Below, piece by piece: positions 1-64,000 of a stretch of DNA of 64,000 nucleotides. The notes under the pieces were generated by a model, which saw only the letters and a list, made by a program, of their open reading frames with translations, was not told the origin of the DNA and searched no databases. The position numbers and the translations under genes were made by a program. Origin of the DNA: a virus; IMG/VR virus record IMGVR_UViG_3300033571_019687, positions 1-64,000 of that record. One strand, written 5' to 3'. The first letter of the stretch is position 1. Every line of letters starts with the position of its first letter.

Positions 1-324
1 GCAAGAGGTGGTCAATCATGGCATAATTATGGTGCTGCTATTGATATAGTATTACTTGTTGATAGAGATAGAAATGGTACATTTGAAGCCGCATCATGGG
101 AATCTAATGTAGATTTTGATGGTGATGGTATTGCTGATTGGGTAGAAGTTGTTAGAATTTTCAAAAAGTATGGTTGGTCATGGGGTGGTGATTGGAAAGG
201 TAATTTGGTAGATTTACCACACTTTGAAAAAACCAGTGGATTAAGAATATCAGATGCTTTAATTAGATATAATGACCCTAAACAGTCTTTTACAGAAAAC
301 GGTGTTAAATATATTAGATTTTAA
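1..324 (+). CDS. Peptidase M15-type endolysin (3' part)
   Basis: Open from base 1 to the TAA at 322-324, so the N-terminus lies outside the window. The visible 107 residues contain SWHNYGAAIDIV and, about 60 residues later, LPHFEKT. These match the two zinc-ligand motifs of M15 (VanY / L-alanyl-D-glutamate peptidase) enzymes, SxHxxGxAxD and xxHxE, with ligands His, Asp and the second His. Family members cut the stem-peptide cross-links of peptidoglycan, and phage versions act as lysins at the end of infection. An acidic DFDGDGIADW stretch between the motifs looks like an inserted calcium-binding-type loop. It converges on the DNA polymerase gene with a shared terminator between them. Confidence 0.8.
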   Translation, partial: ARGGQSWHNYGAAIDIVLLVDRDRNGTFEAASWESNVDFDGDGIADWVEVVRIFKKYGWSWGGDWKGNLVDLPHFEKTSGLRISDALIRYNDPKQSFTENGVKYIRF

Positions 325-325
325 T

Positions 326-354
326 AAATAAGGCCTCAAATTGAGGCCTTATTT
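326..354. terminator. Bidirectional intrinsic terminator
   Basis: A near-perfect inverted repeat, AAATAAGGCCTCAA / TTGAGGCCTTATTT, separates the convergent lysin and DNA polymerase genes. The G/C core GGCCTC lies inside A/T flanks that give a U-tract on either strand. Confidence 0.85.
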
Positions 355-356
355 AT

Positions 357-3300
357 TTAGATAGTAAATGATTCTTCTAAGAAAGGTAAATCAAATATTA
401 CATCGTCTTTACCCCAAATATCCGGATTATAGTTATACGGTTTCCAAAACTCAATTTCTCGATCTTCTGGTGTAAATACATCTCTTATTATATCATCTTG
501 ATCTTTTTCACTTAGTGGTTGTCCACTAACTAATTCAAGTTCACTCCTTAGCCAAGTGAATTCTTCTACTGGCTTTTTAATTATTATACGATCTCTAACA
601 TCTTTATCAAAAACAGTTAAGAAATTTTCAACTTTTTTGTTTATGGCATCAATGTATTTTGGCACATTAAAGTTAATATTAAAATTCTTATCCTTTGTTA
701 ATACAACTTCGGATGGTACATATTTTGCATTAAAATCACCAGTTGCTTTATCTATTGCTGAATCACCGGCTGATTTTGTTTTTCCGGTATTAATATAATA
801 GATATAATCACCTTTATTAACTTTTAACCCATGTTTAATAATAAGTTCCATGTGAATTTGCATTGGTAAAGGTTGACCATTTTTATTTGTGCCTCTATTC
901 AAATACTCATCAACAGTACACTTAACTTTAGATTTATTAATAATTTTGTAAATCGGTATTGATCTATCAGTTATCATCTTTATGTAATCATAATAATACT
1001 TTACAAACCCATAACCATCACCAGCCAATAAATACTTTAATGATGTATCAACAAACTCTTTTTCAAATTCGGATGCCTTTCTGTTTTTAATACTAGCACC
1101 TGTTTTAGTTATTTTACCTTCGTGAGTCATTAATGCATAATTTTTCCTAGCAAAGTTAATACCAACAGGCCACGTTTTTTCCAATGCAAGCCCCATTTGT
1201 TTTCTCATTGCAATATCATTATATTCGGCAACTCTGGCTTCATAACCAACATACTCTTTATCTTTTTCAACAAGATAGTTTAAACCTTTGCCGATATATC
1301 TATATTCTTTATCTTCTTCTGGACAAGAAAAGTTAACACCATCAGTATCCATCAAAACAGGTTTATAACCATGTTTCATAAAGAAATGCAACATTGATCT
1401 AAGATACTGTCTACCACTTGTTGTTGTTAACTCACTTTGTTTAATATCGGCCCAGTAGAACACATCCGGTGCTGACATACCCCCAAAGAAAGAGTTAATA
1501 AGAATTTTAATAGGTAATTGTAATGCATCATAAAAGGCTGCCATTGCATAATCACCTTCTTTTTTATACTTCTTAGAAAGATTTTTAGCCACAAACCTTT
1601 CTGAGTGAAAATACCCTAATGCTGATTTTAGAATACCTGATATGTCAACATCCGGGAATAAATCTAACAATAATTCTAATGATGGATAAAGAGATGCAAA
1701 GTCACATTTCATAATGTTCTTAACATATCCAACAAGTGTTAATCTTGATAATCCACCAATTAGCGTTCTCTTTTCTGTTTTAAGTGGTATAGGCAATTTA
1801 TTTTCATAAGACCATGCAATCATAATCTTATTCCATAATGAAGCATTACCACTAACAGCACCTTGTTCTAATGTAATAGGAACAAGTTTTGCAATCATGA
1901 ATGCCGGTTGATTATAGATATTATCTATTTTAAGTGTTTCATCCACGTCATTAAGCAAATACCGTTTAATGATATATTCACCACTTACTCTTGACATACT
2001 ATCATCAGCATAATTATATAACTTACGATAACAATCGTTTAAGTATTTTGCTATTTTACTATCTTCTTTAACTAATTCTAAATCTAATTTACCACTATCT
2101 TTATACTCCTCAAATGCGGGGTTAACTAATAACTGGTTAACAAGTTTTTTATCATTTTGGTATTTATCTTTATCTAAAGATAATCCATCAATACAATCTG
2201 TAATACTTTTTTGAGTTTGAGTTAAATTAACTACGGGTTTATTTTTAAAGTAAAGACCGATACTTTCATTAAAGTAATAAGGTTCTTTACTATTCTCTAT
2301 TTCAGTAATACTATCACCCTTTCTTATATAAACCCTATCTTTACCTGCAACACCATTATATTCTGCCAAATACTTCAAACTATAACTTTCGAGTTCTGAG
2401 TTAATGGCCATTGCACGTCTACCAGCGATGGCAGTATCAACAATACTATATCCATCACAAACTAACTGTTTATAACTCTCAGTTTCACCACCTAATTTTA
2501 ATGTTTTATTAGCAAAATATGCTCTGCTATTAGAACCTGTAGGTGGTACTAACACATCAGATATAGTAAATCCTTCATTTTTTAATCTTTCATCTATAAA
2601 TGGATAATCAAAAGAAAAACCATTATGAGTAATAATAACAGCAGGTTTAATTTCATGTATTTTTCTAAATGCATCTTGTATTAGATTTAATTCACTACCC
2701 GACTCTTTAATATTAAAGAGGTGTTCTTCACCAAAAGTTGTTTTAATACCTATGGATTCAATACTAGAAAACTTAGGATCTAAACCGGTTGTTTCAATAT
2801 CAAGAGATAACTTATTCAATTTATCATAAGTCATACCTTTAAATAATCTTTTACCGGTTGCAATAAGATATTGTTCTTGTGCTGATGGTAATACGAAAAA
2901 ATCTTGAATTTTATGTATTTTATCTGTTAACTTTCTACCACATGCGTCTGAAAACCCTTTAAGTGCTTCGTCTGATGCTAACTTATATGAAGTTAATACA
3001 TATTTACCTCTGAAATCATTGACTTCTTTTACATCTATTTTAAAATCTTCAAGTATTTTTTGGAATGCTCTTCTTTTACGTTTATCTTCAATCTGATCTT
3101 GTAATTTTATATAGTTATCATGTAGTTCATCTATATAACTCATATCATCAAAAAAAACTAAAGCTCTTTTCGAATACGGGTCTATTCCACCATCATTGAA
3201 AAATTTGACCATGTTGTTAAAACCGCTTTTACATGTTAAAAAGTAGTTGTAACCATTTCTATAACGTTCGTTATCAGAATCTATGCTTATGTTTTCAATG

Positions 3301-3596
3301 GTAATACCAAGTCTGTCCATTTCAGACTTAATTCTTGGACTACTTTGATTATAAAAATTAAACAGCTTTTTTAATAACTGTAAATCTTGCATCCACATGA
3401 ATGACGTAAATCTATCATATTCATGTGTTAATTTACCATTTTCGTCTTGTTTATATTTTATGATACGATTATTTCTTTTATCATAAACAACATTGACTAT
3501 GCGTTCTTCCGGGTCATGGCCCTCAATAAAAGTTTTAAATGCGAGTTTTTTGTCCTCGGCAGACATGTTTTTTAATTTTTCTACGTAACTGATCAT
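357..3596 (-). CDS. Family B DNA polymerase (T4 gp43-like)
   Basis: Replicative polymerase with 3'-5' proofreading. Exo I is DIETTG (D266, E268), Exo II is THNGFSFD (N325, D330), and Exo III is YLLND (Y546, D550). Polymerase motif A is DFASLYPS (D632), motif B is KILINSFFGG (K697, N701), and motif C is MDTDG (D750, D752). All catalytic acids are present, so it should be active. At 1079 aa it is longer than T4 gp43 (about 900 aa). The extra length lies in roughly 260 residues before Exo I and in 300 residues between the exonuclease and motif A. The A-to-B spacing is only about 65 residues, shorter than in T4/RB69. It starts 17 nt after the small gene at 3614-4027 and is probably cotranscribed with it. 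Confidence 0.95.
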   Translation of the reverse strand: MISYVEKLKNMSAEDKKLAFKTFIEGHDPEERIVNVVYDKRNNRIIKYKQDENGKLTHEYDRFTSFMWMQDLQLLKKLFNFYNQSSPRIKSEMDRLGITIENISIDSDNERYRNGYNYFLTCKSGFNNMVKFFNDGGIDPYSKRALVFFDDMSYIDELHDNYIKLQDQIEDKRKRRAFQKILEDFKIDVKEVNDFRGKYVLTSYKLASDEALKGFSDACGRKLTDKIHKIQDFFVLPSAQEQYLIATGKRLFKGMTYDKLNKLSLDIETTGLDPKFSSIESIGIKTTFGEEHLFNIKESGSELNLIQDAFRKIHEIKPAVIITHNGFSFDYPFIDERLKNEGFTISDVLVPPTGSNSRAYFANKTLKLGGETESYKQLVCDGYSIVDTAIAGRRAMAINSELESYSLKYLAEYNGVAGKDRVYIRKGDSITEIENSKEPYYFNESIGLYFKNKPVVNLTQTQKSITDCIDGLSLDKDKYQNDKKLVNQLLVNPAFEEYKDSGKLDLELVKEDSKIAKYLNDCYRKLYNYADDSMSRVSGEYIIKRYLLNDVDETLKIDNIYNQPAFMIAKLVPITLEQGAVSGNASLWNKIMIAWSYENKLPIPLKTEKRTLIGGLSRLTLVGYVKNIMKCDFASLYPSLELLLDLFPDVDISGILKSALGYFHSERFVAKNLSKKYKKEGDYAMAAFYDALQLPIKILINSFFGGMSAPDVFYWADIKQSELTTTSGRQYLRSMLHFFMKHGYKPVLMDTDGVNFSCPEEDKEYRYIGKGLNYLVEKDKEYVGYEARVAEYNDIAMRKQMGLALEKTWPVGINFARKNYALMTHEGKITKTGASIKNRKASEFEKEFVDTSLKYLLAGDGYGFVKYYYDYIKMITDRSIPIYKIINKSKVKCTVDEYLNRGTNKNGQPLPMQIHMELIIKHGLKVNKGDYIYYINTGKTKSAGDSAIDKATGDFNAKYVPSEVVLTKDKNFNINFNVPKYIDAINKKVENFLTVFDKDVRDRIIIKKPVEEFTWLRSELELVSGQPLSEKDQDDIIRDVFTPEDREIEFWKPYNYNPDIWGKDDVIFDLPFLEESFTI

Positions 3597-3613
3597 TTTA
3601 AACGAAATAGTGA

Positions 3614-4027
3614 TTAGACTTGTTGAACATCTACACGTATGAAAGAATCGAGAATATGAATTTCTAAAGGTTCATGAATAGGCATAATAAGCTTACCGAC
3701 TAAATCTACTTCACCATTAAAATCAAAAAAAGTTATATTAAATTCACCATAAAATACACCCGGAGTATCAGTATCTTCTTCTCTGAACCTATAAGTAATA
3801 AAATAATCTATTTCTATTGGTTCAGCATCACCATCACATGTGTTAACTAACTGAATATCTGCTTCTGCATTGGCTATTTTATATATACCCTTTTTTGATT
3901 TCATTGAAAATGTTATTTGTGCATTTTCAATAAGTGACTCAAATTTTTTATAATCGTACCTTGTATCCCTAATCAATTTCATTTTAAGGGTTGGTAAAGT
4001 CGCATTTTGTTTAATATAAAATACCAT
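3614..4027 (-). CDS. Hypothetical beta-rich protein upstream of polymerase
   Basis: 137 aa, with alternating hydrophobic strands. The C-terminal half (GVFYGEFNITF, then GKLIMPIHEPLEIHI) resembles the beta-sandwich N-terminal domains of some phage capsid- or baseplate-attached proteins, but I cannot name a family with confidence. A CTATTTA element lies 18 nt before its start, the class otherwise found before virion genes, so a late structural role is likelier than a replication role. It sits between the helicase and the DNA polymerase on the same strand. Confidence 0.6.
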   Translation of the reverse strand: MVFYIKQNATLPTLKMKLIRDTRYDYKKFESLIENAQITFSMKSKKGIYKIANAEADIQLVNTCDGDAEPIEIDYFITYRFREEDTDTPGVFYGEFNITFFDFNGEVDLVGKLIMPIHEPLEIHILDSFIRVDVQQV

Positions 4028-4037
4028 TTTTATAGTC

Positions 4038-4052
4038 GTTTATATTAAATAG
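4038..4052 (-). promoter_or_regulatory. CTATTTA late-promoter-like element
   Basis: On the minus strand it reads CTATTTAATATAAAC, 18 nt upstream of the ATG of the 137-aa gene at 4027. It matches the window-wide consensus CTATTTA(A/C)nnTAAAA. Confidence 0.6.
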
Positions 4053-4055
4053 ATG

Positions 4056-5438
4056 TTACTCCCAAACCATGAAATGAAGTGTGTGTTTAGGTCTAGTTGA
4101 AGCAACATAATGAACATTTCGGGACTCAATGTCAATATCATCTGTTTCTTTATCTATGAAAGAATAATCATAAATATCATATCCAGAATCATAACATAGA
4201 CCCGGTTCAATAGAATTAACAACTACAACATTATCAAATTCTCTACCTTTACTTTTGTGAATAGATGTAACAAAATTATTTAAGTTTTGATTTTTATATA
4301 TAAAATTCAACATTTCTGATGTTGAGGAAAATCCAGTAACACGGCGTAATTTCTTTTGGATACGTTCATTAATTTGGTTTTGTGACATTAATGTTAATTC
4401 CTCCTGAGTGAAATAATTAAAATATTTAAGAGGTATCTTATTGTTTAATGCCCATAGTTCAATATCTTTAATAACTCGATTTGTTCTCGCAAGAACTGTT
4501 GTACCTTCACTCATTAGTAGCTCCTTCAAATCGTTTTTCGCAATTAAACTATTATGAACATAACCAGAATTTTTAGATTGTGGTTTAGCAAATAAAGTGG
4601 AAAAATTATTGGCATAACTAACAATACTAGTATCTGATCTAAAGTTAATAGATAAAGTCATGTGTATTGTATTTTTAGCGTTTGTTAATAATGATTTAAC
4701 TAACGCACAGTTAGCACCAGAAAATCCATAAATTGATTGACACTCATCTCCTGTCAGATAATATTGATTAGCATCCATCGCCAATAATATACGCATTTGT
4801 ATTGAAGACGTATCTTGATATTCATCAACAAATACGTGTTCGTATTTTTTGTAAAAATATTTTTTGAAAATAGGTGATGATACGTTATCATAAGTTTCAA
4901 TCAACATATCAGAAAAATCTCTGGCCCTTTTGGTTTTCAAAAACTCACTATATGCTTTAAAAATTTCTGGGTAAGGCATTTTAGCCGCTTTAATACCCTC
5001 ACGCTTTTCAAGTTTATACGCTGAAATTGCGGCAGATATTACAGTTTCATTTTCGTATAAATCTTCAATAAATTTAGCAGTTTCTTCTTTTTGTTCCTTT
5101 GTTATCGCTCTTCGCCATAATATCGTAACATAATCTCTCAAAAAATCATTAAAAGTACATATTGCCTTATTTTTACCCATTTTTGCTAAAGCATGTTGGG
5201 TAAAGGAGTGTATTGTTGTAATTTTAATACCAGTATCATAACCGATACGAGTTTTAAGTTCATTTACAGCATCATTTGTAAATGAAAAGAATATAATGCT
5301 TTCCGGATTTACTCCACGTTCTAATAATGTTTTAAGTCTATTAACACAAGAAAATGTTTTACCACTACCAGCAGTAGCATCTAATATAACTGAGTCTACG
5401 CCTGAATATTCTATAAACTGTTTCTGTTCTTGAGTCAT
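4056..5438 (-). CDS. UvrD/Rep-like SF1A DNA helicase
   Basis: ATP-dependent 3'-5' DNA helicase by family. Q motif is near residues 3-7, and motif I is ATAGSGKT (residues 21-28). Motif II is VDEYQDTS, motif III is LTGDECQSIYGFSGA, and motif IV is INFRSDTSIV. Motif V is HKSKGREFDNVVVV and motif VI is VHYVASTRPK. The UvrD/PcrA layout is complete, but at 460 aa it is compact because the accessory 1B/2B domains are short, as in phage enzymes. Its role in this phage is inferred to be replication or recombination, comparable to T4 Dda, which belongs to a different SF1 branch. A good Bacteroidota-type promoter precedes it. Confidence 0.9.
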   Translation of the reverse strand: MTQEQKQFIEYSGVDSVILDATAGSGKTFSCVNRLKTLLERGVNPESIIFFSFTNDAVNELKTRIGYDTGIKITTIHSFTQHALAKMGKNKAICTFNDFLRDYVTILWRRAITKEQKEETAKFIEDLYENETVISAAISAYKLEKREGIKAAKMPYPEIFKAYSEFLKTKRARDFSDMLIETYDNVSSPIFKKYFYKKYEHVFVDEYQDTSSIQMRILLAMDANQYYLTGDECQSIYGFSGANCALVKSLLTNAKNTIHMTLSINFRSDTSIVSYANNFSTLFAKPQSKNSGYVHNSLIAKNDLKELLMSEGTTVLARTNRVIKDIELWALNNKIPLKYFNYFTQEELTLMSQNQINERIQKKLRRVTGFSSTSEMLNFIYKNQNLNNFVTSIHKSKGREFDNVVVVNSIEPGLCYDSGYDIYDYSFIDKETDDIDIESRNVHYVASTRPKHTLHFMVWE

Positions 5439-5466
5439 CTTAAAGAGAGGTATTATGTGTACTATG

Positions 5467-5498
5467 CAAATATAGTCATAAATTACGAGATAACCAAA
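5467..5498 (-). promoter_or_regulatory. Bacteroidota-type promoter for the helicase gene
   Basis: On the minus strand, TTTG (5498-5495), a 20-nt spacer and TATATTTG (5474-5467) match the Bacteroidota primary-sigma consensus TTTG-N19-21-TAnnTTTG. The predicted start of transcription lies about 20 nt before the ATG at 5438. Confidence 0.75.
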
Positions 5499-5515
5499 TC
5501 CTGACGTATTTATTA

Positions 5516-5530
5516 CTATTTATATTCATA
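5516..5530 (+). promoter_or_regulatory. CTATTTA late-promoter-like element
   Basis: CTATTTATATTCATA on the plus strand, 21 nt before the ATG at 5544. It lies back to back with the host-type promoter of the divergent helicase gene. Confidence 0.55.
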
Positions 5531-5543
5531 AACAGACTATAAC

Positions 5544-6578
5544 ATGGCGAAAAAACTAATAATTACAGAGCAGCAAGCATTAAGACTGCAAGAAATGTTA
5601 CAAAAGAAAACTATTAAAGAAAATCCTAATTTAAAAGATATCTACAACAATACCTTAGCTGGTATGAAATCTGGTGGTTCTACACAAACTAATACTAAAG
5701 TTAATAGTAGTACACCTAATAGTAGTATACCTAATAGTTTCTCACAAACACCTACTAAAGTTAATAGTACACCCAATAATTCTCAACAAAAAATTGTAGC
5801 AAATAATACGGGAGCAAAAATCGAAAAAACATTTATACCGAACCATACAGGTAAGATATATATGTCTCAGTTAATAGATGATGCAGTTAGCAACGTATAC
5901 TTATTTAAGATAATCTATAATGAAGGTAGTGATACAGCCGTACTTACATTAAATTCTGATAAATCAATTACGAATACTAATGGTGAAGTAAGGCAGTATG
6001 ATATATTTAATGATGTAGAATACTTTCCTAACTTTGTAGATGTTGAAAAAACAGATGGTTCTGGTTTTAGAGTAACTCAAGTAGGTCAAATGCAATTAAA
6101 TGATGATCAATGGGTTGTTACAAAACCTATTAAATTGGCTTTAGGGTTTAGAAGTAATATTAATGAATCTAAAGAAATAAATCCAAAGAAAAAAGTTTAT
6201 AAACTAACTGAGACGCAATTAAATATGCTTAAAAGTAAGGGTATGTTAAAAGAGGATGATGATCCTTGTTGGGACGGTTATAAACAATATGGTACTAAAG
6301 ATAAAGACGGTAAAGAAGTTCCAAACTGTGTACCAATTAATGAAGAGGAATCTTTTTTAGATTCTTTACCAAAATCAAAATCAGATGAAATGATTATTGA
6401 TACAGATGAAAAATTCGTTTTAACAATTAAAAAAGATCCAGTCAACTTTGATTTAATAGAAAGAATTAAAAATCTTATTGATGAGCATAACGACTGGTAT
6501 GAAAAAGAGGCAGATAGTAGATTAGCATCGGAAAAAGATGAACAGCATTTTAACCCTATGTTTGAAAATAAAAAATAA
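5544..6578 (+). CDS. Putative virion protein sharing a domain with the 662-aa protein
   Basis: 344 aa. The N-terminus carries a KLIITEQQALRLQEM-type helix, and residues about 210-230 carry a second version (KLTETQLNMLKSKGMLKE). Residues 30-90 are a Ser/Thr/Asn/Pro-rich linker. Residues about 102-202 form a beta-rich domain with YNEG, TLNSD, GEVRQYDIFN and WVVTKPIKL signatures, and the same domain occurs near residues 262-362 of the 662-aa protein at 14363-16351. The acidic C-terminal third is helical. A CTATTTA element upstream suggests late expression. LQE/IKE sites near residues 17 and 26 could be prohead-protease sites. No enzymatic motif is visible. Confidence 0.7.
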   Translation: MAKKLIITEQQALRLQEMLQKKTIKENPNLKDIYNNTLAGMKSGGSTQTNTKVNSSTPNSSIPNSFSQTPTKVNSTPNNSQQKIVANNTGAKIEKTFIPNHTGKIYMSQLIDDAVSNVYLFKIIYNEGSDTAVLTLNSDKSITNTNGEVRQYDIFNDVEYFPNFVDVEKTDGSGFRVTQVGQMQLNDDQWVVTKPIKLALGFRSNINESKEINPKKKVYKLTETQLNMLKSKGMLKEDDDPCWDGYKQYGTKDKDGKEVPNCVPINEEESFLDSLPKSKSDEMIIDTDEKFVLTIKKDPVNFDLIERIKNLIDEHNDWYEKEADSRLASEKDEQHFNPMFENKK

Positions 6579-6580
6579 AA

Positions 6581-6608
6581 AAAAAGAGGACTTTAAAGTC
6601 CTCTTTTT
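6581..6608. terminator. Bidirectional intrinsic terminator
   Basis: Perfect palindrome AAAAAGAGGACTTT / AAAGTCCTCTTTTT between two convergent genes, giving a U-tract on each strand. Confidence 0.85.
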
Positions 6609-6610
6609 TT

Positions 6611-9013
6611 TTATTCGGTAATAACCAATAGCTCACCGTTTTCAATATAAATCTTAAAAAATGCATCATATCCACCTTGTTTTATTATTGCATCAGATAG
6701 TTTATTTTCTACTTCAAATTCTATCACACGTTTAACCTCTCTTGCACCATATTTACTAACATCTGATTTACTTAATATATAATCTAATACTTCCGGTTCG
6801 TATCCTACCTCAATATTATTGACTCTTATCTCATCAATCAGATCAATCATTTCTTTCTTAATAATGGCTTTAATGGTATCATCATTAAGATCTTTTAAGA
6901 ATATCATCTCATTTACTCTATTAATGAATTCTGGTTTAAAGTATTTATTAATCTCATCTTTAATTATATTCTCTTTATAATCTTTTTGAGTGGTAAATCC
7001 TACAGGTTTATAATCTATACTTTTTTTAACCCCTATATTAGATGTACAGATAATTATAGTGTTTTTGAAATCTACTTTAACCCCGCTCGCATCAGTAGCA
7101 TAACCTTCATCAAAAATATTCATAAATATATCAAATACAGATGGATGAGCCTTTTCTATTTCATCTAATAATATAACACTATATGGTTTATTTTTTACAC
7201 TATTTGTTAATTGACCACCTTCATCGTAACCAATATATCCGGGAGGTGACCCTAATAACCTTGATGCATCATGTTTTTCTTTATATTCATTCATATCAAG
7301 TCTAATTAATGAGGAATCTGATCCATAAACCTCTTTAGCAACTGTTTTAGCGATAAGTGTTTTACCTACACCAGTACTACCAATTAATGCTATTACAGTT
7401 GGTTTACCATGCCTTTTAACACCAACTTTACTTCTTTTAATTGCATAAGATATTTTTTTTACAGCATCTGCTTGACCAATAATAATTGAATTTAAATTAG
7501 TTTCTAAATCTTCTAATACCTTAAACTCATTATTATCAACTCGATTTAAAGGAATACCGGTCATTGATGAAACTACATGTCTTATGGTATCCGGATTAAC
7601 TGGTATTATATTTGTTTTTCTATCATTATCGTATTTTAATCTTGCCTCTTTAAGTTGTTGTTCAACTTTTTGTTCTTCTTGTTTTAATTCCGCAGCGACT
7701 TCATATCTTTGTTCAATAACAACATTTTGTTTTTCTTGTCTAATCACTTCCAGTTCCTTTTCTAATTGTAATATATCTTTTGGTAAATCTATTGTCATTT
7801 GAGTTTTTGACCCAGCTTCGTCCATAATATCTATTGCTTTATCAGGGAATGCTCTATTGGTTATGTATTTATCAGCCAAATTAAGTATTTCCTCTATCAC
7901 ATCATCAGTATAACGAACTCTATGATGTAATTCATAAATATACTTAATACCATTAAGAATATCTCTAGTTTCATTTTTTGAAGGTTCCTTAACTATTATT
8001 TTCTGAAACCTCCTAGATAATGCCGAATCTTTTTCTATTACTCTAAACTCACTATTTGTCGTTGCTCCTATACATTGTATATCACCACGAGATAATGCTG
8101 GTTTAAGCAAATTTGCCAAATCGCTTGCACCATGACCACCGCCTGCACCAACAATTGTGTGCATTTCATCAATAAACAATACAATGTTGCGGTCTTTTCT
8201 ACAAATATCAATAATGGTTTTTATCTTCTCCTCAAATTGCCCTCTAATACCCGTTCCAGCCACGAGATTGGTTAAACTTAATTCATATACCTTTTTATTA
8301 AGCAACTGCGCTGGTGCGGTTTTATTTGCTATTCTGAGGGCTAATCCTTCTATGATCATAGTCTTACCACTACCAGCCGGCCCAACTAATGCCGCACAGT
8401 TTTTTTTCTTCCTTAATAATATTTGACATATTTGGTTTATCTCATCATCTCTACCAATTAAATCATCTATTCTACCTTCTCTAGCTTTTTGAACCAAATC
8501 AATAAAATATTCTTGATTAGAACTTTCCTCATTTTTTAATTCAACTTTTTGTTGTTGAGATCTGGTTTTTCTAACTGTTTTTTCCTCTTTTTCTTCAACT
8601 ACTTTATTGGATGGGTTAAATTTATTTAAAACTTCCGGTGTTACGTTATGAGGTGCTAACACTCTATATAATTTAGTACCTTTTCTTGATAATATATCCA
8701 ACGCAATCTCTTTAACATATCCATAATCGTCTTGGATTTTTGATGAAAATTTATCAAGAATATTCTCTAACACCCTTTCACTTATAGGTCTATTAGTATA
8801 ACTAATGTCCTTATCTAACGTCGATATATACCTTGTTAAATCATTTAACATGTCATCATAAGATTTAACATTATTTCTAAAATGTTTAGAAATTGGATTA
8901 TTATCGGTAAGTAAAGCATATATAAGATGTTCTGTTTTTACTCTACTAGAACTATACTTTACTGCTAAATTTAATGCTTCCTCATATATTTTATCAAAAA
9001 ATTCATTCTTCAT
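6611..9013 (-). CDS. ClpC-type AAA+ unfoldase
   Basis: 800-aa two-ring Hsp100 protein. A Clp-N repeat domain (residues 1-135) begins FFDKIYEEALNLA. The D1 ATPase has Walker A GPAGSGKT (about 209-216) and Walker B LFIDEMHT (about 280). The middle coiled coil is short (about 415-460, with a UVR-like EQRYEVAAELKQEEQ), typical of ClpC rather than ClpB. D2 has Walker A GSTGVGKT (about 545), Walker B VILLDEIEKAH and an EFINRVNE arginine-finger region. After the second sensor there is a PVGF segment (V671-G672-F673) at the place of the ClpP-docking tripeptide of ClpC/ClpA. ClpB lacks this loop. I infer an ATP-driven unfoldase that can couple to a ClpP protease, presumably the host's because no ClpP is encoded here. 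Confidence 0.92.
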   Translation of the reverse strand: MKNEFFDKIYEEALNLAVKYSSSRVKTEHLIYALLTDNNPISKHFRNNVKSYDDMLNDLTRYISTLDKDISYTNRPISERVLENILDKFSSKIQDDYGYVKEIALDILSRKGTKLYRVLAPHNVTPEVLNKFNPSNKVVEEKEEKTVRKTRSQQQKVELKNEESSNQEYFIDLVQKAREGRIDDLIGRDDEINQICQILLRKKKNCAALVGPAGSGKTMIIEGLALRIANKTAPAQLLNKKVYELSLTNLVAGTGIRGQFEEKIKTIIDICRKDRNIVLFIDEMHTIVGAGGGHGASDLANLLKPALSRGDIQCIGATTNSEFRVIEKDSALSRRFQKIIVKEPSKNETRDILNGIKYIYELHHRVRYTDDVIEEILNLADKYITNRAFPDKAIDIMDEAGSKTQMTIDLPKDILQLEKELEVIRQEKQNVVIEQRYEVAAELKQEEQKVEQQLKEARLKYDNDRKTNIIPVNPDTIRHVVSSMTGIPLNRVDNNEFKVLEDLETNLNSIIIGQADAVKKISYAIKRSKVGVKRHGKPTVIALIGSTGVGKTLIAKTVAKEVYGSDSSLIRLDMNEYKEKHDASRLLGSPPGYIGYDEGGQLTNSVKNKPYSVILLDEIEKAHPSVFDIFMNIFDEGYATDASGVKVDFKNTIIICTSNIGVKKSIDYKPVGFTTQKDYKENIIKDEINKYFKPEFINRVNEMIFLKDLNDDTIKAIIKKEMIDLIDEIRVNNIEVGYEPEVLDYILSKSDVSKYGAREVKRVIEFEVENKLSDAIIKQGGYDAFFKIYIENGELLVITE

Positions 9014-9041
9014 AAGCTACATATTATTATAATATAATTAT

Positions 9042-9059
9042 AACCAAAAAAATTTGGTT
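9042..9059. promoter_or_regulatory. Inverted repeat between divergent genes (possible operator)
   Basis: AACCAAA-AAAA-TTTGGTT, a perfect 7-bp inverted repeat, sits in the 70-bp gap between the divergent ClpC-like and KTSC genes. It could be an operator for either. I see no complete TAnnTTTG or CTATTTA element in this gap. Confidence 0.35.
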
Positions 9060-9083
9060 TTCCAAAAAAAACATCTTAAATTT

Positions 9084-9338
9084 ATGGTAAAAGATAAAAG
9101 TTTTGAAGGCAAAAAGGTAATCGTCACCTATAACAGTAGTACAATTGATAAGATAGTGTATGATACATCTACTAATATATTAACAGTATATTTTAGTAAA
9201 GGTAATATATATGAATATTATGATGTTCCACATGAAACACTTGTAAAAATTAACGGTGCCGACTCATCTGGTAAAGCTTTTATGACTGAAATAAAACAAT
9301 TTACTTACAAAAAAATAAACAATGATGAAAACGATTGA
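9084..9338 (+). CDS. KTSC domain protein
   Basis: 84 aa if started at the ATG at 9084. A TTG at 9054 would add ten residues, but that extension overlaps the inverted repeat and is unlike the family. It shows the KTSC pattern: a short Ser-Ser-xx-Ile start (SSTIDKIVYD), then LTVYFSKGNIYEYYDVP, then ADSSGKAF with an aromatic/Lys-rich end. KTSC domains are small beta-barrel-like folds found alone or at the end of lysyl-tRNA synthetase-related and phage proteins; their biochemical role is unknown. It overlaps the thyA start by 17 nt, so the two are probably translated together. Confidence 0.75.
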   Translation: MVKDKSFEGKKVIVTYNSSTIDKIVYDTSTNILTVYFSKGNIYEYYDVPHETLVKINGADSSGKAFMTEIKQFTYKKINNDEND

Positions 9339-10251
9339 TGAATCTTACAAAGAGTTATTAAAAACAATCCTTGAAAAAGGGGTAAAAAAATCTGATAGGA
9401 CAGGGACAGGGACAATATCAATGTTTGGGTACCAAATGTCACATAACATGCAAGATGGGTTTCCAATTTTAACAACAAAAAAAGTACATTGGAAAAGTGT
9501 TGTAACTGAATTATTATGGTTTTTACGTGGTGATACGGATGTTAAATTTTTGGTTGACAATAATTGTAATATCTGGAATGGTGATTTATGTAAAAAATAT
9601 AATACCCTTAATGCAATATTAAGACAAGGTTCAGACGTAACTAATGAGGAATTTACCAAAATGTTAAAAGATCCTGAAAAATATGAAGAACTAAAAAAAC
9701 GTGGTTTCACTGACTTGGGTCCTATCTACGGTAAACAATGGAGTAACCAATTTGATGCTATAATCAATGAACTTACTAAAAATCCTGATAGTAGAAGATT
9801 ACTTATTGATTCTTGGACTTACTCAGAACTAGGTACTATGGTTCTTCCTCCATGTCATTATGCATTTCAATTATGGTCTAAATTAAATGATAATGGTCAA
9901 AGAGAGTTATCTTTAATGTTTAATATGAGATCATGGGATGTATTTTTGGGTGGACCATTTAATTTGGCATCTTATGGTTTATTACTTTCAATACTATGTG
10001 AAATGTTGGATATGGTACCCGGTCAATTAATTGTTAATTCTGCTGATACTCATTTATACTTAAATCACTTAGATGCCGTAAATGAATTTTTGTCTACATC
10101 TCATAACTCACAATACCCTAACGTTAAATTTAATAAATCATTAAAAGGGTATAACAGTATAATTGAATTAGCCAATAATTTAGAGCCGGACGATATTGTT
10201 TTAGAAGGTTATAATCCGGTTAAAACAATTAAAGCACCATTATCTAACTAA
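9322..10251 (+). CDS. thyA: Thymidylate synthase ThyA
   Basis: Makes dTMP from dUMP and methylene-tetrahydrofolate. The N-terminal RTGTG and LTTKK loops are present, followed by LLWFLRGDT and LGPIYGKQW. The catalytic cysteine lies in LPPCHYAFQ, with the folate/dUMP site at GGPFNLASYGLL and the C-terminal DTHLYLNH. The Asn in PFNLASY favours dUMP over dCMP, since dCMP hydroxymethylases carry Asp there; this argues against a T4-style hydroxymethylcytosine pathway run by this enzyme. At 309 aa it has a moderate insert between the dimer segment and LGPIYG, as in many phage ThyA. Two tandem ATG codons open the gene, and the first (9322) is used here. The dUTPase at 38837-39298 supplies dUMP for the same pathway. 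Confidence 0.95.
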   Translation: MMKTIDESYKELLKTILEKGVKKSDRTGTGTISMFGYQMSHNMQDGFPILTTKKVHWKSVVTELLWFLRGDTDVKFLVDNNCNIWNGDLCKKYNTLNAILRQGSDVTNEEFTKMLKDPEKYEELKKRGFTDLGPIYGKQWSNQFDAIINELTKNPDSRRLLIDSWTYSELGTMVLPPCHYAFQLWSKLNDNGQRELSLMFNMRSWDVFLGGPFNLASYGLLLSILCEMLDMVPGQLIVNSADTHLYLNHLDAVNEFLSTSHNSQYPNVKFNKSLKGYNSIIELANNLEPDDIVLEGYNPVKTIKAPLSN

Positions 10252-10258
10252 TTAAAAT

Positions 10259-10285
10259 AAAGAGGTTTATACCTCTTTTTTTATG
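10259..10285 (+). terminator. Intrinsic terminator after thyA
   Basis: AAAGAGGT-TTAT-ACCTCTTT hairpin followed by a T-run, 7 nt after the thyA stop. Confidence 0.8.
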
Positions 10286-10300
10286 CTATTTACTCTATAT
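10286..10300 (+). promoter_or_regulatory. CTATTTA late-promoter-like element
   Basis: CTATTTACTCTATAT, 23 nt before the ATG at 10316 and directly after the thyA terminator. It would make the 10.3-16.4 kb cluster a late transcription unit. Confidence 0.55.
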
Positions 10301-10315
10301 GGTTAATTTACTAAT

Positions 10316-11866
10316 ATGATTAAACAATTAATTCTTGAAGAAGTTTATGGTAACATCATTGTTGCTTATCATAGAACAAAGGTTGAAGATATTATCAATA
10401 AGGTATATGACACTGGTTGGCAACCAAAAGATGGTGATATGTACGGAAAAGGATTTTATGGTACATTTACATTAGAAGCACAATTAAGAGATGGTATGAT
10501 TGGTTATGGACCAGTTATTGGTAAATTCCGTATTGATATTAATAACTTTGTTATTTTTGAATGGGATATATTTCAAAAAACAAAGTTAAAACAATACCCA
10601 AAAGCAAATGAAAGTAACTTTATTGAATTACAGTTAATAAAATATGATATTATTAAAAACAATAATGAATTAAACTCAATTATTAATTACACAAATAATT
10701 CGATTTCGTACTCTTCTGATATTGCTATAAAATTTTTTAATGAAAATACTAAAAATTCACTTAATGTTGATGGTATAATATTTAGAGGTAGACAAGATGG
10801 GGATGTTGTTGTTGCATATAATACTAACGTTATTCACCCATTATCAGTATCTTATAATAATGGTAAAAACTTTATTACTATGAGTGAAATTAATAAAGAA
10901 TACCATACATCAAGATTCATGAAGAAGGGGCTTGATCCTAAAAAAGATTATACTAGTAATTTTAATTTAAATTCTTCTAGTTTATTCATAAAACCATTGA
11001 AGTATATAATAAACTATTTAAAAACCAATGGTTTATCTGATTCTCAAATAAACAGTTATATAAAAACTTATGTACCTAAATGGCATGCAGAATTAGTAGA
11101 TAAAAATCCTGATGTTATAAGTGATTTTACAGTTAATGATTGGGAGAGTTTATATATGAATTGGCCTAGATATGTATATAAATATCCTAGTGGTTTAGAT
11201 AAAATTAGTAGTGAGGTTCTTGGTAAACTTTATTTATTATTACCTGATCTATATGAAAAATACAAATCTGGCGTTAATAGATTAAACATCTATGAGCTTT
11301 ATAGAATACTTATTTTTAATACTAAGGCGATGAACGATATATCAGACGATGAATTATATAAATATGTCAATAGATTTGGTTCATATCAAATAATAGACTT
11401 AATAGTTAAATATCCGGGTAGGTTTAATGTATTAAAATATGGGTTAATAAATGGATCTGATTGGGCAAATCTTTTTATAAAGCGACCAGATTTAATCGAT
11501 AAGTATAGAGATCAAGTAGATAGATTTAGATCTGATGATTGGATAAAATTATTTAGTAAATTACCTGAATCTATAGACAAACTTCCAGAAGGTATAGAAT
11601 ATATAGAAGATGTTAGAGCTTGGGATAGATTACTATTTTCTAACCCTTCACTTATAGACAGATTTCCGGATAAAAAAGGTTTATTATCTCCAGAAAAATG
11701 GTATCGTATTTATCAGACCAATTCATCTATCATAGATAAACATCCAGAAGGGTTAGATAAAGTGAGACATTTTCATTTAATAACCTTATTAAAACAGTAC
11801 CCTTATTTATTAGAAAGATACCCAAAATATTTTAAACCAGCCGCCAAAGAATATGGATTCAAATAA
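10316..11866 (+). CDS. Putative ADP-ribosyltransferase (ART/PARP-like) with C-terminal helical repeats
   Basis: 516 aa. Residues 14-190 look like an ART/PARP fold: VAYHRTKVEDI (H19), then MYGKGFYGTF (Y43-T50), then DGIIFRGRQDGDVVVAYNTNVI near residue 155. This order resembles the H...GxGxY...strand pattern of PARP-type NAD-binding domains, though the last catalytic residue is not certain. Residues about 230-510 contain degenerate repeats of roughly 35-45 residues built on DWxxLFxxxPxLIDKxP (for example DWANLFIKRPDLIDKY and DWIKLFSKLPESIDKLP). The N-terminus, MIKQLILEEVYG, contains an (I/L)xE site like the prohead-protease-cleaved leader of T4 Alt, itself a packaged ADP-ribosyltransferase. I infer a late, possibly head-packaged and injected effector. 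It overlaps the next gene by 14 nt. Confidence 0.6.
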   Translation: MIKQLILEEVYGNIIVAYHRTKVEDIINKVYDTGWQPKDGDMYGKGFYGTFTLEAQLRDGMIGYGPVIGKFRIDINNFVIFEWDIFQKTKLKQYPKANESNFIELQLIKYDIIKNNNELNSIINYTNNSISYSSDIAIKFFNENTKNSLNVDGIIFRGRQDGDVVVAYNTNVIHPLSVSYNNGKNFITMSEINKEYHTSRFMKKGLDPKKDYTSNFNLNSSSLFIKPLKYIINYLKTNGLSDSQINSYIKTYVPKWHAELVDKNPDVISDFTVNDWESLYMNWPRYVYKYPSGLDKISSEVLGKLYLLLPDLYEKYKSGVNRLNIYELYRILIFNTKAMNDISDDELYKYVNRFGSYQIIDLIVKYPGRFNVLKYGLINGSDWANLFIKRPDLIDKYRDQVDRFRSDDWIKLFSKLPESIDKLPEGIEYIEDVRAWDRLLFSNPSLIDRFPDKKGLLSPEKWYRIYQTNSSIIDKHPEGLDKVRHFHLITLLKQYPYLLERYPKYFKPAAKEYGFK

Positions 11867-12581
11867 TTTTATAGAACAAAATTTTGGACTTGAGAAAACA
11901 TTATGTCCAGCCATCTTCACAAAAAATGATGATGGTGAATATATTATAAAAGCAGACGTTAGAAAAAAACTTCTAACAATTGCCGACATATTCTTAAAAT
12001 CTATTGGTATAGATAAATTAGAATATGAAGATGTAATACTTGTCGGATCAATGGTTAATTATAACTGGTCTGATTACTCTGATATTGATTTACATTTAGT
12101 TATTGATTATAAAGATATAAGTGAGAATCATGAAACTAGCGAGATATTGTTAAAAGCTAAAAAAGATTTATTCAATATTGAACAGGATTTAACAATAAAT
12201 GAATTTGAAATTGAGTTGGGTACTCAAGATATTAATGAGAATCTTGAAAGTGCTGGTGTTTATAGTGTATTTTATAATAAGTGGATAAAACAACCTAAAA
12301 AAGAAGGGTACGATATTGATAAACAAGTTATATTCCGTAAATATAACCAGTTTTTAGAAGATTTCAAAAAAGTAAAAGAAATTAAAGACTTCAAAAAAAG
12401 GTTAGACGCAATAAACAAATTAGCAGATAAAATAAAAAGATACCGAAAAGCTGGTCTAAAAGCAAATGGCGAATTAGGTGTCGAAAATTTAGTTTTTAAG
12501 TATTTAAGGCGAATAGGTTTTATAGATACGTTAAAGCGTTTAAAAACGCTTACTATTAACCGTTTAGGTTCCCTTGAATAA
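11853..12581 (+). CDS. Predicted nucleotidyltransferase (Pol beta-type fold)
   Basis: 242 aa. VGSMVNYNWSDYSDIDLHLVID (G65-S66, D77, D79) is the GS-x(10)-DxD signature of minimal nucleotidyltransferases, and an acidic strand near residue 129 (FEIELG) can supply the third metal ligand. The rest is helical and Lys-rich, with FKKRLDAINKLADKIKRYRKAG in the middle. The substrate is not predictable; the family includes enzymes that add NMP to protein, RNA or antibiotic. Its start lies within the last 14 nt of the ART-like gene, so the two are translated together and may act in one process, both modifying targets with nucleotide-derived groups. It could also be a phage RNA- or tRNA-end enzyme. Confidence 0.7.
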   Translation: MDSNNFIEQNFGLEKTLCPAIFTKNDDGEYIIKADVRKKLLTIADIFLKSIGIDKLEYEDVILVGSMVNYNWSDYSDIDLHLVIDYKDISENHETSEILLKAKKDLFNIEQDLTINEFEIELGTQDINENLESAGVYSVFYNKWIKQPKKEGYDIDKQVIFRKYNQFLEDFKKVKEIKDFKKRLDAINKLADKIKRYRKAGLKANGELGVENLVFKYLRRIGFIDTLKRLKTLTINRLGSLE

Positions 12582-12589
12582 AATAACTA

Positions 12590-12604
12590 CTATTTACAAT
12601 AAAA
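12590..12604 (+). promoter_or_regulatory. CTATTTA late-promoter-like element
   Basis: CTATTTACAATAAAA, 17 nt before the ATG at 12614. It is one of the best matches to the consensus. Confidence 0.6.
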
Positions 12605-12613
12605 AGCTTTATC

Positions 12614-12979
12614 ATGGATAAAAATACATTTATTAAACTTGCTGGTATCAAAGAACAGAAATCAAAGACTGGTATCCTTGATCCAAAACTTGTTTTTGAA
12701 GGAAAATTACCAACAGAGGAATCTCTAGTTATTGTATTTGAACAAAGAAAATATCATATCAAAAAAAAGGATATAAATGGTAATCTTGTAACACCTTTAG
12801 CGGAATCAAGATCATTTCCATTAGGTCACACATCGTATTCTAAAACCCTTAATAGACTTAATATTCTCCTTATTGAGGAGAATAAAAAATACGAACATGA
12901 TGAAGACGAAGATGATATAGATCATGAACATGAAGAAGACAATCATGATGATGATTCTAAAAAAAAAAGTCTGAGCTAA
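12614..12979 (+). CDS. Hypothetical protein, zero-frame product of a probable -1 frameshift gene
   Basis: 121 aa. The N-terminus MDKNTFIKLAGIKE carries a possible prohead-protease site (I12-K13-E14). It is followed by a short domain with LVIVFEQRKYHIKKKD and an acidic, His-rich tail ending in DDDSKKKSLS. A run of ten A (12959-12968) lies in the tail. Slipping back one base at A-AAA-AAA enters a frame that stays open without a stop through 12980-13101 into the 252-aa ORF ending at 13860. The apparent gap between the two ORFs is therefore coding. The full product would be about 415 aa. An assembly or sequencing error in the homopolymer is the main alternative. Confidence 0.65.
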   Translation: MDKNTFIKLAGIKEQKSKTGILDPKLVFEGKLPTEESLVIVFEQRKYHIKKKDINGNLVTPLAESRSFPLGHTSYSKTLNRLNILLIEENKKYEHDEDEDDIDHEHEEDNHDDDSKKKSLS

Positions 12980-13048
12980 AAGAAAACAAAAAGTATGTTA
13001 TTAAAGTACCAGCAAAAAGTGCTCCCATTGCGCCTTCTGCTGGTACTT
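12959..13048 (+). promoter_or_regulatory. Probable -1 frameshift signal (A10 slippery run plus hairpin)
   Basis: A10 at 12959-12968 provides a zero-frame A-AAA-AAA heptamer (12961-12967). Downstream, AAGTACCAGCA (13004-13014) and TGCTGGTACTT (13038-13048) form an 11-bp perfect stem with a 23-nt loop. The 35-nt distance is longer than usual for stimulatory structures, so transcriptional slippage on the A-run is equally possible. Confidence 0.5.
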
Positions 13049-13101
13049 CTGTATCTAATGATTTACCGCCAGAACCAACTAAAGATATTGAACAACCTCC
13101 T

Positions 13102-13860
13102 ATGCCGGATAATGATCCTATAGATACAAACTCAGATTTTAGTTCTGATGTACCACAAGAAGGTAATCAAGAAGGTGGGGATGATTCAACAAAAGAAATA
13201 CAAAGTTTAACAGGTCAGTTAGCACAAAAGATTAGAGAAAAAGGTGGTATTGATTCAAAGATGATTAAATACATTATGAATTCTATAACATCGGCAGTTG
13301 ATGTTGCTTCTATTACTCCAGAAGATAGGGATGATATTATAAGAAAATTATCAAAAAATGATCAGGCGGATAATAATGATAGTGATCAATCTTCAAATGA
13401 ACAACCATTTATTGATAATGCAACAAGTACTGGTCCGGCACCAGTTACACAAGGTAAGAAACCCGACTTTGCTTTAAATGAAGAAAGTAGTGAACCGGTA
13501 TCAATTGATGGTAATCCGCTAATTAACGAAATTGAAAAAGAAATTAATATAAAATTAGATTTATCAAGTCCTTTACATTTGTTATATTTAGGAGAGGCAT
13601 TAAATTGTTTTATAAATACTTGTAAACAAGACGGTGTTAATATTGATAAACAAGTTATGGATAATATTGAGATTTTACGTAATAATCCTGCAATATCTAA
13701 ATATATGAATAATGATATGTTAGATAGTTATGATTTAGAAGATACTTCATATAAAATTTATAACGCATTAGAAGTCATTAATACACATAATAATACCATA
13801 GTTAACACACTTAATGAGTTAAGTGATAAATTAGGTATTAAGAAAATAACAATCAAATAA
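13102..13860 (+). CDS. Hypothetical protein, -1 frame portion of the split gene
   Basis: 252 aa when counted from the ATG at 13102. The same frame is open upstream to the A10 run, so this is probably the C-terminal part of the product that begins at 12614. The first 150 residues are acidic, Asp/Ser/Asn/Gln-rich and probably disordered. The last 100 residues are helical (EIEKEINIKLDL, YLGEALNCFINTCKQDG, ALEVINTHNNTIVNTLNELSDKLGIK). No family is recognised. Its place in a late, head-related cluster suggests a virion or internal protein. Confidence 0.6.
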   Translation: MPDNDPIDTNSDFSSDVPQEGNQEGGDDSTKEIQSLTGQLAQKIREKGGIDSKMIKYIMNSITSAVDVASITPEDRDDIIRKLSKNDQADNNDSDQSSNEQPFIDNATSTGPAPVTQGKKPDFALNEESSEPVSIDGNPLINEIEKEINIKLDLSSPLHLLYLGEALNCFINTCKQDGVNIDKQVMDNIEILRNNPAISKYMNNDMLDSYDLEDTSYKIYNALEVINTHNNTIVNTLNELSDKLGIKKITIK

Positions 13861-13870
13861 GTTAATTAAA

Positions 13871-14359
13871 ATGGAATATAATGAAACAATACTTAAGCGA
13901 ATGGGTTTAAATCCTGCTCAAGTTGAAAAATTTCTGAGAGAAAGAAAAGAATCTGGTAAGGTGTTATTACCGGATAGTGTAGGTAATAAAGTATTAGATG
14001 AATTCTATACAGAAGGTGTTGGATCAGTTTTTGCCGGATTAAAGGGTGCTGGTGAAAATCTTTCAAAAATTAAAGGTGATGCATCTAGTTCATATAAAGA
14101 AACAAAAGATTATAGTTATTTGACTAGTATTAGTGATAAGGCTAAAAAACTTGTGACTATAGAACTACAAAAAATTGCTAAAAAAGTTGATTATTCAATA
14201 GATGTGATTGATAAAGCTTTAAGTGATTATTATGCGTTACCTGATCATTTAAAAGAACAACTTACTCCTGAGTATAATGATTTAAATGCTCAGTATAAAA
14301 AAATAAAAGAGATGCAACTTAAACTTGCATCATTCAGAGACGAAAAAACCTTTTTCTAA
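13871..14359 (+). CDS. Hypothetical protein, short paralog of the next gene
   Basis: 162 aa. The N-terminus (ETILKRMGLNPAQVEKFLRE) aligns with that of the following 662-aa protein (RLRILKNMGIDPNKVTESLNE), and both continue with a segment containing an F/Y-Y-(T/D) motif and an alanine/glycine-rich amphipathic helix. The remainder is helical, with a coiled-coil-like C-terminus (NDLNAQYKKIKEMQLKLASF). No catalytic motif is visible. It lies 3 nt before the next start. Tandem duplication is the simplest explanation of the pair. Confidence 0.65.
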   Translation: MEYNETILKRMGLNPAQVEKFLRERKESGKVLLPDSVGNKVLDEFYTEGVGSVFAGLKGAGENLSKIKGDASSSYKETKDYSYLTSISDKAKKLVTIELQKIAKKVDYSIDVIDKALSDYYALPDHLKEQLTPEYNDLNAQYKKIKEMQLKLASFRDEKTFF

Positions 14360-14362
14360 GAA

Positions 14363-16351
14363 ATGGATAGTGTAAGATTAAGAATATTAAAAAATATGGG
14401 TATTGACCCTAATAAAGTAACTGAGTCTCTTAATGAGTCTAAAGAATATACCATGCCTGTAAGTAATCCTGATTTACAGAACGAGGCACTTGGTAATTTC
14501 TATGATAAAACTAAAGCTACAGCTAAAGGTGCTTTGGCAAGTGTTAAAGCTGGTACAGATAGATTCTTAAAAACAGCCGGTGCATTTAGAGAAAGTTATA
14601 AATTAGATTCTGTTAGAAAAGCTCTGGCTGATGCTATGAAAATTGCTGATAAAATTGAAAATGAGGTAATGGCAAATGTTAATACCTATAAAGGTATTGT
14701 CAGTGAATTAAGTGATGAAGTCAACAAGTATGCCGGCAGTGATGAAAGTAGACAACAAAAAGTCACTAACTTAAATGATTATATTAGTACACATAATCAA
14801 TTTATTAATGACTTAACAACTAATGGAGAAGGTGAGGATAATGTTGAACCTAATTCTAATCAAAATGATATAGAGTTTGTAAATGGGTTACCATATACTA
14901 AACCTGATGACAAACCAGTTAAATCTGATGATATAGAGTTTGTAAATGGGTTCCCATATACTAAACCTGACAAACCAATTAATACTAATAATAAACAAGT
15001 TGCTAATCCTGAACCAGTTGGTACAACTGATAATAGTGGCCCATCTAGTAAAGTAGTGGATAATCCTGAGCCAGCAAATAATTCTAAAGAACCTGAAAAT
15101 GTTAATGAAGTAGGTAAGAAAATCGAAAAAGCTGCTTATCCTAATGCAGGCGGAATATCCCCATCTGAATTAGCAGACGATGCTAATAATAATTTTTATA
15201 TGTTAAAATTATCATACAATGAAGGGGATACAAAAGCTAGTTTTACAATAAATTCAGATATATCAAAAACAAACTCTAAAGGTGAAGTAAGATCTTTTGA
15301 TATTTTTAATAATGTAGTTGATTATCTTACACCTTATATTGATACACAAGGTACAGATGGTGATAACAAATTTATTGTAGATGAAGAAGGCGAAATGGAA
15401 TTAGTAAATGGTAAATGGATTGTAACAAAACCAATAAAAATGAGGTTTACTGATGGCGAAACATTTCCAGATAGACCAGTAAATAAACCTCAAGAAACGC
15501 CTTCTAAGACCGCTGAGCCATTAGATAATACAAATACTTCAACATCTAATCCGGAAGCCTTTAAAGGGCAGGAAACAAGTAATACTGCCAATAAACCAAC
15601 TAATACGCCAACTAAAAGACGTAATAGTAAAAAAGCGGATGATGTTAAGCAGGCTGCTGTACCTGTTAAAGATGCTCCTGTACCTGTTAAAGATGCTCCT
15701 GATAAAAAACAAAATGATACGCAGATAGATAATTCTTCTGATGAAAAGAATATTGATGAACCAGTAAATGTTAACGGAGAACAAGAAATAGATACTGCAT
15801 CTAACAATAATGTATTTGTACCAGATAATGAATATCAGCCGGTAGATAAACCTAATACTAAATCAGGTAAAACTAAAAAAGGTGAACCTAAATCACCTTT
15901 AGAAATTAATCCGGGAAATACTAAGGTATTATCTAGCTCTGATATGATCTCAATAATGGAAGATGATCAATCACCTATTGTGGATGGTTTTATTGAATCA
16001 AATAGATTATCTGATGTGTTAGAAGCTGGTTTAGTTAAAAAACCGTCTGCGATTATTGCTCAAGAATTACCTAATGGTGATTATACATTAGATTTAGTTA
16101 GACCTGATAAAGAATACAGCGTTGAAGGTAAATCAATAGGTACTATTGAACCTAATGAATTTTTAAGACAAGTTAAATCTTTAGAGTCTAGTGGTGTTGT
16201 TAAAAACATAGGTAGTTATACACCAGTAAAAGGTAATAAATTTAATGTAACTGTAGTAGATTATGGTAAAGTAGCTATTATGGGTGAGAATGAAGATGAT
16301 GAATACGCCGAAGTTGCTAAACCAATAAGTATAATTTATACAAAGGCATAA
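14363..16351 (+). CDS. Large low-complexity protein with duplicated beta-rich domains, putative virion protein
   Basis: 662 aa. The N-terminal helix matches the preceding gene and ends in SLNE|S (L23-E25), a possible prohead-protease site. Residues about 80-150 are a coiled coil. Two 21-residue copies of DDIEFVNGxPYTKPDxKP follow (DNA direct repeat of 63 nt from 14867). Residues about 262-362 contain the domain shared with the 344-aa protein at 5544 (YNEG, GEVRSFDIFN, WIVTKPIKM). A long Pro/Asn/Lys-rich linker carries a tandem PVKDAPV repeat. Residues about 545-660 look like a divergent further copy of the shared domain, with GNKFNV and KPISIIY near the end. No enzymatic motif is seen. Confidence 0.65.
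   Translation: MDSVRLRILKNMGIDPNKVTESLNESKEYTMPVSNPDLQNEALGNFYDKTKATAKGALASVKAGTDRFLKTAGAFRESYKLDSVRKALADAMKIADKIENEVMANVNTYKGIVSELSDEVNKYAGSDESRQQKVTNLNDYISTHNQFINDLTTNGEGEDNVEPNSNQNDIEFVNGLPYTKPDDKPVKSDDIEFVNGFPYTKPDKPINTNNKQVANPEPVGTTDNSGPSSKVVDNPEPANNSKEPENVNEVGKKIEKAAYPNAGGISPSELADDANNNFYMLKLSYNEGDTKASFTINSDISKTNSKGEVRSFDIFNNVVDYLTPYIDTQGTDGDNKFIVDEEGEMELVNGKWIVTKPIKMRFTDGETFPDRPVNKPQETPSKTAEPLDNTNTSTSNPEAFKGQETSNTANKPTNTPTKRRNSKKADDVKQAAVPVKDAPVPVKDAPDKKQNDTQIDNSSDEKNIDEPVNVNGEQEIDTASNNNVFVPDNEYQPVDKPNTKSGKTKKGEPKSPLEINPGNTKVLSSSDMISIMEDDQSPIVDGFIESNRLSDVLEAGLVKKPSAIIAQELPNGDYTLDLVRPDKEYSVEGKSIGTIEPNEFLRQVKSLESSGVVKNIGSYTPVKGNKFNVTVVDYGKVAIMGENEDDEYAEVAKPISIIYTKA
14867..14980 (+). repeat. 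In-gene tandem direct repeat (63-nt unit, two copies)
   Basis: The unit beginning GATATAGAGTTTGTAAATGG occurs at 14867 and again at 14930. The second copy is 3 nt shorter in its proline-rich part. It encodes the repeated IEFVNGxPYTKPD segment. Confidence 0.75.
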
Positions 16352-16378
16352 AATAAGGGGCTTTAAAGCCCCTTATTT
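16351..16378. terminator. Bidirectional intrinsic terminator
   Basis: Perfect palindrome AAATAAGGGGCTTT / AAAGCCCCTTATTT between the convergent 662-aa gene and the dNMP kinase gene. Confidence 0.85.
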
Positions 16379-16380
16379 TT

Positions 16381-17022
16381 TTAACAACAATTATTAACGA
16401 TATCTTTATAAACTTCTTCTACACGTAGTCTAAATTCTTCTATAGCAGTATCATTAAAAATGACATAATCTGCATCTATTTTTAGTAATTCCATTTCGCT
16501 AGGATGCAAATCTTGATTATTAGTTACCATATCAGGTCTAACAACCTTAACAATCACTCCACCAGCCTCTCTAATGGCCTCAACCTCGTGGATGAACCTA
16601 ACATCAGCTATAACGTATCTACCTTCTGTAATGCGTTTTTTGAGCGAATTAACCCATATTGTTTTATCTATCTTAGATGTAGATTGAGTAATATGTTTAG
16701 GTAGATCAATTTGGAACAATTCTGTTCCAAATATTTGCATAATATGTCTAGGAGTTACACCCCAATAATCATCCAAAACTTCTTTCAAGTCCCCATTAAC
16801 TTGTTCTTCGGTAAAACCAAAGATAGATTTACATGCATCTTTAATTGGTTTAGCAAATGATTCTTTAGTGAAACCAAATTTATCCACCAAAACATTTGCG
16901 AATGTATCTTTACCATTTCTCTTTTGACCAACCACACCTATAATCAAATTATCAGGTACTTGGTTATTTACTTTACCACACTTACATACATGGTCAGGTT
17001 TAGCTTCATTTTTACAACTCAT
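16381..17022 (-). CDS. Deoxynucleoside monophosphate kinase (T4 gp1-like)
   Basis: Phosphorylates dNMPs for phage DNA synthesis. The P-loop is GQKRNGKDT (residues 32-40), followed by FAKPIKDACKSIFGF, a GVTPRHIMQIFGTELF substrate-binding segment and DVRFIHEVEAIREAGG, the hallmark pattern of T4 gp1-type kinases. The reading frame extends upstream to 17097, but a Bacteroidota-type promoter lies inside that extension. The ATG at 17022 is therefore the start, giving 213 aa. The first 17 residues contain CKNEAKPDHVCKC, a small Cys cluster not typical of the family. The gene stands alone between two terminators. Confidence 0.88.
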   Translation of the reverse strand: MSCKNEAKPDHVCKCGKVNNQVPDNLIIGVVGQKRNGKDTFANVLVDKFGFTKESFAKPIKDACKSIFGFTEEQVNGDLKEVLDDYWGVTPRHIMQIFGTELFQIDLPKHITQSTSKIDKTIWVNSLKKRITEGRYVIADVRFIHEVEAIREAGGVIVKVVRPDMVTNNQDLHPSEMELLKIDADYVIFNDTAIEEFRLRVEEVYKDIVNNCC

Positions 17023-17045
17023 AACTTTAGTTTTTAATTGTGACA

Positions 17046-17076
17046 CAAATATAATACTTTTTTTGATAAAAACAAA
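17046..17076 (-). promoter_or_regulatory. Bacteroidota-type promoter for the dNMP kinase gene
   Basis: TTTG (17076-17073), 19 nt, TATATTTG (17053-17046) on the minus strand. It begins immediately after the capsid-gene terminator and fixes the kinase start at 17022. Confidence 0.75.
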
Positions 17077-17078
17077 AA

Positions 17079-17103
17079 AAATGGGTGGAATTTCCACCCA
17101 TTT
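17079..17103 (-). terminator. Intrinsic terminator after the capsid gene
   Basis: AAATGGGTGGAA / TTCCACCCATTT hairpin followed on the minus strand by TTTTTTG. The U-tract overlaps the -33 TTTG of the kinase promoter. Confidence 0.8.
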
Positions 17104-17124
17104 CGTTTTAACAAGAGATAATAA

Positions 17125-18729
17125 TTATCTGAAAGCTTCTGTACCGAAAGTATCAACGTTTTTAACATAGATAACACCATAGAAACGGTTGTTAACCATT
17201 TTCTTAGCATATCTAGTCATCAACATTTTACCCGGAGCACCAGTATGATAGTTATACATCATAGGTGACATGGTAACAGGGATGTAAGGAGCATAGATAT
17301 AACCTGAATCAAGTACGCTAGTACCTTTTCTACCTAACAATAGAATGTTAGCAGGCATATAAGCATCTTGGTAAACAGTGTATCTACCTTGTAGTGAACC
17401 TACTCTTTCAATACCCATGTTGAATTTATTTTCTTCTGGCTCAGCATTTGACACGTGGAAGTGTTCAAGATCGTTGAAGATAGCAGCAACTTCGTTAGAA
17501 GTTACAATCCAGTTAGCACCACCTTTAAGAGTAGCTTTGTTAATTTGAGCAGAAACCTTGTTAATCTCTGTGATAAGAGTTTGGTTCCATTCTTTTTGAG
17601 TGTACAAAGTTACACTTGGACCACCGATAGCAGGAATTTGTTTGGTTGAAGAACCAAGGTAATCCCAAGTACGTCTCCAAGCAGCACCTTTGATAAGATC
17701 TCTAAGAACTTCTCTGTCAATTTCAGCAGCAACTTGTTCTGACATCAATGTTGTCAATTCAGTTTCTGCGTCAATGTTTTGGAAGTTTTTAACGTCTTGT
17801 GCAAGTTCTGGTGACCATGTAACTCTCATTTTTCTTTCTTGAACTTCAACAGTTACAGAAGTAATGGTGAAGCTAACTTGTGCCATTTCATCAGCAAGTT
17901 CCAAAGAAGCATAAGTTTTACCTGTCAAAGTAACACCAGTCAAGTTAACGCTAGTTGTACCCAAGTTGCTAACAGATAGGTAAATTTTCTTATCTGGAGA
18001 GATAATTGATTTACTCCATTTTTGAGCAGCAACGTTGAATACTAAGTTATCGTTATTAAGACCAAGGGTTGACAAGAACTCCTCATTGTTAAGGTCAGTT
18101 GTTGATGTAATACCTGTAAAGGTAAATTCAAGAATTTCTGTTGCACCAGATGCGATAGCAGTACCAGACTTGGTTGTGAAACCTTGACCACTAGCAGCAT
18201 AGTTAACTAGGTTAGCAGTAGTTGTTTGAGCAGTCTGTACAGTAGGAGCACCTTTAGATCTGTCGAACAACTCATTGTCATAACCCAAGTCATACAAGTT
18301 TTTGCTGTCAGTGTAATCTGATCCAGAAACCATTGATTGTTGGTTACGGCCATTAGCATCAAATTGTGATCTACCAATTTGTGGTACAAAGTAGAAAAGT
18401 TTACCGATAGGCAAGTTAATAGCTTGAATGGTTACAATCTCATTAACAAGCAATCTTGTAAATACTCTTCTAATTAATGGGAAAATCATTGTTTCGAAAG
18501 AACCTTCGCTACCCAATGTGGTTGATTCGGCAAGAACTACTGCTCTACCTTCATTAACCATCCAGTTAGCTTGGTTTTCATACAATGTTGCCATTAGGTC
18601 TTTTTGATTGTCATCAAGGTCGAACAAGTAACCAACTTCTTCCCATTTTTGCATGGTTTGTTCTTTAATAAGTTGTGTTAACTTACTTTGAGTTGTTCCA
18701 AACCCTGAATTTTCACTGAAAATACTCAT
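17125..18729 (-). CDS. Major capsid protein (T4 gp23-like)
   Basis: 534 aa, close to T4 gp23 (521 aa). The N-terminus (SKLTQLIKEQTMQKWEEVGYL, then LYENQANWMVNEG) and FPLIRRVFTRLLVNEIVTIQAI, IGKLFYF and AQDVKNFQNIDAETEL fit the gp23 family. The N-terminal propeptide probably ends at LAE68|S, the same position and pattern as the T4 gp21 cleavage site (IAE65|A). It forms the hexamers of the head. It is downstream of the scaffold gene, as in T4 (gp22-gp23), with 26 nt between them. Its base composition appears less AT-rich than its neighbours, as expected for the most abundant product. No separate gp24-like vertex protein is seen in the window. Confidence 0.93.
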   Translation of the reverse strand: MSIFSENSGFGTTQSKLTQLIKEQTMQKWEEVGYLFDLDDNQKDLMATLYENQANWMVNEGRAVVLAESTTLGSEGSFETMIFPLIRRVFTRLLVNEIVTIQAINLPIGKLFYFVPQIGRSQFDANGRNQQSMVSGSDYTDSKNLYDLGYDNELFDRSKGAPTVQTAQTTTANLVNYAASGQGFTTKSGTAIASGATEILEFTFTGITSTTDLNNEEFLSTLGLNNDNLVFNVAAQKWSKSIISPDKKIYLSVSNLGTTSVNLTGVTLTGKTYASLELADEMAQVSFTITSVTVEVQERKMRVTWSPELAQDVKNFQNIDAETELTTLMSEQVAAEIDREVLRDLIKGAAWRRTWDYLGSSTKQIPAIGGPSVTLYTQKEWNQTLITEINKVSAQINKATLKGGANWIVTSNEVAAIFNDLEHFHVSNAEPEENKFNMGIERVGSLQGRYTVYQDAYMPANILLLGRKGTSVLDSGYIYAPYIPVTMSPMMYNYHTGAPGKMLMTRYAKKMVNNRFYGVIYVKNVDTFGTEAFR

Positions 18730-18755
18730 AGTTTAAATATTAGTTTTTAATTAGT

Positions 18756-19991
18756 TTATTTTTTTGATCTGCTAGTAGTTTGCATTAATCTTAAAATTCT
18801 ATCATTAGATCTGTCCCCGTTTTTAACAAGGTTAGAACTTGATGATGAACTACTACCACCAGTTGTTCCAATAATTTTGTTCTCCAACAAATCTTCTTTG
18901 CTAGTATTTTTGAACTTATTATCGAATGATTCGTACAATGCCTCTACTTCACCTTCACTTGAAACCTTATCAAATTCATTAAGAATATGAACTTTCTCGT
19001 CTTTGGTTAAAGTATGCTCTCTCAATAAGTCATTAATAGCGTTGGATGTTGCCAAGTATAATTTGGCTTGGTGTATCCCTTCTGTTAATTTATTAACGGT
19101 ATTTTCATACCCTTCTGCAATTAATGCAAATTGAGAAACTTTTGCTGCAAGAGTAGCATTATTATCTTTTAGTTTTTTGTTTTCCAAAAGAGTTTTGTTG
19201 TATTTAATTCTCATCTCTTTTAGATCACTCTTAACTTTATCATGTTCTTCTTTTGAAACATCACCAGTTGAAATATTGATTTCAAACATTTTGTTTTCAT
19301 CTTCATCTTCTTCACCATTTTCATCACCCATTTCTGAGTTATTATCAATAGAAGACATTTCTGTTTCACCAGTTTCATTACTTCCTAATGATGGTTTACC
19401 AAGGTCATCGCCTTCATCACCAATCATTTCAGAATTTTCATCACCCATAGCTGGTTCACCTAATTCATCACCAGTATTAGTATTACCAGCAAGATTAGCA
19501 CCTTTAATGTTTAAGCTAATACCATCTGCTGTTTTAACAACTTCGATTTCATCAACTGCACCACCTAAAGAAATTGTATTAATGATTTCATCATCAGATG
19601 CATTTGTTAAATCAATTAGTTCTTCGCTATCATCACCTAATTCTGATGTTTCATCACCCATAACTGGCTCAGCAAGATCATCAACATTATTACCCAATTC
19701 AGGATTTTCATCACCCATAGCTGGTTCAGCAAGATCATCTCCTTCATCACCAACTACTGGTTCATTAGATGGTTCGCCGCCATCCATACCCAATTCTTGA
19801 TTTTCACCATCAGCCGGGTTAATTGTAACATCATCAGCCTCATCATCTTCCATTTCTTTAAGACCTTTAGCTACGTCCATAAATTGTTCTTTAAGGACAC
19901 TTTTTACAGTAGTGATGCTAGATTTTTTAACAGCTTTAGTCAAGTCATCAATTGCGTTAAATGCTTCGACTACTTTTGATTTACCACTCAT
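18756..19991 (-). CDS. Prohead core scaffold protein (gp22 position)
   Basis: 411 aa, assigned by position between the protease and capsid genes and by composition. Residues 50-240 are extremely acidic with repeated DDLAEPxMGDENxELG units. A long coiled coil follows from about residue 240 (KSDLKEMRIKYNKTLLENKKLKDNNATL), and the C-terminus is basic after a run of seven Ser. T4 gp22 is likewise an acidic, helical scaffold destroyed by gp21. Several LxE and IxE sites occur, including LKE near residue 34. The sequence is too biased for a homology claim on its own. Confidence 0.75.
   Translation of the reverse strand: MSGKSKVVEAFNAIDDLTKAVKKSSITTVKSVLKEQFMDVAKGLKEMEDDEADDVTINPADGENQELGMDGGEPSNEPVVGDEGDDLAEPAMGDENPELGNNVDDLAEPVMGDETSELGDDSEELIDLTNASDDEIINTISLGGAVDEIEVVKTADGISLNIKGANLAGNTNTGDELGEPAMGDENSEMIGDEGDDLGKPSLGSNETGETEMSSIDNNSEMGDENGEEDEDENKMFEINISTGDVSKEEHDKVKSDLKEMRIKYNKTLLENKKLKDNNATLAAKVSQFALIAEGYENTVNKLTEGIHQAKLYLATSNAINDLLREHTLTKDEKVHILNEFDKVSSEGEVEALYESFDNKFKNTSKEDLLENKIIGTTGGSSSSSSSNLVKNGDRSNDRILRLMQTTSRSKK
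19640..19790 (-). repeat. In-gene repeats coding acidic GDE-LAEP units
   Basis: Three related copies of a stretch encoding DDLAEP(A/V)MGDE-(N/T)xELG lie in tandem within the scaffold gene, with a looser fourth copy near 19430-19460. Confidence 0.6.
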
Positions 19992-20019
19992 TTTTTATTT
20001 ACGATATATGAATCTTATT

Positions 20020-20034
20020 GTTAAAATTAAATAG
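20020..20034 (-). promoter_or_regulatory. CTATTTA late-promoter-like element
   Basis: Minus strand CTATTTAATTTTAAC, 36 nt before the scaffold ATG at 19991. It would drive the scaffold and major capsid genes. Confidence 0.55.
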
Positions 20035-20078
20035 CAAGTATTATATCAAAAGTTTTATTAATAATAGTCTATAAAACA

Positions 20079-20106
20079 AAAAAACCGCATAATTATGCGG
20101 TTTTTT
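20079..20106 (-). terminator. Intrinsic terminator of the head operon
   Basis: Perfect hairpin AAAAAACCGCATAA / TTATGCGGTTTTTT downstream of the 74-aa gene. It separates that operon from the scaffold promoter. Confidence 0.85.
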
Positions 20107-20130
20107 ATTAAAACATAATAAGATTAATGA

Positions 20131-20355
20131 TTATTCATCTGAAAATACATCCAAAAATTTAGTTTCTAAAACACTTATCACTCTAAAATTAGTATCTACA
20201 TCACATTTTTCTGTGACAATAGCTTCTGCATCTGTAACACTATAAGCTAGTACTAAATACTGTTCTTTTTTCTTAATTACTTTACCATTGTCAGTAATCT
20301 CAATTTTTTGAGTAGTGACACTGTAGTATTTTTTATCCATTTCTTCTACACTCAT
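20131..20355 (-). CDS. DUF4494-like small protein
   Basis: 74 aa from the ATG at 20355. A TTG start at 20394 would overlap the protease gene and is unlikely. The pattern KYYSVTTQKIE...GKVIKKKEQYLVLAYSVTDAEAIVTE resembles DUF4494, a family known mainly from Bacteroidota and their phages: an N-terminal strand, a YLVxAxSxTxAEA turn and a C-terminal beta hairpin. Function unknown. It is the last gene of the portal-protease operon, 4 nt after the protease stop. Confidence 0.6.
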   Translation of the reverse strand: MSVEEMDKKYYSVTTQKIEITDNGKVIKKKEQYLVLAYSVTDAEAIVTEKCDVDTNFRVISVLETKFLDVFSDE

Positions 20356-20359
20356 ACAA

Positions 20360-21136
20360 TTAACGTTTTTTAAATTTATTAAGGAATTCAGCAAATGCAG
20401 CTTGAGATCCTGTATTATTATTTGTTTGTGTATTATAAGAACTAACTTCTTTAGTTACAAGAGTTTCATCATATTTATTTTTATCTTCAAGGTTTGGAAA
20501 TAAATATGCTCCCGGAGTAGAAGGTGTTGAAACAACATCCCAACAAATAAGTTCAAAATCTTCCTGTACAATTTTCTTATTTCCAGATTTTTTAACACTA
20601 CCTACACCCCTAGATGATAAACCGATAACACAACCATATTCAAGCATTAATGCTAAGTAATCGGCATCAGTAGAACATATACCAGATTCTCTAAATCCTC
20701 TACTAACAAGTATTTCTACTTTACCAAGTAATGTTGGTCCTTCCCAAAGTACTTCAACAATTCTAATTGGTGGACCATGTTTTAATGAAATTACAGTACT
20801 TTCTGGGTGATCTAGTTCTCCTATAGCAGATCCTTTTTTTACAACTTGTTCATCATATCTAGCTACTTCTTTATCTAATACATTACCCGGATAAACTCTA
20901 CCATTTCTATTTAATGTATCTTTTTTTTGCAGAATAGCATAATAATAGAGAGGTTTGCTATAATCAAAATTCATTTTTTTATAACCAACCTCTTTAATTA
21001 ATTCTGCTCTTTCAGTTACTAATGTACGATCTTCATTATAACAAATAACGCCGGCATCTCTTTCAATTAAAATACCTTTACCTTCATCTTCTGCCAGTAA
21101 TTCTCTGTATTGTGACATATATTTACGTTTAAACAT
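20360..21136 (-). CDS. Prohead core protease (T4 gp21-like)
   Basis: 258 aa from the ATG at 21136. A TTG at 21157 would overlap the upstream gene. IGELDHPES carries the catalytic His and GLSSRGVGSV the catalytic Ser of the gp21/herpesvirus assemblin-type serine protease fold, followed by FELICWDVVSTPSTPGAY, a conserved gp21 segment. The enzyme matures the prohead by cutting after (L/I)xE in capsid, scaffold and internal proteins. LLAE|D near residue 16 is a plausible self-cleavage site. It lies between a small ATPase gene and the DUF4494-like gene. Confidence 0.9.
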   Translation of the reverse strand: MFKRKYMSQYRELLAEDEGKGILIERDAGVICYNEDRTLVTERAELIKEVGYKKMNFDYSKPLYYYAILQKKDTLNRNGRVYPGNVLDKEVARYDEQVVKKGSAIGELDHPESTVISLKHGPPIRIVEVLWEGPTLLGKVEILVSRGFRESGICSTDADYLALMLEYGCVIGLSSRGVGSVKKSGNKKIVQEDFELICWDVVSTPSTPGAYLFPNLEDKNKYDETLVTKEVSSYNTQTNNNTGSQAAFAEFLNKFKKR

Positions 21137-21143
21137 AAATAGG

Positions 21144-21899
21144 TCATCTGTTACCAATTAATTTATTAAAAATAATATCAAGATTATCACCTTTATTAAT
21201 GGTAAATTTGTTATTTAACATAAGCTCCATGACGCTATTATCAGATTTATAATGATTATATAACTGATCATAAGTAATATTAACATCATGTTTTATAATA
21301 TTAACACCTAAACCTTGATGTAAAGTTTTATCAACTGAGTTTGCGGTTAGTAAATAAAAAATATCCATTTCGTGTATCCTAAACAAATCGGTTATAGAAT
21401 CTGGATTAATGCTTAGAGTATCATCTATATCATCAATAACAACCACTAGATTATCTCCAGTATCTTTAAACATTTCTACCATATCGGTTTCAATATTTAA
21501 CCAGCTTTCCAAATCTGTTTCAAGTACAATATAACCTCCATTAGTTGTTTCAGATTCAATTGTACCAATAAATGAATTAAGTACTTTAGTTTTACCACTT
21601 TTTTTGCCTATAAGAATATTAACATTCGGGTAAACAAAACCTAAACTCTTTTTAGTTTCTAAAAATTCTTGTTTGTAAAAATTGTTTAATCTATTAATTA
21701 GATCTTCATGAATTTTTTTATTGTAGTCAAATAGTTCATCTTTTGGTTTAATTTCATCATTAGTTACATGCTTTGCCTTTTCAAGTATAAAACCTGTAAC
21801 TTCATTTGCTTTAATTTTATAATGACCAGTTTGAAGTCTATCTTTTGTTTTAGGATAAAGATAATAACCTTTATCGTCTCCAGCCCATCCTCTTTCCAT
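21144..21899 (-). CDS. Putative P-loop ATPase in the head operon
   Basis: 251 aa. ILIGKKSGKTKVLNSFI is a Walker A motif (GKKSGKT) and NLVVVIDDIDD a Walker B (hhhhDD). FYLLTANSVDKT resembles the sensor-1 strand of AAA/STAND-type ATPases. The N-terminus (MERGWAGDDKGYYLYPKTKDRLQTGHYKI) is unusual and Gly/Tyr-rich. The C-terminus ends in NNKFTINKGDNLDIIFNKL. I do not know a T4 head gene of this type between portal and protease. It might assist prohead assembly or initiator formation. It ends in TGA, 7 nt before the protease ATG. Confidence 0.6.
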   Translation of the reverse strand: MERGWAGDDKGYYLYPKTKDRLQTGHYKIKANEVTGFILEKAKHVTNDEIKPKDELFDYNKKIHEDLINRLNNFYKQEFLETKKSLGFVYPNVNILIGKKSGKTKVLNSFIGTIESETTNGGYIVLETDLESWLNIETDMVEMFKDTGDNLVVVIDDIDDTLSINPDSITDLFRIHEMDIFYLLTANSVDKTLHQGLGVNIIKHDVNITYDQLYNHYKSDNSVMELMLNNKFTINKGDNLDIIFNKLIGNR

Positions 21900-21900
21900 A

Positions 21901-22332
21901 TTATTTACCTGTTTTAGTTAACGTTATATTATTATTATTTGTTATTGTATTTGAAAGAGTTTTAGAAATATTAACTAGTTCATGTTTTACCTCTTTATTC
22001 CAATCAGATCTTATTCCGCCTTTATTATATAAATTAACAGTTAGCTGCATGAAACTCTTTTTATTTACATTCATCCTATTGTCTTTCAGTTTAAGATCAA
22101 CTATATAGAACGATTTATCAAATTTATCCTGATTATTTAGAATACTTTTTAATTCATCTTTTATAGATCTTTTGAATGTATCCAAATGTTTTATATACTC
22201 AGAATTATTTGGTTGCACCCAACATCTAAACTGCATGAATGCGCTTTTAAAGTTAATGTAATCCATTGTACCATAATCAACAACGATACCGTTTTCTAAA
22301 TCTAGTGAAACCTTTTTTGTTTTTTTCTCCAT
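21901..22332 (-). CDS. Hypothetical protein in the head operon
   Basis: 143 aa. It starts with a short acidic/beta segment (VSLDLENGIVVDYGTMDY), followed by FMQFRCWVQPNNSEYIKHLDTFKRSIKDEL and IVDLKLKDNRMNVNKKSFMQLTVNLY, suggesting a mixed alpha/beta fold. No family is recognised. Its ATG is 3 nt after a 16-bp hairpin that separates it from the membrane protein gene, and it abuts the ATPase gene (2 nt). Confidence 0.6.
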   Translation of the reverse strand: MEKKTKKVSLDLENGIVVDYGTMDYINFKSAFMQFRCWVQPNNSEYIKHLDTFKRSIKDELKSILNNQDKFDKSFYIVDLKLKDNRMNVNKKSFMQLTVNLYNKGGIRSDWNKEVKHELVNISKTLSNTITNNNNITLTKTGK

Positions 22333-22335
22333 AAA

Positions 22336-22380
22336 ATATTAAAGCCATAACATATATTATTTAAGTTATGGCTTTAATAT
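22336..22380 (-). other. Strong hairpin directly before a start codon
   Basis: ATATTAAAGCCATAAC / GTTATGGCTTTAATAT, a 16-bp perfect stem with a 13-nt loop, ends 3 nt before the ATG at 22332. No U-tract follows on the minus strand, so a simple terminator is less likely than an RNA-processing or translation-control element. Confidence 0.5.
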
Positions 22381-22409
22381 AATAACAAGATGTGGTTAAA
22401 CCAAATTTT

Positions 22410-22844
22410 TTAACCTAAATTATCAACATTTTCTTCAATTTTTGGTACATTTTCCAAATTAGCTGATTTTCCTAAAATATATGCACCAACAAAAGGTGTT
22501 AATGTTGCAAAATAAGATGAAAATTCAACAAGTGATTTACCTTCAACAATTCCCAAAGAACCAAATCCCAACCATATTAAAATCACAACATACATCATGA
22601 TTTCACGAGATGAGTTCTTACCTTTAGAAAACAAAGGGGTTGCATCAGATGGAGATTTATTTTCCCCATAAATGTAAGAACTAACAAAACCTATTAATGA
22701 AACAAAATAAGCCGATAGATCAACAAATGGTGTTAAATAAATATGGCCTAATACGGCAAATACTACCCAAAAAAGAATGACTATATAAATCATTCTTTCA
22801 ACTTTGGTTTTTTTAAAGATTCGATTAATTTCCAATGTTTTCAT
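22410..22844 (-). CDS. Four-helix membrane protein with internal duplication
   Basis: 144 aa with four hydrophobic helices arranged as two similar halves. The first half has ERMIYIVILFWVVFAVLGH and LSAYFVSLIGFVSSYIYGE; the second has REIMMYVVILIWLGFGSLG and FSSYFATLTPFVGAYILGK. Both halves read 'MxYxVILxW ... SxYFxxLxxFVxxYIxG'. It could anchor the prohead initiation complex at the membrane, as T4 gp40 helps gp20, or act as a holin; neither is shown by sequence. It overlaps the end of the 222-aa gene by 20 nt and lies within the portal-protease operon. Confidence 0.6.
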   Translation of the reverse strand: MKTLEINRIFKKTKVERMIYIVILFWVVFAVLGHIYLTPFVDLSAYFVSLIGFVSSYIYGENKSPSDATPLFSKGKNSSREIMMYVVILIWLGFGSLGIVEGKSLVEFSSYFATLTPFVGAYILGKSANLENVPKIEENVDNLG

Positions 22845-23493
22845 TTAAGGTCAATAATGATATAAGTGTATCTTTATTTGGTTCTTTTGATTTTAAATCA
22901 AAACATGTTGATTGTACTTGAGCAATCTGTAAAACGAAATCTTGATTACTTACGTTTTCAATTATTTTATTGTTACACTCAATAATTATCTGATTAAGGG
23001 TATTATGATAAAACTCATTAATCTTTTCAGTATCTTCATTCAAAATCGACTTAATAATATCTTTGGTTTTTTCATCAGCCTCTGAATATATCATAACACT
23101 TTCAGTAATATCATCGGATTTTTCTGCGGTAATAATATTAACTAACTGGTCTTTAATTTCATATTCTCTAAGGATTGAATTTTGCCCAAAAACGTATTCA
23201 TCTAATAAGGATGTAATAGAGTCATCATGCGTTGTATTTTCTTTCAACTCAATAATACCAGAAGTCAATGCCTGTGCCTTATTTTTTAGAGTTGTTAAAG
23301 AGTTGTCAACAAATGCAACAGCATATTCTTTATTATTAAGATGTGCTTCATTAAAAGAATCGTACATATCACAAACCTCTTTTAATAATTTACCATCACG
23401 TTTAGCCAGTTTTTTGAAAATATCTGAAATTTCCTTATCAACAGATTCATTAAGGAGTTGTTCTGTATATTGATTATATAATTTACCTAACAT
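22825..23493 (-). CDS. Helical protein, putative internal head/core protein
   Basis: 222 aa, almost entirely helical, with no catalytic motif. The N-terminus MLGKLYNQYTEQLLNES has L14-N15-E16|S17, matching the (L/I)xE specificity expected of the prohead protease and the layout of a T4 capsid-targeting leader. It lies next to the portal gene, at the place of the T4 core genes gp67/gp68. That role is inferred from position and the leader only. A CTATTTA element precedes it. Confidence 0.55.
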   Translation of the reverse strand: MLGKLYNQYTEQLLNESVDKEISDIFKKLAKRDGKLLKEVCDMYDSFNEAHLNNKEYAVAFVDNSLTTLKNKAQALTSGIIELKENTTHDDSITSLLDEYVFGQNSILREYEIKDQLVNIITAEKSDDITESVMIYSEADEKTKDIIKSILNEDTEKINEFYHNTLNQIIIECNNKIIENVSNQDFVLQIAQVQSTCFDLKSKEPNKDTLISLLTLNENIGN

Positions 23494-23502
23494 AATATTA
23501 CG

Positions 23503-23517
23503 TTTTACTTTAAATAG
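23503..23517 (-). promoter_or_regulatory. CTATTTA late-promoter-like element
   Basis: Minus strand CTATTTAAAGTAAAA, 17 nt before the ATG at 23493. It abuts the portal stop codon. Confidence 0.6.
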
Positions 23518-25425
23518 TTAATCCCTAATTATACTTCTTTTCTTACCAATTATTTGGTTAATGTTTTTAGGTAACTTCTTATTTGTTTTGTTAATAATAT
23601 CAGCCAATTCTGATAATAATTTATCAGCTTCATTTAGTTTATTATTAGGTTCTTCATCAGTATTATTTAAATTAGGCTCTCCGCTTTCTGGAGTTTCATC
23701 ACCAGCAATAGTACCTGCCAAATCTGGTATTTCATCTACACCCGGCATTTGCATTCCACTATCACCAGCACTAGATGAGAAATCTGTTGCTAAATCAGAT
23801 CCAAATGAAGGTCCTGCACCGGCACTATTTAACATTGCTGCACTACCATCACTTGCAATAGGATTACCGTTTTCATCTTTAGAGATAACATCAGGGCTAT
23901 TCAATTTTTCAGGATCAATACCATAAGCCTGATAAACCTCTGCAAATATACCAGTTTCAGCAATAACCTCAGATATTTTATTAGATTCTATAGCCGCAGC
24001 ACTTTCAATAACTTGTTTAGCCAAATCTAACCTTATTTCATCATCTGACATACCAAATACTTCTTTTAACGCCTTATGATGTGAATATGCAGCAAATCCT
24101 TTTTCAGGTCTTGTTACTAAAGCAGTATAAAGATCAATTTTAGCTTTTAATAGATCAATTTCTAATAATTTAGACTGTATAGATGGGTTATTTAAAGATA
24201 TTCTAAAATTATCTATTTCATCTTCAAAACCTAATAAATATAAGTGCATAACAGCAATCTTATTAAGTTCCATGATTAAGGCTTGCTGGATTTTATGTAC
24301 GGTTCTAGCAAATCTAACATCCATGATAGATAAATTTTTACCCTCACCAACTTCTTCTTGAAACCCAACAAAACTTTTGACAACACCTAAAGATGCTAGT
24401 AGTTTATTTTGCAGATATTCAATATCAGCAATATCACCTAAATTAGATGCACCCGGTAATGTTTCAATTGGATTTTGGATACCATTGACCCCTCTTACAG
24501 GCACAAAAAAATCTTCATCAATAGCTAACGTATTATATCTATTGTTTGTTTGGCCATCAATGGTAATATCAGTTCTTCTTTTAAAATCATTTGCAAAACT
24601 TTGTACGTAAGCTGGGATATCTTTATCATCCATATTACCAACATCTACTTTAACAACTCTTCTCTCAGGAGCCCTGATAACTCTATAACCTAACATAGCG
24701 TCTTCTGCCATTAAGACTTGTCTCCAAATTCTCCTAGAATTTTCAAGTACAGAAGTTCCATAAGGTAATTTTTTATCATCTAAAAGTAATCTAAAGTGTG
24801 CCACTTCTAAATTAGTAAATTCCAATTGACCAGTTGACCAAATAAATCTAACATCATTTGTTGTTGTACCATCAAATGTTTGAGTAAAATCTGGTTCTTT
24901 TCTAACAATTTCAACACCCGGTAATGGTCTGACTTTAACAATACCTTTAGTTGGTACAATACCTAAATGTACAAACACTTCACCGTATTTACACAAACTT
25001 CTGGCCCAACCATTTAATGTTGAATTAACATTTAATGTATTATAAAACAAATTTTCAAGCACAGTCTTAACCCTTTCACTATTTGAATTGACGGTTAATA
25101 CATTACCTTGTTCATTTATTGATGTAGCCTCTTGAGAATAAACATTAAGAGCTTGACTTATTTCTGGTGTATACTCCATCTCTTCATAATCTCTATAAGA
25201 GACTAATCTCATTGATTCATATAAACCATTACCTATTCTTAGGTTAGTAGTCAGTTTTAAGTTATTATGTTGTAGATAAGAAAATTGTTGTATTTCTTTA
25301 ACTTTTTCTTCAACATCACCGCCTGATAACCCAGCAAATGTTTTGGGGTCTACGCTATAAGAAAGATCATTGTTTTTATTAAACAATGATGCTATTTTTT
25401 GTAATACTGTTTTATTTTTTTCCAT
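23518..25425 (-). CDS. Portal vertex protein (T4 gp20-like)
   Basis: 635 aa (T4 gp20 is 524). RLVSYRDYEEMEYTPEISQAL near residue 75, LNGWARSLCKYGEVFVHL, VRPLPGVEIVRKEP, LPYGTSVLENSRRIW and VMAEDAMLGYRVIRAPERRVVKVDVG follow the gp20 family order. The clip/wing and stem region FSFVGFQEE...SIMDVRFARTVHKIQQAL is also present. The C-terminal 110 residues are acidic, Gly/Ser/Asn-rich and probably disordered, an extension relative to T4. It forms the dodecameric ring through which terminase pumps DNA, and lies downstream of TerL in the usual late order. Confidence 0.92.
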   Translation of the reverse strand: MEKNKTVLQKIASLFNKNNDLSYSVDPKTFAGLSGGDVEEKVKEIQQFSYLQHNNLKLTTNLRIGNGLYESMRLVSYRDYEEMEYTPEISQALNVYSQEATSINEQGNVLTVNSNSERVKTVLENLFYNTLNVNSTLNGWARSLCKYGEVFVHLGIVPTKGIVKVRPLPGVEIVRKEPDFTQTFDGTTTNDVRFIWSTGQLEFTNLEVAHFRLLLDDKKLPYGTSVLENSRRIWRQVLMAEDAMLGYRVIRAPERRVVKVDVGNMDDKDIPAYVQSFANDFKRRTDITIDGQTNNRYNTLAIDEDFFVPVRGVNGIQNPIETLPGASNLGDIADIEYLQNKLLASLGVVKSFVGFQEEVGEGKNLSIMDVRFARTVHKIQQALIMELNKIAVMHLYLLGFEDEIDNFRISLNNPSIQSKLLEIDLLKAKIDLYTALVTRPEKGFAAYSHHKALKEVFGMSDDEIRLDLAKQVIESAAAIESNKISEVIAETGIFAEVYQAYGIDPEKLNSPDVISKDENGNPIASDGSAAMLNSAGAGPSFGSDLATDFSSSAGDSGMQMPGVDEIPDLAGTIAGDETPESGEPNLNNTDEEPNNKLNEADKLLSELADIINKTNKKLPKNINQIIGKKRSIIRD

Positions 25426-25426
25426 A

Positions 25427-25648
25427 TTATTCTATGTAACCGCACTCAAAATATGAGTCATATTCAACCTTATTTGCACAACCAATAACAAACCTATCAA
25501 AAGAATATCTATTAGTTGGACCATTTTCATCACATACAATATTGCTTAATGTATCACCTTTACCAACTTTAGATGGTTTACTTGATTTAGATACATTAAC
25601 GGATACTCCCGGAGTATTAAATTTACCAGTAAGTATTTTATTTACCAT
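25427..25648 (-). CDS. Small hypothetical protein between terminase and portal
   Basis: 73 aa, no recognised domain. NTPGVSVNVSKSSKPSKVGKGDTLSNIVCDENGPTNRYSF includes a short LysM-like 'KGDTLSNI' but is too short for a LysM domain. It ends in an acidic, aromatic tail with two Cys. It is the first gene after a CTATTTA element and lies one base before the portal start, so the portal is translated from the same message. Confidence 0.5.
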   Translation of the reverse strand: MVNKILTGKFNTPGVSVNVSKSSKPSKVGKGDTLSNIVCDENGPTNRYSFDRFVIGCANKVEYDSYFECGYIE

Positions 25649-25675
25649 GTTATTACTATTTTTAAGGTTATTATG

Positions 25676-25690
25676 TTTTATTGTAAATAG
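25676..25690 (-). promoter_or_regulatory. CTATTTA late-promoter-like element
   Basis: Minus strand CTATTTACAATAAAA, 35 nt before the ATG at 25648. It is identical over 15 nt to the element at 12590. Confidence 0.6.
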
Positions 25691-25693
25691 AGT

Positions 25694-27688
25694 TTATTTC
25701 ATCGGTCCAAATAAATCTTCATATAGTTTCTTTTGACCACCAAAAACATCTACGCTACCAATTACCGGTTTAAAATTAACAATGTCTTTTTTATTACCAT
25801 AATCTGGTATATAAACATTTGTATTTATCGCTGTAACATTAGGTTTTGCGCTATATAAAAACCATGAACTATTAAGGGTTGTTTGTGCTTCTGCCCCTAC
25901 TAATCTCTTATATTGTGTAGAGCACAATAACAATGCCATACCGAGTGACATGATTAAGTCATCATGGCTACCTTTTGTGTGATCGGGTCTACCATTGATA
26001 TAAACGAATTTATTTAGTTCCGCAATAAGTCTGGCACTTCTAATTTTAAATTCTTCCCTAGAAACACCTGTTTCCATTGCTGCAACAATTTCTACTCGTT
26101 TATTTTTTTTACCCATATCATATCCGGGATAAACTTCACCACTAGCAGCTTTATGCATTTCATTATCTGATAAATCATAATGGAATAATCGTCTTGGTAA
26201 TCCCATATCTTGTAGCTTACGAACTGTTACAAGACCCATACCTCCAGTAATATCAAATGTTGATATAGCATTATACTTCATGGCATACTCATAAACAAGT
26301 TCTGCTGCAATATCTGGTTTTATTTTACCATAATATTCCACAACTTGTTCATATTCCGTAACATCTATAATTTGCATACCAGTATAATCTTCACTATCAC
26401 CTCTGGATACGTCTATGGCTAGAATATATTTATGACCTTCTTTTGGTTCAGCCCATATCCATACATCACTATTCCATTTTCTATCTTTATATAAAGGGTC
26501 TTTTACGTTTTCTCTATCTTGTCTTTGTATGATCTCACTTTCTATTACGTTATTACCAGAACCATTAAATGCACATTCAAGTTCTTGATTAACTTTACGT
26601 TTATCATACTTCATATCCCTTGCCATTTTTTCATACCAAGGGGAGAAAGGTTTATAACCTTGACTTATTTTATCTTCAATGTCTCTTAAAGTGAATTTAA
26701 AACCTTCACAATAATAACTTGTGGTTACACTATTAATATCATCAAGACTTCTAGCTATTAAACCCCCCTTTTCTTTAAATTGTGCTTTAGTATTACCAAT
26801 CGAATTTGATATAAATTCATCAACATCTATAGATTCATTAGTGGTATCACTATTATATGGTAGTTTTTTATATTTAGAGTAATATTCTTTATTAAACGTG
26901 AAATCGTCTCCAAGTACATTTTCTATAATTATCTCAGTCTTTTCATCATCCGGTTTTAACATATAATCAACAAGATCATTTGTTCTAACCATTTTAAGAC
27001 CTTTATTATATCTTGGGTCATTATACCATTTTAAATGAGTAATAAGGAAGTTACTATTTCCGTTTATAGCTGACTCATAAGCTTCATAATAAATTGGATC
27101 TTGGCCATTAGGGGTTGATATAAGTATTATTCTACCACCAGTAGAAATAGATGCCATTGTAGCTGCCCAGAAGTCCTCTGCAACATCGATAAATGCTGCT
27201 TCGTCCATAATGATCAGTGTTGGTGTATAACCTCTCAAAGCATCATTAGATGTACCAACGGCTTTAACCTCACAGTTATTACTCAATTTAAAATGATATG
27301 CCGCATCCTTTTCAAACGTAATGTTTAACCATGATGGAAATTCTTTTATAAAGTTCTTAATTTTATTTAAGAACTCACCAGCCATTGTTAACTTATTGGC
27401 AATAATAAGAATTCTATGGGGAGATTTTGGTAAAGCAAATGAACATATTGAAGAACAATAAGCGGCAGTTGTCGTAGATACACCAGCTTGTCTGTACTTT
27501 AATGTGATTTGATGTTTATCAGAGTAATGATAATTATTAATCAGTTTTTTCTGATCTTCAAACAAAGTAAATCTGACAAACGAGTTTTTTGTTAAGTCAA
27601 ACGTCTTAAGGTAAGTCTCGATTGCATATATTGGGTCTTTATGACCTTTTAAAAATTCAGCATTTATTTGTTGTTTGGTTATTGGCAT
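25694..27688 (-). CDS. Terminase large subunit (T4 gp17-like)
   Basis: 664 aa (T4 gp17 is 610). Translocation ATPase: adapted Walker A KYRQAGVSTTT (residues 64-74, with the Lys/Arg at the front of the loop rather than GKT), Walker B LIIMDEAAF (about residue 160) and coupling motif ISTPNGQDP. Nuclease: ILAIDVSRGDSEDYTG (about residue 426) with a first Asp ligand, and a late SHDDLIMSLGMAL segment with the last acidic cluster. It cuts concatemeric DNA and packages it through the portal. Its start overlaps the end of a shorter ATPase-like gene by 10 nt. Confidence 0.93.
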   Translation of the reverse strand: MPITKQQINAEFLKGHKDPIYAIETYLKTFDLTKNSFVRFTLFEDQKKLINNYHYSDKHQITLKYRQAGVSTTTAAYCSSICSFALPKSPHRILIIANKLTMAGEFLNKIKNFIKEFPSWLNITFEKDAAYHFKLSNNCEVKAVGTSNDALRGYTPTLIIMDEAAFIDVAEDFWAATMASISTGGRIILISTPNGQDPIYYEAYESAINGNSNFLITHLKWYNDPRYNKGLKMVRTNDLVDYMLKPDDEKTEIIIENVLGDDFTFNKEYYSKYKKLPYNSDTTNESIDVDEFISNSIGNTKAQFKEKGGLIARSLDDINSVTTSYYCEGFKFTLRDIEDKISQGYKPFSPWYEKMARDMKYDKRKVNQELECAFNGSGNNVIESEIIQRQDRENVKDPLYKDRKWNSDVWIWAEPKEGHKYILAIDVSRGDSEDYTGMQIIDVTEYEQVVEYYGKIKPDIAAELVYEYAMKYNAISTFDITGGMGLVTVRKLQDMGLPRRLFHYDLSDNEMHKAASGEVYPGYDMGKKNKRVEIVAAMETGVSREEFKIRSARLIAELNKFVYINGRPDHTKGSHDDLIMSLGMALLLCSTQYKRLVGAEAQTTLNSSWFLYSAKPNVTAINTNVYIPDYGNKKDIVNFKPVIGSVDVFGGQKKLYEDLFGPMK

Positions 27689-28275
27689 ACAAATTTAACA
27701 TTATTTACATTACCTTCTTGTATTAAACTCAACTGTTTTAATACTTGATTCATATCACTACCTTTTTCAACACTAGATGTATAAATAAGTCTACCTATAT
27801 TTCCTAATGAAGATTTAATTAACGAAATATCATAAACATTTAAATTAGCATATACCATTTCATCCATAATCACATCTGTAAAAGTTTCCGCATAAAAATC
27901 ATTTTTATTAAAAGTACTAAACTTAATTGAATTACTATTCTCAAAAGTTAATATATTTCTCGATTTTATGTATTCAATATAATCATGATTAGTTTTTAAT
28001 TCACGTTCTATTAAACTGGTAAAATGTGATGCAGATGCGTAATTGGGTGTTAAATATAAAATTTTAGTATTATACCCATTTAGTAGTTGTTTAATACAAT
28101 ATGCAATATTAATACTACTAATTCCAGTCATTCTATGTTTTAATATGATAAGATTATCCATACTATTATCATATTCACTAATAATACTCTTTTGATAAGG
28201 ATATAAATCAATCTTATTATTTTTGTAGTTAGTCAGTTTTAAAACATTAGTTGTATAATTTTCTAATAAGTACAT
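27679..28275 (-). CDS. Terminase-like ATPase-domain paralog (no nuclease)
   Basis: 198 aa. It aligns with the ATPase half of the adjacent TerL: KHRMTGISSINIAYC (46-60) against KYRQAGVSTTTAAYC, KILYLTPNYASASHFTSLIE against RILIIANKLTMAGEFLNKIK, TDVIMDEM (D138-E139) against LIIMDEAA, and GRLIYTSSVEKGSD against GRIILISTPNGQD. It stops where TerL's linker and nuclease would begin. The loop lacks the usual threonine pair, so ATP hydrolysis is uncertain. Position directly before terL and a 10-nt overlap suggest joint synthesis. I infer a duplicated, specialised ATPase subunit or regulator; it could replace the small terminase. Confidence 0.7.
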   Translation of the reverse strand: MYLLENYTTNVLKLTNYKNNKIDLYPYQKSIISEYDNSMDNLIILKHRMTGISSINIAYCIKQLLNGYNTKILYLTPNYASASHFTSLIERELKTNHDYIEYIKSRNILTFENSNSIKFSTFNKNDFYAETFTDVIMDEMVYANLNVYDISLIKSSLGNIGRLIYTSSVEKGSDMNQVLKQLSLIQEGNVNNVKFVCQ

Positions 28276-28278
28276 AAA

Positions 28279-28506
28279 TCAATTCTTTAGTAATGAGTCC
28301 GCAATGTCATCAGCAATAATATGTAACATGGTTTCATTTATTCTAGTATATGGACTCTTATTTTTATCATCATCATTAGTTAAATCAATACCAGCAGTTG
28401 TTAAAGCATCTTTAACCTCGTCTTTTGTTTTTTTTATAGTATCAATTTTTCTAGCGATGTCATTTGTATTAAGTACTTCACTTAATTTGTATCTTTGTTT
28501 TCCCAT
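28279..28506 (-). CDS. Small hypothetical protein upstream of the terminase genes
   Basis: 75 aa, charged, with helices RYKLSEVLNTNDIARKIDTIKKTKDEV and RINETMLHIIADDIADSLLK. A small terminase subunit is possible from position and size but is not shown by any motif. It lies 3 nt before the terminase-like ATPase gene and 4 nt after the preceding stop. Confidence 0.5.
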   Translation of the reverse strand: MGKQRYKLSEVLNTNDIARKIDTIKKTKDEVKDALTTAGIDLTNDDDKNKSPYTRINETMLHIIADDIADSLLKN

Positions 28507-28510
28507 AGTA

Positions 28511-28909
28511 TTATAAAATTACCTCTTTTATATATAGTTCGTCACTACGCAGATGTAATTTAGTTAATACGCTGTCTTTAGTTTCACCATAAGAAAAAAC
28601 CAATCTTTTTTTACCTATACCGTCTGGATCACTTATTTCATAACATAATGCAACAATCTTTTCAACTGAATCTCTCATGCTTAATGATGAATAAGATGCA
28701 ACCTCAAATTCAATTTCTTTGGTATAGACATTATAAACTGATGTTACATAATCTACACTTGGTGGCGTAACTATTGCACCTTTTGATGGTGAATAATCCC
28801 AATTATCTCCTTCTTCAACATCCTCTGTATCAGAAAATATAAATTCATAAGTATTATATCCTCTATAATCTATGCGTTGGAAATTAACAAATACTAAAAA
28901 CTCTTTCAT
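28511..28909 (-). CDS. Hypothetical virion-type protein
   Basis: 132 aa, beta-rich, beginning MKEFLVFVNFQRIDYRGYNTYEFIFSD. Asp/Glu-rich loops and a final basic segment (RSDELYIKEVIL) are visible; no family is recognised. Its ATG overlaps the TGA of the preceding 448-aa gene (ATGA), pointing to coupled translation and perhaps a shared structure. Confidence 0.55.
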   Translation of the reverse strand: MKEFLVFVNFQRIDYRGYNTYEFIFSDTEDVEEGDNWDYSPSKGAIVTPPSVDYVTSVYNVYTKEIEFEVASYSSLSMRDSVEKIVALCYEISDPDGIGKKRLVFSYGETKDSVLTKLHLRSDELYIKEVIL

Positions 28910-30252
28910 TGTATCTCAAAATTTGTTTGTTCTTCCAATATATGAACTTCGCTATTACATGTAAATCTTAAATCAATATAATATTTTTGATTAGGAAATA
29001 TGCGAGTATCAAATTTTATCTCATATCTATTACCTATTCTGTCACATTCATCCCAATCAATGAATATTACTTTATTATTACCTTGTTTAACATATATCAT
29101 ATATTCTAGTTTACTACCCAATATATTTACTGTTGATGCATGGTCATACATTCTTCTTATAAACACAGGTAATATAAATATGTTACCGTGTTTAATTTTG
29201 GTACCTTTATTAATACCTGATATTACGCTAGTATATCTAAATCTGTTTATTGGACTGTCTGTCACATTATAATAATCTGTAGGAGAATTTAATACCAGTT
29301 TAAATTTCTTATTTGGTAATGAAATTCCCTGATAAATAAGATTTGACCATTCGTCAGTGTATTCTTGATGATCATTTAACCCTGTTGTATCAACGTTAAT
29401 ATAATATGATCCCTTTGCGGCTTGATTAACTGTGATTGGATCTCCATCAAATGTTGCTTCCGGTATTTCATCTAAATTTGTTAGTTCGCCATTAATCACT
29501 GAATACATGAATAATTTTAACTGTCTATATGGTGTACCATTAAATCTATCATCTTTAACTAATGTAGGCACATAACTTTCTATATGTGGTTGAAAAAATG
29601 TATTGGTATATTTGGTATATAAACCAATTGCGTATTCATCTGTTGTATCTTTACTTTCTAGTTCATCAATAAACTTCAAACAAAACCCTTGATATCCTTC
29701 AAAATTTGATTGTAATAATTCATTAACAAACGATGTTATATCTATTTCAATATCATCTTGAGCATTATTAAACGTAACTGTTGTAATTAAGTTTGTACTA
29801 CCACTAATAATACCCGGACTATTCCAATTAGTTAAAGTAGTATTTTGTGTCCAGTTAGATGGTTCTTCTGAGTATAAGTTATCTTTTGCTTCATTTTTAT
29901 TAAAAACGTAACCATAACCTTCGGCCCACTCTTCATCTATTTTATGTAATTCAACAGTAAAGTTAGATGGGGACAAAATGTCCCCAAGTACAATATTATT
30001 ATTATAATCTAGTGTGTTTCTAATATCAAAATTAGCTGTATTCTTGATCTTTAAGATATGTTTAGAATCACTATCTACCGGAACATTATTGTCACTATAA
30101 ATTGAAATTAAATCACTAAAATCACAATAGAATATGAATCTACTGACTTTACTACCATAAGATAACACAGCTATCGGATTTCTAGCAGTATTAACTGGAT
30201 CATCTTTAATGATTGTATTATTCTTATCGAAATATGTTTTCCAAATTGCCAT
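28906..30252 (-). CDS. Putative virion structural protein with DNRLRE-like beta-sandwich
   Basis: 448 aa. Residues about 30-220 follow the pattern of DNRLRE-type beta-sandwich domains: strands SRFIFYCDFSDL and HILKIKNTAN, then DEEWAEGYGYVF, SNWTQNTTLTNWNSPG, IEIDITSFVNELL and GFCLKFIDELES. In phages and secreted proteins such domains bind carbohydrate or serve as structural modules. The C-terminal half is further beta structure (YIDLRFTCNSEVHILEEQ). A CTATTTA element starts this operon, which continues through both terminase genes. Its location in the particle is unknown. Confidence 0.6.
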   Translation of the reverse strand: MAIWKTYFDKNNTIIKDDPVNTARNPIAVLSYGSKVSRFIFYCDFSDLISIYSDNNVPVDSDSKHILKIKNTANFDIRNTLDYNNNIVLGDILSPSNFTVELHKIDEEWAEGYGYVFNKNEAKDNLYSEEPSNWTQNTTLTNWNSPGIISGSTNLITTVTFNNAQDDIEIDITSFVNELLQSNFEGYQGFCLKFIDELESKDTTDEYAIGLYTKYTNTFFQPHIESYVPTLVKDDRFNGTPYRQLKLFMYSVINGELTNLDEIPEATFDGDPITVNQAAKGSYYINVDTTGLNDHQEYTDEWSNLIYQGISLPNKKFKLVLNSPTDYYNVTDSPINRFRYTSVISGINKGTKIKHGNIFILPVFIRRMYDHASTVNILGSKLEYMIYVKQGNNKVIFIDWDECDRIGNRYEIKFDTRIFPNQKYYIDLRFTCNSEVHILEEQTNFEIQ

Positions 30253-30257
30253 AACTT

Positions 30258-30272
30258 TTTAAAATTAAATAG
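30258..30272 (-). promoter_or_regulatory. CTATTTA late-promoter-like element
   Basis: Minus strand CTATTTAATTTTAAA, 13 nt before the ATG at 30252. It is the shortest leader of the set and heads the terminase operon. Confidence 0.6.
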
Positions 30273-30273
30273 T

Positions 30274-31827
30274 TTATGTTATCTTAGCGTTCTTATTAAG
30301 TATAGTTGTTGTTATATTACCTTTAACCTCTGATTTAAGTTTATCAAGTATAGCTGTGAGTTCTAATTTACTAGTATCTATAATTGATACCCTAGGATCA
30401 ACACCTGCTATATGTCCGTGATTTAATATTGTCTCAATTAATAATATTAATACATTTAAAAGTTCTTCGCCTCTAATAAATGAACTACTTTCATTAAATT
30501 TATTGATAAACGTATCATAATCAAATGTGTTTGTATCACTACTTAATGTTGACAAGTTTGTTGAAGTCGATGTTGTATTTAATAAAAATTTATCTACATT
30601 AAATACCTTACTAGATTCTTTTACTCCAATTCTATTTTTATTCACAGTTGTAACTGAGGTGGTCTCAGTTTTACTCGGCAATCTATTATATACAGTAATT
30701 TTTTTACCGTTAATTATACCGTTGGCTAAAGCGTAGTTATTAGAGCCGTTAGAATAACCATTAACATCTAATAAAGTCTGGTTAATTGATGTTAGTTTTA
30801 CTTGATTGATGTTAATAATAAATGCTAAAATATTCGGATTTTTTATTAAAGAATAATCATTAATATCATATCCATTATTATATGGTTCATTTATAGTATT
30901 ATTGACCAAGTTAATTACCCCATCACTTTTTACTATATTTTTTACTAAGTCAGAATTATTTGCTTCTATGTAAGGTAATTTACCTTTTATAACAGATGAT
31001 TTACATTCTTTTAATATGGTTGACAAGAATTGCATATTATTAGAAGATGCAGTTAAAGTAAAAATTGGTTCTTGTGGTAATATGGAAAATAATTCATTTT
31101 CATATATTAATTCGCTCTCTTTTAACCCTGTTAAACCATTTTGATTAATAATATTATCAGCCTTATAGATATTATACTCTAATCTTGTTGAATATAATTC
31201 ATTAAATGTGAATTTTATTTCATATACACAAATATAATCTATTGGATTATCAATTCTTTGTGTGACAGTATTTGTTTCACTAGTTAAGTTATATGGATCA
31301 TCATTTATGAATAAGTCTTCAAATGGGTGTAGTTGTTTAACGCCATTATCATTAAATCCTATTCTAGTACTTATTCTATTATTATTGATAATAATTTGAG
31401 AATTATCTGTACCAAGTACAATATCATTTGTATTAGGTTTTAAACCCTTTCTTTTATAATTCTTAGATACCGGACCTTTATTAGATAATATATATGGTTG
31501 TTTTTTTGATAAGTAATCTTTAGTTACTGCACCGACATATTCATATACATTATCGTTTACGGCTATAACCTTAACTAATTGCCCTTTAGTTGGTATATCT
31601 GTTAATGTTGTTGTTGGTATAAAGGGTTCCATTAGATATGGGTCCCTAAGTTGATTTATATTAGGATATGACCAAGGCACATAATTTGAATTAGTATCAT
31701 TTTTACTAACTAACCTCAATATATCATTAAAATCCCTTGATAATTGAATACCATCAACAATAATAGCCCTTATCCTATCTAAATCGAAAGGATCTTGATC
31801 ATCAATACATATTGCATACTTTATCAT
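30274..31827 (-). CDS. Putative virion (tail/baseplate-type) protein
   Basis: 517 aa. An early KGQLVKVIAVNDNVYEYVGAV segment looks like an OB-type or small beta barrel. The middle is Asn/Ser/Thr-rich, and the C-terminus has a helix (LNVLILLIETILNHGHIAGVDPR) with a His-Gly-His just before GVDP, as in phage spike or baseplate proteins that hold a metal. No firm family. It overlaps the 71-aa gene by ATGA (31824-31827). Confidence 0.5.
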   Translation of the reverse strand: MIKYAICIDDQDPFDLDRIRAIIVDGIQLSRDFNDILRLVSKNDTNSNYVPWSYPNINQLRDPYLMEPFIPTTTLTDIPTKGQLVKVIAVNDNVYEYVGAVTKDYLSKKQPYILSNKGPVSKNYKRKGLKPNTNDIVLGTDNSQIIINNNRISTRIGFNDNGVKQLHPFEDLFINDDPYNLTSETNTVTQRIDNPIDYICVYEIKFTFNELYSTRLEYNIYKADNIINQNGLTGLKESELIYENELFSILPQEPIFTLTASSNNMQFLSTILKECKSSVIKGKLPYIEANNSDLVKNIVKSDGVINLVNNTINEPYNNGYDINDYSLIKNPNILAFIININQVKLTSINQTLLDVNGYSNGSNNYALANGIINGKKITVYNRLPSKTETTSVTTVNKNRIGVKESSKVFNVDKFLLNTTSTSTNLSTLSSDTNTFDYDTFINKFNESSSFIRGEELLNVLILLIETILNHGHIAGVDPRVSIIDTSKLELTAILDKLKSEVKGNITTTILNKNAKIT

Positions 31828-32039
31828 TTGGCTTTTAAATAACTGGTTCTATTATTTAGTTCGGTTGTTAATTCTTCATGTACTTCTTCTGTTATTTCAA
31901 GCATTTCAACTAACGGTATAATCACAGATTTTAGTTCCTGAAAATCAATATACAATTTTTGTATATTGTCAACCAATTCTTTATTTGTCATTTTACTAGC
32001 CCTATCTTTAAGTTCTAGTACTTTTAATTTCGTTTCCAT
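31824..32039 (-). CDS. Small coiled-coil protein
   Basis: 71 aa, a single long helix with heptad-like hydrophobics (LKVLELKDRASKMTNKEL, LVEMLEITEEVHEELTTEL). No catalytic motif. Both its start and stop overlap its neighbours, so it is made with the large virion proteins on either side and may be a tail assembly adaptor or chaperone. Confidence 0.5.
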   Translation of the reverse strand: METKLKVLELKDRASKMTNKELVDNIQKLYIDFQELKSVIIPLVEMLEITEEVHEELTTELNNRTSYLKAK

Positions 32040-33937
32040 TATTGTATTTGAGCATTACCAAAAGATGGGCCAGCAGCACCGTTAACAAAAACTTGAACAT
32101 TGCTATCAAGTTTAATAGAATCAACGACAGAATTAACTGTTTCTTCAATTGCTATTATCATATTGTTTGGACTACCGTCAGGTAAAACATAACCTGTATC
32201 TATACCCTTATTTTCTAATTTACCTTTTATATCATTAAAGATTTTAATTTTACTAAGACCGGGTTTAAAGGCATTCATAGTAATTAAAAATGGTGGTATT
32301 GGTTTAGCCGGTACAACCCCACTTAATTTAAGTAAGGCTAAAAGTTTATTTAATATTGAATCACAATCGTCACCGTCAAATAACCCTCTTAATCTATTAA
32401 ATATGTCAATAAGAGATGTAATCACAGCTATATAATCACCTATCTGCTCACTTAGAATATCAAGTACTATTTTTTCTGTTATTCTAAGGAGATCTTCACG
32501 TATTATCTTAAATAAAGCCCTTAGAATGGATTGTGCGACACTTACACCCATTTCTTTAATGATATTACCCATATCATCTAACAGTGCGTTAGAATTCTTT
32601 GTATCAGTGTTTCCTGATAGCACAGAATATAGTTTGTTTATTATAGTTACTCTAGGTGTTATAATTGACTGTATAAAAGCGTAAGGTATAGATTTAAACA
32701 AACCTAAGTTAAATTCTAATTCAATATTTGCTCTATCAAGATTTAAATCTATTTCACCTTGAACAATTTCATTATTTATAGAGTTATTGATGATATTATT
32801 AAGACCATCAACATATTTACTTGTATTAACAGATTTGTTAGAGTAAGGGTTAGTAACATTTTTATTTGGTGATACAGATGTATTTGTTTGAAAATCTGTT
32901 ATATCATCATCTGACTCATTAAATATACTGTCCAATAAATCAAGTAGCTCCTGATTATTATAGCCAAGTTCTAAATTATTACAAGTAACAAATCTAAGCC
33001 TAGAATTTAATTTATTTTGTACGTCATCTTCTATCCCATTTAACTGATCTACTGTCAAAGAATTGGGGTTCGCATTAGTATTACGTCTAAAAGGGTTAAA
33101 AGGGTCTAATGTTACACCGGATAATTCTGGCACATTTTTCTGTAAAAAATCTCTAGCACTTGAAAGTTGGCCATCATTATCATCATTTAAATTATCACAA
33201 AATCCAAAAATATTTTTAAGAACATTAAGTAATACACTATTTTGTCTTATCTGTATATCAGATTTACTAGATAAAGATAAAACACCTGTTATAATATCAG
33301 TTAAAACGGCTATAAAATTAACTTGATTGTATAAAGGGTTTAAACTCTTAATGTAATCTTTAAGCCATTCAGCAAATGGTTTATTATTGTAATATGAACC
33401 GAATTTGAAATTTATAGTATCTCTATCTTTATGATATACACTAAATAAAGTCTTAGAATTGTATGAATAAGTTAGAGGTGAATTTACCGTAGCAGTTTTT
33501 GATTGGTATAATAAATAATTCACATGCTTACGTATATCAAACCCTTCATAAAAGTATTTAGAAGGTGTTTCATTAGGGTTAACTTTAAATAAACCATAAA
33601 TATCTATTTCATTGACTTTAATATCAATCCCTATTGAAGATAGAGTGGTATATCTTTGATCAATTAAAATATTATTATCACATGAATATTTACTCAATAT
33701 GATATTTTCAACCAATTTAGATAAATCAGTCGCTTTATTTAATTCTGTCATTACAGAATCTACTAATATTCTCTTAAATTCACTGGCACCTCTACTAGAT
33801 TTAATCAACTCAAATAAAAAATCCTCAATACTTAAAACATTATTTATTGAGGATTGATTATTAAAAGGATTTTTAGATAGATTCTGATTTTGGAATAAAG
33901 ATCTGTATTTAGATATTATTTCATTTTGAGAACTCAT
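32039..33937 (-). CDS. Large putative virion protein
   Basis: 632 aa, helical with Asn-rich loops. The N-terminal YRSLFQNQNLSKNPFNNQSS is flexible. The C-terminal third has a hydrophobic helical block (LDILSEQIGDYIAVITSLIDIFNRLRGLF) followed by GVVPAKPIPPFLITM. The final residues (GAAGPSFGNAQIQ) resemble the portal's GAGPSFGSD segment. I do not recognise the family. The four genes 30274-34290 are tightly packed with ATGA overlaps and follow one CTATTTA element, consistent with a structural subassembly. Confidence 0.5.
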   Translation of the reverse strand: MSSQNEIISKYRSLFQNQNLSKNPFNNQSSINNVLSIEDFLFELIKSSRGASEFKRILVDSVMTELNKATDLSKLVENIILSKYSCDNNILIDQRYTTLSSIGIDIKVNEIDIYGLFKVNPNETPSKYFYEGFDIRKHVNYLLYQSKTATVNSPLTYSYNSKTLFSVYHKDRDTINFKFGSYYNNKPFAEWLKDYIKSLNPLYNQVNFIAVLTDIITGVLSLSSKSDIQIRQNSVLLNVLKNIFGFCDNLNDDNDGQLSSARDFLQKNVPELSGVTLDPFNPFRRNTNANPNSLTVDQLNGIEDDVQNKLNSRLRFVTCNNLELGYNNQELLDLLDSIFNESDDDITDFQTNTSVSPNKNVTNPYSNKSVNTSKYVDGLNNIINNSINNEIVQGEIDLNLDRANIELEFNLGLFKSIPYAFIQSIITPRVTIINKLYSVLSGNTDTKNSNALLDDMGNIIKEMGVSVAQSILRALFKIIREDLLRITEKIVLDILSEQIGDYIAVITSLIDIFNRLRGLFDGDDCDSILNKLLALLKLSGVVPAKPIPPFLITMNAFKPGLSKIKIFNDIKGKLENKGIDTGYVLPDGSPNNMIIAIEETVNSVVDSIKLDSNVQVFVNGAAGPSFGNAQIQ

Positions 33938-34290
33938 TTACCATCAATTATATTACTCAAGTTATCATAATCAATTGTAGGTATATCTTCACTTGAAATG
34001 TCTATAACACCCTTTGTCATAGCTCTTTGGTGATCAGATAATACCTTACTTAATTTAAGTCTATTAGTGATATTATTATCATTAAGTTTAAGTAAATCTG
34101 TAACAACTTTACTAAGAACAGCAATCATTGATGCATCATCAGTTGAATTAACTATACCTTTAATTTTATTATAGTTGTCTTCAATTTTTAAAGTTTGTGT
34201 ATCTATTTCACTTGCCGCTTGTTGAATAACACCTAATAGATTTTCTTCATCAATCTTAGTGATTTTCTTTTTTCTAACTAATGCTCCCAT
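33934..34290 (-). CDS. Hypothetical helical protein, first gene of a late operon
   Basis: 118 aa. The basic start MGALVRKKKITKIDEENLLGVIQ is followed by helices (VLSKVVTDLLKLNDNNITNRLKLSKVLSDHQRAM). No domain recognised. It follows a CTATTTA element and overlaps the next gene by ATGA. It is immediately downstream of the late sigma gene, but the intervening element suggests separate control. Confidence 0.5.
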   Translation of the reverse strand: MGALVRKKKITKIDEENLLGVIQQAASEIDTQTLKIEDNYNKIKGIVNSTDDASMIAVLSKVVTDLLKLNDNNITNRLKLSKVLSDHQRAMTKGVIDISSEDIPTIDYDNLSNIIDGK

Positions 34291-34298
34291 AATAGTCT

Positions 34299-34313
34299 TT
34301 TTATAGTAAATAG
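34299..34313 (-). promoter_or_regulatory. CTATTTA late-promoter-like element
   Basis: Minus strand CTATTTACTATAAAA, 16 nt before the ATG at 34290 and directly beyond the stop of the sigma gene. It marks the switch from host-like to late control. Confidence 0.6.
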
Positions 34314-34314
34314 C

Positions 34315-35097
34315 TTAACTCAAAAAGTCATTATCTATATATGGATTTTCTTCAATATCATCATCTTCACTTTCCAATTGTGCATCCATTAATTCCATTT
34401 TTGTTAATTCATAGAACATTTTAAATCTCTTTAATGCTTTCCTTAACGACTTTGTATCAAGCATTGTTAAATCTCTTAATATTCTCAATGCATTGTTTTT
34501 ATTGAAGTTATTAGAATTTTTTACCGTTTCATCAAAGTCAAATAATATCTCCCAATTTTGGAATATATGTATAATTGCTGTACCCACTTTAAATTCATGT
34601 TCGGTCAAATCAGGTTTAGCAACCTCCAACTTCATAGCTTCTGTAATATCGCTAAAAAGTTTTTCCTTATCTATTTCCTTATCATCTAATTCATAAGTCA
34701 ACTCAGGTTTTGTCATTAAATCCGGTAAAAAAACATCAAAATCTAAAACTTTCTTTGTTCTTTCATCAGCTTTCTTTTTATCATTCATTGCTTGATTTCT
34801 AGCAATGGTACCAAAATAAGAATAGGATTTATGACCGAGCGAGTTATTAAATTTAGGAAACTTACAAATCAATTCACCAAGTACATCGGCATGTTGTTCA
34901 CTAAAATCAATATCTGTTCGTCTATTACGATATGTATTGATTATAGCCTCTACTAATGTTCTGAACGGTCTATCAAGATGTTCATTCCATATTTTACTTC
35001 TTTTAACGTGATCTTCTGTATTAAGATACTCTATTACTGCTAATTCAGTATCTTCATCATAATAATTACCACCTTTTTTTACTTTACCTTTAGGCAT
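34315..35097 (-). CDS. Late-transcription sigma factor (T4 gp55-like)
   Basis: 260 aa from the ATG at 35097, which overlaps the upstream stop by 8 nt; a TTG at 35160 is an unlikely start. MPKGKVKKGGNYYDEDTEL is followed by LDRPFRTLVEAIINTYRNR, then KFPKFNNSLGHKSYSYFGTIARNQAMNDKKKADERTKK. This last block corresponds to the sigma region-2 core of gp55, where an Asn/Lys-rich stretch precedes a YxYFxxxxxN helix and a basic tail. The acidic C-terminus (ESEDDDIEENPYIDNDFL) could contact a sliding clamp, as gp55 does in T4. In T4, gp55 redirects host RNA polymerase to late promoters. It is the last gene of a host-like-promoter operon. No gp33 or gp45 homolog is visible in the window. Confidence 0.8.
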   Translation of the reverse strand: MPKGKVKKGGNYYDEDTELAVIEYLNTEDHVKRSKIWNEHLDRPFRTLVEAIINTYRNRRTDIDFSEQHADVLGELICKFPKFNNSLGHKSYSYFGTIARNQAMNDKKKADERTKKVLDFDVFLPDLMTKPELTYELDDKEIDKEKLFSDITEAMKLEVAKPDLTEHEFKVGTAIIHIFQNWEILFDFDETVKNSNNFNKNNALRILRDLTMLDTKSLRKALKRFKMFYELTKMELMDAQLESEDDDIEENPYIDNDFLS

Positions 35098-35884
35098 AAT
35101 TTTCTGGAATATCAATATCTCTGTCTTTGGTATATTTACATTCAGTTCTAGCAACTTCAAACCAGAATTCTGACTCCTGAGCAGATTTTATTTTAATACT
35201 GTCGTCATTAGCGTATTGCCAAATCAACGATCCATCTCTATTGATTGTATGTCTGTAACCAATTCTAGGTACAATAAACATTTTATATCCTTTATTTAAC
35301 ATTCTAAGAATAAATTCATAGTTAAAAGTGAATTTAATATTTCTCTTAAGACCACCTAAACTTCTAAACATTTCAGTATTAATAATAGCACCTGTAAATG
35401 TAAAATCTGGCCAACCTTTAACAAGTTCAAAATCAGGATAACCTACTTCATCAACTTGACCTTTGGCCCAACCAATTTGATTTACAAGCTGCTTAATAGT
35501 TTTAGTTTTATGATCAAACAATGCGGTTAGTGGTACAAACATATCACCAACATTTTCGCTAGAATATGACTCAAATGTCTCAAACCATTTATCTGCGAAC
35601 TCATCATCAAATTCAAGTACAGTAAAATATTTCGTTTTGACCGATTTTACTGTAACATTAATATGATCTTGGAATAATTTTTTAGTAGTAAATTGAACTT
35701 CACCACTTAAACCATCCGGAAATTTATAATCTGTAAAATACTTCTTATTTTCGTTTGTATTTGTTACCGATATGATAACTTTTGGTTTTAAAGTGTTTTT
35801 AACTAAACTATTCACGGCAGCAGCAAATAGTTGATCAAATTCACCTTCAACACTATGAACAGGAATAATAACTGTTAAATCCAT
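35090..35884 (-). CDS. Glycosyltransferase family 2-like (GT-A)
   Basis: 264 aa from ATG 35884 (a TTG at 35902 would overlap the upstream gene). DLTVIIPVH is the first strand of GT-A enzymes, FTVLEFDDEFADKW carries the acidic DxD-type metal motif, and FTFTGAIINTEMFRSLGG and FILRMLNKGYKMFIVPRIGYRH match the acceptor-side half of GT2 proteins. The sugar and acceptor are unknown: phage DNA, a virion protein or host surface glycan. It lies between a GT-B gene and the late sigma gene, with 4-nt and 8-nt junctions. Confidence 0.75.
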   Translation of the reverse strand: MDLTVIIPVHSVEGEFDQLFAAAVNSLVKNTLKPKVIISVTNTNENKKYFTDYKFPDGLSGEVQFTTKKLFQDHINVTVKSVKTKYFTVLEFDDEFADKWFETFESYSSENVGDMFVPLTALFDHKTKTIKQLVNQIGWAKGQVDEVGYPDFELVKGWPDFTFTGAIINTEMFRSLGGLKRNIKFTFNYEFILRMLNKGYKMFIVPRIGYRHTINRDGSLIWQYANDDSIKIKSAQESEFWFEVARTECKYTKDRDIDIPENYA

Positions 35885-35888
35885 AATA

Positions 35889-36962
35889 TTAGTTTGTTTC
35901 AAAATTGGCTTTTATTTTTTCTAGCATATCAATCTTATCACTAACAATAAGGTCATATACTTTTTTAACGTTTTCATTAAACTTATCTTCTGTATAAAGA
36001 CCTGCAACCAAATCTTTAACATTCGAATAATCTTTTAGTTTATCATCACAATTTAACCATGCAGTAATATATGCTGATAAAATACTTAACATTTGAATAT
36101 GGTCTTTAACCCAAATACCATTTTGATCAGAGTACCATTCTGCTGAAATATCGGCAGGTCTTGCAATGATAGGTACATTACATTTATTAGCCTCGATAGG
36201 AAATGTACCAAAAGATGAGATAGGGTCATCCCACAAAGCTACCATACAAGTATCAAGCATGTCAGCCATAGTCTCTTCACTTAACCCGTGAAAATCAATA
36301 AAAGTAAAGAATGCTAAATGTGGATATTTATCATAGAACATTTTAATAAATCTCCTAGTTTTTCTTTTACTTCTAAAATGAATACCAATATTAGGTAATT
36401 TTGCTTTTCGTTTTTCAGTAAACATACTTGGAATCATAGGATTAATAACTTTTACATCTTTAATACCATGCCATGTTTTAATTAATTCAGCTAAAGTATC
36501 AGTTGTTGTAATAGCTTTATCTATACCTAGATATGACCATTTATCTGTAAAATCCAGACCTTCACTAACATATTCAAATGAGTTAATGAATAAAATTTTG
36601 GTACAGTTAATACCTTTCTCATTAAGAGTTTTAATAATTGATGCATATAACTCAGGTACGATAATAATATCACTACTTTTAATCTCAAAAGATTTACCGT
36701 CCATAGTATAATGCGGAAGTTCTTCCACAAATTTTTTATCCATCCATAGATCAACTTTATCCATTTGATCTAACTCTAGCAACATAACCACGTTAAAACC
36801 ATGATTCTTTAATGATAATGCATTTCTATAAAGATTAGATACTGTTGCCATAGGAGCACCTTTAGTATCTGGAATTACAAAGACAAATTTATAATCACCA
36901 TCTTTGTAATTTTGTATCATTGTATTGATACCATTTAACGTTTCTAATTTTTTGTCTTCCAT
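35889..36962 (-). CDS. Glycosyltransferase, GT-B fold
   Basis: 357 aa. The N-terminal Rossmann half starts KFVFVIPDTKGAPMATVSNLYRNALSLKNHGFNVVML. The C-terminal half has IGIHFRSKRKTRRFIKMFYDKYP, then ALWDDPISSFGTFPIEANKCNVPIIARPADISAEWY, the usual GT4/GT1 nucleotide-sugar site with a Phe-Pro-x-Glu-Ala. No membrane segment is seen, so it acts in the cytoplasm. It is cotranscribed with a second glycosyltransferase and the late sigma factor. The sugar donor cannot be told from sequence. Confidence 0.75.
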   Translation of the reverse strand: MEDKKLETLNGINTMIQNYKDGDYKFVFVIPDTKGAPMATVSNLYRNALSLKNHGFNVVMLLELDQMDKVDLWMDKKFVEELPHYTMDGKSFEIKSSDIIIVPELYASIIKTLNEKGINCTKILFINSFEYVSEGLDFTDKWSYLGIDKAITTTDTLAELIKTWHGIKDVKVINPMIPSMFTEKRKAKLPNIGIHFRSKRKTRRFIKMFYDKYPHLAFFTFIDFHGLSEETMADMLDTCMVALWDDPISSFGTFPIEANKCNVPIIARPADISAEWYSDQNGIWVKDHIQMLSILSAYITAWLNCDDKLKDYSNVKDLVAGLYTEDKFNENVKKVYDLIVSDKIDMLEKIKANFETN

Positions 36963-36972
36963 TTTAGATTAG

Positions 36973-37620
36973 TTAATTATTTAACGATTCAATAAATTCA
37001 ATTATTTCATCGTGATTATTTACCACCTTATCCAGAATAATATCTGAATTATGGTTAGTTTTATATTGTACAACATTTTTTAATTTGAAGTACTTTTGAT
37101 TATCTGTAATCAAATAATCATATTTAATATTTGATCTACTTAATTCCTTTGGTTTATTGCTATCAAGAAAATATACCCCATCAATAATACCATTAACACT
37201 TAAAAATCCTAATGTTGCCACTCTTGACCTTTTACTTTCAGGAGAAACAAACACAATTTTTAATTTAGGGTTATTAGCTTTTAGTTTGTATAGTTTATCG
37301 ATGAAATGGTCAACAACTTGACTTGATCTACAGAATACTTCATAAGTTAACTGACCATTATGTAATGCTGCAATAATATCATTGATAACAATTTTGTCAG
37401 CATAAATCTTATTACCAACCTCATCGGTTGTCCCGGTATCAAATTTAACCCACTCTATAGCTTCTTTTTTACGCTTGATTAAAGGGAATGTATTATAAAG
37501 ATTATTGAAGTCAATCTTATCATAATCAAGCTCACCTTCGTAATTAAATTTACTTAAAGTTTCTATTAATTTTTGTTTAGTATCTCTAATAATGTTATTA
37601 ATAAAAATTGCTACTACCAT
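36973..37620 (-). CDS. Hypothetical protein, possible degenerate HAD-like fold
   Basis: 215 aa. Its layout recalls HAD-type nucleotidases: an N-terminal strand VVAIFINNIIRDT where DxD would stand, then LKIVFVSPESKRSRVATLGFL (motif-II-like Ser) and YDYLITDNQKYF (motif-IV-like Asp). The nucleophile Asp of motif I appears to be Asn, so phosphatase activity is doubtful. It is the first gene of the operon running to the late sigma factor and follows a host-like promoter. The fold assignment is tentative. Confidence 0.5.
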   Translation of the reverse strand: MVVAIFINNIIRDTKQKLIETLSKFNYEGELDYDKIDFNNLYNTFPLIKRKKEAIEWVKFDTGTTDEVGNKIYADKIVINDIIAALHNGQLTYEVFCRSSQVVDHFIDKLYKLKANNPKLKIVFVSPESKRSRVATLGFLSVNGIIDGVYFLDSNKPKELSRSNIKYDYLITDNQKYFKLKNVVQYKTNHNSDIILDKVVNNHDEIIEFIESLNN

Positions 37621-37637
37621 AATTTGAATGTTTAATC

Positions 37638-37669
37638 CAAATATAGTAGTAGCAATACGTAAATGTAAA
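37638..37669 (-). promoter_or_regulatory. Bacteroidota-type promoter for the sigma/glycosyltransferase operon
   Basis: TTTA (37669-37666, one mismatch to TTTG), 20 nt, TATATTTG (37645-37638) on the minus strand, 18 nt before the ATG at 37620. Confidence 0.65.
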
Positions 37670-37677
37670 TAAGAAAA

Positions 37678-38442
37678 TTATCGTTTATTACTTTTTTCTC
37701 TAAAAACCTCTTCTATTTCTTTAATTATAGGATGTCTAACAACATCATCTTCACCTAATTCAACAACACCAATACCATCAATATGTCTTAGATTTTCTTT
37801 TATGAATTTAAGTGACGAATCGTTTTTCTTCTTCAAATCTATTTGTTCTTCATCACCAAGTAATATCATTTTTGAATTTTCACCAATTCTAGTTAGTACT
37901 GTTCTAATATTTTCAACACTAATATTCTGTGCTTCATCAATAATAATAATCTCGTTATCCCTTGTAGCACCTCTAATATAAGCCAGTGGCATTACTTCTA
38001 TAAGAAATTTATCAAACAACATCTTTGTTTTGTCCCTACCAATAATTTTGTTGATATTTTGCACAAAACTTTGAATTGTTGGTTCTAACTTTTCACTCAT
38101 AGTACCTTTAAGGAACCCTATCTCTTCATTTTGGATTGTTTGTACAGATTTGGCAATTACTATTTTGTCATAACCATCTTTCTTTAAAAGATCTAACGCC
38201 ACTGCACAAGATAGATATGTTTTACCTGATCCCGGGTATCCTGAACAAATTGTTATGATGTTTTCTTTTATACTTTTAACTAGTTTTTTTTGATTTTCAG
38301 TCTTACATTTATAGTTAACATCGACGAAACCTAGTAATTTTTGGTTGCTTATAAGTGCTCTGACTTCATCTCTATCGTCGGCAAATTCTCTTAGCTCTTC
38401 TTTATCATGAGCAGAGAGATTTTTAAGTTTTGTTCTTGGCAT
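37678..38442 (-). CDS. PhoH-like ATPase
   Basis: 254 aa. Walker A is SGYPGSGKTYL, followed by KIVIAKSVQ...EIGFLKGTMSEKLEP, PLAYIRGATRDNEIIIIDEAQNIS (Walker B) and GENSKMILLGDEEQIDL, the standard PhoH order. PhoH proteins are P-loop ATPases common in T4-type and marine phages, with RNA-related roles suggested but not settled. It lies downstream of the hairpin that ends the dUTPase operon. No clear promoter of either class precedes it, only a GAACATGTTC palindrome at 38474-38483. Confidence 0.9.
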   Translation of the reverse strand: MPRTKLKNLSAHDKEELREFADDRDEVRALISNQKLLGFVDVNYKCKTENQKKLVKSIKENIITICSGYPGSGKTYLSCAVALDLLKKDGYDKIVIAKSVQTIQNEEIGFLKGTMSEKLEPTIQSFVQNINKIIGRDKTKMLFDKFLIEVMPLAYIRGATRDNEIIIIDEAQNISVENIRTVLTRIGENSKMILLGDEEQIDLKKKNDSSLKFIKENLRHIDGIGVVELGEDDVVRHPIIKEIEEVFREKSNKR

Positions 38443-38473
38443 AAAACCTCTGATTAATTATCATTATTTTGAT

Positions 38474-38483
38474 GAACATGTTC
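38474..38483. promoter_or_regulatory. 10-bp palindrome upstream of PhoH gene (possible operator)
   Basis: GAACATGTTC, a perfect palindrome in the 113-bp gap before the PhoH gene. It is the only regulatory-looking signal there apart from the terminator. Confidence 0.25.
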
Positions 38484-38503
38484 TAACAATAAGTAGTAAA
38501 AAT

Positions 38504-38532
38504 AATGCCAGTAATCAAAAATTACTGGCATT
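38504..38532 (-). terminator. Intrinsic terminator of the dUTPase operon
   Basis: AATGCCAGTAAT-CAAAA-ATTACTGGCATT, a 12-bp stem with a T-rich stretch after it on the minus strand, downstream of the 93-aa gene. Confidence 0.75.
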
Positions 38533-38555
38533 TAACATGTATTAAAATAACTTAA

Positions 38556-38837
38556 TTACTTTTTCTTAAAAATCGGGATAACACTTTTGTATTCTTCTTC
38601 ATCCGTAAATCCCACAAAATCAAACAGTGATCTTAAATTATTAAGCTCTTTATCTGAAAAGTAAAATAAGTCATGTGACCCTAAATTATTTTCACATAAA
38701 GCAAATAATATCTTATCACCTACCTCAAAATCACCCCCAAAATAGGTTTTGGTTGTGATACACTTGTCAAGTATATCTTGAGTAAGTGGTTTTGCGGACT
38801 CTTTGGCTAAATCAAAATATTCATCTAATGTATTCAT
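38556..38837 (-). CDS. Hypothetical protein downstream of dUTPase
   Basis: 93 aa, acidic, with DVGDKILFALCENN-like beta core (FEVGDKILFALCENNLGSHDLFYF) and a Lys-rich end. No recognised domain. Its ATG overlaps the last base of the dUTPase gene (start and stop share one position), so it is translated with dUTPase. Confidence 0.55.
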   Translation of the reverse strand: MNTLDEYFDLAKESAKPLTQDILDKCITTKTYFGGDFEVGDKILFALCENNLGSHDLFYFSDKELNNLRSLFDFVGFTDEEEYKSVIPIFKKK

Positions 38838-39298
38838 TACACACCTGTACTACCAAAACCATTATTTCCCCTATCACTTGAACTAAGCTCGTTTTTATCC
38901 ACAAGACCAAATACAATAAGTTCAGTATTAACAAAAGGATTTACAAAATTAGAAAATACACCTTGAGCAATTTTCATACCTTTAGTAACATTAAAGGTTG
39001 TATTAGAATGGTTAATCAAAATAACCCCTATTTCGCCTCTATAATCGTTATCTACGGTCCCCGGACTATTAAGTACAGTAATACCATTCTTCAATGCTAG
39101 ACCGCTTCTAGGGCGTATTTGTAGCTCTAAATTGGGTACATCACTCATGTCAACAAATAATCCGGTTTTGATTAGTTTAATTTCTCCCGGATTAATACTC
39201 TCATCATGGTTTGCGCAAATATCAAAACCTGATGCCCTATCAGTAGCATAAACAAATGCCTGATTATTTGATTCGTTTACTAACTTAACTACTGGCAT
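38837..39298 (-). CDS. dut: dUTPase (deoxyuridine triphosphatase)
   Basis: Trimeric dUTPase, 153 aa, with all five motifs: ASGFDICA (1), PRSGLA (2), GTVDNDYRGEIGV with the catalytic Asp (3), KIAQGVF (4, usually RIAQ) and RGNNGFGSTG (5, the mobile C-terminal arm). It hydrolyses dUTP to dUMP, keeping uracil out of DNA and feeding the phage ThyA. It lies one base after the preceding gene's stop. Confidence 0.95.
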   Translation of the reverse strand: MPVVKLVNESNNQAFVYATDRASGFDICANHDESINPGEIKLIKTGLFVDMSDVPNLELQIRPRSGLALKNGITVLNSPGTVDNDYRGEIGVILINHSNTTFNVTKGMKIAQGVFSNFVNPFVNTELIVFGLVDKNELSSSDRGNNGFGSTGV

Positions 39299-39299
39299 A

Positions 39300-39902
39300 T
39301 TACTGATTGTTTGAAGAATTTTTATTAGGGTCCATGTCTTTTTCTAAGACTCTAGCAATACCAATTGATCCACTCAATAATACAAATAATGCATTTGTAT
39401 TAAAAGCATTAGCCTCATCTTTTTTACTTAGAGCAAGAAAAGCATGATATTCTTGTCTTGAAAAAGTAATACCCAATTCATTTAACATAAAAATGGTCTC
39501 CTCGTTTACAGTTGAAGACGAATTATCATCATATTGAGTAATATTATCATAATATTGACCTCTTTGGTTATGATAACTGTTTTTAACTTCAACAAAGTTA
39601 ACAATTTTAGCAAAACCGTTAAGTAATGCCAATTTTGTTATACTTTTAGGATCCAACTCTCTTGAAGTACCTTTAAATAATTTGGCACTAATATGTGCCG
39701 CATCAGACACCTTCAGCGCATTGTTGACAAAACCGCCAGCAAACCCTCCAGTATGGGTGTACCTACCGTTTGGAGATACAATAAGCTGCTTTGCATATTT
39801 TTCCAATAATTTATCAGTGAGCTCATCACCGAGGCAAAATTGTAGCCCTTTGATATACCTTTCAAAGTTAGCTCTGATTGTTGTTTCATCTAATAGTTGC
39901 AT
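39300..39902 (-). CDS. Degenerate HD-domain protein (catalytic residues lost)
   Basis: 200 aa. THTGGFAGGFVNNALKV and LALLNGFAKIVNFVEVKN follow the order of HD-hydrolase proteins (HxGGLxEHxLxV, then ALLHDxxKI). A Gly-Gln-Tyr-Tyr strand, a Ser-rich stretch in place of GHGEKS and EYHAFLALSK in place of AIRWHMG come next. The HD pair is replaced by Asn-Gly and the later His ligands are missing, so metal-dependent phosphohydrolase activity is unlikely. I infer a binding or regulatory descendant of the family. It is the first gene of the dUTPase operon, after a good host-like promoter. Confidence 0.6.
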   Translation of the reverse strand: MQLLDETTIRANFERYIKGLQFCLGDELTDKLLEKYAKQLIVSPNGRYTHTGGFAGGFVNNALKVSDAAHISAKLFKGTSRELDPKSITKLALLNGFAKIVNFVEVKNSYHNQRGQYYDNITQYDDNSSSTVNEETIFMLNELGITFSRQEYHAFLALSKKDEANAFNTNALFVLLSGSIGIARVLEKDMDPNKNSSNNQ

Positions 39903-39926
39903 AATACTGTATTTTAGTTACAGTAG

Positions 39927-39958
39927 CAAATTTAGTGATTATTTTTCACATAACCAAA
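39927..39958 (-). promoter_or_regulatory. Bacteroidota-type promoter for the dUTPase operon
   Basis: TTTG (39958-39955), 20 nt, TAAATTTG (39934-39927) on the minus strand, about 25 nt before the ATG at 39902. Confidence 0.75.
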
Positions 39959-39964
39959 TTTCAC

Positions 39965-41170
39965 TTAAAAAAAAGTTTGATAAACTTCATGTCTAAGTGT
40001 TGATACATTTCTAAGATCATATTTTTCTTTGACTGTATCGTATAACGCCAACCCTAATCTTTTGGCTTCGTCTCTATTATACGCTAAGTATTTTATAAAT
40101 TTAGCCCACTCTTTAGCATTCTTATTCGGTTTAACCAATAGAGAATTACCTTCACCATATTGACCTTCACCTTTATATGCAGATACTAGATCTTGTTTAT
40201 ATGGACCAAATTCAGAAGCTATGATAGGTAATTTATGGAAACCAGATTCAAGAACTTTAAGATTACTTTTATATGTATTGAACTCAAAATCTTTAAGAGG
40301 CGCAATAACTAAATCCAAATCATTATAATTACTAGCATATTCATTTACAGGTTTAGTCCATACTCTCTTATATGCAGTATCGTCATCATTCATTTTAACA
40401 GATCTGTCAAACAATAATAGACTGTTTAGATAAGCCCTATCATTACTATCTACTGTCCTATAATTATCAGTTACAATAGCTTCATAGTTAGCCCATACTG
40501 AAATTGGGATTTTTTTACCTCTTACTTCATAATATTTAGATACCCCTCTTAAGTCAAATCCACACAATACGAATTGTAAATCATTCTTAAACTCCTTTGA
40601 TAATATATTAACAACACCATCAATAAGTTTTAAATCTTGCAAGTGACTTGAACCAGCAACGTAACCAATTCTAAATCTTTTAGATTCAGTTGGGTTATGA
40701 ACAAATTGTTTTTCTTCCGGATTTATTGCATTTGGAATAACAAATACATTTTTGTTGATTGGGTATATTTTCTCTTTAAGAGCCTCAGTTGAACAAGTAA
40801 CAAAATCAGCGACCTTAAGTGTTTCTATAATATATGATGCAATATTATTTTTCATGAAAAATTGGTAATAAGGGTGCATGTGATCTAATACCCAATAATC
40901 ATCTGTATCTATAATAACCTTAATACCAAGGCTTTTAATAAACTCAATTAATGGTTTAGATTTTTCATAAGTTTGACCGGCAATTTTTTGAAAAATAACA
41001 GCATCGTATTTTTTAAGTGACTCAATATCATTAAAGTCGAATGTTGATGAAACATCTATCTTATATTCGTCTGGATATAGTTCATCTAACATAATATTTG
41101 GGTCAGTCATTCTGTACTTATCAGTACCCCCTTGTGGACCATTTGATACTACTACTAAAATTCTCTTCAT
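39965..41170 (-). CDS. Glycosyltransferase, GT-B fold (GT4-like)
   Basis: 401 aa from the ATG at 41170. The longer frame to 41191 begins with TTG inside the promoter's TATGTTTG. MKRILVVVSNGPQGGTDKYR is the N-terminal Rossmann strand and Gly-rich loop, followed by VADFVTCSTEALKEKI, NVFVIPNAINP and RIGYVAGSSHLQDL. The donor-site region is FNTYKSNLKVLESGFHKLPIIASEFGPYK. No membrane helices. It is the third glycosyltransferase of the window and stands alone with its own host-like promoter. Acceptor unknown. Confidence 0.8.
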   Translation of the reverse strand: MKRILVVVSNGPQGGTDKYRMTDPNIMLDELYPDEYKIDVSSTFDFNDIESLKKYDAVIFQKIAGQTYEKSKPLIEFIKSLGIKVIIDTDDYWVLDHMHPYYQFFMKNNIASYIIETLKVADFVTCSTEALKEKIYPINKNVFVIPNAINPEEKQFVHNPTESKRFRIGYVAGSSHLQDLKLIDGVVNILSKEFKNDLQFVLCGFDLRGVSKYYEVRGKKIPISVWANYEAIVTDNYRTVDSNDRAYLNSLLLFDRSVKMNDDDTAYKRVWTKPVNEYASNYNDLDLVIAPLKDFEFNTYKSNLKVLESGFHKLPIIASEFGPYKQDLVSAYKGEGQYGEGNSLLVKPNKNAKEWAKFIKYLAYNRDEAKRLGLALYDTVKEKYDLRNVSTLRHEVYQTFF

Positions 41171-41188
41171 TTTTATTATGATTTTGAA

Positions 41189-41219
41189 CAAACATAATAG
41201 TACTAAACAAAAAAGGAAA
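41189..41219 (-). promoter_or_regulatory. Bacteroidota-type promoter (weaker) for the glycosyltransferase
   Basis: TATGTTTG (41196-41189) on the minus strand fits TAnnTTTG. The upstream box 19 nt away is TTTC (41219-41216), one mismatch. It decides the start at 41170. Confidence 0.55.
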
Positions 41220-41240
41220 CAGATTAATCTGTTTCCTTTT
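41211..41240 (-). terminator. Intrinsic terminator of the WYL-protein operon
   Basis: Perfect palindrome AAAAGGAAACAGATT / AATCTGTTTCCTTTT. Its right arm is also the last coding bases of the 67-aa gene, and its U-tract overlaps the next promoter. Confidence 0.8.
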
Positions 41241-41427
41241 CTACTAAATTATCAAATTCACCTTTTTTAACAGAAGTTAAAAAATCTTTAAACTGTTCTT
41301 TTGTCCATATTGTTTCACCTTCAACTCCCTCTTTATCGCCTAGACTAATTTTACCATCTGGTAATTCTGTGACAACTGGACAACATTTGTGATTTCTACA
41401 GAAAGTTATTACCCTTAAATTACTCAT
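41224..41427 (-). CDS. Small hypothetical protein with Cys cluster
   Basis: 67 aa. FCRNHKCCPVV gives a C-x4-CC cluster, followed by GKISLGDKEG and WTKEQFKDFLTSVKKGEFDNL. The second half resembles small DUF397-type proteins (a beta strand, then W/FxxFxxxVKxGEFD), but length and context are too thin for assignment. It is the last gene of its operon, 1 nt after the 239-aa gene. Confidence 0.5.
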   Translation of the reverse strand: MSNLRVITFCRNHKCCPVVTELPDGKISLGDKEGVEGETIWTKEQFKDFLTSVKKGEFDNLVEKETD

Positions 41428-41428
41428 T

Positions 41429-42148
41429 TTATTTCTTAATTTTACCTTGCTTAGTTATCTTAGCTGTGAATATTGTATCGCCTATAACAAATTTTATTTC
41501 TTCGTCATCAATACCATTCATTGAAAACGCTTCTTTTAAAATAATCTTTCTATCTTCTTTTATACCCTCAGCCAGCACTTCAAGCATTTGATCCATTTTC
41601 TCTTCAACAACCTTTTCCATTATCATCTTAATCATAGAGTAATCTATATTAACAGATGATTGATTACTCTGACTTGTATTAACAGATTTTGTTTGTTGAG
41701 TTTTATTTAATGGTTTAAGATTGTTAATTAAACGATCTTTAAGTGCATTACCTGATCCATTTTTGACCATTTCTTCATATAATTGAAGATTTCTAGCTAA
41801 TTCATCATCACCAGTCATTTGATTTAATACCGGATTAGAAAAATTCTTTTTAGCCATTGGTGATGCCATTATCTTTTCAGCTAAATTATCACCATTACTT
41901 AATGGTACTCCAGCAACAGGTACAGGAGATGTGGCTCTCTCTTTCATAAGAGCCTTAGCAATTGCTGGTGGTAAATTATCTTCAACGTTAATATCTGGAT
42001 TAATTGCCGACATTAGTTGCATTTCAGCATGTGGATTATATGATGTATTTACCTCTTCATCCATAGAATAATAACCACCAAGATTAAAATTTTCATTAAT
42101 CATGTTGTTATTTGATTGTTTCGGTTTGGTTTGATTGAACTTCGCCAT
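41429..42148 (-). CDS. Hypothetical protein, Asn/Gln-rich with C-terminal conserved domain
   Basis: 239 aa. Residues 1-160 are Asn/Pro/Ser-rich. Residues about 165-239 form a helical then beta domain: IKMIMEKVVEEKMDQMLEVLAEGIKEDRKIIL followed by EIKFVIGDTIFTAKITKQGKIKK. An alternative ATG at residue 16 (42103) would remove the 41-nt overlap with the WYL-like gene. The site I-N-E|N at residues 17-19 could be a protease site if the longer start is used. No family recognised; the operon context suggests a virion or assembly protein. Confidence 0.5.
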   Translation of the reverse strand: MAKFNQTKPKQSNNNMINENFNLGGYYSMDEEVNTSYNPHAEMQLMSAINPDINVEDNLPPAIAKALMKERATSPVPVAGVPLSNGDNLAEKIMASPMAKKNFSNPVLNQMTGDDELARNLQLYEEMVKNGSGNALKDRLINNLKPLNKTQQTKSVNTSQSNQSSVNIDYSMIKMIMEKVVEEKMDQMLEVLAEGIKEDRKIILKEAFSMNGIDDEEIKFVIGDTIFTAKITKQGKIKK

Positions 42149-42608
42149 CTTTAATTCCTTTATTAGGACCTTTAGGTTTACCTAAGTCGATAATACTAAT
42201 AGGTTTGTTATTTAACATTGTTGCGTCACTGTTTGGTTTAAAATTAGGACCAGTAGGTTTATCAAACGCTGAATACCTATTATTTCTTGCCCAAAATTTA
42301 TCACCATCCATTACTTTAAGCATACTCATTTCACTAACCAAAAAGGTTTTCCATGCGGGTCTACTAGTATTTGTAACGCCACTCATTTGATAAGCTCTAA
42401 CAATGTGTCTACCTTTTTTTGATAAACCACGAGATACAGGTTCAACAATTCTCCAGTTCTGTAAATATTTTCTACCATCTTTCCTTTTCTTTCCAGATAA
42501 GACATCTAAACCTCTATACCAAAATATTATCATATACTTATTACGTATAGCATAATCAATAGCAGCTAGTCTATCTTCAAGATCAGGATTTTCAATAAAT
42601 TTACTCAT
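42108..42608 (-). CDS. Stand-alone WYL-like domain protein
   Basis: 166 aa. AIDYAIRNKYMIIFWYRG...NWRIVEPVSRGLSKKGRHIVRAYQMSG...AWKTFLVSEMSMLKVMD follows the WYL domain: an N-terminal helix, an hxhxYxG strand, RxVEP, a hydrophobic strand ending in AY, and the final WKTFxxxxM strand. WYL domains usually sit behind a helix-turn-helix and sense nucleic-acid or nucleotide ligands in bacterial regulators, including those of defence and CRISPR systems. Here there is no DNA-binding domain, and the C-terminal 45 residues are low-complexity. It lies in a late virion-type operon, so it may be a structural reuse of the fold. Confidence 0.6.
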   Translation of the reverse strand: MSKFIENPDLEDRLAAIDYAIRNKYMIIFWYRGLDVLSGKKRKDGRKYLQNWRIVEPVSRGLSKKGRHIVRAYQMSGVTNTSRPAWKTFLVSEMSMLKVMDGDKFWARNNRYSAFDKPTGPNFKPNSDATMLNNKPISIIDLGKPKGPNKGIKDGEVQSNQTETIK

Positions 42609-42858
42609 AAGGATTATCTTTATTAAACATATTAAGAGATGTTAATCTGCGAAACTGTTCATTATCAATAGATGTACCTATTTGATTATTATTTAAACCT
42701 CTACCCTTATCATCGTTATCGCTAAGAGCATTTTTGTTTTCTGAATTATACTCAAATTCGTTTTGACTGTAAACATTCTTTTGAGTTAATTTAAGTTTTT
42801 CTTCTTCCGCAACTTTGGTTAGAAGATCTTTTGCCTGTATTTTTAGTGGATCTGCCAT
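42601..42858 (-). CDS. Small hypothetical protein
   Basis: 85 aa, charged and Asn-rich (NENKNALSDNDDKGRGLNNNQ), probably disordered. No family. It overlaps the WYL-like gene start by 8 nt and lies 1 nt after the 164-aa gene. Confidence 0.45.
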   Translation of the reverse strand: MADPLKIQAKDLLTKVAEEEKLKLTQKNVYSQNEFEYNSENKNALSDNDDKGRGLNNNQIGTSIDNEQFRRLTSLNMFNKDNPYE

Positions 42859-42859
42859 A

Positions 42860-43354
42860 TTAGATTATTTTTTTCATCATTTCAATTATTCTTTGTTCTT
42901 GCAACCTTTTTACGTCATTAAGACCATGTTGTTTAAAATCTGTTAGTGGTACTTCCGGAATTATATCCTGTTTCATTGTTTTTTTTAATTCCATATTAGC
43001 CTTTAACCCAACTTCCCTAAAATGATTTTGCCTAGATTCATCATCATCAGTTAACCTTTTTAACATATTTGTTACATACTCACGCATTATATCACCGCCA
43101 TTTAAAACATACTCTAGTGTAGCATTATCATCGGTTATACCTTTGTAATTGTAATCAAATTCGTGTTTCAACCTCTTTAGGCTCTCGAAAGATATATGTT
43201 TGGTGTTAACCATATTCATTAATCTCTCGTATCCATTAGTTCGTTTATTGCCGGGTGTAAGTTTATTGCCATAAGTAAGATATGTTGTCAATAAATGATC
43301 ATAAATATCTTTACTTAAGTTTATATCTTTACCATATAATCTTTGGTTAGCCAT
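42860..43354 (-). CDS. Hypothetical helical protein
   Basis: 164 aa, helical and charged (YERLMNMVNTKHISFESLKRLKHEFDYN, then YVTNMLKRLTDDDESRQNHFREVG). No recognised domain. It lies between the 185-aa and 85-aa genes with 2-nt and 1-nt gaps. Confidence 0.5.
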   Translation of the reverse strand: MANQRLYGKDINLSKDIYDHLLTTYLTYGNKLTPGNKRTNGYERLMNMVNTKHISFESLKRLKHEFDYNYKGITDDNATLEYVLNGGDIMREYVTNMLKRLTDDDESRQNHFREVGLKANMELKKTMKQDIIPEVPLTDFKQHGLNDVKRLQEQRIIEMMKKII

Positions 43355-43356
43355 AA

Positions 43357-43914
43357 TTAACTAAGTTTACTTTTAATGTATCTACTAACTACATGTCTTT
43401 CAACAGGTGATAAAGATTTTACCCAATCAAGACAAGAATCTAGTCTATTAAACAGCTTTGATTCTCTGGACTTGATATTATCTATGTCATATTCAGAAGA
43501 GTCTACCAATAAATCATTATCATTAGTCTCCTTTTTCATCATTAGACGTTCTTTGATCATATCATCTAATGATTTAGTTTCATAGTATTTGTTTATACTA
43601 TCTTTCTCATTTTTCTCTTCCAAGAATTTAACAAAATCATCATAAGACATTGAATCAGCCTCACTGTTATATGGTGCTTCTTCATACATCATTCTTTTAG
43701 TTGTTACAACACTAGATCCTTGACCAAAACTATATGAATCCATACCGCTACTAAGATTAGCAACAGCATCTTCAATATCATCAGTATTATATGGCTTAGC
43801 CGAGCCTTGATTAGTCATAGTACCAGTACCACTAGGTACATCACCCCTAGATAATTTTAGTGGTTCTGTAACACTGTTTGTCTTAGATATAAATTCTTTT
43901 AACTTAATTCTCAT
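43357..43914 (-). CDS. Hypothetical protein, first gene of a late operon
   Basis: 185 aa. The first 80 residues are Gly/Ser/Thr-rich. The C-terminus is helical with acidic and basic clusters and ends in SRESKLFNRLDSCLDWVKSLSPVERHVVSRYIKSKL. No known family. A CTATTTA element 19 nt before the ATG makes it the head of the operon running to the terminator at 41211. Confidence 0.5.
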   Translation of the reverse strand: MRIKLKEFISKTNSVTEPLKLSRGDVPSGTGTMTNQGSAKPYNTDDIEDAVANLSSGMDSYSFGQGSSVVTTKRMMYEEAPYNSEADSMSYDDFVKFLEEKNEKDSINKYYETKSLDDMIKERLMMKKETNDNDLLVDSSEYDIDNIKSRESKLFNRLDSCLDWVKSLSPVERHVVSRYIKSKLS

Positions 43915-43925
43915 AGTTAATATCT

Positions 43926-43940
43926 TATTTACTTAAATAG
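43926..43940 (-). promoter_or_regulatory. CTATTTA late-promoter-like element
   Basis: Minus strand CTATTTAAGTAAATA, 19 nt before the ATG at 43914. It directly abuts the stop of the 705-aa gene. Confidence 0.55.
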
Positions 43941-46058
43941 TTAAAATCTTTCAGGATAAGTAATTACTCTACCGGATCTTATTGTTGTTAAATTATAGTC
44001 TTCGTTATAATCATTTACAATACTTCTTATTTCAGTAAAAAACAACGGTGTCATATAAAAATTAAATTTAACTAAACCACCTGTAAATGTTCCAGCAAAA
44101 AATCTATCTAATAATGATCTATATTTTATTTCGATATCACCATATTCAATACTATCTAATAAACCATTTGTACCACCACCAACACTTATATTAAATGGCA
44201 CACCTTGTTGTAATTTTTCATGTACATCTAAAGCATGTGGTATTACTTCATTAGCATGATTGTCTTCAAACACCTTGAAACCATTAACAAATATCTTAAA
44301 CGTACCTATTTTACTCGTATTTTCATCATAAACAACTAAATCACAACCATCATAAGGGATTTCTCTACTGAAAGTTACTGCAATATGAACAAATTTATCT
44401 TCGTTAATATCTATAACACTTTGATTTGTTCTTACATCATATACAGTAAATCCAGTTGTATAAATAACTCCATATAATTTATCTTCATAACAAGGCCCAT
44501 ATACGTTATCAAAACTAAAATTACTTAAGTCTTCATCAATATTTTTGATCTGATCTTCATCTAAATCACATTTAGGGCCAGTAATTATTCTGTAACCTAT
44601 TCTACCTTCATTATCAATATATACACTTAATGCATTATCAATAATATCATAATAACCTCTTTGTCTTGTTAATACTTGAGAAGTTTCTGGATCGTAAACT
44701 CTACCACTATAAGTTGTTCCACTATAATAATTATAATAACCGTGATACCATTCACCATTTGGTAGATAATAACCATCTTTATCAGTTGTTAATCCCGTTA
44801 AATTAAGAAATGTAAAACCTGTATAATCATAAGTGTTACCAGTTATTAATTCAATAAATTCTGGGTATTCTATACTTATAGTATTTATTTCTTCTTCTGT
44901 AAATGTTTTATACTTGTTTTCAGATCTAGTACCTAAATAAAATATGTTACCACTATTATCACCGTAAGAATAGTTTATTGGATTAAAAAGATACAAAGGT
45001 TCTTTTGTTGCTGTAATAAACGTTGTTGGATCACCAAATAGGCCTCCATCACCTAGTCCTATCCAAGTTTCATCTATTGTATATGGTGGTAATAAAAATT
45101 GCTCAGTTTCATTAAACAAAAAATAAAACATGGTTTTTTGATCAATTATATCGAGAGTGATAAACAATTTTTTATTATCCACGTCATAATTAAATGTTGC
45201 GTTTCTATCAACAAACCATTGTGTGCTACTCAAGAAAAATATCATATCTACCAAAAATAGATACTTGTTACCACTTAAACCATTAGTATATTGACTAGTT
45301 AAATTAAAGTTTAATAAAACCTCATTACCAACATTTTCATTATCTTCATTTATTAATGCATAAGCAAGTATAAGTGCCTTACCAGTATCTTCTGGTATAA
45401 ATTCTCTAAATGTAAATTCATAGGTTTGACTTGTCACTTCTGGTATAATGGGATCTTCCAAACCAACCGGAAATTTAAGTAATGCATCAAATGACCAACC
45501 CTTTCTTGCACGAGGTTTAAAAAATTCTATTGGGTATTTGTGTAGTTTAAATAATCCTTGATAATATCCACCATTTAATTTAACATAGTTTAAATTATCA
45601 TCTGTTGTTCTATTAAAAATATCATACGTAAAACCGTATGAGTCACCATAAGGATATGCACTACTGGTATTTTCACCATTAAAATAGAATTCATAAGGTA
45701 TCTCAATACCCCTGAATTGATCTAAATATTCCGGTTCCAACGATTCTAAATACTTTGTTAATGTTTGACCGGTTACTCTGTGTAATAAAAATGGTTCACC
45801 TTCTTCAATGGTTTTAGTATTACCTGTTGTTGGTATAGTTGATGTGTTGCCTGTTATATATCCATTATCATAACCAACCAGACTTATATAATCTAAATTA
45901 AAGTCTTGGTTATTATTTTCAACAGATTCACTATCATCATAATCAAAATGATATTTAATTACAGTATAATCATCTAAGTATCTTTTAAATGGTTTACCAT
46001 CATTATTAGATAACTTAAAATCATAGTATTCTTCTTTGTTTTCATCCAATCTAATCAT
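43941..46058 (-). CDS. Virion protein with C-terminal LamG/lectin-like domain
   Basis: 705 aa, Tyr/Asn/Asp-rich and beta-structured. The C-terminal 150 residues fit a concanavalin-like (LamG-type) sandwich: KFVHIAVTFSRE, then GTFKIFVNGFKVFED, then FNISVGGGTNGLLDSIE and GGLVKFNFYMTPLFFTEIRSIVNDY. Such domains in phage particles bind glycans or form capsid/tail decorations. The middle region has repeated 'TGxTYDYTGFTFLN / YYSGTTYSG' type short motifs. It starts one base after the 365-aa neck-type gene ends, so it may be attached near the neck or tail. Confidence 0.6.
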   Translation of the reverse strand: MIRLDENKEEYYDFKLSNNDGKPFKRYLDDYTVIKYHFDYDDSESVENNNQDFNLDYISLVGYDNGYITGNTSTIPTTGNTKTIEEGEPFLLHRVTGQTLTKYLESLEPEYLDQFRGIEIPYEFYFNGENTSSAYPYGDSYGFTYDIFNRTTDDNLNYVKLNGGYYQGLFKLHKYPIEFFKPRARKGWSFDALLKFPVGLEDPIIPEVTSQTYEFTFREFIPEDTGKALILAYALINEDNENVGNEVLLNFNLTSQYTNGLSGNKYLFLVDMIFFLSSTQWFVDRNATFNYDVDNKKLFITLDIIDQKTMFYFLFNETEQFLLPPYTIDETWIGLGDGGLFGDPTTFITATKEPLYLFNPINYSYGDNSGNIFYLGTRSENKYKTFTEEEINTISIEYPEFIELITGNTYDYTGFTFLNLTGLTTDKDGYYLPNGEWYHGYYNYYSGTTYSGRVYDPETSQVLTRQRGYYDIIDNALSVYIDNEGRIGYRIITGPKCDLDEDQIKNIDEDLSNFSFDNVYGPCYEDKLYGVIYTTGFTVYDVRTNQSVIDINEDKFVHIAVTFSREIPYDGCDLVVYDENTSKIGTFKIFVNGFKVFEDNHANEVIPHALDVHEKLQQGVPFNISVGGGTNGLLDSIEYGDIEIKYRSLLDRFFAGTFTGGLVKFNFYMTPLFFTEIRSIVNDYNEDYNLTTIRSGRVITYPERF

Positions 46059-46059
46059 T

Positions 46060-47157
46060 TTACATTACAAGTATAGGTTTTTTCATTGGTCTGTACTTTA
46101 AAGCATTTTGTAATGCTTCTGCTTCTTCTGCTGCACGTTTAAGCATGTTTAATGGTGACATTCTTTCAAGACGTTTATATAACTCATCATTTAGAGTTAG
46201 TATTCTATCTTTAGCCTCAGTATCTAATGATTGATAATCTAATGTTAGTGGTGTATCTGGTACATTTATTGAACCAGAAAACTTACCTCTAACTTTAGCT
46301 AATGAGCTCATTGATTTAGCGACAAAATATTGTCTTACCCAAATTTTAGAAGGTTGATTTAAATCCTCAAAACTGATATCGTCTAAAGGTACATCGGCAG
46401 GTGATTTAATAATATCCTTATTTGTTTTTAAACAATCATCTTTATTCCCTTTGCTAATATCATAATACCAATACCATACTCTGCCTCTATTCAATAATCT
46501 ACCTCCTCTATCGTATTTACCACCCGGAGTGTTATATAGATGAACAAATTTAGTACCATTAGGGCCATTTGTAATCTTATATGTTAATGTACCGTTTAGT
46601 ATTCTGTCTTTAAGGGATAAATCAGCATTACGCATTAAAATATCAAATGATGGTAATACATAAAAATTACCTAGAGTAGAGAAATTTGAACCCATAGCAT
46701 TAGCAAAATAACCAAGATATGGATCAACAAATGATCTATCAAGAGTTGGTGGATTATACCACATAACCTCATTTATTTCTCTATTAGCTGGAATTTGATA
46801 AGTTTGCACACCTGAAACCAATTCAATATAATCACTTTTTAATTCATATCCACCTTCACCAGCACCTAAGCCAACTATTTTGGAATAAGAATAAGTATAT
46901 TGCGTAACATAATCTTGATTCCTTGTAATTAAAGCCCTTGTTATATCGTCTTCTTGTGTATTAAGACCATATAAAGAAGTCCACTGTGCTTCAATGATAA
47001 AGTTTTGTATTTTTTCAACATAATCATCAACTGATATTTCTAACAACTCAGTTAACATTTCGTTAGTTAATTCTACACCAACTATCGGGGCACCAAGTTC
47101 TGTTCTTACTTGTTTGAACAGTTTTTCCTTTTCTTTATCTGATATTCTTAGGCTCAT
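46060..47157 (-). CDS. Putative neck protein (gp13-like)
   Basis: 365 aa. The N-terminus ISDKEKEKLFKQVRTELGAPIVGVELTNEMLTELLEISVDDYVEKI fits neck/head-completion proteins, where a (L)GxPxVxVELT(D/N)EmLxxLLxxSxxDY helix pair is typical. INEVMWYNPP and the C-terminal SLAKVRGKFSGSINVPDTPLTLDYQSL are recognisable in T4-type phages of similar content. It would close the packaged head and connect it to the tail, together with the gp14-like protein at 49051. The SNF2 gene separates the two on opposite strands. The family assignment is moderate. Confidence 0.6.
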   Translation of the reverse strand: MSLRISDKEKEKLFKQVRTELGAPIVGVELTNEMLTELLEISVDDYVEKIQNFIIEAQWTSLYGLNTQEDDITRALITRNQDYVTQYTYSYSKIVGLGAGEGGYELKSDYIELVSGVQTYQIPANREINEVMWYNPPTLDRSFVDPYLGYFANAMGSNFSTLGNFYVLPSFDILMRNADLSLKDRILNGTLTYKITNGPNGTKFVHLYNTPGGKYDRGGRLLNRGRVWYWYYDISKGNKDDCLKTNKDIIKSPADVPLDDISFEDLNQPSKIWVRQYFVAKSMSSLAKVRGKFSGSINVPDTPLTLDYQSLDTEAKDRILTLNDELYKRLERMSPLNMLKRAAEEAEALQNALKYRPMKKPILVM

Positions 47158-47170
47158 CTCTATTTATCTG

Positions 47171-47185
47171 TTTATTAGTAAATAG
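47171..47185 (-). promoter_or_regulatory. CTATTTA late-promoter-like element
   Basis: Minus strand CTATTTACTAATAAA, 21 nt before the ATG at 47157. Confidence 0.6.
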
Positions 47186-47198
47186 AGATTTAACATTA

Positions 47199-48980
47199 CT
47201 ACTTCTTAGTAATCTTTGATAAAATATCTTTAATTAATTCCGTGTTATCATAATAGATAAAATCATCTTTCATGAACTGATTAATATTGGAAAACTTATA
47301 AATCAGTTTATTATAAATGTCAGAATCAATAGTATCAGCCAATATATTGTATATGACTGTACATTTTTTATCTTGTCCTATACGATATATCCTGTCTTCT
47401 GCTTGACTATGGTTTGCAGGTACCCAATCCACGTCATTGAATATAACATAATCAGCTTTAGTTAATGTTAACCCAACACCTGCTGCAATTATATTACCAC
47501 AAAATACTCTCTTTTTAGGGTTATTTTGAAAGTCATCTACAATTTGTTGTCTCTTAGTTACTGATACGCTACCGTCTATTAATACAGCATTAGTATTAAA
47601 ATGTTCATATATGTCTCTAATACTATCAGTAAAACAAGAAAATACTACCACATTATGACCATCTTCTAATAATTCTTCTATCTGTTCAATAGTATATTTA
47701 ACCTTTTCGTCAGCAATCAATTTTCTTAATTTAGATAATTGATTTATACTTGTAATTTGTGACGGGTTATTACCTTTCTTAATTTCATCATCATACCATT
47801 CTTGATATTCCTTAACATAAGCATTATAAGCTGATACTTCTTCAAGTTCATAATATCTTTGAGTTACAATTTTATCTGGTAAATCAAGAACTTCATTTTT
47901 ATTACGTTTAAGAAATATATCATCAACATATCTCCTTAACTCATCAATATTTGATGCACCATTTGTAATCCATACTTTTTTATTCCCCTTACGAAACGAC
48001 TTACCATCACAATATCTTAAAACATAACGTTGCCAGTTACCTGATAATGGCGAGTTACACCCTTCAAGTAAACTAAATAAATCAATAGGTTTATTGGTAA
48101 TAGGTGTACCAGTTAAAAACCATACTGTTTTACATTTTTTAGCTAAATCAATAGATATTTTAGATCTTTCACTTTTCATGTTCTTAACGTAATGTGCTTC
48201 ATCAAATATAATCAAATCGAATCCGGATTTTTCAAATAAACTTAAATTTTGTACTTCACCCTTTTTCCTTGTAGATATACTATGATAATTTTTCAGAGTG
48301 TCATAATTAACAATATTCCACTTTTTATTTAAATATCTATGATGATTTAATATTGTAATATCGTTAATATCTTCAAAGTTACTGATCTCTACTACCCAGT
48401 TCTTTTTAAGAGATGCTGGACATACAACCAATATTTTTTCATATTTACCTAAAACAGCAGCAGCTATAGCAGATGTAGTTTTACCTAAACCCATATCATC
48501 AGCTAATATAAATCTATCTTTTGATAGTAAAGAAACAATAGCGTCTTCTTGGTGAGGCATAGGTTTTCTTTTAAGGATACTAAAGTCAATATCCTCCCTT
48601 TTAACACCTTTATCCTTGATAAAATATGAATTTTTTAACCTAATATATTTATATCTATTTGGTTGGCAATCAAATGATGCCCATACATCAATAGAATCAT
48701 CTGTTCTACCTAAAACCTTTTTAATATGTAAACTATTAGGTTCATCAGGTAAATTATTAACTGTTTTAATAAATGAGGTAACAGATGGATGTAATCTTGC
48801 TATTTTATTAACGACTATTGGTTTTTTATCATAATATTCTTCAACATATTCAGCTTGATTAATTGTTAAAGTTGACATTTTCTTATTTTTAATATTATTC
48901 TTTAACAATAAAATATAGTCGTTTGTTCCCTCGTATTGCAATAGTTTATTCGTAACTCTAATTTGATCAAAAGCATTCAT
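47199..48980 (-). CDS. SNF2-family DNA helicase/translocase
   Basis: 593 aa. Motif I is ADDMGLGKTTSAI, preceded by PMPHQEDAI. Motif II is IIFDEAHYVKN, motif III LTGTPITNKP, motif IV VVVFSCFTDSI, and motif V IAAGVGLTLTKADYVIFND. Motif VI is QAEDRIYRIGQDKKCTV. This is a complete Swi2/Snf2 core, close in size to SMARCAL1/HARP-type annealing helicases; T4 UvsW has an equivalent fork-remodelling role in another family. ATP-driven translocation on dsDNA is expected. The gene ends in TAG. Upstream on the minus strand are a weak TTTA-N19-TATATTTA pair and, 45 nt from the ATG, an exact CTATTTA (49031-49025), so its class is unclear. Confidence 0.93.
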   Translation of the reverse strand: MNAFDQIRVTNKLLQYEGTNDYILLLKNNIKNKKMSTLTINQAEYVEEYYDKKPIVVNKIARLHPSVTSFIKTVNNLPDEPNSLHIKKVLGRTDDSIDVWASFDCQPNRYKYIRLKNSYFIKDKGVKREDIDFSILKRKPMPHQEDAIVSLLSKDRFILADDMGLGKTTSAIAAAVLGKYEKILVVCPASLKKNWVVEISNFEDINDITILNHHRYLNKKWNIVNYDTLKNYHSISTRKKGEVQNLSLFEKSGFDLIIFDEAHYVKNMKSERSKISIDLAKKCKTVWFLTGTPITNKPIDLFSLLEGCNSPLSGNWQRYVLRYCDGKSFRKGNKKVWITNGASNIDELRRYVDDIFLKRNKNEVLDLPDKIVTQRYYELEEVSAYNAYVKEYQEWYDDEIKKGNNPSQITSINQLSKLRKLIADEKVKYTIEQIEELLEDGHNVVVFSCFTDSIRDIYEHFNTNAVLIDGSVSVTKRQQIVDDFQNNPKKRVFCGNIIAAGVGLTLTKADYVIFNDVDWVPANHSQAEDRIYRIGQDKKCTVIYNILADTIDSDIYNKLIYKFSNINQFMKDDFIYYDNTELIKDILSKITKK

Positions 48981-49031
48981 AATCTACGTAGTTTTTTTAA
49001 ATATAATCGGATAGTACTAAATTATAAATAG

Positions 49032-49046
49032 CTTTTTACTAATTAT
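49032..49046 (+). promoter_or_regulatory. Variant of the late element (one mismatch)
   Basis: CTTTTTACTAATTAT, 12 nt before the ATG at 49051, differs from CTATTTA at one base. A TATAAATA, the T4 late-promoter sequence, also occurs just upstream at about 49023-49030. Confidence 0.3.
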
Positions 49047-49050
49047 TAAT

Positions 49051-49584
49051 ATGGAAAACAATGCATTTAATATACCGATAACACGAGGTAATTTATTTTT
49101 TTCTGAGGACGAATTCAGAATGCAGATGGGTATTGCAAATGAGTATATTAAAAACGTCTTAAATTTTAAAATTATTCTATTCAGAATTGATTATACTAAC
49201 ACTTCAACAAGTATATACGGTAGTGTTAAAGATGAAAATAAAGTTTTCATGGATCCAGTAGAAATCAATGTATATAATTTAAAAATTGAAGATTATCCTC
49301 AAGAACCACTTGGTGATGGTAGAATTGCCTATGAACAATATGGTAATTTAACATTTAATGTAATGTTAAGTGAATTAGAATTCAGGGGTATAGAAATAAA
49401 ACGTGGGGATTTAGTAGGTTATGCATTAGATGAGAACAGATTCAAGTATTTTGAAGTATCAGATGATGATAGATTAAATTATGATAATGCAAATACTATT
49501 ATAGGTTATAAACCGATAAGCAAACGTATAGTTTGTACACATACAGATTTTAATGAAGAATATGGGTTTGCCGAAGAGAACTAA
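49051..49584 (+). CDS. Putative neck protein (gp14-like)
   Basis: 177 aa. NVLNFKIILFRIDYTNTSTSIYGS, then PVEINVYNLKIEDYPQEPLGDGRIAYEQYGNLTFNVML, then GIEIKRGDLVGYALDENRFKYFEV follow the layout of T4 gp14-type neck proteins: an early YGE/YGS strand, a middle beta region and a C-terminal 'GDLIxxxxxxxFE' strand. It lies immediately before a gp15-like gene and the sheath, as in T4 order 13-14-15-18-19. Its end overlaps the next gene by about 30 nt. Confidence 0.6.
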   Translation: MENNAFNIPITRGNLFFSEDEFRMQMGIANEYIKNVLNFKIILFRIDYTNTSTSIYGSVKDENKVFMDPVEINVYNLKIEDYPQEPLGDGRIAYEQYGNLTFNVMLSELEFRGIEIKRGDLVGYALDENRFKYFEVSDDDRLNYDNANTIIGYKPISKRIVCTHTDFNEEYGFAEEN

Positions 49585-50329
49585 TACAATCTCACCAGAG
49601 AGCGTCAACTTGTTTAATGGTGAATACCCTTATGAACCAATGAGAAGCGGTGCTAGTGAGCTATTAAAGAGCTTAGTCATGCAAGATAATACGTTCTTCC
49701 CTAAACCATTATCTATACAACACATAGATGAAGCTGTTTATGATCATTTTAGTGAAGAATTATCAAATAATAATATTGTACCCTCAAAAGAATCTACAAT
49801 ATTTACATTAGGCATTAATAGAATATCTGAATTTAAGAAAAGTTGGTCATCTGTAACAAAGGAGAGAAAATTATTATTCCCTTTGGCTATAATAACTAGA
49901 GAATTAGGTGTAGATTATAATACAGATGAAGTTGGATATAATATACCAACCGGTAGGTTATACCCTGTGCATCAGGAAATAACTAATGACGGTAATAAAA
50001 AAATTATTGATACATACTACATAGCACAACCTATACCAGTTACATTATCATATACAATGTATTATTATTGTAAACAAGAAGAAGAACTCAATACTATTAA
50101 TACATTTATTTTAAACCAATTTCAAAGTAGACAAAGATACATATTTGCAAATGGTTATTATATACCAGTACATTTTGAGGGTGTTTCAGATTCTACAGAT
50201 TTCAATGATATGGATAAATTTAGATATATTGAAATATCATTTGAAATGAGGGTTACAGCATACTTAATTGATGAAACCAAATTCGATAAAAAAACATCTT
50301 TTATGATAGCAAATATTAATAGTAAATAA
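49553..50329 (+). CDS. Putative tail completion/sheath stabiliser (gp15-like)
   Basis: 258 aa from ATG 49553; ATG 49562 is equally possible. KERKLLFPLAIITRELGVDYN, PVTLSYTMYYYCKQEEELNTINTFILNQFQSRQ, IPVHFEGVSDSTDFNDMDKFRYIEISFEMRVTAYLI follow the T4 gp15 pattern (a strand of aromatic/Tyr residues, a NxFILNQF helix, then alternating strands ending in F-E-V-xA-Y). T4 gp15 caps the tail tube and sheath. It is 272 aa in T4. Position directly before the sheath gene supports this. Confidence 0.65.
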   Translation: MKNMGLPKRTNTISPESVNLFNGEYPYEPMRSGASELLKSLVMQDNTFFPKPLSIQHIDEAVYDHFSEELSNNNIVPSKESTIFTLGINRISEFKKSWSSVTKERKLLFPLAIITRELGVDYNTDEVGYNIPTGRLYPVHQEITNDGNKKIIDTYYIAQPIPVTLSYTMYYYCKQEEELNTINTFILNQFQSRQRYIFANGYYIPVHFEGVSDSTDFNDMDKFRYIEISFEMRVTAYLIDETKFDKKTSFMIANINSK

Positions 50330-50346
50330 CTATTGAAAAAAAAGTT

Positions 50347-50361
50347 CTATTTACTAATAAC
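50347..50361 (+). promoter_or_regulatory. CTATTTA late-promoter-like element for the sheath gene
   Basis: CTATTTACTAATAAC, 40 nt before the sheath ATG at 50394, in an otherwise A/T-rich 64-bp gap. Confidence 0.55.
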
Positions 50362-50393
50362 AATAAAATAAAGTAAATAACAATCACTACAAA

Positions 50394-53300
50394 ATGGTTA
50401 CAGTTAGAAAATCACCGGGTGTTTACTCTACAGAGTCTTTTCCTGTTACAGCAACTGAAAGCGTTGGTGTTACAACCGCAGTAATGGCGGGTGAAACATT
50501 GAAAGGTCCAGCATTTCAGTCAGTATTTGTAAACAGGTTTGATACATTCAAAAGACTTTTTGGAGGTACAAGCCCTGAAAAATTCAAAAATACTCAATTA
50601 CCTAAATATACACTACCTTACGATGCTAAATCATATTTAACACAATCTAATCAATTGTATGTTATTAGAGTTTTAGGTTTATCTGGATATGATGCTGGTA
50701 GAGTAGCAATGCTTAGAACTATAGGTGCGCCTGATATTGAAGAAAGAGGTGCTGAAATCGAAAATTTAGGTGGTGATGGAGATTTTTATCTTGTTAGAGA
50801 AACCACTGGAAGTACTACTACATTTTATGTTGCAACATCTACAGGTGGTACATCTTTAGACCCGTTAATACCATTTGTTACAGGTTCAACAACATTTGCT
50901 GATCTTGATAGTAGTGTAATGACAAGAGTTGCATCTGCATTAAATACATATTTTAACCCATCAGTAACTGGATCAACAACTTGGTCGTCAGGTGATGGTT
51001 TCTATTGGGGTTTCTTTGGTGATGGTGATTTATCAGAGCTTGGTAATGATCCACAAAACTTTAACAGTATGTATGTGTTACCTGCTGATGTTGATTCTGC
51101 TGATTTAAATGATTATATCGTTTATAATGATAGTAAATATTTTGCAGATGATGATAATTTTATCCTTGGTGCATTTGCATTAAGAGTAACAAATACTACA
51201 CCAATTGTTAGTGGTACTAAAAGGTTTTATGCAGCTAAATTTATTGGTAGAAGAAATAGGCTAGACCCAAAAATTGATTACCATAAAGTAGGTGTAGCAT
51301 CACTTAGATCTAAAGGATTTATGTCTGGTGAAACATTAGTATTTAACTCTGATTTATCAGATGTTACCATGTCATCATTTAATACTGATATAACTAAAGA
51401 TGCTTTAGGTGAATTTGTTTTAAGTGTTTCAACAGGTGATGGTTATGCTCAGTTTGTTGTATCACTTGATAACAGTAAGAAATCATTTATTAAGAATATT
51501 TTTGGTAGTCATAATACAACAGCTAATGCTGTGGCTTATTGTGAAGAATCTTATGACAAATGGCTTAAGAAACAGGTTGTTTATGGAAATGTTAGAGGTC
51601 TATTCTTAGATACCAACGGTGTACCAAATTCAAGTGATTTTGACCATTACAGACATCAATATCAAACACCTACAACTCCATTCTTCGTTTCAGAAAAACG
51701 TGGTGACAGTGTTGTTGATTTGTTTAAATTCCATTTAATTAGTGACGGTGCAGATGCAAATACATCAGTAAAAGTTTCTATTGCTGGTATTGATCTCCAA
51801 AGAAGAACATTTGATGTACAAATTAGAGACTTTAATGATACAGACGCTAATCCTGTTGTTCTTGAGAGATTCTTTAACTGTACTATGGATAAAACAAGTA
51901 CTGACTTTATCGGTAGAAAAATTGGTACTGTAGATGGTGAATATCCACTTAAATCTGCTTACCTATCAGTAGAGATCGCCGAGAATGCCCCTAACAACGC
52001 AATTCCGGCCGGCTTTAGAGGTTATGTAGTTAGAGAGCTAGAAGATGAGGCAAAGCCTATTATAGGGGTTTATAAGACGAAATACTACAATGCTGGCGAA
52101 GTTATCTGTGATACCACCGGATATGGTGATCTAGTTGTAAGTCCGGGTGATAAAATTAGAAAAGCTTATTTAGGTTTCTCTGACTTAAATTATGGATTTG
52201 ACACTGATTTATTGAAATTCAAAGGTAAAACAAATGATGGTGATTTTACTTATAACACAGGATCTGATTTTTCAACAAAAATCCAAGGTTTCCACTTAGA
52301 TGTTGCTGTTAGTGGTTTTACTGCACAGGGTCAATCTTATGAATATGAGTTTGAAACTGGTAAGTTTACTTTAGAAGGTGCTGATAACGCATCACCTGCT
52401 GTTAACCCTTATGCTAACATTCAAACAAGGAAATTTACTGCATTATTTGCAGGAGGATTTGATGGTTGGGATATTTACAGAGATACCAGAACTAATTTAG
52501 ATGAATATAAAATTGGTAGAACATTGTTTACTAATGGATTATCATCTGGAGTATTTGATACATTTGTATCAAGTGAAGATGGTGAAACTTATGGTACATC
52601 TGATTACTATGCTTACTTGATGGCATATAAGAAATTTGCTAACCCAGAAGATATTCTTTGTAATGTAATTACAACTCAGGGTATTGATGCTATTAATCAT
52701 ACTGAATTAGTTAATGAAGTTATTGAAATTGTAGAAGATTTTAGAGGTGATGCTTTGTATATTTACAACCTACCTGATATAGATCTATTCAATAACAATA
52801 ACCCTAATGATACTAGTACATGGTTATATCCTAAAGATATTTCTGTGGCATTAGAAGATACTGAAATTAATAGTACTTATGCAACTACATATTATCCTTG
52901 GATTCAAGTAGATGATAAAGATAATGCGGCTTATGTATTTATTCCTCCAACAGGTGAAGTACTTAAAAATCTTGCATTTACTGATAAAACTCAGTTCCCT
53001 TGGGTATCTTATGCAGGTTACAAAAGAGGTAGAATTAATGCAATTAAACCTAGATTTGTATTGAAAGCAGAAGATAGAGATACTCTTTATGATGCTAATA
53101 TAAATGCTATTGCTAGATTCCCTGATGTAGAAACTGTTATTTTTGGTAATAATACTACAAGTACTATTAACAATCCAATTAAACAAGTTAATGTTAGAAG
53201 ACTTATTCTTCAAATCAGAAGAGCATTATTCTCAATATCTAATAGTTTTATCTTTGATCAGAATGATGAAACATTGAGAGATCAATTCTTAAAACAAATT

Positions 53301-53483
53301 AGACCTATACTTGAGAATATTAAAACTAACAGAGGTATTTCTGCTTATAGAATAGCATTCGGTGATTCTCCTGATAGAAACACTTTAAGTGCAACAATCG
53401 AGATTGTACCAATCTCAGCACTTGAAAGAATCATCCTTAACTTCGTTGTAAACGAATCAGGAACACAGTTAACAGAAGGTTAA
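50394..53483 (+). CDS. Tail sheath protein (T4 gp18-like)
   Basis: 1029 aa. The start MVTVRKSPGVYSTESF...TAVMAGETLKGPAF and NRFDTFKRLFGG are the conserved sheath N-terminus. The C-terminus (KRGRINAIKPRFVLKAEDRDTLYDANINAIARF, IFGNNTTS, NVRRLILQIRRALFSISNSFIFDQNDETLRDQF, ATIEIVPISALERIILNF) is the conserved sheath domain. The 300-400 extra residues relative to T4 (659 aa) lie in the middle, where additional surface domains are inserted. Contraction of this sheath drives DNA delivery. Confidence 0.92.
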   Translation: MVTVRKSPGVYSTESFPVTATESVGVTTAVMAGETLKGPAFQSVFVNRFDTFKRLFGGTSPEKFKNTQLPKYTLPYDAKSYLTQSNQLYVIRVLGLSGYDAGRVAMLRTIGAPDIEERGAEIENLGGDGDFYLVRETTGSTTTFYVATSTGGTSLDPLIPFVTGSTTFADLDSSVMTRVASALNTYFNPSVTGSTTWSSGDGFYWGFFGDGDLSELGNDPQNFNSMYVLPADVDSADLNDYIVYNDSKYFADDDNFILGAFALRVTNTTPIVSGTKRFYAAKFIGRRNRLDPKIDYHKVGVASLRSKGFMSGETLVFNSDLSDVTMSSFNTDITKDALGEFVLSVSTGDGYAQFVVSLDNSKKSFIKNIFGSHNTTANAVAYCEESYDKWLKKQVVYGNVRGLFLDTNGVPNSSDFDHYRHQYQTPTTPFFVSEKRGDSVVDLFKFHLISDGADANTSVKVSIAGIDLQRRTFDVQIRDFNDTDANPVVLERFFNCTMDKTSTDFIGRKIGTVDGEYPLKSAYLSVEIAENAPNNAIPAGFRGYVVRELEDEAKPIIGVYKTKYYNAGEVICDTTGYGDLVVSPGDKIRKAYLGFSDLNYGFDTDLLKFKGKTNDGDFTYNTGSDFSTKIQGFHLDVAVSGFTAQGQSYEYEFETGKFTLEGADNASPAVNPYANIQTRKFTALFAGGFDGWDIYRDTRTNLDEYKIGRTLFTNGLSSGVFDTFVSSEDGETYGTSDYYAYLMAYKKFANPEDILCNVITTQGIDAINHTELVNEVIEIVEDFRGDALYIYNLPDIDLFNNNNPNDTSTWLYPKDISVALEDTEINSTYATTYYPWIQVDDKDNAAYVFIPPTGEVLKNLAFTDKTQFPWVSYAGYKRGRINAIKPRFVLKAEDRDTLYDANINAIARFPDVETVIFGNNTTSTINNPIKQVNVRRLILQIRRALFSISNSFIFDQNDETLRDQFLKQIRPILENIKTNRGISAYRIAFGDSPDRNTLSATIEIVPISALERIILNFVVNESGTQLTEG

Positions 53484-53492
53484 TTTACTTAA

Positions 53493-53528
53493 AAAGAGGA
53501 GGTTATAAAAACTTCCTCTTTTTTTTTC
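53493..53528 (+). terminator. Intrinsic terminator after sheath gene
   Basis: AAAGAGGAGGTT-ATAAA-AACTTCCTCTTT (one G-U pair) followed by an eight-T run. Confidence 0.8.
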
Positions 53529-53570
53529 ATTTTCTCTTTGTTTTCTGAAAATATTCTTTATGCACGACTA

Positions 53571-53758
53571 TAATAATATATATTACTATAATATTACTTA
53601 TATATACTTAATACTATAGTATTATTAATAATATTAAGTATTATAGTTATTATTTATATTAGTATATTATATATAACTATTATTTATATTAATAATATAT
53701 ATTAGTAATTAATATTAAGTATTATTAATAGATATAATTAAGTAATATATTATTATAA
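53571..53758. repeat. A/T-only low-complexity block with nested repeats
   Basis: Contains the palindrome TAATACTATAGTATTA (53609-53624), the direct repeat AATATTAAGTATTAT at 53630 and 53711, and the direct repeat TATTATTTATATTA at 53648 and 53678. It separates two genes that are adjacent in T4. Confidence 0.75.
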
Positions 53759-53864
53759 GCCTTCATAAATGAAAAAATGATAATAGCAATAGTTCAGCAA
53801 AAAAAATAGTAAAAACATACTACTTATAGTTAAAGATAATAAAAGTTAAAACAAATTTATTGAT

Positions 53865-54353
53865 ATGGCTGATTTATTGATGAAAATGCCTATACCTAAT
53901 GAACCATTAAAAAAGAATAGGTTTATTCTCAGATTCCCATCATCATTAGGTTTTAATGAGTACTTTGTTAAAAGTGCATCAAGACCTTCAATTACTACAA
54001 ATGAAATTGAAATTCCATTCCTGAATACATCAAAGTATGTAGCTGGTAGATATAGTTGGGATGCTATCAACGTTGAATTACGTGATGGTATTGGTCCATC
54101 TACTTCTCAGGTTGTAATGGAATGGGTTAGATTGGTTTCAGAAAGTTTAACTGGTAGACAAGGTTATGCTGCCGGTTATAAAAAAGAAGTTGAAATCGTA
54201 ATGATTGATCCAACAGGTAACGAAGTACAAAAATGGATTTTATTTGGTGCATGGCCTTCAAAAGCAGACTTTGGTTCACTTGATTACGGTGATGATGAAG
54301 TTGCAACCATTTCAATGACACTTAGGATTGATTACGCAGAACTTATTTACTAA
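53865..54353 (+). CDS. Tail tube protein (T4 gp19-like)
   Basis: 162 aa (T4 gp19 is 163). PNEPLKKNRFILRFPSSLGFNEYFVKSASRP, ISTTNEIEIPFLNTSKYVAGRYSWDAINVELRD, WVRLVSESLTGRQGYAAGYKKEVEIVMIDPTGNEVQKW and the end ATISMTLRIDYAEL match gp19 and the T4-type tube/hub family. It polymerises into the tail tube inside the sheath. It is separated from the sheath by a long noncoding block and followed by another hairpin region. Confidence 0.93.
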   Translation: MADLLMKMPIPNEPLKKNRFILRFPSSLGFNEYFVKSASRPSITTNEIEIPFLNTSKYVAGRYSWDAINVELRDGIGPSTSQVVMEWVRLVSESLTGRQGYAAGYKKEVEIVMIDPTGNEVQKWILFGAWPSKADFGSLDYGDDEVATISMTLRIDYAELIY

Positions 54354-54369
54354 AACTATTTGGTTTTTA

Positions 54370-54445
54370 AAAAAAAGATTGTTATACTTGTGTTTAAGTA
54401 TAGCTAGATAACAAAAGGCTGACTATACATCAGCCTTTAATTTTT
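54370..54445 (+). terminator. Hairpin pair downstream of the tube gene
   Basis: An outer TTGTT...AACAA with inner ATACTT/AAGTAT stem (about 54378-54413) is followed by AAAGGCTGA / TCAGCCTTT (54414-54438) and a T-rich stretch. The second is a normal intrinsic terminator. The first, in a 105-bp gap, could be an RNA-stability element for the abundant tube transcript. Confidence 0.55.
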
Positions 54446-54458
54446 ATAAAAAAAATAT

Positions 54459-55265
54459 ATGCCGACAGTTACAACAAAGAAATCAGATAAGAACGAATTG
54501 CAAGCACTAGGGTTTGCAGAAGCTAGGGACAGTTATGACTTGGTTTACTTACCAAGCCAAGGTAAATACGGTACTGTATATGGTGAGAGTATCAAAGTAA
54601 GTCACCTTAAGGCTATTGATAGTAATATCTTAACATCAGTAAGACTTATGTCAGAAGGTTTACACTTAACAACCCTTGTTGATAAAAAACTTGCTTATGA
54701 AGATACAAAAATTAAAGCCAATGACTTGTTGGTTGGTGATTTTATCAAAGTTTTGCTATTTCTTAGAACAACATCAGGTTATGGGGATGAATTTATTGTT
54801 AAGTTAACAGATCCTAAGACCGGTGAAGTATTTGATCATTCAGTAGACTTATCATCAATCAAAATTAAAGATGTTGAAGTTTATCCAAATGAAGATGGGT
54901 TATTAGAATATACTCTTCCTCATAGTAAAAAACCTGTATTGTTTAGGTATTTGACGATTGGTGAAGAAAGAGAAATTGCTGAAAGAGACCAAAAAACAAT
55001 GCAACTTAGAAATACAACCATTTCAAATATTGAAACTCTTAGACTTGTTGCTCAAATCCAGTCATTAGATGGAGAAACTGATAAATCAAAAATACAGACA
55101 TTTATTGAAACACAAATGTCAATGAGAGATATGGTTGAATTTAAGAAATTTGTTGTAGCTAATGAACCGAGTGTTGACTTGGAAATTGAGGCCAGAGGTC
55201 CTTCTGGTGCCACGTTTCAAACAGATTTTCCAATTGAAGGACTCTTATATTTCAATAATGTCTAA
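54459..55265 (+). CDS. Baseplate hub assembly protein (T4 gp26-like)
   Basis: 268 aa. YLPSQGKYGT (LPSxGxxY), HLKAIDSNILTSVR, KIKANDLLVGDFIKVLLFLRTTSGYGDEF, FRYLTIGEEREIAERDQ and QSLDGETDKSKIQTFIETQMSMRDMVEFKKF follow the gp26-type hub-assembly family. The C-terminus lacks the CxxCG zinc ligands present in several relatives. It is followed by a small overlapping ORF, an arrangement like the paired tail-assembly chaperones of many phages. Confidence 0.65.
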   Translation: MPTVTTKKSDKNELQALGFAEARDSYDLVYLPSQGKYGTVYGESIKVSHLKAIDSNILTSVRLMSEGLHLTTLVDKKLAYEDTKIKANDLLVGDFIKVLLFLRTTSGYGDEFIVKLTDPKTGEVFDHSVDLSSIKIKDVEVYPNEDGLLEYTLPHSKKPVLFRYLTIGEEREIAERDQKTMQLRNTTISNIETLRLVAQIQSLDGETDKSKIQTFIETQMSMRDMVEFKKFVVANEPSVDLEIEARGPSGATFQTDFPIEGLLYFNNV

Positions 55266-55425
55266 ATTTCTTGAAGATGATGGAAAGGTTAGTATTGACC
55301 AAGTATATCAACTAATAAGATTTGGTTTTTTGGGTTATGATGAGTTAATGCAAATGCCTAGATATTTATTAAAATATTTTTACGAAAAAGTTGCCAGTGA
55401 ATCTAAAAAAGATGATCTTGTCTAA
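55258..55425 (+). CDS. Small overlapping ORF, possible tail-assembly chaperone
   Basis: 55 aa, starting at the ATG at 55258 inside the end of the gp26-like gene (ATGTCTAA overlap). Sequence KVSIDQVYQLIRFGFLGYDELMQMPRYLLKYFYEKV is helical and hydrophobic at regular spacing. The longer frame (from 55162) is open inside the upstream gene, so a shifted fusion product is conceivable. It lies before the tape measure operon, where chaperones usually stand. Confidence 0.6.
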   Translation: MSKFLEDDGKVSIDQVYQLIRFGFLGYDELMQMPRYLLKYFYEKVASESKKDDLV

Positions 55426-55429
55426 AATA

Positions 55430-55448
55430 GCGGGGCTTATGGCCCCGC
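55430..55448 (+). terminator. G/C-rich hairpin after the chaperone ORF
   Basis: GCGGGGC-TTATG-GCCCCGC, the most G/C-rich structure in this AT-rich genome. It lacks a U-tract on the plus strand and abuts the next CTATTTA element, so it may act as a transcript-end stabiliser rather than an efficient terminator. Confidence 0.55.
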
Positions 55449-55450
55449 AA

Positions 55451-55465
55451 CTATTTAATATAAAA
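55451..55465 (+). promoter_or_regulatory. CTATTTA late-promoter-like element
   Basis: CTATTTAATATAAAA, 16 nt before the ATG at 55474 and 2 nt after the G/C hairpin. Confidence 0.6.
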
Positions 55466-55473
55466 CTATTATT

Positions 55474-56325
55474 ATGAAAAGAGACACATTACTTGAAACT
55501 AGACTTAAGTTTGATAAGCTTACTAATAAAAAACCTGTTAATGAGATTATTAAAAGTACATTTAATAGGTTAGCTAACTTTTTTGATAAAGGTAAATATG
55601 CCGCAGCTAAAAGCGTTAGTCCAACTGATGATTATATGTATGATACATATTTCAATACTAGTCAGCCTAATTCAGGCATGCGTGATAGATTAGAAAAACT
55701 TATAGAAGAGATAATTTCAGAAATTCCAGCATTAAAATCAATTTATTATGATAATAATTTAAATGAATACGATGTTGAAACTTTTTTATATGATTATGGC
55801 CGTAATAAAGTTAAAGCTATTGTAAATGATGATATTTTATACGGTGAAATTGTAGATTCAATTGAATCCGCTCAATTCCTTGAAAGAGATGATGATAAGA
55901 TTTTAACTTACTCACAAACAATTAAGAAAATTATATCCTTAATTGAAAGTTTTATAGATGAATTAAACAACTCTGGTAGTTTACCTATTGTTAACACAAA
56001 TAGTAAACTTAAAGACATAGTAAATCTATCTGTTAGTTACGAAAATGAATTAACATCTTGTTTACAAAAGATGAAAGATTTCAAATACGATTCCACAATG
56101 AATTACGAAAAACATATAGGATTAGCATTTGGTGGTAAAGGTAGGACAGTATTGATTGAATTTAAACCTGTAAGCGGCGGTAATGCAGTTGTATCAGATT
56201 TTTTAGATAATTTATATGCTTTTTATCAAAATGCTAGATCAAAAGGTAATGCTAGTACATTTAGCTTTAAAACATTTGATAAAACCTTTAAAAATAACTT
56301 AAATAGATTATCAGTTTCGGTATAA
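55474..56325 (+). CDS. Hypothetical protein preceding the tape measure gene
   Basis: 283 aa, helical with charged clusters (LEKLIEEIISEIPALKSIYYDNNLNEYDVETFLYDYG) and FKPVSGGNAVVSDFLDNLYAFYQNAR near the end. No family recognised. Its stop overlaps the tape measure start (TAATG), so it is translated together with the tape measure and may be a chaperone or initiator for it. Confidence 0.5.
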   Translation: MKRDTLLETRLKFDKLTNKKPVNEIIKSTFNRLANFFDKGKYAAAKSVSPTDDYMYDTYFNTSQPNSGMRDRLEKLIEEIISEIPALKSIYYDNNLNEYDVETFLYDYGRNKVKAIVNDDILYGEIVDSIESAQFLERDDDKILTYSQTIKKIISLIESFIDELNNSGSLPIVNTNSKLKDIVNLSVSYENELTSCLQKMKDFKYDSTMNYEKHIGLAFGGKGRTVLIEFKPVSGGNAVVSDFLDNLYAFYQNARSKGNASTFSFKTFDKTFKNNLNRLSVSV

Positions 56326-59090
56326 TGCTTTTTAATAAGATTAGTAATAGTGTAGTTCAACCAACAACAGCTAGTGCCGTTAGTGCTAGTAACTTAGCTA
56401 TTGTGGAACAAATACTCAGATTAACATCTGATATGGTCGATGAACAAGATAGAATTAATTATCGACTAAAAAAGACTAACGGTCTTTATAATAAAGCTAA
56501 ATTGTTTCTTAAAACACGTGCAGATTTATCTAAGAATTACCTAAAAACTCAAGAAGATGAGTATATGTTAGGTAAAAAAATTCAAAGACTTGATGAAGTT
56601 AGAAATAAATTTGTTAACAGTAATTTAAAAACTAGTAAAGCCATTGTAAAAAATATTGAAAAACAACTTATAGAGCAAAAAACTTTACTTGCTCTTAAAA
56701 AAGTTGAACAAGATGCTTTAGTTGAAAATTTTAGTAACTATAAAAGACTCAATGAGATGTATCGTAGTTTTCTAAATAACTACGATAGTTACATGTCATC
56801 TATTAATATGTCAATGAGTATATTTAAAGGATCATTTAAACTTATTGGTGCATATCTTGATTTAGTATTCTCACCTTTCAAAAAAGGTTTTCAATTCTTT
56901 TTAGATTTCCAAAAAACATCGGGTAATTTAGCAGCAGATTTGGGATTAAGTGCCAAAGAGTCAAAAACACTTAAAAACCAAATGTACGATTCTTTTATTT
57001 CAGCTACTTTATTAGGTGGTAAATTAGAAGATGTTGCAACTGTAATAAATTCGTTTTCAGAATCACTTGGTAAAAATAGAATTTTCTCACCAGATGAATT
57101 AAAAAATATTATAGAACTAGGTTTAGGTACTAAACTTGGTGTTCAAGGTGCAACAGAATTAGTTGCTGAATTTAGTAAAGTAGGTTATTCACTTAATGAT
57201 ATTATTAAGTCAACCGGTAAAATTAGAGACTCAGCAGCTAAACTAAATCTTAACAGTACAAAGCTATTAGCGACCTATCAGGGACTCTTTAAATCTTTTA
57301 TAGGATTTGATATGTCTAGGAACTTGAAGGCTTTTGGGGAGCTTGCAAATAAGGCTACAAGCCTAAGATTGGATTTAAGTGGAGCATCTGCATTAGCTGA
57401 TAAATTATTTGATCCAGAAGGTGCTGTTGAAGCTGCTGCCAAGATTGGTGTATTAGGAGGAAAATTTTCACAAATGTTTTCTGACCCTTTTAATTTAATG
57501 TACGCAGCACAAAATGCGCCACAAGAGCTTTATGAAAATATGATTAAAGCTACCCAAGGTATGGCAAGAAAAGGTGCTGATGGTAGTTTCTTTGTTACAC
57601 CTGCTGATAGAAAAATTATAACAGAATTTGCTACTAGTTTAGGTATAGATGGTAAAAACTTAATTGAAGTTGCAATAGAACAAGCTAAAGTTACTGATAA
57701 AATGGCAGCTTTAGCAGGTAAGGGTATAAACATGTTTGGTGTAAATGATGAAGATAGACTTGCTATTTCTAATCTTATAGAACTTAGAGATGGTAATTAT
57801 ACTATTAAAATGTCTGATGGTTCTACCAAACTTTTATCACAAATTACATCAAAATCCGAATTTGATAAAATTTTAAAAGAAAGAAAAGCTAATGAAGACG
57901 CTGCTATTGGTAGACAAAATATGTTAGAAAGACTTGGACTTGTTGCTGATAGATTTTTAGCAGCATTTAGTAAATCTTTTGATAAACTATTCGGAGGTAG
58001 TAAATTTGATACATTTTTGAAGGGTGTAGATAAAATAGGTGTTACTTTTGGTAATCTTGTGTCTAGTCTATTAAGTAAAGATGGCGAAATATATTCAACA
58101 TTTGATGCAATGATTAATAGTGCAAATGGGTTATTTTCAACACTTGATGTAATTTTCAAAGATCCAACAAAATCATTTGGTCAGAAAATAGGTGATGGGT
58201 TTATTGCCTTGGTTAGACAAATGAAAGATCCTATTATGTCAGTTATAGGTATGGCTGTTAAGACATTGGTACCATTAATTAAAATTCCTATAATTGAAAC
58301 TCTTAGATTATTAGAGAATATACCAGTAGTAGGCGGTTTGTTTGGTGGTGCTCGTAGGGGATTAGAGAGAAGTGTTGTAAAAACACAAGTAGGTAATATG
58401 ATATATGGTGATCAATCACTTAACCCGTTAGGTTTTGGTGAAGCAGCACTTCAAAACAGTACATCATTGGGATTAAATGCATTAACTGGTTTATATAAAA
58501 ATGCCGGAAAAATAGCATCATCTACATTGCCTGAAAAACTACTTAAAAGTGGCGCAATGAGTGGTGCAAAAATACTTGGTAAAAATGTTTTAAAATTTAT
58601 ACCGGGAATAGGTCTTGTTGTATCTGGTTATGAAGCAATGGATAATTTCTCAAAAGGAAATTATGTTAGAGGTGGATTAAATTTAGTTTCTGGTGCAGCA
58701 TCATTTATACCGGGTATAGGTACAGCAGTATCATTAGGAACTGATTTAACTGCAACTGGTATTGATATTGCAGAATCCATGAGTAATCCAGAAAAGGTTA
58801 ATGATTTAATTATTAGCAAACATGGTGCATTTAAGGCTGATAAAGGCGATCTTGTAATGGCATTACATGAAGACGGTTTTAAAAAATCAACAAAAGAAGA
58901 GTCTTCTGTAATGAAAGTTGAACATAGTGGAGTAATTACATTACAGTCAACAGATGGTAAGTCTATAACTATAGATATGCTTGAGGCTAATAAGTTAAAT
59001 ATAATGGCATGGATAGCAAGTAATATGAAAGGTATAAATACTGGATCAATTACGCACACACAAAACGAATTACCTGTTGCCCCTTTATAA
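56325..59090 (+). CDS. Tape measure protein (gp29 functional equivalent)
   Basis: 921 aa. Long N-terminal coiled coil (residues 20-160, LKKTNGLYNKAKLFLKTRADLSKNYLKTQEDEYM...). A central block alternates hydrophobic helices, FKGSFKLIGAYLDLVFSPFKKG and KDPIMSVIGMAVKTLVPLIKIPII, with Ala/Gly segments. The C-terminal third has repeated glycine/alanine helices (KFIPGIGLVVSGYEAMDNFSKGNYVRGGLNLVSG, AASFIPGIGTAVSLGTDLTATGIDIA), typical of phage tape measures. It fixes the tail length and may pass through the host envelope during DNA entry. T4 gp29 itself is shorter (590 aa). Confidence 0.8.
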   Translation: MLFNKISNSVVQPTTASAVSASNLAIVEQILRLTSDMVDEQDRINYRLKKTNGLYNKAKLFLKTRADLSKNYLKTQEDEYMLGKKIQRLDEVRNKFVNSNLKTSKAIVKNIEKQLIEQKTLLALKKVEQDALVENFSNYKRLNEMYRSFLNNYDSYMSSINMSMSIFKGSFKLIGAYLDLVFSPFKKGFQFFLDFQKTSGNLAADLGLSAKESKTLKNQMYDSFISATLLGGKLEDVATVINSFSESLGKNRIFSPDELKNIIELGLGTKLGVQGATELVAEFSKVGYSLNDIIKSTGKIRDSAAKLNLNSTKLLATYQGLFKSFIGFDMSRNLKAFGELANKATSLRLDLSGASALADKLFDPEGAVEAAAKIGVLGGKFSQMFSDPFNLMYAAQNAPQELYENMIKATQGMARKGADGSFFVTPADRKIITEFATSLGIDGKNLIEVAIEQAKVTDKMAALAGKGINMFGVNDEDRLAISNLIELRDGNYTIKMSDGSTKLLSQITSKSEFDKILKERKANEDAAIGRQNMLERLGLVADRFLAAFSKSFDKLFGGSKFDTFLKGVDKIGVTFGNLVSSLLSKDGEIYSTFDAMINSANGLFSTLDVIFKDPTKSFGQKIGDGFIALVRQMKDPIMSVIGMAVKTLVPLIKIPIIETLRLLENIPVVGGLFGGARRGLERSVVKTQVGNMIYGDQSLNPLGFGEAALQNSTSLGLNALTGLYKNAGKIASSTLPEKLLKSGAMSGAKILGKNVLKFIPGIGLVVSGYEAMDNFSKGNYVRGGLNLVSGAASFIPGIGTAVSLGTDLTATGIDIAESMSNPEKVNDLIISKHGAFKADKGDLVMALHEDGFKKSTKEESSVMKVEHSGVITLQSTDGKSITIDMLEANKLNIMAWIASNMKGINTGSITHTQNELPVAPL

Positions 59091-59104
59091 AAAATACATA
59101 AAAT

Positions 59105-59119
59105 CTATTTAACACTAAA
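59105..59119 (+). promoter_or_regulatory. CTATTTA late-promoter-like element
   Basis: CTATTTAACACTAAA, 17 nt before the ATG at 59129. Confidence 0.6.
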
Positions 59120-59128
59120 GAGGTTTTC

Positions 59129-62100
59129 ATGAAACGTAAACTACAAGGTATCTCACAAGAGATAAAAAATCAGATATTAGCTTATAATCTACCATCACCA
59201 CCAGATGTTACCTCTGGTGTTATTTCTCAACTAGGATTGGAGATCTTTAGTGATTTAAGAGAAGATTTAGGTCGTGATATAGCTGAATTACTTAAAAATA
59301 ACAGAGTTACAGATTCTGGTAATTTAGTTAATATTGGTAATCAACTAAGAGATATTATTTTAAGCAAAAAATTGACACCTGATAGGGATCTTTTAAGAGA
59401 TCTTAGAAATGCTGGTGTGGATTTATATGACACCTTTAATGATCAAGGTAAAGAGATTATTTTAATAGATAATAAATCTAATGATCCCGGAAACGTTGAT
59501 GATATTGCTAAAGATGAAGTAAAAAGACACTTAGATAGAAATACTCTTAATAATGAAAATAGAGAAGAAGTGGGTGAATCACTTAATCTTAGTAATAACA
59601 AAGCTACAGATAATGGCGATTTAGTTAAATATAACGATAGTTTTAAAACAGAGAACCTTAGAAGAAATAAGGTTCTTGACCCAAATGACCCATCTGATTA
59701 CAACAGTTCATTTTTTTCGGATGAAATTAGAGATACTTTAGGTAAATTAGTTTTACTTAATGATTATAGTGTCCCTAATTTAACATCTATTAGTAACACA
59801 TCATTAATGACATCTGAACAACAGGCGGCCTTATTGTTACAATTAAACAATAGAATACCTGAACAGATAAACAAATTTGAACAAAATGTTGTTTCAAAAC
59901 TATTTGCTAATAGAAAAAGTGGCCCTTATGTGAATGGTACTATATTGGCCGATTATGAGCCAAATACTTACGTACCTAGTGATTTTCTTGATAGAGATAT
60001 TAGCGATAGTGCATTATTAACGCTATTAAATACTTATTCACAAGGTGATATTCAAAAAATTATAGACGGCGGTGATTTACCTTTCCCTAATGATACAGTG
60101 ATGGGTAATATTGCAGCATTAACCTATAAATTTCAATTTGAGAGTAGAATAAAGCAAGTTATTGAAAGAGCAACTATTGGTAGAACTAATCTGGATGAGG
60201 CTATGACTAATCCAGCAACAGCTATTAATATTTTAAAAGATCCTACCAATAATTTATTTGAAAAGGATTATGAAATTACAGTACCTGCAAATACTTTAGG
60301 TAAAGTTGGTGATTATATAGGTAGATTAATAGGTGTAACATCACCTGTAAACTTAGTTGAAAGCCCATTTGATACAAATTTAATAACATGTTTTCCTTCA
60401 TTAACAGAAAATAATGCACCGAAAACTGAACTAGAAGCTATTGTTCAAGATCTTACTGGATCACCACAAAAAAAGGATTATTCAACATGGATGCTTGCAA
60501 ATACAGGTACAGGACAAAAGTTTCAATTATTTACAAATGTATCATATAACAAGTATAGACCGAATTACGAGCCAGTATATACATCTGAATTAGCAAATCA
60601 GTTTGATGAATTTTTACAAAGAAATTCAGGGGTAACAGGATTCTTAGGACTATCATCAGGACCAAGACCAGAAGGTAATTCGTATCTTAATGAATTTTTA
60701 CCTAGTAATAGAGTATTATCTGATTTACAAGGTGATATTGTTAAAAGTGAATACGAGTTAATAAGATTGTTAACTCAAAATGGTATTAAATATGAATTAG
60801 ATTTAATAGATGCAGAAGATTTTATCTGGTACGGCAATTCTTATGAAACATATAGAGATCAAGATGGATTAAAGGATTATATACCTAATAGCGATCTATT
60901 TTTATCAAAATATAATAGAGATAGATATAGAGAATGTTCTATATTATTTAAAACTCAAAACTTAATTGATAAAGCGGCAAACAATGGATTAGCTTTAATG
61001 ATTGATCAAACAAAGAGTAAATTCTTTGATGGTAAATATGTTTATAGTAAAGGTAATGCAGTACTTAGACCAATAAAAAATGAAGTTAGAGATGAGACTG
61101 GTAAGCTAATAGGTTACAACTATGAAGTACCCGGTTTATCACAGATAATTGATCCTAATGGTAATAAAAAAGCCGTCGGTGAAAGAGATACTAATCAAAT
61201 TATATCAGAAGGTTTATTTTGTAGAACATGGACCAAGGCTAATAAATTTAGCAGAATTAATAATTTGGTTAGGTATAAGGGTTTATTAAGAAAAGAAAGA
61301 GGTTCTGTTATAGAAGACAATGCCAATTATTCTATTGTACCTACACCTTTAAATTCTAATACCAAAAAATACATGTTTTCTATTGAAAACTTGGCATATA
61401 AAGGTAGTACACAATATGATCAATTACCAGAATGTGAAAAAGGTAAAAATGGTGGAAGACTTATGTGGTTCCCACCTTATGATCTAACTTTTAATGAAAC
61501 ATCTAATGCATCATGGACAGAGTCTAGCTTTTTAGGTAGACCAGAATCAATTTATACATATAATAACTCTAGTAGAACAGGTAGTATTAACTTTAAATTA
61601 TTAGTTGATCATCCATCAATATTGAATGTATTAGTTAGAAAAGAACTTGATAAATTACCAGATACAGCAGTGGATGAAATTATTGATGCATTCTGGGCAG
61701 GATGTATTGAATATGATATATTTGAATTGGCTGCGTTATATAATCAAGTTACAATAGATGAATTAAACTACTTTAAAAAACTAATTGGTAGTATTAAAGG
61801 TAATATAACTAATCTTGATGCTAATAGACAAACAGTAAATGCGAGACCTAATGTTCAAATACCAATAGTAAATAATAATACGCCTATTGTATTTCCTTTA
61901 GTTGGGTATAATTTATTCTTTGAAAATGATGTACCTTTAGCTACAACAGATAATACATCAACATACAAAGATTTATATGATATTTATAAAGAACAAATCA
62001 CAAACCATAGTTATGATAAAACTATAAATGCTGAATATAAAAAGGGTAATAAAGGGTTAGTAAATGATATTAAATATTATGATACTTTAGGTGCTGGTGG

Positions 62101-64000
62101 TTATAATGTGTTTGAGACAGGTCAATTAGGTAACAATCCTAAGTTAAATGATATGGCTGGTCAATATACTGCATTAGAAACAGAACTTAAAAATATAAGT
62201 CCGGGTAATAATATTACCATAAAGGTTAAAACTTATGCAAGTCCGTTAGGTACACAAGAAAATAATAGATCTCTTGTTGGTAGAAGATTCATATCAATAG
62301 TTAAATGGTTAGTAAAAGATATATTTGCTGGACTTGAAGATAGTGCTGGGATTCAAATAGACCCAAATTCATTATCATATACATCGGTTAGTTCTTCATA
62401 TACTTTTTATAGAATATCATCTAATGGTGTTAAAGATACTATAAAAATAGAAAGTATAGAAGCTACTGCTAAAGACGCAGAGTCTACATATAGAGATATT
62501 AATGATTTAACTGTAAATGATTTGAGTACTATAACTTTTAATAATGTTAGCTATCCAGTTTTTTATGTTGAATCTGGTGGTGAAACTTATATGGGTGTTT
62601 TAGGTATATCTGATACAGTAAACGATGTTAAAGCTAGGGATATTCTTAAAACTAATTTTGCAAGTATTAGTGGTCAAACTCAAGGTATAGCAGGACCTGA
62701 GTTTATCGGTGCTCTCAATTCGTTAGGTCAAGATAGAGTTAAAGCAGATTATATTGTTGGGGTTACTTCAAAAGAGGCATCATTTGCTAGACGTGCTGAG
62801 ATTAGCGTTGAAATAACACAAAATCAATCACCAGATGATGTACAACTTGTTCAACCTACTTTAATTAATAATAAACCACCTCTTGAAACTAATTTTACAA
62901 AAAGAGAGATTGCCCAAAAGTTATTAAACTCATTAATAACTGAATGTGATTATTTTGATTATCTTGAAGAAACAAGTCCGGTTTATTTGAGTAAAATAAA
63001 AGATAAGATTAAGTATTTTACACCTGCATTTCATTCAATGACACCAGAAGGTTTAAATGCGAGATTAACATTTTTGCAACAATGTCTAAGACCGGGTGAA
63101 ACAATTAAAAATGCTGATGGTACAACATGTGATGCAAAAAATACTGCATTTGGTAGACCACCAGTATGTGTACTTAGAATAGGTGATTTTTACAACACAA
63201 AAATTATCATTGATAACATATCGTTTACACCAGAACCTTTAATATTGGATCTAAACCCAGAAGGTATAGGTGTTCAACCTATGATTGTTAATGTAAGCAT
63301 GTCTGTTAAGTTATTAGGCGGATCAGGTCTTAAAAATTATGTTGATCAATTACAAACAGCATTATCATTTGATTATTATGCTAATACTGAAATATATGAT
63401 CCAAGGTCTTTTGCTAATACTGATCTTGAATCAAGAAATGCTATTAATCAAGAAGTAAATCCATTAACTGGTCAATTAGATTTGGTTGAAATAACTAAGA
63501 CCATAGAAAATGTATTCTCAAATGCCCCTAGAATTGATTCTAACGGTGCCAAAGGTACAATAGGTAAGTTGGTTAGGAAAACCATAAGCAAGGGCTTAAA
63601 TGACATTTATGACGATAATACAGGTGAAGGAACAGAGTTTAAAGAAGACCCTATATTTGATTTGTGTTTAATAGAAAGTAATTATCAAAATAGTTCGTTT
63701 GATACAGTTGAATTATCATATAAACCAGTATATGATGATATGTATAGAGCGTATAGTAAAAATATTAGTGCTTTAATTAATCATTATGATTATACTGACG
63801 ATGATATGTATCCGTTAAAATCACTTTTTAATAGATATTATAGTACAGATATTATTAGTGGTGATAATGTAGACACAAGTGCAAGTTATTTTGATAATGA
63901 AAAAGGTTATAAAAAAACCAATATCATTTTTAATGAGTTATTAAGAGATAGAACAGGTAATAAATTGAATGTAAACAGTACGGATATATACCCTAATTTA
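59129..64000 (+). CDS. Giant tail/baseplate protein (3' end outside window)
   Basis: Open from ATG 59129 to the end of the window, 1624 codons so far, with no stop seen in the stretches I translated. It starts MKRKLQGISQEIKNQILAYNLPSP. The middle contains FSIENLAYKG, RLMWFPPYDLTFNETSNASW and LGRPESIYTYNNSSRTGSINFKLLVDHPS (about residues 750-830). Near residue 1340 lies GRPPVCVLRIGDFYNTKIIIDNISF, followed by GVQPMIVNVSMSVKLLGGSGLKNYVDQLQTALSFDYYAN. The last block resembles LysM-adjacent tail proteins of phages infecting Bacteroidota (iGD, GxGVQPM, IGGxGL, LQxAxSFxYYAN). I infer a large baseplate or hub component; the exact T4 counterpart is unclear. Confidence 0.75.
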   Translation, partial: MKRKLQGISQEIKNQILAYNLPSPPDVTSGVISQLGLEIFSDLREDLGRDIAELLKNNRVTDSGNLVNIGNQLRDIILSKKLTPDRDLLRDLRNAGVDLYDTFNDQGKEIILIDNKSNDPGNVDDIAKDEVKRHLDRNTLNNENREEVGESLNLSNNKATDNGDLVKYNDSFKTENLRRNKVLDPNDPSDYNSSFFSDEIRDTLGKLVLLNDYSVPNLTSISNTSLMTSEQQAALLLQLNNRIPEQINKFEQNVVSKLFANRKSGPYVNGTILADYEPNTYVPSDFLDRDISDSALLTLLNTYSQGDIQKIIDGGDLPFPNDTVMGNIAALTYKFQFESRIKQVIERATIGRTNLDEAMTNPATAINILKDPTNNLFEKDYEITVPANTLGKVGDYIGRLIGVTSPVNLVESPFDTNLITCFPSLTENNAPKTELEAIVQDLTGSPQKKDYSTWMLANTGTGQKFQLFTNVSYNKYRPNYEPVYTSELANQFDEFLQRNSGVTGFLGLSSGPRPEGNSYLNEFLPSNRVLSDLQGDIVKSEYELIRLLTQNGIKYELDLIDAEDFIWYGNSYETYRDQDGLKDYIPNSDLFLSKYNRDRYRECSILFKTQNLIDKAANNGLALMIDQTKSKFFDGKYVYSKGNAVLRPIKNEVRDETGKLIGYNYEVPGLSQIIDPNGNKKAVGERDTNQIISEGLFCRTWTKANKFSRINNLVRYKGLLRKERGSVIEDNANYSIVPTPLNSNTKKYMFSIENLAYKGSTQYDQLPECEKGKNGGRLMWFPPYDLTFNETSNASWTESSFLGRPESIYTYNNSSRTGSINFKLLVDHPSILNVLVRKELDKLPDTAVDEIIDAFWAGCIEYDIFELAALYNQVTIDELNYFKKLIGSIKGNITNLDANRQTVNARPNVQIPIVNNNTPIVFPLVGYNLFFENDVPLATTDNTSTYKDLYDIYKEQITNHSYDKTINAEYKKGNKGLVNDIKYYDTLGAGGYNVFETGQLGNNPKLNDMAGQYTALETELKNISPGNNITIKVKTYASPLGTQENNRSLVGRRFISIVKWLVKDIFAGLEDSAGIQIDPNSLSYTSVSSSYTFYRISSNGVKDTIKIESIEATAKDAESTYRDINDLTVNDLSTITFNNVSYPVFYVESGGETYMGVLGISDTVNDVKARDILKTNFASISGQTQGIAGPEFIGALNSLGQDRVKADYIVGVTSKEASFARRAEISVEITQNQSPDDVQLVQPTLINNKPPLETNFTKREIAQKLLNSLITECDYFDYLEETSPVYLSKIKDKIKYFTPAFHSMTPEGLNARLTFLQQCLRPGETIKNADGTTCDAKNTAFGRPPVCVLRIGDFYNTKIIIDNISFTPEPLILDLNPEGIGVQPMIVNVSMSVKLLGGSGLKNYVDQLQTALSFDYYANTEIYDPRSFANTDLESRNAINQEVNPLTGQLDLVEITKTIENVFSNAPRIDSNGAKGTIGKLVRKTISKGLNDIYDDNTGEGTEFKEDPIFDLCLIESNYQNSSFDTVELSYKPVYDDMYRAYSKNISALINHYDYTDDDMYPLKSLFNRYYSTDIISGDNVDTSASYFDNEKGYKKTNIIFNELLRDRTGNKLNVNSTDIYPNL

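What the first reader, a model, noticed from the sequence alone, without database searches (positions are those of the whole stretch)
6611..9013. Phage-encoded ClpC-type unfoldase keeps the VGF ClpP-docking loop
The short UVR-like middle domain is of the ClpC kind, and V671-G672-F673 stands exactly where the ClpP-docking tripeptide (IGL/IGF/VGF) is found in ClpA/ClpC, between the D2 sensor strand and EFINR. Known: ClpB chaperones lack this loop. Inference: the phage may redirect host ClpP to new substrates, such as host regulators, defence proteins or misassembled virions. Full-length Hsp100 genes in phages are rare to my knowledge, and none with an intact docking loop is known to me.
Basis: partly seen in the sequence, partly recalled or inferred. 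Interest (0 to 1): 0.78.

Follow-up and report, generated by a model that had tools for sequence, protein, structure and literature searches.

The report
Phage ClpC unfoldase with ClpP-docking loop
This T4-like phage carries its own version of a bacterial protein-unfolding motor (ClpC) with the hook that latches onto the ClpP protein shredder, and the same phage also encodes its own ClpP; such genes turn out to be common in phages of this kind rather than unique to it.

Summary
6611-9013 (minus strand) encodes an intact 800-aa ClpC-type Hsp100 with a short ClpC M-domain, and V671-G672-F673 aligns with the ClpP-docking VGF/AGF of B. subtilis and S. aureus ClpC; ClpB has no such loop. The uniqueness claim is wrong. 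The tripeptide is kept in all 94 phage ClpC-type proteins I compared (Gly 94/94, Phe 92/94), inside a loop that otherwise varies, and Hsp100s occur in 21 of 31 capsid relatives of this phage. Phage Clp ATPases, and one phage with both ClpA and ClpP, are already published. The window protein falls in a phage-only clade that is sister to Bacteroidota ClpC.

(1) The same 134-kb phage record encodes its own ClpP (192 aa, complete Ser-His-Asp triad, confident ClpP fold, separate from the phage's prohead protease), so host ClpP is not the only candidate partner. (2) The window protein has lost M-domain residues whose mutation in S. aureus ClpC gives adaptor-independent proteolysis, and the D1 pore-loop tyrosine. 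Relatives with no detected ClpP keep the loop, so host ClpP is probably a real partner for the family. Best reading: the unfoldase half of a ClpCP protease. Docking, partner and substrates are untested.

The parts
6611..9013 (-). ClpC-type Hsp100 unfoldase, 800 aa, complete ORF
   Evidence: PDB best hits B. subtilis and S. aureus ClpC, E about 1e-160; PHROG 4871, 700 bits; tree
8624..9004 (-). N-terminal domain (aa 4-130), diverged; Pfam Clp_N not reached
   Evidence: eight predicted helices; no Clp_N match at E<=0.001; alignment to S. aureus ClpC from residue 9
7799..8500 (-). AAA+ domain D1 (aa 172-405)
   Evidence: Pfam AAA and AAA_lid_9; Walker and arginine-finger motifs
8240..8254 (-). 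D1 pore loop 1 (aa 254-258, TGIRG): K255G and Y256I against TKYRG in relatives
   Evidence: Y256 in 39/39 and K255 in 38/39 relatives
7619..7783 (-). Short ClpC-type (UVR-like) M-domain coiled coil (aa 411-465)
   Evidence: 71 residues in the 405-475 region against 72 in ClpC and 133 in E. coli ClpB; predicted helices 412-433 and 437-467
7679..7684 (-). K444-Q445, at the positions of S. aureus ClpC R443-D444 (repressive M-domain contacts)
   Evidence: R in 37/39 and D in 38/39 relatives; mutant phenotype of R443A/D444A in PMC5699869
6899..7516 (-). AAA+ domain D2 (aa 500-705), pore loop GYIG
   Evidence: Pfam AAA_2, E 4e-57
6935..7030 (-). ClpP-docking loop (aa 662-693), 32 residues; usually 39 in phage relatives
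6995..7003 (-). V671-G672-F673 docking tripeptide
   Evidence: aligned with VGF/AGF of B. subtilis/S. aureus ClpC; Gly 94/94, Phe 92/94, first position V/I/M/L 94/94 in phage homologues
6677..6889 (-). D2 small domain (aa 709-779)
   Evidence: Pfam ClpB_D2-small, E 3.5e-13
20360..21157 (-). Separate T4-type prohead (head maturation) protease: control showing that the ClpP gene outside the window is not the head protease
   Evidence: PHROG 207, E 9e-35
17125..18729 (-). Major head protein used to define the phage's relatives
   Evidence: PHROG 138, E 1e-61; relatives
11853..12581 (+). Gene that travels with the Hsp100 gene in relatives (shared neighbourhood)
   Evidence: tblastn 34-43% identity within about 4 kb of the Hsp100 in 11 of 16 related loci

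Best explanation
A phage-lineage ClpC: a hexameric two-ring AAA+ unfoldase descended from a Bacteroidota-type ClpC, which threads proteins through its pore and feeds them into a ClpP barrel that it grips with the V671-G672-F673 loop. In the family at large the barrel is probably the host's ClpP. In this phage it may be the phage's own ClpP (record positions 125667-126245, outside the window), host ClpP, or a mixture. The likely use is to remove host or phage proteins during infection. Loss of the M-domain pair R444/D445 suggests weaker self-repression and less need for host adaptors. Shown by computation: ClpC type, intact ATPase motifs, constrained docking tripeptide, presence of a catalytically complete phage ClpP, phage-only clade. 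Inferred: docking, partner identity, derepression, substrates.
For: Docking tripeptide aligned with ClpC VGF/AGF and the most constant part of an otherwise variable loop in 94 phage homologues; G672D and F673D at the same positions abolish ClpC-ClpP interaction in S. aureus (PMC12521514). Fold matches: first the B. subtilis ClpC-ClpP integrative model 9a66, then chains of the S. aureus MecA/ClpC/ClpP complex. Tree: phage-only clade (SH-aLRT 93; 97) inside or sister to Bacteroidota ClpC (99/100). The loop is also kept in Clp ATPases that phages took from other sources: with Staphylococcus ClpC, with ClpA, and in a second Bacteroidota-type capture. Own ClpP: (160 bits), triad S99/H122/D171, AF2 pLDDT 93.9 and Foldseek TM about 0.92 to ClpP, better to ClpP models than to ClpP-related head proteases (162 vs 99.6 bits). 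Relatives with no detected ClpP keep the loop. M-domain: with PMC5699869.
Against: No binding or degradation data. The window ClpC and ClpP both sit on long branches (0.92-1.76 and 1.18 changes per column), so either could be specialised or under weak constraint. The D1 pore-loop tyrosine is lost. The ClpP docking pocket has unusual residues at E. coli positions 114 (Thr) and 189 (Gln). The two genes lie far apart in the record. Among MCP relatives of at least 100 kb, Hsp100 and ClpP show no association (both 4 including the window, Hsp100 only 4, ClpP only 2, neither 2).
Confidence: 0.72

Rival explanations
1. Host-only partnership: the phage ClpC docks on host ClpP and competes with or replaces host ClpC/ClpX; the phage ClpP does something unrelated.
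For: Hsp100-bearing capsid relatives with no ClpP in the sequence held (16 records of 56-166 kb) keep VGF/LGF/MGF/MGL in the loops read; if all carried a ClpP, the chance of missing it in every one would be about 0.004 or less for genomes up to 300 kb (0.03 with a thinned set). Host ClpP is widespread in bacteria (control includes Bacteroides). The phage ClpP pocket has two unusual residues.
Against: The window phage does carry a ClpP with full triad and fold; a peptidase barrel without an unfoldase would be of little use.
Confidence: 0.35
2. ClpP-independent chaperone or disaggregase for virion or replication proteins; the VGF loop is a leftover of descent from ClpC.
For: T4-like phages need assembly chaperones; moraphages also carry DnaK/DnaJ (PMC12619734); D1 pore loop altered.
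Against: The tripeptide is invariant while its flanks drift (entropy 0-1.5 against about 3 bits) across many phages and independent captures; a leftover would decay. The M-domain is ClpC-sized, not the DnaK-binding ClpB type.
Confidence: 0.15
3. The gene is decaying or a neutral passenger in this phage.
For: Long branch, lost D1 pore Tyr and M-domain R-D pair.
Against: Intact 800-aa ORF, all ATPase motifs and the docking tripeptide retained; the neighbourhood is shared with relatives.
Confidence: 0.08
4. The phage ClpP is a head-maturation protease unrelated to the unfoldase.
For: ClpP-like folds serve as prohead proteases in many phages; several PHROG head-maturation families match P0002.
Against: The phage has its own T4-type prohead protease at 20360-21157 (PHROG 207); P0002 scores 162 bits with a ClpP model against 99.6 with the ClpP-related head protease model, whose cut-off of 120 it misses; it lies among glycosyltransferase-like genes, not head genes.
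Confidence: 0.05

Closest known systems
Bacterial ClpC (B. subtilis, S. aureus) of the ClpCP protease
   Same: Two AAA+ rings, short M-domain, VGF/AGF docking loop at the same place (same residue numbers as in S. aureus), same fold
   Different: Phage-encoded, diverged N-domain, D1 pore Tyr lost, R443/D444 equivalents changed to K/Q, shorter docking loop than phage relatives
Clp ATPase of the 'moraphages' (VOG02072, annotated ClpA), large Bacteroidota-infecting phages (PMC12619734)
   Same: Core Clp ATPase gene in large phages of Bacteroidota that also carry T4-type head, baseplate and uvsW genes; very probably the same gene lineage as here (not tested directly)
   Different: Annotated only as ClpA in a table; docking loop, ClpC identity and a ClpP partner were not found discussed in the passages read; the window record is 134 kb
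Agrobacterium phage Atu_ph07 and Rak2-like phages
   Same: ClpA-type unfoldase with IGF/IGV/VGF/IGG loop plus a phage ClpP in one genome (PMC6102473)
   Different: Derived from ClpA, without the M-domain; independent capture
SPO1 Gp53
   Same: Phage control of a ClpCP protease during infection (PMC6873191)
   Different: An adaptor acting on host ClpC, not a replacement unfoldase
ClpB/Hsp104 disaggregases
   Same: Hsp100 core; NCBIfam ClpB model is the top hit by E-value
   Different: Far below the ClpB equivalog cut-off (649 vs 1232 bits); no docking loop and a long M-domain in ClpB

Membership tests
ClpC | Two AAA+ domains with Walker A/B and arginine fingers | tested here: met
ClpC | Short (about one-coil) M-domain between D1 and D2 | tested here: met
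   71 residues against 72 in ClpC and 133 in ClpB
ClpC | ClpP-docking [LIV]-G-[FL] loop in D2 | tested here: met
   VGF 671-673
ClpC | Groups with ClpC in a tree, apart from ClpA and ClpB | tested here: met
   within a clade that joins Bacteroidota ClpC (99/100); long branch, so exact place unsure
ClpC | Clp_N domain recognised by Pfam | tested here: inconclusive
   no hit at E<=0.001, but that search's control also missed B. subtilis; eight-helix N-domain predicted
ClpC | Repressive M-domain residues F436/R443/D444 | tested here: not met
   Y437, K444, Q445; a regulatory feature, not part of the family definition
ClpC | Binds ClpP and degrades substrates with it | not testable with these tools
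   needs biochemistry
ClpB | Long M-domain and NCBIfam equivalog cut-off | tested here: not met
   649 vs 1232 bits
ClpA | No M-domain; NCBIfam equivalog cut-off | tested here: not met
   638.5 vs 993 bits; M-domain present
ClpP (partner gene P0002, outside the window) | Ser-His-Asp triad and ClpP fold | tested here: met
   S99/H122/D171; AF2 93.9, Foldseek TM about 0.92
ClpP (partner gene P0002, outside the window) | NCBIfam ClpP cut-off | tested here: not met
   162.5 vs 249 bits for the best model: diverged member; Pfam cut-off is met (160.9 vs 20.2)
ClpP (partner gene P0002, outside the window) | Hydrophobic docking pocket | tested here: inconclusive
   L23, L48, Y49, Y62, Y82, V90, Y112 kept in kind; T92 (as in about half of the phage set), T114 and Q189 depart from E. 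coli; pocket positions taken from my own knowledge of E. coli ClpP

The most novel reading that the evidence does not exclude
The phage brings a complete, self-sufficient ClpCP protease whose unfoldase is freed from M-domain repression and host adaptors, so that it degrades host proteins during infection without the host's controls.
Probability: 0.2. Interest if true: 0.7.

Novelty: new member of a known kind. Interest (0 to 1): 0.45.

Why it matters
Clp genes in large phages have been listed but mostly treated as assembly chaperones. The tripeptide that is useful only for holding ClpP is the most constant part of the loop across phages, including independently acquired Clp ATPases, which points to proteolysis as the function under selection. 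That makes 'which proteins does the phage destroy, and with whose ClpP?' directly testable. The natural changes at the two repressor positions in the window protein offer a test of the adaptor-control model of ClpC.

Tried and rejected
ClpB-type chaperone: rejected on M-domain length, docking loop and equivalog score. Phage ClpP as head-maturation protease: unlikely. Association of phage Hsp100 with phage ClpP as evidence of partnership: not supported among MCP relatives of at least 100 kb (4/4/2/2); 7 of 8 Hsp100-bearing contigs of at least 200 kb have a ClpP, but the base rate in such contigs was not measured. Shared origin of window ClpP with the ClpPs of its capsid relatives: not recovered, long branch; no gene order shared around ClpP. 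A near-identical contig (TerL 99%) for dN/dS: it does not hold the Hsp100 gene. Window DNA (1-24000) has no megablast match in phage records. No coordinates were returned, so loop exposure could not be computed.

Full report
What is there. The window is bases 1-64000 of a 133,874-base virus record with T4-type genes: major head protein at 17125-18729, prohead protease at 20360-21157 and terminase at 25694-27688. The gene at 6611-9013 is on the minus strand and encodes 800 aa without interruption. Its best solved relatives are ClpC of B. subtilis and S. aureus (E about 1e-160). It belongs to PHROG 4871, 'ATP-dependent protease' (700 bits), so the family was already known in phages. No NCBIfam equivalog cut-off is met (ClpB 649 of 1232, ClpA 638.5 of 993).

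The docking loop. In an alignment with reference proteins, V671-G672-F673 falls on VGF of B. subtilis ClpC, AGF of S. aureus ClpC and IGL of E. coli ClpA, while E. coli ClpB has a deletion there. In 94 phage ClpC-type sequences, viral-contig relatives plus the window, the middle residue is Gly in 94, the third is Phe in 92 (Tyr 1, Leu 1) and the first is V, I, M or L in all. The residues just downstream have entropies near 3 bits. In S. aureus ClpC, G672D and F673D abolish interaction with ClpP (PMC12521514). The AlphaFold model (mean pLDDT 81, pTM 0.57) places the tripeptide in a coil between two helices with pLDDT about 72-74, and Foldseek finds first the B. subtilis ClpC-ClpP model and then chains of the S. 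aureus MecA/ClpC/ClpP complex. By residue composition alone the motif would occur in the loop 3-6% of the time; conservation makes chance untenable.

Descent. On 514 core columns, with the M-domain and docking loop left out, the window protein lies within a phage-only clade (37 rows, SH-aLRT 93; 28 rows, 97, with a mixture model and long rows removed) that joins Bacteroidota ClpC (99 and 100). Other phage Clp ATPases come from elsewhere: Staphylococcus phage SpP with S. aureus ClpC (99), Rak2-like phages and Atu_ph07 with ClpA (99), and LR756502/LR745206 with Bacteroidota ClpC (98). These keep a ClpP-type tripeptide too, though in Rak2-like phages the third residue varies (IGF, IGV, VGF, IGG). 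The end branch of the window protein is long, so its exact place is unsure. A gene at 11853-12581 lies within about 4 kb of the Hsp100 in 11 of 16 related loci, and thyA in three, which suggests inheritance within the phage lineage rather than recent capture.

Frequency. Hsp100 genes are present in 21 of 31 records with a related major head protein, and at least 583 viral contigs hold relatives. In the annotated phage collection 199 of 50,697 records match, 32 over most of the length, and some of these look like bacterial contigs. Literature: Atu_ph07 encodes ClpX, ClpA, ClpB, ClpP and ClpS (PMC6102473); jumbo phage reviews list ClpP, ClpS, ClpA and ClpX (PMC7824862); a Clp ATPase annotated ClpA is a core gene (24 genomes) of the moraphages, large phages predicted to infect Bacteroidota (PMC12619734).

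A second component outside the window. The same record encodes a ClpP at 125667-126245, plus strand (192 aa, P0002). Its catalytic Ser, His and Asp align with S97, H122 and D171 of E. coli ClpP. It folds confidently as ClpP (pLDDT 93.9; Foldseek TM about 0.92). It scores better with ClpP models than with ClpP-related head proteases (162 against 99.6 bits), and the phage has a separate prohead protease. Docking-pocket positions are mostly kept in kind, but positions 114 (Thr) and 189 (Gln) are unusual. Eight of the annotated phage records examined also hold both an Hsp100 and a ClpP; several of these were chosen through their ClpP, so this is not a rate.

Host or own ClpP? Among capsid relatives of at least 100 kb, counting the window, four have both genes, four only Hsp100, two only ClpP and two neither: no association. 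Sixteen Hsp100-bearing relatives (56-166 kb of sequence each) show no ClpP; if every one carried a ClpP, the chance of missing all would be about 0.004 or less for genomes of up to 300 kb (0.03 for a thinned set), yet the loops read there are VGF, LGF, MGF or MGL. So the loop is kept in phages that probably depend on host ClpP, and the window phage may use either. Records are fragments, so absence is weak evidence for any single one.

Departures in the window protein. Against 39 relatives it has changed K255G and Y256I in the D1 pore loop, and R444K (R in 37 of 39) and D445Q in the M-domain. The M-domain pair corresponds to S. aureus R443 and D444, whose alanine mutants degrade casein without adaptor; the activated mutant F436A is toxic to cells in a ClpP-dependent way (PMC5699869). 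Whether K/Q here acts like Ala/Ala is an inference. The D2 ring, which faces ClpP, keeps its pore loop (GYIG) and ATPase motifs.

Mechanism. Most likely the protein is the unfoldase half of a ClpCP protease active during infection. Shown by computation: ClpC type, intact motifs, constrained docking tripeptide, a second gene for a catalytically complete ClpP, phage-lineage descent. Inferred: that it docks, on which ClpP, that it is derepressed, and what it degrades. The nearest experimental precedent for phage control of ClpCP is SPO1 Gp53, an adaptor acting on host ClpC (PMC6873191); here the phage would supply the motor itself.

Verdict. A real and correctly read feature, with a sound but not unique interpretation. 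New member of a known kind; moderately interesting because of the constrained loop, the phage's own ClpP and the natural M-domain changes.

Noticed in passing
L338/L331 (G041), L339/L332 (G062), L334/L337 (G042), L005, L335 (G047): Inteins interrupt the Walker A motifs of Clp ATPases in relatives of this phage: apparent split inteins at D1 Walker A (G041, G062/G063) and at D2 Walker A (G042, with an N-half also in L005), and a contiguous intein with an endonuclease-like insert at D2 Walker A (G047). The window protein has none.
   Followed up: partly
G000 126245-126652 (L007:12245-12652): A 135-aa ORF with an HEFVH zinc-peptidase-like motif overlaps the end of the phage clpP gene by one base, suggesting co-expression; only weak family matches.
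   Followed up: partly
G000 130308-133174 (L007:16308-19174): Cluster of 13 ARAGORN tRNA calls, two with odd anticodon loops (ttgg, tt).
   Followed up: no
window 27679-28275: A 198-aa ORF just upstream of the large terminase looks by eye like a second copy of a terminase ATPase N-terminal half (LKHRMTGIS against LKYRQAGVS in the terminase).
   Followed up: no
phages collection records OR84xxxx and MT83xxxx: Many 'phage' records that match the Hsp100 (for example 'Listeria phage LM', 'Bacteriophage sp.' from faeces) look like bacterial contigs and inflate counts of phage Clp genes.
   Followed up: no
G000 113546-114463 (L012:15546-16463): Phage-encoded RNA polymerase sigma factor (PHROG 351).
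   Followed up: no
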